Below are positions 1 to 25,814 of a stretch of DNA of 25,814 nucleotides, piece by piece. The position numbers were made by a program, and so were the translations under genes. The notes below the pieces were generated by a model. The model did not search any database. It saw only the letters and a list, made by a program, of their open reading frames with translations, and was not told the origin of the DNA. The DNA is from Caldisericota bacterium (GTDB lineage: Bacteria > Caldisericota > JANLFM01). Each line of letters begins with the position of its first letter. Position 1 is the stretch's first letter. Location: positions 1 to 25,814 of the forward strand of contig JANLFM010000016.1 of assembly GCA_024655865.1 (NCBI GenBank), given 5' to 3'.

Positions 1-20
1 GTACGAGCGGGAAGAGGAAA

Positions 21-797
21 ATGGAAGAGAGGACCTCAACTTGCTCTCCCTCTGAGACAGCCTGCCCCATCTGCGGCGCCCCTTACCGCACGCTCTACCT
101 GGGAGGGAAGGAGATCCAGGTCTCGACCTGCGACTGCCTGAAAAAAGAGGCCGAGGAGCGCTTAAGGGAGAGGATCATAAAGGAGGAAAAGGAAGCGCGC
201 CTCAAAGCTTCCGGGCTCACCCCGCGCCTTCTTCTGGCGCGCCTCGAGAACTTCGAGGAGGAGCCGGGGAAGGAGCGCGCCCTGAAGCTGGCCCGGGAGT
301 TCCTTGACCGCTGGCCAGAGCAAAAGAGCGAGCCTCACTCTTCCGGGATCCTCTTCTGGGGGCGGCCGGGAGTGGGGAAATCCCACCTGGCTGCGGCTAT
401 CGCCAACGATCTTCTGGAGAGGGGGGACTCTCCCCTCTTCCTCAACGTGGTGAAGTTCCTGAACACCTTACGCAACCTCTACCGGGAGGAGGAAAGCGAG
501 TCCTCGGAGATGGAGCGCGCCACATCAGCCGATCTCCTTGTCCTGGACGACCTGGGAGCGGAGAAGCCCACGGATTGGGCCAGGGAGAAGATCTACGAGC
601 TTGTGAACTCAAGATACGAGAGCCTTCTTCCTCTGATCGCCACCACGAATTTAAACCTGAACTCCCTGGAGGATTTTCTGGGGGAGCGCACCTTCGGCAG
701 GCTGATCGAGATGTGCCTTCCCGTGGAGGTGGGAGGGGAGGACCGCCGCCTGAGGATTGCCAGACTCAGGGCCTCTCCAAGTGGAGGGGAAAGGTGA
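21..797 (+). CDS. DnaI/DnaC-type AAA+ helicase loader
   Basis: Probable primosomal ATPase that loads the replicative helicase. The N-terminus carries a zinc-binding pattern (C15-x2-C18 and C37-x-C39), as in DnaI-type loaders. It is followed by a charged helical linker and then an AAA+ core: Walker A GRPGVGKS at 114-121, Walker B LLVLDDLG at 172-179, sensor-1 ATTN ending at N210, and a GERTFGRL segment whose R227 fits the arginine-finger region. The length of 258 residues is normal for the IstB/DnaC group. The start ATG follows GGAAGAGGAAA. A reading frame entering from the window edge ends inside this gene (stop at 53-55), so the gene may be the second of an operon, perhaps after a DnaD-like gene; that is inference. 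An IstB-type transposition helper is the main alternative, but there is no istA partner and the N-terminal zinc motif favours DnaI. Its GC content is clearly higher than that of the following island. Confidence 0.85.
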   Translation: MEERTSTCSPSETACPICGAPYRTLYLGGKEIQVSTCDCLKKEAEERLRERIIKEEKEARLKASGLTPRLLLARLENFEEEPGKERALKLAREFLDRWPEQKSEPHSSGILFWGRPGVGKSHLAAAIANDLLERGDSPLFLNVVKFLNTLRNLYREEESESSEMERATSADLLVLDDLGAEKPTDWAREKIYELVNSRYESLLPLIATTNLNLNSLEDFLGERTFGRLIEMCLPVEVGGEDRRLRIARLRASPSGGER

Positions 798-1175
798 GCA
801 TACTACCTGGAGATTATTGGCGCGGTACTCAAAAATCTGGAAAATAGGACGGAGGTGAGATAAGGGAGGTCCCGGTCGGCGTAGATTTTGGGATCTCGGT
901 TGGCGCGCTTCAGGGGGCTCGCCGCACGCCGACCCGGCGGGCCCTTTGGAGTTTAGCCTAATTAACTACTCCATATGCCATAGCTGAATAAGGTATTAAT
1001 AAGAGGAATGCCAAAGGAACTTCTAAAAAATTCAAAAAGAAGGAAACTTAGCAAGAAGTTTCCATAATTCAAGACAGAAAAACGGAAAAGAAGTTAGTAT
1101 CTATTAAAAACCGGGCTCAGAAAAACAGGGTTTGGCTGGGTTTCTTCAACTGTTCTTCTTTGGTGCCCTAACCCT
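798..1175. other. Intergenic stretch with GC-rich inverted repeat and sharp composition change
   Basis: No gene with a standard start is visible. A 9-bp perfect inverted repeat, GGTCGGCGT at 874-882 and ACGCCGACC at 926-934, encloses a 43-nt GC-rich loop. The outer flanks can pair further with bulges. No T-run follows, so it is not a typical terminator. A well-formed ribosome site (GGAGGTGAG, 851-859) is followed by an open frame that begins with ATA and runs to a TAA at 958-960; it could be the relic start of a displaced gene. After about 950 the sequence turns AT-rich and stays so to about 1870, which suggests the edge of an acquired segment. Confidence 0.5.
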
Positions 1176-1412
1176 TTAATATTTCTTCGATACTCTTGAA
1201 TTCTTTCTCGCTACTCTAAGAAATTTATGGGAGTCTACCTTTGGAGGTTTAGCTTTGACACCTTCTCCATACTTGGTAACGGGCACTCTTGCCTTTTTCA
1301 CCAATATTGTATACTTATTTAGGTCCGCCTTTGGAGGTTTAGCTTTTGGCGCCTTCTTCTTGTTTAGTGATGTATGTTTTGAAGACTCTTGCTTTTTGTC
1401 ACGATTTTTCAT
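1176..1412 (-). CDS. Small Lys-rich repeat protein, unknown function
   Basis: A 78-residue, strongly basic protein without a signal peptide or membrane segment. The chosen ATG (1412) is preceded by an excellent AAGGAGGTGAAA ribosome site; an upstream in-frame codon exists but has no such site. The protein contains two related units of about 30 residues, each opening with KAKPPK(A/V)D and continuing with a K/R-rich stretch; the coding DNA repeats too. It lies 10 bases after the stop of the membrane-protein gene at 1423-1869 on the same strand, so the two probably form an operon. I do not recognise the family. A highly basic, proline-containing tail-like protein could bind nucleic acid or acidic partners, but that is a guess. 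AT-rich composition matches the membrane-protein gene and differs from the rest of the window. Confidence 0.6.
   Translation of the reverse strand: MKNRDKKQESSKHTSLNKKKAPKAKPPKADLNKYTILVKKARVPVTKYGEGVKAKPPKVDSHKFLRVARKNSRVSKKY
1238..1346 (-). repeat. Two 19-nt identical direct repeats, 90-base period
   Basis: CCTTTGGAGGTTTAGCTTT occurs at 1238-1256 and again at 1328-1346 (plus-strand reading), exactly 90 bases apart. The spacing is 30 codons, so the repeat is in phase with the small basic protein and encodes its KAKPPK units. The nucleotide identity of the core suggests a fairly recent internal duplication or selection on the motif. Confidence 0.8.
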
Positions 1413-1422
1413 TTTCACCTCC

Positions 1423-1869
1423 TTATACACATATTATTTGGCCTAGAATAATTAAAAGAATCCCAGTCAAACTAAAAGTAAAAGCTAATCGGACGTATTC
1501 TGACTTTTTGTCTTGCACTTTCCTGTTTTTAGTATAAGCTGCAATAATATGTGAAGTGATTTCCGCAATAGTGTCTTTATACTTGCCGCCATAATTTTCG
1601 TCCCAAAATTTTTCTATGTCGATATCAAGGAATGTCTTCGGTACATATCCTAAAACTGCAATGATGAGTGTAACTATAAAGAAGGAAAGCCCTATGAAGA
1701 AAAGAGTGTTTTGTTGAAACCGGTTCAAAGAAAAAATAACAGAAATAATGACTGCATTTACAGAAAAAAGTGTTGTAAATTTTTGATCAAGCTTGTCTAT
1801 GCTGTCCATAAGAAAATTGAACTTCTCTCTGGATAGATTTTGAAAGAATTCAACATTTTTTGATTCCAT
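1423..1869 (-). CDS. Three-helix membrane protein, Pycsar/SLATT effector-like
   Basis: A 148-residue integral membrane protein. A hydrophilic N-terminal helix containing the pattern SIDKLDQKF (23-31) leads into TM1 (about 33-49, SVNAVIISVIFSL), then TM2 (about 55-76), a cytoplasmic segment of about 50 residues, and a C-terminal TM3 (about 128-147). The layout (a 'D.K...L...NA.I.S' entry into TM1, a paired hairpin and a last helix at the extreme C-terminus) is what I know from PycTM-type Pycsar effectors and related SLATT proteins, which damage the membrane during anti-phage defence. The assignment is by pattern only; no nucleotide cyclase is visible next to it. Immediately upstream lies an IS110 relic, which may have separated it from a partner. 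A plausible SD (GGGAGG) sits 10 bases before the ATG inside a hairpin. Composition is AT-rich, a sign of transfer. Confidence 0.6.
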   Translation of the reverse strand: MESKNVEFFQNLSREKFNFLMDSIDKLDQKFTTLFSVNAVIISVIFSLNRFQQNTLFFIGLSFFIVTLIIAVLGYVPKTFLDIDIEKFWDENYGGKYKDTIAEITSHIIAAYTKNRKVQDKKSEYVRLAFTFSLTGILLIILGQIICV

Positions 1870-1877
1870 GAAAAGGC

Positions 1878-1928
1878 AGCCTCCCGTGCTACTCTTTTTT
1901 GGAGTAGGAGCAGCAACAAAAGGAGGCT
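1878..1928. promoter_or_regulatory. Hairpin holding the SDs of two divergent genes
   Basis: AGCCTCC (1878-1884) pairs with GGAGGCT (1922-1928). Inside it, TGCTACTC (1889-1894 region) can pair with GAGTA..GGAGCA with a small bulge around a T-rich loop. On the plus strand the right arm supplies the GGAGG in front of the transposase ATG (1935). On the minus strand the left arm supplies the GGAGG in front of the membrane-protein ATG (1869). Folding of either transcript through the whole hairpin would hide its ribosome site. For insertion sequences, SD sequestration in read-through transcripts is a known way to limit transposase translation. Confidence 0.55.
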
Positions 1929-1934
1929 GAAATC

Positions 1935-2950
1935 ATGTTACATGCAGGGATGGACATGCACAAGCACTTCTCCGTGGTGACGGTAGTGGATGACAGCGGA
2001 AACGAGGTGGTGAAAGGGAAGAAGTTGGAAAACAGGGACCTCGAGATAGTCGAGTTCTTCAAAAGCCTTCAGGATAAATTAAGGGTAGTGATTGAGGCTG
2101 GATCAAACTGGATGTGGATGACGGACCTTCTGGATGATTACGGGATCGAGAATCTACTTTGTCATCCCCTCAAGACCAAGGCTATAGCATCAGCCAGGAT
2201 CAAAACGGACAAACTGGACTCTTTAACCCTATCCCAGCTTCTTAGAGCCAACTTCATCCCTGAGGCCTACAAGCCAGATCAGAAAGCGAGGAGCTTGAGG
2301 GAGCTTTTAAGGTAGAGAGCCTTTCTTGTGGGTAAAAGGACCGGGATAAGGAACGCCATCCATGCTCTTTTAGCCCGAGGAAACATCTCAATTCCCTCAA
2401 GCGATATCTTCGGTAAAAAAGGGATGGAGTATCTCCTGAAGCTGGAACTTCCTCCTTTTAGAAGGTTCACCCTGGATGGTTACCTGGAAATATTGAAAGC
2501 CTTAACCCATGAGATCAAAAAGGCAGAGGAGAAGATAAAGGAGGAGTACAAAAGCTCACCCGAGGCCCAGCTCCTTTCTACGGTACCGGGGATAGGCCTC
2601 ATCCTTTCCCTGACAATTTTGTCGGAGATCGGAGAGATCTCCAGGTTCAAGAGGGCAAGGCAGCTCTCCTCATATTGTGGGCTTTGCCCTTCTACCGCTC
2701 AGTCGGGAAACACCTTAAAACATGGGAGGATCACCCGGCAGGGATCGAAATGGCTCAGGTTTGAGCCATTCAGGCTTCGGGAAAACCTGGTCCCTTGCGT
2801 GATTTCTACCTTAAGCTCAAGAAGAGAAAGGGAGGAAAGATAGCCAGAGTGGCGGTGGCCAGGAAGATCTCCACCTACGTATTCCACATGCTCAAGGAGG
2901 GGAAAACTTTCGAGGAGTTGATTTCCTTAAATTTGGACGCTCCAGGGTGA
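1935..2950 (+). pseudogene. IS110-family transposase, interrupted
   Basis: The N-terminal DEDD RuvC-like domain is visible: D7 in GMDMHKHF, E54 in VIEAG, and D92/D95 in RIKTDKLDS. An in-frame TAG at 2313-2315 breaks it, after which the same frame continues (GKRTGIRNAIH...). The C-terminal Tnp_20 domain follows, with VPGIGLILSLTILSEIG and CPSTAQSG carrying the family's serine. Near 2756-2775 a small deletion/frameshift disrupts the segment after GSKWLR. The terminal frame then resumes (AIQASGKPGPLRDFYLKLKK ... SLNLDAPG) and stops at 2948-2950. Total coding length would be about 340 residues, normal for the family. With two independent lesions the enzyme is most likely inactive. The amber codon alone could be read through if the host recodes TAG, but the frameshift could not be rescued that way. 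Confidence 0.85.
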
Positions 2951-3072
2951 GCTCGGGCGAGACACTGGGTGCCTATAACCCGTCTTTTTGAATGAGCAGC
3001 CCTGGTTCGCACAGGAATATTGCGCTGTCCTAAGTGCGAATAGATGTGTGAAGGTGATTCGTCAAAAGGCAG
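2951..3072 (+). ncRNA. Structured 3' non-coding end of the IS110 relic
   Basis: Two hairpins follow the transposase stop. The first pairs GGGT with ACCC, flanked by GAC/GTC, and runs into TTTTT, so it could also act as a terminator. The second is strong: TTCGCAC (3006-3012) with GTGCGAA (3034-3040), extended by AGGA (3013-3016) with TCCT (3028-3031). IS1111-group members of the IS110 family carry their bridge (guide) RNA in the 3' non-coding end, and the short 5' non-coding end here fits that arrangement. That this stretch is a bridge-RNA relic is inference. Confidence 0.35.
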
Positions 3073-3713
3073 GAGAGTTAAAAAAAAAGGAAAGCAATGC
3101 TCTTGACAGAGGCTACTTTTTCATAGATGTATCAACGGCTAAATGATCTACCACGATATAAAGGGAATCTTGAATTTTTGCAGGAGTTTTTCTGTTCTTT
3201 ATCTGCCCTTTTCTTTGCCCCTTAGTATTGAAGGAAAACCTATCCATCATTGCCCCTATTTACCCCCTGGCAATTTCCATTTATCCCCTTTCACTTAAAT
3301 TCATTTTACATTCGAAAATGAGAGGGTATCCAGGGGTTTCAAATTCTCTGTGAGCTTTTGAGCAAAGGAAAGAAACGCCTTGGGAAGGAGGAGCGGATCA
3401 TAGAACTGGCACATTCACTGACCACTCAACGTTGAACCAGATCTGCTTACTCACTCGCGTTAGAAGGGTGATAGCAGGTAAAGGACCAATACTATCTTCA
3501 ACGGCCAAATTGTGAACGAAGTGGAGCCAGCCAACAACTGAGTAAAGGAGGCTGAAGAAAGAGTCATCCTTACTGACGAGCGAGGACCTCTTTGGGAACT
3601 CTGCGGTCCTTATAGAATCAGCTCGAGAATCGAATCCTGAACAGGGATTCGATGCATAAAAACCTGAGAAGAATTTGATAAAATCAATTATTCCTGTAAA
3701 CCTTGAGGAGAAT
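3073..3713. other. Gene-poor stretch with RNA-like hairpins
   Basis: I find no convincing gene here. A perfect -35-like TTGACA is at 3103-3108 but has no good -10 partner. From about 3400 to 3660 the plus strand is purine-rich and hairpin-rich. A perfect 9-bp stem, ATCGAATCC (3629-3637) with GGATTCGAT (3645-3653), closes a 7-nt loop, and GGACC/GGTCC can pair around 3583-3609. The texture (short GAAG, GGAGCCAG and AAAGGAGGCTGAAG strings) is reminiscent of group II intron domain I sequence. However, I see no 5' GUGYG end, no domain V and no reverse transcriptase. It may be a relic of a structured RNA or mobile element. Confidence 0.3.
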
Positions 3714-4652
3714 ATGGATCTTGTAGAAATTAAAGGCCTGACCAAGATTTACGGTTCACGTAAAGCAGTGGATAATGTCAGCTTTACGATCGAAAAGGGC
3801 GAGGCCTTCGGGCTCTTAGGCCCCAACGGCGCAGGTAAAACCACTCTCGTCTCCATGCTCTCCTGCCTTCTGAAACCTACCTCCGGGGACGCCTTCATTG
3901 ACGGAGCAAGCATCACCAGGGATCCCATGGAGGTAAAGAAAAAAATCGGTGTGGTTCCTCAGGAAATCTCCCTCTATGGCCAGCTCACTGCCCTTGAGAA
4001 CCTGAATTTCTGGGCGCAGATGTACGATGTCCCTCCCCGGGAAAGGGCAAAGAGGATTGAAAGCCTCCTGGAGCTCGTGGGACTTGCTGACCGAAAAAGG
4101 GACCGAATTGACCGTTACTCGGGGGGAATGAAGAGGAGGATCAATATCGTCGTGGGTCTGCTTCCAAATCCAGAGCTTTTGATCCTGGACGAACCTACGG
4201 TGGGAGTTGATCCCCAATCGCGCACTGCCATCTTGGAAACGCTAAAACGCCTCAACCAGGAGGGTTTGACCATCCTTTACACCAGCCACTACATGGAGGA
4301 GGTGGAATTTTTGTGCCCGCGGGTGGGGATCATGGATTTAGGCAAGATCATAGCATTGGGCACCCAGGGAGAGCTGCGCTTGCTGGTCGGGGAAAAGGAC
4401 TCCCTGCGCATTTACACCCAAACCCTTATTCCGATGAACATAAAAGAGGAAATCGCCCAAATTGAAGGGGTCTCCGAAGTGAGAATTGGGGAGAACTTCA
4501 TCGGCGTACTGTCGAGCAGGGGCAGAAGAACCCTTCCCGCTATCTTGGACCTTCTCCACGACCGAGAAGTGAAGGTAAAATCGGTGGAGATCAAAGAGCC
4601 CAACTTGGAAAACGTCTTCTTGCACCTCACGGGAAAAGAACTGCGGGAATGA
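3714..4652 (+). CDS. ABC-2 exporter ATP-binding subunit
   Basis: Cytoplasmic ATPase of a DrrA/CcmA/YhfG-type export system, 312 residues. Walker A GPNGAGKTT (36-44), Q-loop VVPQE, ABC signature YSGGMKRR (135-142), Walker B LLILDEPT (155-162) and H-loop TSHYMEE (His192) are intact. The C-terminal extension of about 90 residues is the usual DrrA-like accessory region. The ATG at 3714 follows CTTGAGGAG with short spacing; a TTG at 3675 would add 13 residues but lacks a ribosome site and begins before the family's usual N-terminus. The stop overlaps the next gene's ATG, so the three genes 3714-7046 form one translationally coupled operon. The substrate is unknown; drugs, lipids or peptides are typical of the group. 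Confidence 0.92.
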   Translation: MDLVEIKGLTKIYGSRKAVDNVSFTIEKGEAFGLLGPNGAGKTTLVSMLSCLLKPTSGDAFIDGASITRDPMEVKKKIGVVPQEISLYGQLTALENLNFWAQMYDVPPRERAKRIESLLELVGLADRKRDRIDRYSGGMKRRINIVVGLLPNPELLILDEPTVGVDPQSRTAILETLKRLNQEGLTILYTSHYMEEVEFLCPRVGIMDLGKIIALGTQGELRLLVGEKDSLRIYTQTLIPMNIKEEIAQIEGVSEVRIGENFIGVLSSRGRRTLPAILDLLHDREVKVKSVEIKEPNLENVFLHLTGKELRE

Positions 4653-5863
4653 AAAAGGCCTGGCACATTGCCTGGAAGGACGTTAAGCTAAGAGCGCGCG
4701 ATCCCAGCTCATTTATCGTCCTTCTGCTGATGCCCTTAGTTTTAATCTTGATCCTGGGCTCTGTTTTTCAAAGTGGGTTTCAGAGTACGCCCTTTAAAGT
4801 CCCTGTGGCTTTCGTAGATCAGGATCGAGGGGAACTCTCTTCCATTTTGAAAAATGAGGTTTTGAAGGGCCCAGAGCTTTCAGGAATGATCGTCTTAAAA
4901 GAACTGGACTCCCCCGAGGAAGCGCGGAACATGGCCATAGAGGGCAAAGTAGCCTGCGCCATAATTCTCCCTCAGGGAATGAGTGAGGAAATCCTGAAAG
5001 GGAAAACTGCCACTATCCTGGTGGTCGGCGATCCCGAACAGAGTATTAAAGCGGGTGTGGCAAAAAACATCGTGGAGCAGTTCGCACTGGAAGCCACAAG
5101 AAGGAGTGTTATCCTCTCCACCGCAGCGGATCAGCTTCTCTCTCGTTCCTTGATCCAGCCTTCAGAGATTAACGGCTTGGTCTCATTCTGGATGGAGAAC
5201 GCTCCCGCCGCAGAGAACCTGATCGAAATCAGAAAGAACACTGCCCCAGACCAGAACAGGCCCTCCTCGGCCATGGACTACTACGCCGTGGGCATGGGTG
5301 CTATGTATTTGCTTTTCGCTGCCAATTACGGAGCGAGAAGCATTCTTGAGGAGAAAAGGAGGGGTACCACAATCAGGCTCCTGACCATGCCCGTTGAACC
5401 CTTTGCCATACTCTCGGGGAAACTTTTGGGTATCGCCTTATTCACCCTGCTCCAGTTCCTCCTGATTATTCTTTTTTCCGCTTTCGTGTACGGGGTGAAT
5501 TGGGGTTCCTCCATTTTTGGGATTGCCCTGATGGCCCTGGCCTCTGTTTTCGCCATGTCCGGGTTGGGCGCACTCCTGGCTTCTTTTTTAAGAACGGAGG
5601 GGCAGGTGGCTTCAATTGGCCCTGCCGTAGCCATAATCCTGGCATTTCTGGGAGGAGGAATGATTACCATTTACGGCTGGCCAAGCTGGGCGGTTTTGAT
5701 AAGCCGGCTGACCCCCAACCGCTGGATTCTCGAGGGTTTCCTTTCCCTGATGCAAGGAAATGGTGTAAAGGAAATAGCCCTTCCCCTTTCTGTGCTTGGG
5801 GGGATGGGTCTTTTTTTCTTTTCCATCGCGGGATTAAGAATGAGGTGGCGTGGGGATGTTTAA
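4649..5863 (+). CDS. ABC-2 type permease, first paralogue
   Basis: A 404-residue membrane subunit. One N-terminal helix (about 22-40) is followed by a large extracytoplasmic domain of roughly 180 residues, then five to six C-terminal helices beginning near the YYAVGMGAMYLLFAANY segment. This is the ABC2_membrane_3 layout. The EEKRRGTTIRLLTMPV stretch between helices is the usual cytoplasmic coupling segment. The start overlaps the ATPase stop (ATGA). The N-terminus (MKKAWHIAWKDV) closely parallels that of the next gene (MFKKAWSIALTDL), and both carry a VNWGSS/VNYGSS motif, so the pair are tandem paralogues forming a probable heterodimeric exporter channel. Confidence 0.9.
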   Translation: MKKAWHIAWKDVKLRARDPSSFIVLLLMPLVLILILGSVFQSGFQSTPFKVPVAFVDQDRGELSSILKNEVLKGPELSGMIVLKELDSPEEARNMAIEGKVACAIILPQGMSEEILKGKTATILVVGDPEQSIKAGVAKNIVEQFALEATRRSVILSTAADQLLSRSLIQPSEINGLVSFWMENAPAAENLIEIRKNTAPDQNRPSSAMDYYAVGMGAMYLLFAANYGARSILEEKRRGTTIRLLTMPVEPFAILSGKLLGIALFTLLQFLLIILFSAFVYGVNWGSSIFGIALMALASVFAMSGLGALLASFLRTEGQVASIGPAVAIILAFLGGGMITIYGWPSWAVLISRLTPNRWILEGFLSLMQGNGVKEIALPLSVLGGMGLFFFSIAGLRMRWRGDV

Positions 5864-7046
5864 AAAGGCCTGGTCCATTGCCTTAACTGATTTAATTTCC
5901 TTATGGAAGGACAAACTTTCCTTTCTCTGGCTGATTTTCCTTCCCATCCTCTGGATCACCATGATGAGTGCAGTCACGGGCGGTGGAGATGGAAAAATAC
6001 CCCTGGGGATAGTCCTCCAGGATCAAGGGATTCTGGGTCAGGCCCTGGTAGAAAACATTTCTCATTTAAAAGGAATCGAAGTGAAGCCAGTGAAGACCGA
6101 AGAGGAGCTTACTCAACTCGTAAGGGAAGGGAGCATCTCCCTTGGTCTGGTCATTCCTATTAATTTTTCTGCAAATATTCAGGAGAACCAAAAAACTTCC
6201 TTGAAATTAATCCTCTCTAAGAGACAGTCTTCCTATTTCCTGGAGGCCCTGATCTATAAGGAACTTCAGAGAATTGAATCCCAGAGCCAGGCTGCAAGCT
6301 TCTCCCTTAAAGAAGTAGAAAAAATCAAGCCCCTTTCTAACAAGCAGAAGGAGGAGTTCTGGAGGGATGCTTTTCAGAACTCCTCAAATTATTGGCAAAA
6401 ATCAGGATTAAAAGTTGAGTACTCCACAGTAGAGAAGGAAGAAGGAATTATTCCCCAGGGAGCCAATCAATCTTCCCCAGGTTTCACTATCATGTTCGTG
6501 CTCTTCGGCCTTTTTTTGGGCGCGGGATCCTTAGTGGAAGAAAGGAGAGCATGGACGCTCGCCCGGATCCTCACCACTCCGACTTCCCGGACTTCCCTTC
6601 TTTCAGGAAAATTCCTGGCCTACTTCCTTGTGGGATTTATTCAGTTCTCGATCCTTGTCCTTTATGGCCAGTTTGTCCTGGGAGTGAATTACGGTTCCTC
6701 AATCCTAGGAGTGGCTGCTGTTGGTATTTGTTTCGTCCTGGCGAGCGTTGGTCTGAGCACGCTCTTTGCTTCCCTTGCCAGGACCCACGGACAGGCGGAA
6801 GCTTTCGCCATCCTCCTGGCCAACGTCCTGGGGATGTTAGGAGGGTCCTGGTGGCCCTTGGAAATCGTGCCGCCAGCACTTCAGACCGTGGCCAAATTCA
6901 CCCCTGTTTATTGGGGAGTTTACGGCCTGCACAAGCTAATCACTTACAACCTGGGGCTTTCCTCGATCCTCGTGAACCTCTACGTCCTCCTGGGCTTTGC
7001 CGCAGTGTCCCTCCTTTTGAGCATCCTACTTTTCAGGTACGAGTAG
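5856..7046 (+). CDS. ABC-2 type permease, second paralogue
   Basis: A 396-residue partner permease with the same topology as the upstream gene: one N-terminal helix, an extracytoplasmic domain and a C-terminal bundle of five to six helices. The coupling segment VEERRAWTLARILTTPTSR and the VNYGSSILG motif match those of its paralogue. I chose the ATG at 5856, which overlaps the previous stop by 8 bases and has GAGGTGG upstream; a GTG at 5850 is the alternative. It ends the exporter operon. Only a weak 4-bp hairpin (GCCA/TGGC) followed by a T-rich stretch is seen after the stop. The substrate cannot be inferred. Confidence 0.9.
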   Translation: MFKKAWSIALTDLISLWKDKLSFLWLIFLPILWITMMSAVTGGGDGKIPLGIVLQDQGILGQALVENISHLKGIEVKPVKTEEELTQLVREGSISLGLVIPINFSANIQENQKTSLKLILSKRQSSYFLEALIYKELQRIESQSQAASFSLKEVEKIKPLSNKQKEEFWRDAFQNSSNYWQKSGLKVEYSTVEKEEGIIPQGANQSSPGFTIMFVLFGLFLGAGSLVEERRAWTLARILTTPTSRTSLLSGKFLAYFLVGFIQFSILVLYGQFVLGVNYGSSILGVAAVGICFVLASVGLSTLFASLARTHGQAEAFAILLANVLGMLGGSWWPLEIVPPALQTVAKFTPVYWGVYGLHKLITYNLGLSSILVNLYVLLGFAAVSLLLSILLFRYE

Positions 7047-7197
7047 GCCAAACTGGCTTCTGTTTAAATTTCAGTTGAGAAAATGAGAAAGATCCTCAAA
7101 GCAAGACGATTCTCTACCCCTACGCGCTGCCACTTAATAAGGTTGTCTAACTCTAACTTGTAAGTCGCCTTTTCGAATCGTCCGGCGAGATTTTCCT

Positions 7198-7860
7198 TCA
7201 GTCTTCTCTTTTTACCTTGACCTTCAAAACTCCAATGGAGGGGCTTCCGGCCTCCACCAGGTCCCCGTCCTTGAGCGGGCCCACCCCTGAAGGGGTGCCC
7301 GTGGCGATGATGTCCATGGGTTCCAGGGTCATAATCCCGGAAATATAAGAGACGAGTTCCGGGATAGAAAACACCAGGTCGTTAGTATTCCCCCTTTGTT
7401 TTAGCTCCCCGTTCACTTCAAGCCAGATTTCGCAGTTGAAAGGATCAATCTCTTCCTTCGGGACCACGCGCGGGCCGAAGGGGGCAAAGGTGTCGAAGCC
7501 TTTGGAGATAGTCCAAGGGAGCTTTTCCTTCATCGCTTTGGCCTGGAGGTCTCGAGCAGTAACGTCTATCAAGAGAGAGTAGCCCAGAACAAAATCCAGC
7601 GCATTGTCCCGGGAAACATTTTTTGCCCTTTTTCCCATAACCACCGCCAGTTCCACCTCGTAGTCCACTCGCTGGGAAACTAAAGGCAGAATCACCGTTC
7701 CTCCATGAGAAAGAAGGGAAGATGGCGGTTTGAGAAAGAAGCTTGGCTCAGCGGGCACTTCTCCACCCATTTCCTGGGCATGCGCTCTGTAGTTCTTAGC
7801 CAGAGCCACAATCTTGGTGGGAAAAATTTCCAGTTCCTGGTCCCGGAAAGGAATTTTCAT
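7198..7860 (-). CDS. FAH-family hydrolase (acylpyruvase-like)
   Basis: A soluble fumarylacetoacetate-hydrolase-fold enzyme of about 220 residues, the size of single-domain FAHD1/YcgM-type acylpyruvases or oxaloacetate decarboxylases. Metal ligands appear in DYEVELAVV (two Glu near 68 and 70) and in LLIDVTARDLQ (Asp near 99), with the conserved Lys in SKGFDTFAPFGP and the GTPSGVGP turn near the C-terminus. The exact substrate (acylpyruvate, oxaloacetate or a catechol-pathway intermediate) cannot be read from motifs. Two adjacent ATGs exist; the second (7860) is better placed after GAGGTGA. It lies 107 bases downstream of mgsA on the same strand with its own promoter candidate, so it can be expressed independently. 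Confidence 0.88.
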   Translation of the reverse strand: MKIPFRDQELEIFPTKIVALAKNYRAHAQEMGGEVPAEPSFFLKPPSSLLSHGGTVILPLVSQRVDYEVELAVVMGKRAKNVSRDNALDFVLGYSLLIDVTARDLQAKAMKEKLPWTISKGFDTFAPFGPRVVPKEEIDPFNCEIWLEVNGELKQRGNTNDLVFSIPELVSYISGIMTLEPMDIIATGTPSGVGPLKDGDLVEAGSPSIGVLKVKVKRED

Positions 7861-7897
7861 CATTCACCTCACAAGAAAGCGGAGTAACTCCAACCGC

Positions 7898-7903
7898 ATT
7901 ATA
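7898..7903 (-). promoter_or_regulatory. -10 box candidate for the FAH-family gene
   Basis: A perfect TATAAT lies 38 bases upstream of the chosen start on the minus strand. The -35 match is poor (TTCAGC with 19-bp spacing at best). Position and AT content against a GC-rich surround make it plausible. Confidence 0.4.
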
Positions 7904-7966
7904 GCGCGGCGGGGCAAGAAAGGCTGAACTTTCAGAATTAAGGCGATTAAATGCTGGTCTGGGCGT

Positions 7967-8425
7967 TTACTTCTTCAGGCGCTCCCGGTAGTACTTATAG
8001 TCGGGTACCAGGCGATCGTACTCCCCGTTCATCAGGGGAGAGGAGATGAGGAAATCAGCAGTAGCCCGGTTGCAGGCCACGGGGATGTTCCAGACCGCTG
8101 CCAATCTGAGCAGAGCTTTCACGTCCGGGTCGTGCGGGAGAGGCTCCAGGGGGTCCCAGAAAAAAATCAGGAAGTCGACCTTTCCCTCGGCGATCAAAGC
8201 TCCGATTTGTTGGTCTCCCCCCAGAGGGCCGCTTTCCAACAATTCTATTTCCAAGCCCAATTTTTCCTTTAAGAGCTGGCCGGTCGTCCCCGTGGCAAAT
8301 AAATCATGCTGGGAAAGCAAATCCTTATTGAACTTTACCCATTCCATAAGGTCAGGCTTTTGGTTATCGTGAGCCACTAAAGCTATTTTTTTCCTTGGGC
8401 CCAGAGGAATCCGCTGATAGTCCAT
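7967..8425 (-). CDS. mgsA: Methylglyoxal synthase
   Basis: Converts dihydroxyacetone phosphate to methylglyoxal plus phosphate, a bypass of lower glycolysis when phosphate is short. At 152 residues it is the family length, and the catalytic set falls at the same numbers known for the E. coli enzyme: His19 in VAHDNQK, Asp71 in [11 protein letters not shown], His98 and Asp101 in [12 protein letters not shown]. The phosphate-binding TGTTG (46-50 region) and [12 protein letters not shown] are also intact. GGAG lies 7 bases before the ATG. It follows the small EF-hand gene by 25 bases and is probably co-transcribed with it. Confidence 0.96.
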
Positions 8426-8450
8426 AGTTTTTCTCCAAACACTCGAGTGT

Positions 8451-8615
8451 TTAAGGTATCAGGTCTCCCGTAAATCCATCGGAGATCACCGGGGTCTGAG
8501 GACGAGTGTATTGTCTGATATTAGCCTGGGCGTAATTGAAGGCTTCCTCTATAGAAACTTTTCCATCTCCATTTGAGTCAGCTTTCCCTGCCAGAATTCC
8601 TTTAATTAAATTCAT
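8451..8615 (-). CDS. 54-residue EF-hand protein; caspase-like C-terminus
   Basis: A short gene with its own GAGGAG ribosome site 8 bases before the ATG and a stop codon two codons upstream in frame, so it is not part of a longer open frame. Residues 13-24 form a canonical EF-hand/dockerin calcium loop ([12 protein letters not shown]) followed by AFNYAQANI. The tail [15 protein letters not shown] resembles the extreme C-terminus of bacterial caspase-like (C14) and C13 peptidases, where a DxNGDGxVSxxEAF loop precedes a QxPxI..GDL ending. It could be a remnant of such a peptidase whose catalytic part was lost, or a small calcium-binding protein in its own right. The good ribosome site favours expression. 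Neighbours are ybaK-like upstream and mgsA downstream. Confidence 0.6.
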
Positions 8616-8690
8616 TTTTCACTCTCCTCGTCTTGCTTTTCTCCCTTTTAATCCAAATAAGGGCAAAAGTAAAGCTGTTTTCTGAATCTG

Positions 8691-8711
8691 GCCGCTACCT
8701 GGGTAGGCGGC
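8691..8711. other. Hairpin just past the YbaK-type gene
   Basis: GCCGCTAC pairs with GTAGGCGGC with one bulged base around a 4-nt loop. On the plus strand it is followed by TTTATTT. On the minus strand it lies immediately after the stop of the deacylase gene but has no T-run, so it is at best a weak terminator or transcript-stabilising hairpin. Confidence 0.35.
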
Positions 8712-8712
8712 T

Positions 8713-9192
8713 TTATTTGATTGAGATTACTTTTCCCCCGGTCATCTTCACAAGATCGGAGGGGGAGAGGGCAAAGACGGCATAGGGAGTGCCTGCGGCG
8801 GCCCAAACCACATCATATTTGAGGAGGTCCTCATCTACGAAAGTTTCCAATCTGACTTTGTGTCCTAAAGGGGGAACCCCTCCGATAGTAAAACCGGTCT
8901 TCTCCTTGACGAACTCGGCGTCGGCTTTCTCAATGGGCTCCCCTAAATGAGAGGCAATGCGAGCTTCGTTCACCCTGTTTTGGCCGGAGGCTACAACCAG
9001 AATAGCCCTGTTGGATTCCTTGGCGCGAAAAATCAGGGATTTAACGATCTGTCCTACCTGGCATCCCACTGCCTGGGCGGCCTCTTGAGCGCTTCTCGTG
9101 GTCTGGGAAAGCTCTATTACCTGGTAGTTATACCCGGCTTCATAAAGGGAGTTCTGCACCTTCTCTGCAGATGGGCTCAAAGTGCCCTTCAC
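8713..9192 (-). CDS. YbaK/EbsC-family aminoacyl-tRNA deacylase
   Basis: Trans-editing enzyme of the YbaK/ProX superfamily that removes wrongly attached amino acids, classically Cys or Ala from tRNA(Pro). The protein of about 159 residues shows the family pattern: TTRSAQEAAQAVGC, then QIVKSLIFRA with the invariant Lys, SGQNRVNEAR, FTIGGVPPLGH, and a closing WAAAGTPYAVFALSPSDL. The start is the GTG at 9192, placed 8-9 bases after AAAGGAG; an upstream TTG would put the ribosome site inside the gene. The GGVPPLGH loop is the YbaK-like form. The precise tRNA substrate is unclear. It heads the small run of minus-strand genes ending with mgsA. Confidence 0.9.
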   Translation of the reverse strand: MKGTLSPSAEKVQNSLYEAGYNYQVIELSQTTRSAQEAAQAVGCQVGQIVKSLIFRAKESNRAILVVASGQNRVNEARIASHLGEPIEKADAEFVKEKTGFTIGGVPPLGHKVRLETFVDEDLLKYDVVWAAAGTPYAVFALSPSDLVKMTGGKVISIK

Positions 9193-9275
9193 AGGACAAC
9201 ACTCCTTTCTCAAAGAGTACGGTATCCGTTCCCAAAATTAGCCCTCGCCTCCGAATTCCAAATAATTGGGGGAAG

Positions 9276-9914
9276 TTAATCGGGGCTGGCGAGAAGATCT
9301 CTCACTGCGCTTTCCAGGTGGGAGCGAACTGCTTTTTCCGCTCCCTCTGGGTCCCTGTTCCGCAAGCACTCTATGATCTTCCCGTGTTCCACTATGCTGT
9401 GGGGCATACGGTTAGGGGCGGTGGAAGTGTAATAGCGTGAGAGGCTGATCTGGTAAAGCTGCCTGGTGAGGATGTCAATCAAAACTTGGGATCGGGAGCA
9501 GGTCACAATCATGGAGTGGAATTTTAGGTCGTAGTTCCGGAACCTGCGGTATTCCGAGCTGGGATCTTTGGCAAAATCATTGTGCCACTTCTCAATGGCC
9601 GCAAGCTGGCTTTGCGTGATCCTCTTCGCTGCCATGGAGGCAGCCAAACTTTCGCACATCCCTTCCACAAGCAGGACGTCTACAAGCTCCTCCTTGGTAA
9701 AGGTGCGCACATAAACACCGGAATGCGGCTTGATAACTACCAGGCCTTCCTGCTCCAGCATCAGAAAGGCATCTTGAACCGGCGTGGGGCTAACGCGAAG
9801 TTTTTTCGTGAAGTACTCTATGGGAATACGCTCACCCGGTTGAAACTGACCAGAAAGAATGGACTTACGTATGGTTTTTGCAATTTCCTTCCTCAACAAA
9901 ATTTTCAGTGCCAT
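9276..9914 (-). CDS. GntR-family (FCD) transcriptional regulator
   Basis: DNA-binding repressor/activator of the FadR subfamily. The N-terminal winged helix-turn-helix covers about residues 5-70 (IRKSILSGQFQPGERI, then a recognition region near VSPTPVQDAFLMLEQEGLV). The C-terminal all-helical FCD domain has the expected metal/ligand positions D129, H133, H177 and H199. At 212 residues it is typical. GGGAG precedes the ATG. It is divergently transcribed from the glycyl-radical operon across a 225-base AT-rich region, so control of that operon by a substrate or product acid is likely; this is inference from position. On its own side, TTGAAA and GAAAAT 17 bases apart form a weak promoter candidate around 9968-9996. 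No clear palindromic operator was picked out by eye. Confidence 0.9.
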   Translation of the reverse strand: MALKILLRKEIAKTIRKSILSGQFQPGERIPIEYFTKKLRVSPTPVQDAFLMLEQEGLVVIKPHSGVYVRTFTKEELVDVLLVEGMCESLAASMAAKRITQSQLAAIEKWHNDFAKDPSSEYRRFRNYDLKFHSMIVTCSRSQVLIDILTRQLYQISLSRYYTSTAPNRMPHSIVEHGKIIECLRNRDPEGAEKAVRSHLESAVRDLLASPD

Positions 9915-10139
9915 TCCGAGCTCCCTTTTTAGCTTCAGATTAAAAAAATTTTAGCCTATTTTCTCTTTTTGTGAAAGTCTTTTCAATATTTTTATTTATG
10001 AAATAATTTTTAATGTTCCAGGGAAAATGCAGTTTGCAAAATTCAGTTCAAAATAAAATCTAAAATTTTTTATTTTACTTCTCTTGATTTTTTACTTTTT
10101 AAGTGCCAGAATATACAAAAAGGAACAGCCTTCAGAGAA

Positions 10140-11084
10140 ATGGAGAAGGAGATTTTTCAAATAGAGAAAGAGGAGGACCGAGGAAAAATCTCCACCGTTA
10201 AGGGGATAATTTTCAACATTCAACGTTACTCTATTCAAGACGGGCCGGGTATCAGAACTACCGTTTTCCTGAAGGGTTGCCCTCTGCATTGTCTTTGGTG
10301 CCACAACCCCGAAGGGATGAATCCCAAACCAGAAATCATCTGGTGGGAGAGAAGATGCCTGGGATGCAGGGAATGCCTCAAAACCTGTCCTCTGAGTACT
10401 GACATCTTCCCTCCAGTCTTCGATCCAGCTTGCAACTTCTGCGGGAAGTGCCTGGAGGTCTGCCCCGCCAAAGCCCTAGAGCTTGCGGGAAAGGAATTCA
10501 CTGTCCCAGAATTAATGGAGGAAATCCTCAAGGACCGAATTTTCTTCGATGTCTCTCAGGGTGGAGTTACCTTTTCAGGAGGTGAACCCCTTTTCCAGAG
10601 CCCATTCCTGCTTGAGATGCTTAAGGCCTGCAAGGAGGAGAGAGTACACACGACAGTGGACACCTCGGGATACGCCCCTGAAGGACTCTTTCAAGAAGTA
10701 GCGGGGCTTACTGACCTTTTCCTCTACGATTTGAAAATCATGGACGAGAAAAGACACCGCAGCTTTACCGGGGTTTCCAATTCCTTGATTCTGGAGAACC
10801 TCTCCTGGCTCGCCAAAGGAAAGAGAAAAGTGATCGTGCGCTTTCCGGTAATCCCTGGTATTAACGACGACGATCTAAATATCCAGCTCATGGGGGAATT
10901 TCTCTTATCCTTAAAAATCGAGGAAATAGATCTCATCCCCTACCACAAAATTGCCCAGGACAAGTACCGCAGGCTAAGGAGGGAATACCAGTTGTCTTCC
11001 CTGGAACCACCGGACCAGGGAAGACTGGAAAAAATAAAAATGACTTTAGAAAACTTTATACCTTTAGTGAAGATAGGAGGATGA
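10140..11084 (+). CDS. Glycyl-radical enzyme activating enzyme (radical SAM)
   Basis: Installs the glycyl radical on the partner enzyme encoded next. The radical-SAM cluster motif C47-x3-C51-x2-C54 is in GCPLHCLWCHNPE. Two inserted ferredoxin-type 4Fe-4S motifs follow (C73/C76/C79/C83 and C98/C101/C104/C108), as in the activases of non-PFL glycyl-radical enzymes. The SAM-binding TFSGGEP is at 144-150. The length of 314 residues is normal for this group. The ATG at 10140 has only a weak, distant AGGA site; family members usually begin close to KGIIFNIQRYSIQDGPG (21 onwards), so about 20 N-terminal residues are extra or the true start differs. It is spaced one base from the enzyme gene. Confidence 0.95.
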   Translation: MEKEIFQIEKEEDRGKISTVKGIIFNIQRYSIQDGPGIRTTVFLKGCPLHCLWCHNPEGMNPKPEIIWWERRCLGCRECLKTCPLSTDIFPPVFDPACNFCGKCLEVCPAKALELAGKEFTVPELMEEILKDRIFFDVSQGGVTFSGGEPLFQSPFLLEMLKACKEERVHTTVDTSGYAPEGLFQEVAGLTDLFLYDLKIMDEKRHRSFTGVSNSLILENLSWLAKGKRKVIVRFPVIPGINDDDLNIQLMGEFLLSLKIEEIDLIPYHKIAQDKYRRLRREYQLSSLEPPDQGRLEKIKMTLENFIPLVKIGG

Positions 11085-11085
11085 A

Positions 11086-13443
11086 ATGAGAGAAAGAGTA
11101 AAGAAGCTGAAAGAGGAGAGTTTGAACACTCAGCCCTGGATTTCAGAAGAGCGTGCTCTTTTAATCACCAGGTTTTACAGGGATTATGCCGATCCCCATC
11201 TCTCTGCGCCCATGCGCCGGGCCTTAGCATTCAAGCACCTGATGGCCAACAAGCAAATTTACATTGGGGAAAACGAGTTGATCGTAGGGGAAAGGGGACC
11301 CTCGCCCAGATCCTCCTATACCTACCCTGAAATTTGCTGCCACAGCCTGGAGGATCTGGAAATCTTGAACTCCCGCCCCAAGATACCCTATGCCGTTAGT
11401 GACGAGATGAAAAAGATCTACGCTGAGGAAATCATTCCTTTCTGGAAAGGAAAGGCCATGCGCGATCTCCTGTTCTCTCATATGTCCCAGGAATGGAAGA
11501 ACGCCTACGAAGCCGGTGTGTTCACGGAGTTCATGGAGCAGAGGGCACCGGGGCACACCGTCCTGGACGATAAAATTTATAAAAAGGGTCTTCGTGACTT
11601 CCAGGCAGAAATTGAGCTCGCCCTGGCCAGCTTGGATTATTTTAAAGACCCCGAGGCCTACAGGAAAAGCGAGGAGCTCAAGGCTATGCACGTTGCTTGC
11701 GAGGCCGTAATCCAGTTCGCTAACCGTCATGCAGACAAAGCTCTGGAGCTCGCGGAAAAGGAAACCAATCCCCAGCGCAAAAAGGAACTTTTAAGGATTG
11801 CTGAAGTTTGCCGCAGGGTGCCAGCTTACGCTCCCAGGGATTTTTGGGAAGCCCTCCAGGCGTACTGGTTCGTGCACCTGGGTGTGGTCACCGAGCTCAA
11901 TACCTGGGATTCCTTCTGCCCGGGTCACTTCGATCAGCACCTTTACCCCTTCTACAAAAAGGATCTCGAAGAAGGCAAGCTTACCGAGGAGGACGCCAAA
12001 GAGCTCTTAGAGTGTCTCTGGGTGAAGTTCAACAACCAGCCCGCTCCTCCCAAGGTGGGAGTCACCGCTCAGGAGAGCGCTACCTACACCGACTTCTGCA
12101 ACATTAATCTGGGAGGGATGAAACAGGACGGTTCCGATGCCGTGAACGATCTCACCTATCTGATCCTGGACGTGATTGACGAAATGAGGCTCGTCCAGCC
12201 CTCCTCCAACATCCAGCTTTCCAAGAAGAACCCGGACAAGTTCCTCCTCAGGGCTTGTGAAATTATCCGCAAGGGATGGGGTCAGCCCTCCGTGTTCAAC
12301 GCTGATCTGATCGTGGAAGAGCTCCTGCGCCAGGGAAAGAAAATCGAAGATGCCCGGGCCGGAGGAACATCGGGATGCGTGGAGACAGGAGCTTTCGGTA
12401 AGGAAGCCTACATCTTGAGTGGCTATTTCAATTTGGTGAAAGTCCTGGAGATCACCCTGAACAACGGCATGGACCCCCTCACGGGAAAGCTAATCGGTCT
12501 GCGTACCGGCGACCCGGAAAAATTCCAGTCCTATGAAGAGCTCTGGAATGCCTTTTCCAAACAGCTGGAGTATTTTATCGATATCAAAATCAGGGGCGGG
12601 AACATCATCGAGCGCCTCTATGCAGAGCACATGCCCGCACCTTTCCTCTCGGTTTTGATCGACGACTGCATCAAGAAAGGCAAGGATTATCACGATGGCG
12701 GGCCCCGTTACAACACCACCTACATTATGGGCACCGGTGTGGGCACTCTGACTGACAGCCTGAGCGCTTTGAAATACCACGTTTACACCCAGAAGAACTT
12801 ATCCATGAGGGAAGTCATGGAAGCGATCAAGACCAACTTTGAAAGTAACCCGCAACTGCGCCAGATACTCTGGGAGAAATCCCCCAGGTACGGTAACGAT
12901 GACCCCTTTGCTGATCAGATTCTCCAGGACTGGTTCAACCTCTTCTTCAATTTAGTTGCCGGGAGGCCCAACACTCGCGGGGGCAACTGGTACATCAACT
13001 TCCTTTCCACAACGGTTCACGTTTACTTCGGTTCCAAGGTGGGGGCAACTCCTGACGGCAGAAGGGCTTATCAGCCCCTCTCTGATGGTATTTCCCCCAC
13101 TCAAGGGACTGACCGCAAGGGGCCCACAGCGGTAATCAAATCCGCTTCCAAAATGGATCACGCGCGCACCGGAGGGACCCTTCTGAACATGAAGTTCACC
13201 CCTAAGGTCCTGGAAGGAGAAAACATCAAGAAGCTGGCTCAATTGATCAGGGCCTATTTCGCCCTGGACGGTCATCACGTGCAGTTCAACGTGGTAAACG
13301 CCGAGACCCTGAAAGCGGCACAGGTCAACCCTGAAGCTTACAGGGACTTAATTGTGCGCGTCGCGGGATACAGCGATTACTTCTGCGACCTGACCAAGGC
13401 TTTGCAGGATGAAATCATCGCCCGCACGGAGCACGAGATTTAA
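11086..13443 (+). CDS. Glycyl-radical enzyme, HypD-like
   Basis: A 785-residue oxygen-sensitive lyase/dehydratase of the pyruvate formate-lyase superfamily. The thiyl cysteine is Cys431 with Glu433 in TSGCVETGAFGKEA. The glycyl radical is Gly761 in VRVAGYSDYF. From memory of the clostridial trans-4-hydroxy-L-proline dehydratase HypD, the closest resemblance is to that enzyme along the whole length: TYPEICCH, EFMEQRAPGHT, TELNTWD, QPSSN, GCVETG, and the Tyr sixteen residues after the cysteine are all shared. HypD converts hydroxyproline to pyrroline-5-carboxylate. No P5C reductase gene is present here, so the substrate may differ; arylacetate decarboxylases and other GCVE-type enzymes are alternatives. 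AGGAGG lies 5 bases before the ATG. A strong terminator follows. Confidence 0.93.
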   Translation: MRERVKKLKEESLNTQPWISEERALLITRFYRDYADPHLSAPMRRALAFKHLMANKQIYIGENELIVGERGPSPRSSYTYPEICCHSLEDLEILNSRPKIPYAVSDEMKKIYAEEIIPFWKGKAMRDLLFSHMSQEWKNAYEAGVFTEFMEQRAPGHTVLDDKIYKKGLRDFQAEIELALASLDYFKDPEAYRKSEELKAMHVACEAVIQFANRHADKALELAEKETNPQRKKELLRIAEVCRRVPAYAPRDFWEALQAYWFVHLGVVTELNTWDSFCPGHFDQHLYPFYKKDLEEGKLTEEDAKELLECLWVKFNNQPAPPKVGVTAQESATYTDFCNINLGGMKQDGSDAVNDLTYLILDVIDEMRLVQPSSNIQLSKKNPDKFLLRACEIIRKGWGQPSVFNADLIVEELLRQGKKIEDARAGGTSGCVETGAFGKEAYILSGYFNLVKVLEITLNNGMDPLTGKLIGLRTGDPEKFQSYEELWNAFSKQLEYFIDIKIRGGNIIERLYAEHMPAPFLSVLIDDCIKKGKDYHDGGPRYNTTYIMGTGVGTLTDSLSALKYHVYTQKNLSMREVMEAIKTNFESNPQLRQILWEKSPRYGNDDPFADQILQDWFNLFFNLVAGRPNTRGGNWYINFLSTTVHVYFGSKVGATPDGRRAYQPLSDGISPTQGTDRKGPTAVIKSASKMDHARTGGTLLNMKFTPKVLEGENIKKLAQLIRAYFALDGHHVQFNVVNAETLKAAQVNPEAYRDLIVRVAGYSDYFCDLTKALQDEIIARTEHEI

Positions 13444-13478
13444 GGGAACGCTCGAGACTCCCTCCTATCTTAATTTAA

Positions 13479-13511
13479 AAGCCCTTCCCCAGAAGGAAGG
13501 GCTTTCTCTTT
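13479..13511 (+). terminator. Rho-independent terminator of the glycyl-radical operon
   Basis: AAGCCCTTCC (13479-13488) pairs perfectly with GGAAGGGCTT (13495-13504) around a 6-nt loop and runs into TCTCTTTT. It lies 36 bases after the enzyme's stop codon. Confidence 0.9.
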
Positions 13512-13800
13512 TGTCCGGAGGTCCTGAAAGTTTTGAGTCCTGTCAAGGATTTTTAACGATTTGGAGCCTCATCCTGGCCTTTCGAAAGGACGGAGGGCTT
13601 ATTCCGGAAATGAGAATTGAGAAACCTTCTAAGCGGGGGTCTTGTGGATTCCTTTTCAATTTCCTCCCTCGGGTTATCTCCCAAACTTCCTGCAAGGACC
13701 GAGGGGCTTTGCTTATCCTAACCTTAAATTAACCGAAAAACCAAAGAGGGGAGTCCGAAGTTTAGGAAAAGGTACCGTTCTCGGAGGTCTTGCAAAGGAA
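13512..13800. other. Intergenic stretch, no gene seen
   Basis: Between the terminator and the convergent riboflavin kinase gene I see no reading frame with protein-like character, no clear hairpin with a T-run and no repeat. It separates two operons that converge here. Confidence 0.5.
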
Positions 13801-14223
13801 TTAATGATCTTCCACCCCCTGCTTCAAATTTTTTACCCTGAAGCAGAAGGGATCTCCGTCCCGTAAAGAGAAGTACTCCCTCAAAGAATGCGGAGAAGCA
13901 ATCTCCAGGAGCGCGGGGCGGATGCCCTTTTCCGGAAAGAGCACCGCCCCGGGAATACCTCCGTTCAGTTCCACAGGAACAGCCTTCACCGTCCCGTAGC
14001 GTCTCCCCTCCAAAACAAAGGAGGGGATAAAAAAGGTAGCGCTCTCATAGAGTTTGCGCCATTCCTCGAGAGCAACTTTTAAATTCAAAGTGCCGGGATA
14101 AACTTCCTGACCGATCAACTTTTCCAGGGCTTTCCTGTAGGGCTCAAGGGAAAGAAAGACCCGTCCTTTTCCCAGGCCGGAAGTCACCCGGCCACAAATT
14201 TTTAAAGGGAAACCCTCCTTCAC
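13801..14223 (-). CDS. CTP-dependent riboflavin kinase (archaeal RibK family)
   Basis: Predicted to phosphorylate riboflavin to FMN using CTP (DUF120 family). The 140-residue protein has the family's opening pattern GRVTSGLGKGRVFLSL (11-26), the hallmark YPGTLNLKV (42-50) and a closing SPHSLREYFSLRDGD stretch like the archaeal enzymes. It starts with GTG overlapping the stop of the transporter gene (GTGA), so it is translationally coupled and under the same FMN riboswitch. Most bacteria use the unrelated bifunctional RibF; this kinase family is best known from archaea. The pairing with a riboflavin importer and an FMN riboswitch independently supports the function. I give no symbol because bacterial usage varies. 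Confidence 0.88.
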   Translation of the reverse strand: MKEGFPLKICGRVTSGLGKGRVFLSLEPYRKALEKLIGQEVYPGTLNLKVALEEWRKLYESATFFIPSFVLEGRRYGTVKAVPVELNGGIPGAVLFPEKGIRPALLEIASPHSLREYFSLRDGDPFCFRVKNLKQGVEDH

Positions 14224-14753
14224 ACCCTATTTCCTCCGAGGAAGCTTTTTAAGGCTGAGGAACGATATAGAATTTCCACAAAGGCCGCGATAATCGCAAT
14301 CTCACAGGCGCCCTTGACCAGGATCGTGTAGACCACAGGAAGTGGCAACTGGTAAGGGATTCCCCATACTCCCAATGTCAGGTAGGTGAGGAGGGATTCC
14401 GGGATAAATCCCAGAACAATGGCCAGTGAGGGGATTTTAACCTTCTTCATGACCAGCCCCACGATCAGGCCAGTCAGGAGCTTAATGGGGGCAATCAGGT
14501 AGTTTCCGAACTGCAGGGAAGGCGGGATACCCACTATTCCCCCCGTGATAGCGCCGGCGAAGGGTCCAAGGAAAACCGCTGCAAACATCGTGCCCAGGTG
14601 GGAGAAATCCAGTTTCACCTGCTGCCCTAATATAGGGACAAAAAGCGAAATGTAACCCAGGATCACTCCCAGAGCGGAAAAAATGCCCACACGGGCGATG
14701 ATTCCAACGCTGATTAAGGGTGCGTCGGAAAAGCTAACTTTCTTTTCTTCCAT
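14220..14753 (-). CDS. ribU: Riboflavin ECF transporter S component (RibU-like)
   Basis: Membrane substrate-binding subunit of an energy-coupling-factor importer, 177 residues with about five to six helices (roughly 14-38, 53-73, 85-101, 108-125, 135-160). The S-component signature is visible in the small-residue-rich segment LGPFAGAITGGIVGIP (62-77) and the LDFSHLGTMFAAV stretch before it. Substrate assignment comes from context: an FMN riboswitch lies directly upstream and riboflavin kinase directly downstream. The ECF ATPases and T component are not in the window and are presumably shared and encoded elsewhere. A strong GGAGG lies 6 bases before the ATG and can be masked by a hairpin. Confidence 0.87.
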   Translation of the reverse strand: MEEKKVSFSDAPLISVGIIARVGIFSALGVILGYISLFVPILGQQVKLDFSHLGTMFAAVFLGPFAGAITGGIVGIPPSLQFGNYLIAPIKLLTGLIVGLVMKKVKIPSLAIVLGFIPESLLTYLTLGVWGIPYQLPLPVVYTILVKGACEIAIIAAFVEILYRSSALKSFLGGNRV

Positions 14754-14759
14754 AAAAAA

Positions 14760-14786
14760 CCTCCAGAAGATAAAATTCCCCTGGGG
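14760..14786 (-). promoter_or_regulatory. SD-sequestering hairpin downstream of the riboswitch
   Basis: On the minus strand CCCCAG (14786-14781) can pair with CTGGAGG (14766-14760), with one bulged A, masking the GGAGG of the transporter gene. There is no T-run after a terminator stem, so translational rather than transcriptional control by the riboswitch is the better reading. Pairing was judged by eye. Confidence 0.5.
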
Positions 14787-14797
14787 CTAATTAAAAA

Positions 14798-14907
14798 GAC
14801 CTTTTTCCATCCGGACTTTAACCGTCGGCTCCGGAATTTCACCGGATCTGCGCAAGGCGCTCGTGGGCTTTACCACCGGTCGGGGATTTCACCCTGCCCC
14901 AAAGGTC
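14798..14907 (-). promoter_or_regulatory. FMN riboswitch (RFN element)
   Basis: The minus strand reads the conserved RFN core in order: GGGGCAGGGTGAAATCCCCG, ACCGGTGGTAAAGCCCACGAG, a variable stem, GCAGATCCGGTGAAATTCCGG, and AGCCGACGGTTAAAGTCCGG ending in GGATGG. Helix P1 is formed by GACCTTT (14907-14901) with AAAGGTC (14804-14798). It precedes the riboflavin transporter and kinase genes, as expected for FMN-repressed uptake. Confidence 0.97.
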
Positions 14908-14914
14908 AAAAAAG

Positions 14915-14923
14915 ATTATAGCA
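14915..14923 (-). promoter_or_regulatory. Extended -10 promoter for the flavin operon
   Basis: TGCTATAAT, a perfect extended -10, places the transcription start at about 14908, exactly at the first base of riboswitch helix P1. It overlaps the stop codon of the upstream HD-protein gene. The -35 region is a poor match, consistent with an extended -10 promoter. Confidence 0.7.
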
Positions 14924-16949
14924 AATTTTGAGCTTTAGGTACCAGAACCTCTATTAAGTCTCCCTTCCTCAAGCGATAGGCGGGAATTAAAATCTTTTCG
15001 GGAAGCAAAAGTCCCCTTCTTGTTCCTCCATGGAAGCGGTTCTTAAGCAGGAAGTAAAGGTAATACCGGTCCTCTTCCCCGTTCCCCAGAGTCCCGGGCA
15101 ACTCCCAGCGAACTCCGTTTGAAAATTCGAGGGCTAATGTCCCTTTTCCCTTCCTCGCCCTTTTCAGTTCCCACTCTTGAGCGCTGAGGATTTCACCGTG
15201 GTGTTCTCCCGGTGGGAGAATTGTCATGGGAAGTCTGCCCTTCATCTTGCCAAAAATTTTTTCATAGATGATTTTCGATTCTTTAACCAATTTGTCCCTT
15301 TGGACCTTGAAGGTGGCAAACGTGGGAGAGATCGTTGTGGGTCGTCCTACCCTTTCTGAAAGTTGGGAAATGAACTTCTTGCATTCCTCAGTCATGGCCA
15401 TAAGGCGGGAAAAGGAGGGGCCCTTGCGCAGGATGAAGCGCAGGGCGATCAAAGCAGGAGCTCCCCCTCCCTCCCAGGTGCGAGAGACTTGAATGGGATC
15501 GGGAGGATGAAGCCAGGAAAAGACCTTATCCACAAAAAGCAGCGTGCGCTGCCTGAAGTCCTCCCATTCTTCCTCGCTCTTAAAGAGCTTCCTCAGATCC
15601 TTTCCCCTGCGTAAAACTTCCAGCTCTTTTTTCAGCAAGCGGAGCTTCTTCCTCTTGATCAGATACTCCTTTTGTTTGAGAGGGGTGAGCCTTCCCAGCT
15701 GGAGTCCTTTCTCCAAATTCTGCAGGTGCCTGGACAGGCTTTTGATCTCCGCTTGAAGCTCCTGGGCCTTTTCCCACCTAGCAAGCTCCAGAACCTGCTT
15801 TGTACGCTTGATCAAGCCCTGAAAGGTCAAACCCTCCTCAATGTGTTCCAGCCTTTTGGAAAACAGGGTATCGAAGTAATCCTTTCGTATGAAGTCCTCC
15901 AATCCCAGAAGGACAGCGTTTTCACCCTCGGGAACCGTGTACTTTTTCCTGAGCAGGGGCACTTCCCACCCTTCGTCCGGTACAAGGAAGCATTGAATGC
16001 GGATGCGCTTTCCCAGAACTTTCTCGCCCATTTTCTTAAGCTCACCTTTTAAGGGGATTGCTGCTGGAGAGATCAAGAAATAATAGTGGTTGTAGCTCTG
16101 GAAGAAGAAGTTTCCTAAAGGATACTTTTCCTCGATCAGGAGACGGAGTTTTCTCAAGTCCCCCTCTTCGGGATCTCCCTCGACCTCTGCAATCAGGATG
16201 GCCTGCTCGATTTCCTCCAGGTCCTGGGGAAGCTTTCCTTCCAAAAGATAGGAGGCAAGGCCAATTTTAAAGTAAGTGGCCACGGAATATGAGTGGTGAA
16301 AGAGGGTCAGATCGTTAGCGGAACGCCGGGTTTCTGCCAGCCCCCAGGAAAAATACCCCTCAAGAAGGGGAAGAAGCTTTCTCCTTGCGGAAACGGGCCT
16401 TGAAAGTGAGATTTCTCGCATTTCCTCCCAGAGTTCAGACCTCAGTTCGTCCAGCCTTTGAGGATCCAGAAGCTCTTCCATCCCGAAGACCGTGCTCTTG
16501 AAGGTCTGAAGGTAAGGCTGTTTAGCCTGGTCTGAGGGGTTAGCCTTATCCTCTGCGGAGCTTTTGCGGTCGCAGGCTTGAAGGAACTTCAGAAATTCCT
16601 GGATCTCCGTGGAGTTGTTCATCCTTTCATATCCGTGATGGGCAGAGAGAAAATGGGCAAAGAGCACCCCCTTAAGGAATCGGGGGGCAGGATCGGATCT
16701 CTTTGGCCAGAATCTTACAACCGGAGTTTGAAAAAAAGAGCGAGCATTTTCGGGAACAGGCTCTTCTGGCCACTCTAAAATTCCTGCGTGCCGATCGGTT
16801 TCCTTATAGTCGGAGGATTTGGCCCGGATAAAATGGGAGGAGAGCTTACCCAGATCGTGGAGAAGAGAGGCACACTCGCAGGCCAAAATCAGCCTTCTAA
16901 ATTGGCTTAGAGTTTCGAGCGATTTTTTTTCAGGATCTGGCGTCTTCAT
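14916..16949 (-). CDS. HD-domain protein resembling Cas10-like Csx11
   Basis: A 677-residue cytoplasmic protein. The N-terminal HD domain looks intact: ACECASLLHDLGKLSSHF (H31, D32), H54, FLSAHHGYERM (H104/H105) and ETRRSANDLTLFHHS (D213, H218/H219). The ND..LF.HS..VATYFK pattern is typical of Cas10/Csx11 large subunits of type III CRISPR effectors. A coiled-coil-rich, Lys/Glu-rich segment spans about 380-460. Further Csx11-like marks are PIQVSRTWE (486-493), FGKMKGRLP (566-573), NGVRWELPGTLG (611-622) and a closing GDLIEVLVP. No GGDD or equivalent cyclase palm motif is seen, and the protein is shorter than the roughly 900-1000 residues I associate with Csx11, so the palm region is reduced or lost. 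The ATG overlaps the upstream DUF4129 gene's stop (ATGA). There is no array or other cas gene in the window. The family call rests on motif recall. Confidence 0.6.
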   Translation of the reverse strand: MKTPDPEKKSLETLSQFRRLILACECASLLHDLGKLSSHFIRAKSSDYKETDRHAGILEWPEEPVPENARSFFQTPVVRFWPKRSDPAPRFLKGVLFAHFLSAHHGYERMNNSTEIQEFLKFLQACDRKSSAEDKANPSDQAKQPYLQTFKSTVFGMEELLDPQRLDELRSELWEEMREISLSRPVSARRKLLPLLEGYFSWGLAETRRSANDLTLFHHSYSVATYFKIGLASYLLEGKLPQDLEEIEQAILIAEVEGDPEEGDLRKLRLLIEEKYPLGNFFFQSYNHYYFLISPAAIPLKGELKKMGEKVLGKRIRIQCFLVPDEGWEVPLLRKKYTVPEGENAVLLGLEDFIRKDYFDTLFSKRLEHIEEGLTFQGLIKRTKQVLELARWEKAQELQAEIKSLSRHLQNLEKGLQLGRLTPLKQKEYLIKRKKLRLLKKELEVLRRGKDLRKLFKSEEEWEDFRQRTLLFVDKVFSWLHPPDPIQVSRTWEGGGAPALIALRFILRKGPSFSRLMAMTEECKKFISQLSERVGRPTTISPTFATFKVQRDKLVKESKIIYEKIFGKMKGRLPMTILPPGEHHGEILSAQEWELKRARKGKGTLALEFSNGVRWELPGTLGNGEEDRYYLYFLLKNRFHGGTRRGLLLPEKILIPAYRLRKGDLIEVLVPKAQNLL

Positions 16950-18655
16950 TTTCCCTGCACTCTCTTCTTCTCCTCTTCCTGGAACTTCCTCTCCACCTGA
17001 GCAAGGTCTTTCTCGAGTACAAGAACCCTCTCACTTGAGGGAGCGATTTGCGCGTAGCGCGCTTCAACGAAGGCCTCGGTCAGGTCTCCTACTTCCTCCT
17101 TAATGAAAGGCAAATAGCTCGCAGCGCGCCTCTCATATTCCCAGGGGGTTTCACTCTCACGCCTCTTTATCCCCTTTTCTTCAAGGATCCTGAGGAGTTT
17201 GAAGTAAAAGGATAAGGGGGAAAGGAAATCGCTTGTTTGAGGCCGAGCCTCTTTACTCCTCTTCCCTTGCTCCTTTATTTTGGGAAAGCGGCGCAGTCCG
17301 AATTTCAGAACGAAGAACAAGATCACGGCCAGGAGAACCGCACCTATTGTGATCAGGATCACGCTGGCTTGAGAGAAAAAGAGAGCAAGGGATCGGATAA
17401 ACTCCGCAATCCAATTTGAGGTTTCCGGGTTGACTCCTTCCCCCGGTCCAGTCGGCGTCCCTCCGGGAACCGCTATTCCTCTTTTCAATCCCAGGGCGGC
17501 GAATAAGGAATCAACACCTACCTTTAAATAGTAGAAGGCCTTTGTCAGGATCGGCCCAAGATAGGGAGGTAAAAGCCAGAGGGCAAGCGCCAGGATCCCC
17601 AAAGCAAGCAAAAAATAAAGCAGCGATTCGCCTTTACCGAAGCGAAAGTAGACAAAAGCCCCAATCAGGAAAAAGAGGATAATGGCAATGTAGGAGGAAT
17701 ATCCTCCTAAAACCTCAACCCAGGAGGGAAGAGAAAATGGGGGAAGCGTAATGTAAGGGAAGGTGCCGCTCGCGGGGGTACTCTGGGGGATGGAGGGGGG
17801 TGGGGAGGTAGAAGCTTCAAGGGGTGGAACTTTTGGAAGAAAAGACTGAAAATGAACTGCACTGCCCCAGGCCCAGGGAAACAGGAAAATTAAAAGAGGG
17901 ACCAGGACCAGAAGAGACCACAGGACGACCCTTTTTAGATCGCCTTTCTCGTGACGTAAGCGCAAGGAACGCCATCTCTCAGCCCTGGCACGCCAGAGCA
18001 GAAGCAAAAAGAGAGAAACGAGCACCATCAATTCCAGAGGGAAGAAGAAGGGGAAGGTACGCGTGGGTTCCAGCCACACCAACAAAAGAAGGGTAATAAT
18101 TAGGAACCATCCCCAGGAGTTGTAGCGAAGAGCCCTGTCCATGCTTACCCCAGCCGGAAGCCAGAGTAAAATGGAAAGGGTGAAAAAAAGAGCTGCTGTG
18201 GCATTGTGATTTAAGGAAACAAGCTCTCCCACCTTTAGTGGGGAAAGGAGGTCCTTTCCCAGCCCAAAAAGATTTTGAAAGCCGGTTCCCAGCTCTTTAA
18301 GCCAGGTATTGTCCAGGGGGTAAATGGAGGGATAAAAAATCACCTTCTCAAAGAGGAGGATAAGCAAAAAACCCCAGAGCCAACCGTGAAGGCTTTTATT
18401 TATTCTGACCTGGAATAAGGAAAAAAGCAGGGAGGAGTAAAAAACAACCAATAATCCCCAGAAAAGGGGCCTCGTAGTCAGCTGGCCCAGGAAAAGAGCG
18501 TGGAGCCCAAATTGCAGGAAAACGAGGAAGATGATCAGAAAGGGAATACGACTCCTATCCTTTCTTCCTCCTTCGGCTGCATATCCTGGCTGGTGTCTTC
18601 GGGAAGGAAAGGTTGGTCTGAAGCGCAAAAACCTTGCGGGAGTGGGAACTTCCAT
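16946..18655 (-). CDS. Polytopic membrane protein with C-terminal DUF4129
   Basis: A 569-residue protein with a basic N-terminus and roughly ten predicted membrane helices (first at about 37-57, 63-82, 91-108; later ones near 150-220, 243-265, 315-365 and 430-455). A short Pro/Ser/Thr-rich extracytoplasmic linker lies near residue 280-300. The cytoplasmic C-terminal region (about 480-555: YFKLLRILEEKGIKRRESET, PWEYERRA...) matches the DUF4129 domain found at the end of TgpA-type transglutaminase-like proteins. The Cys-His-Asp transglutaminase core that normally sits between the membrane parts is absent. The ATG has AGAGGTGG upstream and starts two bases after the DUF58 stop; the end overlaps the next gene. 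Confidence 0.8.
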   Translation of the reverse strand: MEVPTPARFLRFRPTFPSRRHQPGYAAEGGRKDRSRIPFLIIFLVFLQFGLHALFLGQLTTRPLFWGLLVVFYSSLLFSLFQVRINKSLHGWLWGFLLILLFEKVIFYPSIYPLDNTWLKELGTGFQNLFGLGKDLLSPLKVGELVSLNHNATAALFFTLSILLWLPAGVSMDRALRYNSWGWFLIITLLLLVWLEPTRTFPFFFPLELMVLVSLFLLLLWRARAERWRSLRLRHEKGDLKRVVLWSLLVLVPLLIFLFPWAWGSAVHFQSFLPKVPPLEASTSPPPSIPQSTPASGTFPYITLPPFSLPSWVEVLGGYSSYIAIILFFLIGAFVYFRFGKGESLLYFLLALGILALALWLLPPYLGPILTKAFYYLKVGVDSLFAALGLKRGIAVPGGTPTGPGEGVNPETSNWIAEFIRSLALFFSQASVILITIGAVLLAVILFFVLKFGLRRFPKIKEQGKRSKEARPQTSDFLSPLSFYFKLLRILEEKGIKRRESETPWEYERRAASYLPFIKEEVGDLTEAFVEARYAQIAPSSERVLVLEKDLAQVERKFQEEEKKRVQGK

Positions 18656-18656
18656 T

Positions 18657-19889
18657 TCAAGACACCACCTCTAAGGGTTCGTTTCCTCCAATCAGGTGCA
18701 CACTGATATTTTGCTCTTCCAGTATTCCTGACATTCGGCGCAACTCGGAGACCTCGATAGGATCAAGCAGGAAGTTATACCTGGGTTTTTCCCCTGGGAG
18801 CAAGAATGAACCTTCATAGAGCAAGTAGAGGGAGAGATGTCTACTGCGCAGCCTTAGCTCCACAAGCCTATAAAGGAACTGCTTGTTTAAAACAGAGGAA
18901 ATAAACACAAGGTTCGATTGCCAGGGCATGTGGGGAGCTGCTAGGCCCATGTGCTGAAGGAGATTACCCTCCTTTGCTCTTGCTCTGGCGAGTATTTCCA
19001 TCTGCCTGAGGAAGTGGTCTTTCCCTTTCCCTAAAGAAAGTTCTCCTTTCTCCTCGGGAAAAACCTTAAGCAGTGTGGGAATGTGTTCCTCGGAAGCGTA
19101 ATAAAGGATGGATGCCGCAATCATGCAAGCGTATTCCTCGTAGACCTCCATAAAGTCCTTGCTGTGCCCTGTGGAAACGAGGTCCAACCAAACTGCTAAG
19201 GTGGTGGATGAAGAAAACTCAAACTCTTTCACCATAAGTTTGCCCAGGTGGGCTGTGACCTTCCAGTGTACGCGCTTCAAAGGATCAAAAGGGAAGTATT
19301 CACGGAGCCCAGAAATTGCCGTGTAATCCTCATAAGCCCTGATCCCTGATTTCTTCCCCTCGAAGGGTTTCCTCAGGGGCAGGTTGATGGTGGCGATGGG
19401 AATTATCCGGGGGAAAACCATCAGGCTAGCCGGGGCATCAAAGCTCCTCTCCTTGCGCCAGAGGCACCAGGGATCGCCCGCGGAGACCACTAAAGGGCGC
19501 AGATTGTATTCCCCCCTTTTATTGAGCAGGGCGCGATAGGTAAGGACCCTTTTTTCCCTGCCCTTGAGGCTCAAGGCAAAGCGCGGTGGGCCATCATGTG
19601 GAATCATGTAAGGTTGGAAATTGTCCCAGATCTCTAACCAGACCAGAGGCAAAGAACTGGGGTTTTCCACAACAAGTTCTATCTGGGCCACCTCCCCAGA
19701 GGAGAGCCGGGTGGGTTTCACTCTGCGCTCCAGCTTTAGTCTCGCAAAAGCCCTCCAGGTCAGGAAATACCCTAAAAGGGACAGGAGGAAGAGAAAGAGC
19801 AAAAAGAGGAAAGCGGTCTTTCCCCCGAAAAAGACCAGGAGAACGACAGAAAATAAAGCCAGTAAAAGCACTCCTGGTCTTAAGCGCAA
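18657..19889 (-). CDS. DUF58 protein
   Basis: A 410-residue membrane-anchored protein of the DUF58 family, usually encoded with MoxR ATPases and transglutaminase-like proteins. Two N-terminal helices (about 8-44) are followed by an extracytoplasmic or beta-rich region with Ig-like character. The DUF58 hallmark at 195-224 reads LREYFPFDPLKRVHWKVTAH then KLMVKEFE, close to the family's RxYxxGDxxRxIxWxxTAR pattern. A vWA-like C-terminal half follows (LAVWLDL). The start is a TTG with AAGGAAG upstream, 11 bases after the ACP stop. No MoxR gene is adjacent. The biological role of the family is poorly defined; envelope-complex assembly is the general idea. Confidence 0.85.
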   Translation of the reverse strand: MRLRPGVLLLALFSVVLLVFFGGKTAFLFLLFLFLLSLLGYFLTWRAFARLKLERRVKPTRLSSGEVAQIELVVENPSSLPLVWLEIWDNFQPYMIPHDGPPRFALSLKGREKRVLTYRALLNKRGEYNLRPLVVSAGDPWCLWRKERSFDAPASLMVFPRIIPIATINLPLRKPFEGKKSGIRAYEDYTAISGLREYFPFDPLKRVHWKVTAHLGKLMVKEFEFSSSTTLAVWLDLVSTGHSKDFMEVYEEYACMIAASILYYASEEHIPTLLKVFPEEKGELSLGKGKDHFLRQMEILARARAKEGNLLQHMGLAAPHMPWQSNLVFISSVLNKQFLYRLVELRLRSRHLSLYLLYEGSFLLPGEKPRYNFLLDPIEVSELRRMSGILEEQNISVHLIGGNEPLEVVS

Positions 19890-19900
19890 ACTTCTTCCTT

Positions 19901-20140
19901 TCAGGCTTTCTTCTTAAGCACGTACTCCAGGGCGTCCCCTACGGTCCTCAATTGAGGTAGATCCTCATCGGGGATTTTTATCCCAAAGGTATCCTCCACA
20001 GCCATAACAATGGACAGAAGGTCTAAAGAATCAGCGTTCAGGTCCTTTAAGAATTCGGTCTTCTCTTCCAGATCGCCTTTGTAATTTAGCTTTTCTCTCA
20101 CAATCTGCTTTAAAGTCTCCAAAATCTGCACTCTATCCAT
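19901..20140 (-). CDS. Acyl carrier protein
   Basis: A 79-residue acidic four-helix carrier protein. The 4'-phosphopantetheine attachment serine is Ser38 in LNADSLDLLSIVMAVED, followed by the typical FGIKIPDEDLPQLRTVGDAL. It would carry acyl groups for fatty-acid or specialised lipid synthesis. AAGGAGG lies before the ATG, and a good promoter is seen just upstream. No fatty-acid synthase gene is adjacent; instead it precedes DUF58 and DUF4129 genes on the same strand. It may be the housekeeping ACP located away from the fab cluster, or a dedicated carrier for an envelope modification; the sequence does not decide. Confidence 0.93.
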   Translation of the reverse strand: MDRVQILETLKQIVREKLNYKGDLEEKTEFLKDLNADSLDLLSIVMAVEDTFGIKIPDEDLPQLRTVGDALEYVLKKKA

Positions 20141-20159
20141 TTCAATACCTCCTTGTTAG

Positions 20160-20188
20160 ATTATGAAAACTGGAGCGTTTCAGGGCAA
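20160..20188 (-). promoter_or_regulatory. Sigma-70-type promoter of the ACP gene
   Basis: On the minus strand TTGCCC (20188-20183) and CATAAT (20165-20160) are separated by 17 bases, 20 bases before the ACP start codon. It could drive acp-DUF58-DUF4129-HD protein independently of the sigma/anti-sigma genes. Confidence 0.6.
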
Positions 20189-20203
20189 GAACGTGGAAGG
20201 GAA

Positions 20204-20554
20204 TCACCGCCTCTCCGGCTGATGTTTCTTGCGTTTGAAAAGAGTGGTCAGGAAGGCGGCTCCCAGAGCGAAGACAAATCCCAGGAGGCCAGATCTGAGC
20301 ATTCTGGCTCTTTTCCTGAGTGTCTCTTTTTCCCTTCGGATTCGCTCTAACACTCCTTCCGCGAGCGTTCTCGGGGCCTTCAGGATATTGTCCCGTTCCC
20401 TGTTTAAAAGTTCCCTGTTCCTCACAAGCTCCTCAAATTTCCTTTTGCATGTGGGGCAAGAAGAGAGGTGTTTCTCGAGCTCCAGACGCTTTGCTTCCGG
20501 AAGTTCCCCTTCCAGGTAGGCGGGCATTAAGGAGGCGGCTTCTTCGCAGCGCAT
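20204..20554 (-). CDS. Zinc-binding anti-sigma factor
   Basis: A 116-residue protein with the ZAS anti-sigma signature H29-x3-C33-x2-C36 (KHLSSCPTC) in its N-terminal half. A basic helical linker follows, then one membrane helix (about 85-105, LLGFVFALGAAFLTTLF) and a short basic tail. It would bind and hold the ECF sigma factor at the membrane. The ATG directly abuts the sigma stop (TGA-ATG), the standard co-translational pairing. Confidence 0.9.
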   Translation of the reverse strand: MRCEEAASLMPAYLEGELPEAKRLELEKHLSSCPTCKRKFEELVRNRELLNRERDNILKAPRTLAEGVLERIRREKETLRKRARMLRSGLLGFVFALGAAFLTTLFKRKKHQPERR

Positions 20555-21124
20555 TCAAGCACCCTCTTTGTCTGTTCCGCTCTCAAGCTGGCGGAATCTG
20601 CTTTTGAAATCCAGGCGAGCTCGATAAATCCTAATTTTTGTCGCCTGGAGAGAGATCTTCAAGAGGTGGGAGATCTCCTCGTAGGAGAATCCGTAAATAT
20701 CCCTTAAAACCAGAACCGAACGATAAATAGGGTTCATCTTTTCTAATATCTCCTCTAACCTGTCCTTCACCTCAATTCTATCCATTTCCTCGTCGATTGT
20801 AACATCGGTCTCAGGGAATCGTTCCTCCTGTTCATCTGGCCAGGAAAGGGAAACCCGCCTTTCCCTCTTTCTCTTTTTAATATAGTCCAGGCAAATGTTT
20901 GCTGTTATCCGGTAAAGCCAGGTTGTGAACTCCGAGCGTCCTTGAAATTTGGAAAGGGATTTCCATACCCTGAAAAAGACATCCTGGGCAGCATCCAGAG
21001 CGTCATCCGGGTTTGCCAGGATCCTTAAAGCCACGGTGTACACCAAGTTTTGGTGTTCGCTCACTATCTGAGCGAAGGCCTCTTCGTCCCCTTTCTGGGC
21101 TCTTTTCAATACCTCGGGATCCAT
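20555..21124 (-). CDS. ECF RNA polymerase sigma factor
   Basis: A group IV sigma factor of about 189 residues. Region 2 is clear: AQKGDEEAFAQIV, then DALDAAQDVFFRVWKSLSKF and FTTWLYRITANICLDYIKK. Region 4 follows: ILEKMNPIYRSVLVLRDIYG, FSYEEISHLLKISLQATKIR. I prefer the ATG at 21124 because MDPEVLKRAQKGDEEAF matches the usual N-terminus, but it has no SD. A GTG at 21160, with AGGA four bases before it, would add 12 residues and place the start inside a long palindrome. The partner anti-sigma factor follows at once. The target genes are unknown; the ACP-DUF58-DUF4129-HD run downstream is a candidate by position. Confidence 0.92.
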   Translation of the reverse strand: MDPEVLKRAQKGDEEAFAQIVSEHQNLVYTVALRILANPDDALDAAQDVFFRVWKSLSKFQGRSEFTTWLYRITANICLDYIKKRKRERRVSLSWPDEQEERFPETDVTIDEEMDRIEVKDRLEEILEKMNPIYRSVLVLRDIYGFSYEEISHLLKISLQATKIRIYRARLDFKSRFRQLESGTDKEGA

Positions 21125-21141
21125 TGATTTATAAATTTTTA

Positions 21142-21172
21142 CCCCAGGAAAATGTATCACATTTTCCTGGGG
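21142..21172. repeat. 14-bp-arm perfect palindrome before the sigma gene
   Basis: CCCCAGGAAAATGT (21142-21155) and ACATTTTCCTGGGG (21159-21172) are exact inverted copies separated by ATC. It lies between the tsaB stop and the preferred sigma-factor start. No T-run follows on either strand, so it is more likely an operator or a leader hairpin than a terminator. Confidence 0.85.
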
Positions 21173-21182
21173 GCCTATAAAC

Positions 21183-21863
21183 TTATATCCCCCTTAGATA
21201 AAGGGGGACGATCTCTTCTGCTTTCTTGTTTTTCCCTTCACGGAAATAAATCTGCCCTAACTCTCCCACGGCCTGAGCCCTCAGGCACCAGGTCCCCTGA
21301 GGAGAGAATTTTCCTTCTCGAATTGCTTGGGGAAGCTTTTCCTTTCTCCACAAAGGTTCTCCGGTAAAAGTAAGATCCGTAAACTCCCCTACTCTTCTCC
21401 CTATTTCCTCAGGGATACCCACGGAGCTGGGAATAATTTCCTTCAGACTTTGCTCCATCACCTGGTACACTCCCCAGTAAAGCTCGCCGTGACGAGCGTC
21501 GACGAGAGGGCAGAGAGTGCCGGGGCCAGATTGCCAGGCCAGCGCTTCTAATGTTTGAACGGGAACAATGGGAATCTGGCAAGCTAACGCTAGCCCCTTG
21601 GCGAAAGCTACACCAGAGCGAACCCCGGTAAAGGATCCGGGGCCCACAGTCACCGCGAGAAAAAGGATCTCTTCCGGTGAGACCTTAAGAGACTCAAGGA
21701 GTCTTTTCACATTGTTTGCCAGGAGATTCTGATAAGGGCGAAAAACTCCCCTCGTTGTTCCCTGGAGCCAGAGGCACTCTTCGAGCACCACTCCATCCTC
21801 AAGGAGCGCTACTCCAGCGTGTGGAGTAGCTGTGTTAATCGCCAGAACCTTTTCCTTGCTCAA
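21183..21863 (-). CDS. tsaB: tRNA t6A synthesis protein TsaB
   Basis: Non-catalytic ASKHA-fold partner of TsaD in making threonylcarbamoyladenosine at tRNA position 37. The N-terminus LAINTATPHAGVAL and the hallmark VTVGPGSFTGVRSGVAFAKGLA are intact, and DARHGELYWGVY follows. The protein is about 226 residues, normal for full-length bacterial TsaB. I chose the TTG at 21863, which sits 7 bases after GGGAG; a TTG at 21869 is closer to that site. The gene overlaps the end of tsaE by 29 bases, the common order. Confidence 0.94.
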   Translation of the reverse strand: MSKEKVLAINTATPHAGVALLEDGVVLEECLWLQGTTRGVFRPYQNLLANNVKRLLESLKVSPEEILFLAVTVGPGSFTGVRSGVAFAKGLALACQIPIVPVQTLEALAWQSGPGTLCPLVDARHGELYWGVYQVMEQSLKEIIPSSVGIPEEIGRRVGEFTDLTFTGEPLWRKEKLPQAIREGKFSPQGTWCLRAQAVGELGQIYFREGKNKKAEEIVPLYLRGI

Positions 21864-22263
21864 TTTCAATCTCCCGTTCCAGGTGACCTGTTATTCTTAG
21901 ACGGACCTTGATGGCGCTATCGGGCAGAATCTCCTCTATCTTTTCCGCCCATTCTACCGCCGTAATGCCCCACTCAAAAATCTCCTCCCAATCCAGGTCT
22001 TCCCTCAAGGGATCATCCAGCCGATAAAGGTCCAGATGATAAAAGGGTGGTTTTCCGGGGAAAACCCTGATCAGGGTGAAGGAGGGACTTTTAGCCCAGC
22101 CCGAGGGAATTCTCAGACCCTCAGCCAGCCCCTGAACGAACACCGTCTTTCCTGCGCCCAATTCCCCGAAAAGAGCTACCACGCTTCCCTGCTTGAGGCC
22201 CCTGGCAAGCTCTCTGGCTATGGAGCGAGTTTCTTCCGGGGATCGACTACGGTAAACGGCCAT
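21835..22263 (-). CDS. tsaE: tRNA t6A synthesis ATPase TsaE
   Basis: P-loop ATPase that cycles the TsaB-TsaD complex during t6A formation. Walker A GELGAGKT is at 33-40, with the family's SPSFTLIRVF, YHLDLYRLDDP and ITAVEWAEKI motifs. Length of 142 residues is typical. It begins 6 bases after the stop of the amino-acid ABC ATPase gene and overlaps tsaB, so these tRNA-modification genes appear to be transcribed from the transporter operon. Confidence 0.95.
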   Translation of the reverse strand: MAVYRSRSPEETRSIARELARGLKQGSVVALFGELGAGKTVFVQGLAEGLRIPSGWAKSPSFTLIRVFPGKPPFYHLDLYRLDDPLREDLDWEEIFEWGITAVEWAEKIEEILPDSAIKVRLRITGHLEREIEIEQGKGSGD

Positions 22264-22269
22264 CTTCCT

Positions 22270-22998
22270 CTAAAGGATCTTGCTCAGGAAAGCCCGACAC
22301 CTTTCCGTACGTGGGTGGGCGAACATTTCCGTTGGTGTCCCTTCCTCCATAAGCACCCCTTCATCAAGAAAGAGGATGCGGGAGGCCACCTCACGGGCGA
22401 AGCCCATCTCGTGGGAGGCTACAAGCATGGTCATTCCTTCGTAGGCCAGTTTCTTCATTACGTCGAGCACTTCCCTCGTAAATTCAGGGTCCAGGGCTGA
22501 GGTAGGCTCATCGAAAAGCATAATTTTGGGCTGCATGGCTAAGGCCCTGGCGATGGCTACTCTTTGCTGTTGACCACCGGAAAGCTGAGAGGGGTAGGAA
22601 TTTGCTTTCTCCTCTAAACCCACTTTTCTTAAAAGTTCCATCCCCAACTCCTCGGCTTCCTTTTTAGATTTTTTAGCCACTTTGATCGGAGCCAGGGTAA
22701 CATTTTGCAGGGCTGTAAGGTGAGGAAAAAGGTAAAAGAGCTGAAAGACCATGGTCATCTGCTGGCGGATTTTGTTGATGTTTGTCTCTCTGGCGGTGAC
22801 GTCCTGACCGAGAACGTAAACTTTCCCGCTTGTAGGTTCTTCAAGGCGGTTCAGGCAGCGAAGCAAGGTGGTCTTCCCGGAGCCTGAGGGCCCGATCAAG
22901 ACAACTACTTCCCTCTCTTCCACCTCCATGTTTATTCCTTTGAGTACGTGCAGGCTACCGAATTTCTTGTGCAGGTTCTCCACTTTGATAACTTTCAT
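22270..22998 (-). CDS. Polar amino-acid ABC importer ATPase
   Basis: A 242-residue GlnQ/HisP-type nucleotide-binding subunit. Walker A GPSGSGKT (36-43), Q-loop [12 protein letters not shown], signature LSGGQQQR (139-146), Walker B IMLFDEPT (159-166) and H-loop ASHEMGF are intact. The Q-loop reads FQLFYLF where FQQFNLF is commoner. The start overlaps the permease stop (ATGA). The substrate class (glutamine, arginine, histidine or similar) follows from the family and the neighbouring binding protein; it cannot be narrowed from motifs. Confidence 0.94.
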
Positions 22999-23651
22999 AA
23001 GCCAGCCCTCAGCTTCTTCTCCATTACAATCACTAACCGAGAAATGGGGATGGTAAAGATCAGGTAGAACAGAGCAGCCCCGATATATGGTGTGAAGACG
23101 TTTCCGGAAGAGCTCGAGATATATCTGGCGGTAGTAGTGAGCTCAAAAAGGGCTACAATGGCCACCAGAGCAGAATCCTTGAGCATGGCCACAAACTCGT
23201 TGGTCAAGGGTGGGAGGATGCGCCGCACAGCCTGGGGAAGGATGATGTAGAGCATAGCCTGAGCGCCGGTCATCCCTAAGGAACGAGCAGCTTCCCTCTG
23301 TCCTCTTTCTATCGACTGAATACCGGCCCGGAAGATCTCGGAAATGTAGGCGCCATAGCAAATGCCTAAAGCGAAAAATCCCGAGGTGACCTGTCCAAAA
23401 TTGATTCCCAGGTGCGGGAGGGCGTAATAGATGACAAGAATTTGAAGCATCAAAGGGGTTCCTCTGACTACCTCCACATAGATGTTCGTGGGCCATGTGA
23501 GAAAGGCGCTTTTAGAAAGACGGGCTATCCCTACAACCAGACCGACGACTATGGCTAGAGCCATCCCTAAGAAGGTCAAAAGCAGGGACATCTGCATTCC
23601 CTTCCAGAGTTGGGGCAGAATCTCCACGAAAAGATCAAAGCGAAAATCCAT
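22995..23651 (-). CDS. Polar amino-acid ABC importer permease
   Basis: A 218-residue HisM/GlnP-type membrane subunit with about five helices. The ABC-coupling EAA loop is clear in [20 protein letters not shown], followed by the usual [20 protein letters not shown]. Family motifs [14 protein letters not shown] and [12 protein letters not shown] are also present. TTTAGGAGG precedes the ATG. A strong hairpin separates it from the binding-protein gene. Probably works as a homodimer. Confidence 0.94.
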
Positions 23652-23669
23652 TTTTCCTCCTAAACTAAA

Positions 23670-23697
23670 GAAGTGCTCCCCGTTCTGGGAGCACTTC
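23670..23697 (-). terminator. Attenuating hairpin between binding protein and permease
   Basis: GAAGTGCTCCC pairs perfectly with GGGAGCACTTC (11 bp, 6-nt loop) and is followed on the minus strand by TTTAGTTTAG. The short, broken T-run suggests a partial terminator or an mRNA-stabilising hairpin, which would leave the binding protein in excess over the membrane subunits. Confidence 0.7.
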
Positions 23698-23721
23698 CTG
23701 ATTTATCCGCGCGGTTGAGGA

Positions 23722-24525
23722 TTAGCTTCCGCCAAACCACTTATCGTAGATCTTCTTATAGGTATTGATGGATTTGGCCTTCTGCAAAGCCTGAGAAAGG
23801 GCTTGGTGAAGCACGTTATCGTCCAGGCGCACGGCAAAACCGTACTCCTCCACGGTGAATTTTTTGGAGATTTGAATTAACTCGGCACCCGACTTTTTAA
23901 TTTGATAAGCGTTCACCGGGACATCATTAATCACGGCATCGATCCTGCCGATTTCCAAGTCCTTGAATGCCATAAGGATATCCTCATAGCGCACCACCTC
24001 TACCCCCTCCATAGCGGAGGCTGCTTCGTCTCCGGTGGTGGCCTTCTGCACCCCTACCTTCTTTCCCTTGAGGTCCTCAGGGCCTTTAATATCCGTGCGA
24101 TCTTTCTTAATCACTATTCCCTGCCCGGCTTCCAGATAAGGTCCGACAAAAAGCATCTCTTCCTTTCGGTCCTCGGTGATTGTCACAGCGGAGGCGATGA
24201 CATCAATTTTCTTGGCCTTTAATGAGGCAAAAATGCCATCCCAGGGAACGTTCTGGATTTCCACGTTGTAACCTGCAAGGCGAGCTACTTCCTTAATCAG
24301 GTCGATGTCGAAGCCTACGATCTCCCCGTTTTCGATATATTCCATGGGCGGATATTCCGCTGCCGTGCCTACAATTATCGTCTTTGTCGGTGTAGCCTGA
24401 GTTGGGGAAGGAGAAGAGGTTGGCGTCGACGGTGTTGCCGTTGGTGTCGAGGGAGCCCCTCCGCCACAGGCAGCGATACTTAAAAGCATGATAAAAACCA
24501 CCATTGAAAGAATAATTTTTTTCAT
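23722..24525 (-). CDS. Amino-acid-binding lipoprotein
   Basis: Extracytoplasmic solute-binding protein (SBP family 3) for the importer encoded downstream, 267 residues. A lipoprotein signal ends in the lipobox SIAAC, with the lipidated cysteine at residue 20. A Thr/Ser/Pro-rich tether spans about 25-47. The binding domain begins at IIVGTAAEYPPMEY and shows VGFDIDLIKEVAR, the ligand-site VITITEDR-like segment (SAVTITEDRKEEM), and LKGKKVGVQKATTGD. It closes with INTYKKIYDKWFG. AAGGAGGGG precedes the ATG. First gene of the transporter operon, with its own promoter. Confidence 0.95.
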   Translation of the reverse strand: MKKIILSMVVFIMLLSIAACGGGAPSTPTATPSTPTSSPSPTQATPTKTIIVGTAAEYPPMEYIENGEIVGFDIDLIKEVARLAGYNVEIQNVPWDGIFASLKAKKIDVIASAVTITEDRKEEMLFVGPYLEAGQGIVIKKDRTDIKGPEDLKGKKVGVQKATTGDEAASAMEGVEVVRYEDILMAFKDLEIGRIDAVINDVPVNAYQIKKSGAELIQISKKFTVEEYGFAVRLDDNVLHQALSQALQKAKSINTYKKIYDKWFGGS

Positions 24526-24555
24526 AAATCCCCTCCTTAAATAATTTGGAATAAA

Positions 24556-24584
24556 AGTATAGCATAAATTAAAAATTCTTCACT
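24556..24584 (-). promoter_or_regulatory. Extended -10 promoter of the amino-acid importer operon
   Basis: On the minus strand TGCTATACT gives an extended -10 (TATACT at 24561-24556). A weak -35 (AGTGAA, 24584-24579) lies 17 bases further up. It resembles the TGCTATAAT promoter of the flavin operon. Distance to the start codon is about 30 bases. Confidence 0.65.
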
Positions 24585-24615
24585 ATTTAATGGAACTCCT
24601 GAGCGCTCATATAGC

Positions 24616-25296
24616 CTAAAAAAGGCGGGCAATTTTTAAATTTATGGCCTCGCTCCTTTTGATCTGAGCCTGATTCTTGAGGGAAAAGTCACAAGGACTC
24701 GAAGCAGGCTCCCCGCAGACATCGGCGCCTATTAAATTTACGCTCTGGGAAAGAATCAGAGAAAGAAAATCGAGAAGCTCGCTCAATTTCCAGGTGCCCT
24801 GTTCCCACCCTAACTTTAACTCCTCTGGCGCAAGAACGTCCTTATCGATAGAAATGTAAAGGGGGAGTTCGCGGAGCTCGATTTTATTCAGGCTCGAGGG
24901 AACCAGGATTTTCATTCGAGCATCAAGGTGGCAAACTTCTTCCGGACCAAAAACCAGGACATCCTTCAGGTGCGGTAGCTTTAAGGCCCAGTTCATCCAG
25001 TTCCCACAAGAAAGGAGGGAGGTTTCACTCTCCTGCGTGTCTGTGTGGTGTTCAATCAGGAGCAAACGAAAAGGAAAGCGAAACTTGCGCAGGTGAAAAT
25101 AGGTAAGAAAATGATAATCTCCACTTCCCAGGAAAGCCAGAGAGGGAGGAAGCGGGATGAGCTTTTCGAGCAGGGGAAAGTTTTCCTGAGCGAGGAGGAG
25201 TTTCGTGAAGGGATAGGGAATGAATTTTCCCTCGAGCGCCAGGAGCCCTTTTTGCTCTTTTAAGCTTCCATCTGTATCCCAGAAATAAACCCTCAT
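24616..25296 (-). CDS. Divergent arginase/agmatinase-fold protein
   Basis: A 226-residue protein with all blocks of the ureohydrolase fold in order: FLGSGDYHFLT (the GGDHS-like block, H62), LIEHHTD (the DxHxD block, E82, H84, D86), and SIDKDVLAPE (the SxDxDxxDP block, D151, D153), then ADVCGE. The first aspartate of DxHxD is replaced by glutamate, and the protein is shorter than the usual 290-320 residues, so it is a distant member. The substrate is unknown; hydrolysis of a guanidino or similar group, perhaps using amino acids delivered by the adjacent importer, is inference. No SD is seen before the ATG; a TATATTAT string lies directly upstream, so the transcript could be nearly leaderless. 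Confidence 0.7.
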   Translation of the reverse strand: MRVYFWDTDGSLKEQKGLLALEGKFIPYPFTKLLLAQENFPLLEKLIPLPPSLAFLGSGDYHFLTYFHLRKFRFPFRLLLIEHHTDTQESETSLLSCGNWMNWALKLPHLKDVLVFGPEEVCHLDARMKILVPSSLNKIELRELPLYISIDKDVLAPEELKLGWEQGTWKLSELLDFLSLILSQSVNLIGADVCGEPASSPCDFSLKNQAQIKRSEAINLKIARLF

Positions 25297-25373
25297 GATA
25301 ATATATTTTAAGGTATTCGAGCGCTCTCAAAATCGTCCTTAAGGAAAAATGGGGGCATTGCTTCTTAAAAAGC

Positions 25374-25814
25374 TCAATGAAGCGCGAAGCCCTTCTCCTT
25401 AAAAAGCCGCAGACAGGCATCCACAACTTCAGGATCATAAAGTTTTCCTTTCTTAGACTCAATTTCCTTCAATGCCTCCTCAATGCCTAATGCCGGTCTG
25501 TAAGGGCGGTGAGAGGACATGGCCTCCACTACATCAGCTACTCCTAAAATTCTCGCTTCCAGAAGGATTTCCTCTCCCTTCAGTCCTCTGGGATAGCCAG
25601 AGCCGTTCAGACGTTCGTGGTGCTCGTAGGCAATTTCCGCAACTGGCCAGGGGAAAGGGATGTTCTTGAGTATAGAATAACTAATTTGCGGATGAATTTT
25701 TATTAGGTTGAACTCCATCTCGTTGAGCTTCCCAGGTTTGGAAAGGATTTCCAGGGGTATTCCTAATTTTCCCAGATCATGAAGGAGGGCAGCGTAGCGT
25801 AATCCCTTGATGCG
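25374..25814 (-). CDS. HD-GYP domain protein, 3' part (runs off the window)
   Basis: The last 146 residues of a larger protein; the 5' part lies beyond the window end. It contains the HD-GYP signature set: LLHDLGKLGIP, HPQISYSIL, EHHERLNGSGYPRGL and LGVADVVEAMSSHRPYRPALG, with HD, the paired histidines and GSGYP (here GYP intact) all present. Such domains usually hydrolyse cyclic di-GMP. Any N-terminal sensor or receiver domain cannot be seen. It is followed on the same strand, after about 80 bases, by the arginase-fold gene. Confidence 0.93.
   Translation of the reverse strand, partial: RIKGLRYAALLHDLGKLGIPLEILSKPGKLNEMEFNLIKIHPQISYSILKNIPFPWPVAEIAYEHHERLNGSGYPRGLKGEEILLEARILGVADVVEAMSSHRPYRPALGIEEALKEIESKKGKLYDPEVVDACLRLFKEKGFALH

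Follow-up and report, generated by a model that had tools for sequence, protein, structure and literature searches.

The gene at positions 14916 to 16949 (minus strand) of the 25,814-nucleotide stretch of Caldisericota DNA analysed here (the window) encodes a 677-residue HD protein related to Csx11/Cas10c, the large subunit of type III-C CRISPR systems, in a window where no GGDD motif, cas gene or CRISPR array was found. The reading we favour, though with some reserve, is that this protein is a stand-alone and vertically inherited descendant of a III-C Cas10 which has lost its effector parts, kept the HD site and taken up a housekeeping or stress role. The relevant features of the window are the following.

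14795..14910 (-), FMN riboswitch, immediately 3' of the HD stop codon, part of the next unit
14916..16949 (-), gene for the stand-alone Csx11/Cas10c-like HD protein, 677 aa (TIGR02682, PADLOC Cas10c, profile alignment)
14934..15152 (-), residues 600-672, C-terminal beta-rich segment, NGVRWELP...YYLYF...LIPAYRLRKGDLIEV, common to Csx11
15210..15329 (-), residues 541-580, palm 2 remnant, FGKMKGRLP corresponding to FGKVIGKLP of Csx11
15351..15422 (-), residues 510-533, helix GPSFSRLMAMTEECKKF (PSxSRL), counterpart of Csx11 NPSPARLYRIWRETEEFF
15609..15824 (-), residues 376-447, long helical/coiled-coil region with an [RK]HxxNL motif (H408 and N411 invariant)
15984..16202 (-), residues 250-322, degenerate palm-1-like beta-alpha-beta-beta-alpha-beta domain (structure model and profile alignment)
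16230..16949 (-), residues 1-240, HD domain (invariant residues in 19 homologues; Csx11/Cas10c matches)
16946..18655 (-), DUF4129 membrane protein gene, ATGA overlap with the HD gene
18657..19889 (-), DUF58 protein gene
19901..20140 (-), acyl-carrier-protein-like gene, 79 aa (genus homologue matches PF00550)
20204..20554 (-), zf-HC2 (anti-sigma type) protein gene
20555..21160 (-), ECF sigma factor gene, first in the conserved block

The HD reading frame runs through 677 codons without internal stops, and its start codon overlaps the DUF4129 stop codon in the sequence ATGA, as the initial annotation had it. The acyl-carrier-protein-like gene, which is shorter than the length cutoff of the ORF list, lies between the anti-sigma and DUF58 genes; it is conserved in the family and is an odd partner for DUF58/DUF4129. 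The unit 3' of the HD gene comprises a riboflavin transporter component and a CTP-dependent riboflavin kinase, and assignment of the FMN riboswitch to this unit sets the downstream limit of the HD-gene operon. The kinase (13801-14223 (-); PF01982, E 1.3e-24) is of the archaeal type, here in a bacterium, and its companion behind the riboswitch is an ECF riboflavin-type transporter component. Elsewhere in the window are found a 785-aa glycyl-radical enzyme (PF02901, PF01228) with its activase (10140-13443 (+)) and two neighbouring ORFs that resemble a broken IS110-type transposase (1935-2843 (+)).

The kinship with Csx11, first proposed on the strength of a few motifs, was borne out by profile searches, whose matches were specific to Csx11/Cas10c and not confined to unrelated HD hydrolases. 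The HD protein matched TIGR02682 (cas_csx11) with E 3.5e-26 at 91.8 bits, a score short of the curated cutoff of 248.95 bits, and the PADLOC Cas10c profile with E 1.5e-37; the latter is matched by 18 of 19 stand-alone homologues (hereafter orphans). When a profile of four members of the window's family was compared with one of five true Csx11s, the two were colinear over residues 2-668 (614 columns, E 8.2e-34), and the C-terminal motifs held in the alignment; against Csm1, the type III-A Cas10, the HD part alone aligned (E 2.8e-8). The C-terminal part by itself matched Csx11 (E 3.4e-8, with a score not reached in any of 300 column shuffles; reversed control 0.49) and gave no match to the Csm1 profile (E 0.33). 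In an earlier set, one of 100 column shuffles had scored 134.7, above the real value, a result absent from 300 more (maximum 24.2). Pfam returned only a sub-threshold match to Cas3_HD (PF18019; 14.8 bits, E 0.029, gathering cutoff 23.1), the Cas3'' profile TIGR01596 matched below its cutoff (E 5.3e-4), and sequence searches of the PDB with the protein, the orphan profile and the Csx11 profile gave nothing relevant.

The residues H31/D32, H54, H104 and D213 named in the initial annotation are all present, as are the three segments that it quoted (residues 206-220, 566-574 and 611-622). The HD positions invariant in 19 aligned homologues are H31 D32, D52, H54, H104 H105, D127, T207 R208, D213 and H219; among them H31 D32, H54, H104 H105 and D213 supply the H, HD, H and D metal ligands of the HD phosphohydrolase superfamily, with exceptions in the Coprothermobacter clade. 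A cysteine knuckle (HHGCxRC...C), which may bind a further metal or an Fe-S cluster, lies directly at the HD metal site in 18 of 30 orphans by a simple pattern (e.g., L044, L043, L116); it occurs in most orphans outside the window's family and was lost within that family.

The initial annotation had seen no GGDD palm. This is correct for the catalytic palm, the GGDD cyclase motif being absent from all 30 orphans, and has to be amended in that the first palm persists in degenerate form and part of the second is left. Residues 250-322 are colinear with the Csx11 segment IPIGN.IYEDTNGIYFTFP (PIGN.IYEDTNGIYF). AlphaFold2 models of two sequences had a mean pLDDT of 40-43 and were usable only for these residues (about 50-84 by 10-residue block); Foldseek with this fragment returned generic ferredoxin-like folds only (best E 0.05). 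The helical region at residues 376-447 occupies the place taken in Csx11 by the Zn-finger and the first half of palm 2. The Zn-finger pair (CxxC...CxxC) is absent from the region between the palms in 30 of 30 orphans, the Csx11 alignment skips the first half of palm 2, and it stops at Csx11 column 884 of 1028, leaving the HD protein with neither a complete palm 2 nor the C-terminal helical domain. Since the Zn-finger is common to Csx11 and Csm1, in which it is aligned, its absence from the orphans is best read as a loss, which favours descent from a III-C-type Cas10 by reduction over an independent HD family. Of the two options left by the initial annotation, the reduced descendant thus fits better, and the separate HD family less well, because the protein lacks the Zn-finger and palm-2 parts seen in full-length Cas10s and has the parts specific to Csx11.

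The protein shares with Csx11 the HD motifs, the degenerate palm 1, the PSxxRL helix, the FGKxxxxLP palm-2 remnant and the C-terminal beta-rich segment, in identical order, and neither has an active cyclase. In III-C Cas10s at large the cyclase is inactive and an HD nuclease is recognisable in about half (PMC11229360, PMC12669027). Nevertheless, given the missing Zn-finger, half palm 2, GGDD and C-terminal helical domain and the score below the family cutoff, the HD protein does not strictly qualify as a Csx11; it also differs in lacking RAMP neighbours and in being vertically inherited. With the Cas3''/Cas3 HD nucleases it has the HD motif and weak profile similarity in common, but it falls below their cutoffs, has no helicase partner, and its domain order and C-terminal parts are of the Csx11 type. 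Csm1, encoded elsewhere in the same phylum, has an HD domain homologous to that of the orphans by profiles (E 4e-11); unlike them, it carries GGDD, Zn-finger and palm 2, and has csm neighbours.

Association with envelope genes proved to be a local trait. The initial annotation had coupled the HD protein to a membrane-protein operon, and linkage to DUF58/DUF4129 is indeed kept within the window's family, in four genomes: the block of sigma, anti-sigma, acyl-carrier, DUF58, DUF4129 and HD genes recurs in G004, which represents the family's second genus, and in G001, and an overlapping part of it in G002. In other families, the orphan has radical-SAM genes or phosphopentomutase as neighbours, is arranged head-to-head with phoH, or lies within a few genes of gyrB. 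At the threshold applied, DUF58 homologues are absent from five good genomes that carry the HD gene, and those found elsewhere are unlinked to it. Linkage to envelope genes is therefore a trait of one family and gives no clue to the general function, and the variation of neighbours between families indicates no single pathway. In one Coprothermobacter-like genome (L121 8439-12550), a divergent orphan with the motif HDINK faces phoH head-to-head, and a membrane HD protein comes next.

Conservation of the metal-site residues in all but the Coprothermobacter genus clade makes it likely that the HD protein is a metal-dependent hydrolase, presumably a nuclease or phosphodiesterase. Makarova et al. 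(2011) raised, as speculation, that an HD-linked ancestor had served in signalling or repair (PMC3150331), and the HD domains of Cas10s cut single-stranded DNA once the effector has bound its target RNA (PMC11229360). Presumably the HD domain acts here as a metal-dependent hydrolase on single-stranded nucleic acid or another phosphodiester, while the degenerate palm and the C-terminal beta-rich part would bind the substrate, or else a partner protein, instead of crRNA and RAMP subunits. Freed from the complex, such a protein might cut nucleic acid or else act on a nucleotide. In the window's family the gene would have entered an envelope operon led by an ECF sigma gene, and by virtue of this position the protein is probably made when the operon is switched on. 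Altogether, its role is probably that of an enzyme in housekeeping or stress, not that of a CRISPR effector.

Among the alternatives, a small-molecule HD hydrolase fares best, and we consider it possible if rather unlikely. The protein would then not be a nuclease but would degrade a nucleotide, cyclic nucleotide or other phosphodiester signal, its reduced palm sensing or binding the nucleotide, and would, jointly with the ECF sigma operon, tune a stress or envelope response. Nucleotides are frequent substrates of HD domains, and the linkage to ECF sigma, acyl-carrier and membrane proteins would suit such a role, as would the membrane HD protein two genes away from the Coprothermobacter orphan. 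Against this, the protein falls by its HD motifs into the Cas10/Cas3 nuclease group (Csx11, 3.5e-26; Cas3'', 5e-4) and not among signalling HD families, and the neighbours are not conserved.

In the whole genome (96% complete), no match to the RAMP family PF03787 was found. The rest of the genome is not devoid of CRISPR elements: it has an array of nine repeats and, on another contig, a type I-B-like operon for Cas1, a Cas3 helicase, a Cas8b-like protein, Cas7, Cas5b and Cas2. The Cas3 helicase has no HD domain, and the HD protein might accordingly be pictured as a spare nuclease subunit that serves in trans the effectors encoded elsewhere in the genome. We deem this improbable. The type I-B-like operon encodes an HD protein of its own (L091 2812-3750, motif CHDLGK), for which reason a need of this system for the protein studied here was rejected; that protein has lost the Zn-finger, the C-terminal helical domain and half of palm 2; and the orphan is kept in five good genomes without Cas1 or RAMP matches (G004, G007, G014, G019, G020), so that its presence is not tied to CRISPR. 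Nor do its homologues always lie in complete cas loci, since no cas gene was recognised next to any orphan in the neighbourhood survey. In the sister genome, a type III-A locus encodes a Cas10 of its own. True Csx11 genes (950-1217 aa), present in the same phylum and elsewhere, are all flanked by RAMP genes.

A single scan of GTDB genome contigs found only one relative, 72% identical, in a Caldisericota metagenome-assembled genome with identical gene order. Protein and profile searches of relatives extended the family to 30 full-length stand-alone homologues from two thermophilic groups, 22 from Caldisericota genomes of four families and eight from a second, Coprothermobacterota-like phylum, where 8 of 9 genomes have one; fragments at contig edges were seen in two further Caldisericota genomes. 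A further survey of 386 genomes, overlapping the first, returned the known orphans, Csx11-type proteins and new matches in G435 (1015-aa frame) and G420 (325-aa frame), and no additional confirmed stand-alone form. The forms from the genus Coprothermobacter, 434-437 aa long, diverge strongly: HDINK replaces HDxGK and, by eye, the position of D213 is S. They are included for their HD start, HH, H-x-x-N in most, and matches to the orphan profile (E 2e-7 to 3e-7). Their altered motif suggests that HD catalysis may not be universal in the family.

In trees of the N-terminal part, orphans and Csx11 together split from Csm1 (100/100), every orphan clade corresponds to one taxonomic family, and the true Csx11s, sampled by six sequences only, form a clade of their own with 94-95% support. 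The order of branching among the orphan families and Csx11 was not settled, and a single orphan clade was not rejected (p-AU 0.42). These patterns bear on the idea of a stand-alone anti-phage effector, to which we give still less credence than to a subunit acting in trans. The ancestors were defence proteins, and PADLOC labels nearly all orphans tried as Cas10c. Defence genes usually move between genomes, yet here the phylogeny tracks taxonomy, and synteny is stable within families beside core genes such as gyrase, phoH and phosphopentomutase. Searches of viral contigs gave no relative of the HD protein.

Close orphan pairs gave pN/pS values of 0.18-0.28, synonymous sites being saturated in the window's own pair; by this sequence-based measure, the orphans are under purifying selection. 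That the gene is what is left of a local type III-C locus in decay, as the length of its product against that of Csx11 (677 and about 950-1077 aa) might suggest, is hardly credible with frames open in all families under such selection, invariant catalytic residues and the true Csx11s of the phylum in a separate clade.

As to when the reduction took place, the chances seem to us evenly balanced that a III-C-like Cas10 was co-opted for a CRISPR-independent cellular function in the ancestry shared by Caldisericota and Coprothermobacterota, where it shed the cyclase and complex-binding parts and kept the HD hydrolase. Our search of the open-access literature brought up no stand-alone Csx11-like HD family, and the only stand-alone Cas10 relative found was mCpol, the minimal CRISPR polymerase of the Panoptes system, which keeps the cyclase and lacks the HD domain (PMC12657230, PMC12657218). 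Both lie outside CRISPR loci, but mCpol has an active palm and is a defence gene, whereas the orphans keep the HD domain without an active cyclase. If co-option is correct, the orphan family would be the mirror image of mCpol, tied in one family into an ECF-sigma envelope regulon; CRISPR large subunits could then turn into ordinary cell genes, and Cas10-type HD chemistry would be open to study without a CRISPR complex. A practical warning is that automatic defence callers label the orphans Cas10c although, in the genomes concerned, they are part of no type III-C locus.

Several true III-C genes deserve mention. A short match in G380 is not an orphan but a frameshifted true III-C gene. At L094 6893-9757, the csx11 gene of a III-C locus is split into two ORFs (467 and 350 aa), likely by a frameshift. 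The Csx11 of another type III-C locus (L055 10611-14264) has about 250 extra N-terminal residues, which look like a fusion to a toxin-type nucleotidyltransferase.
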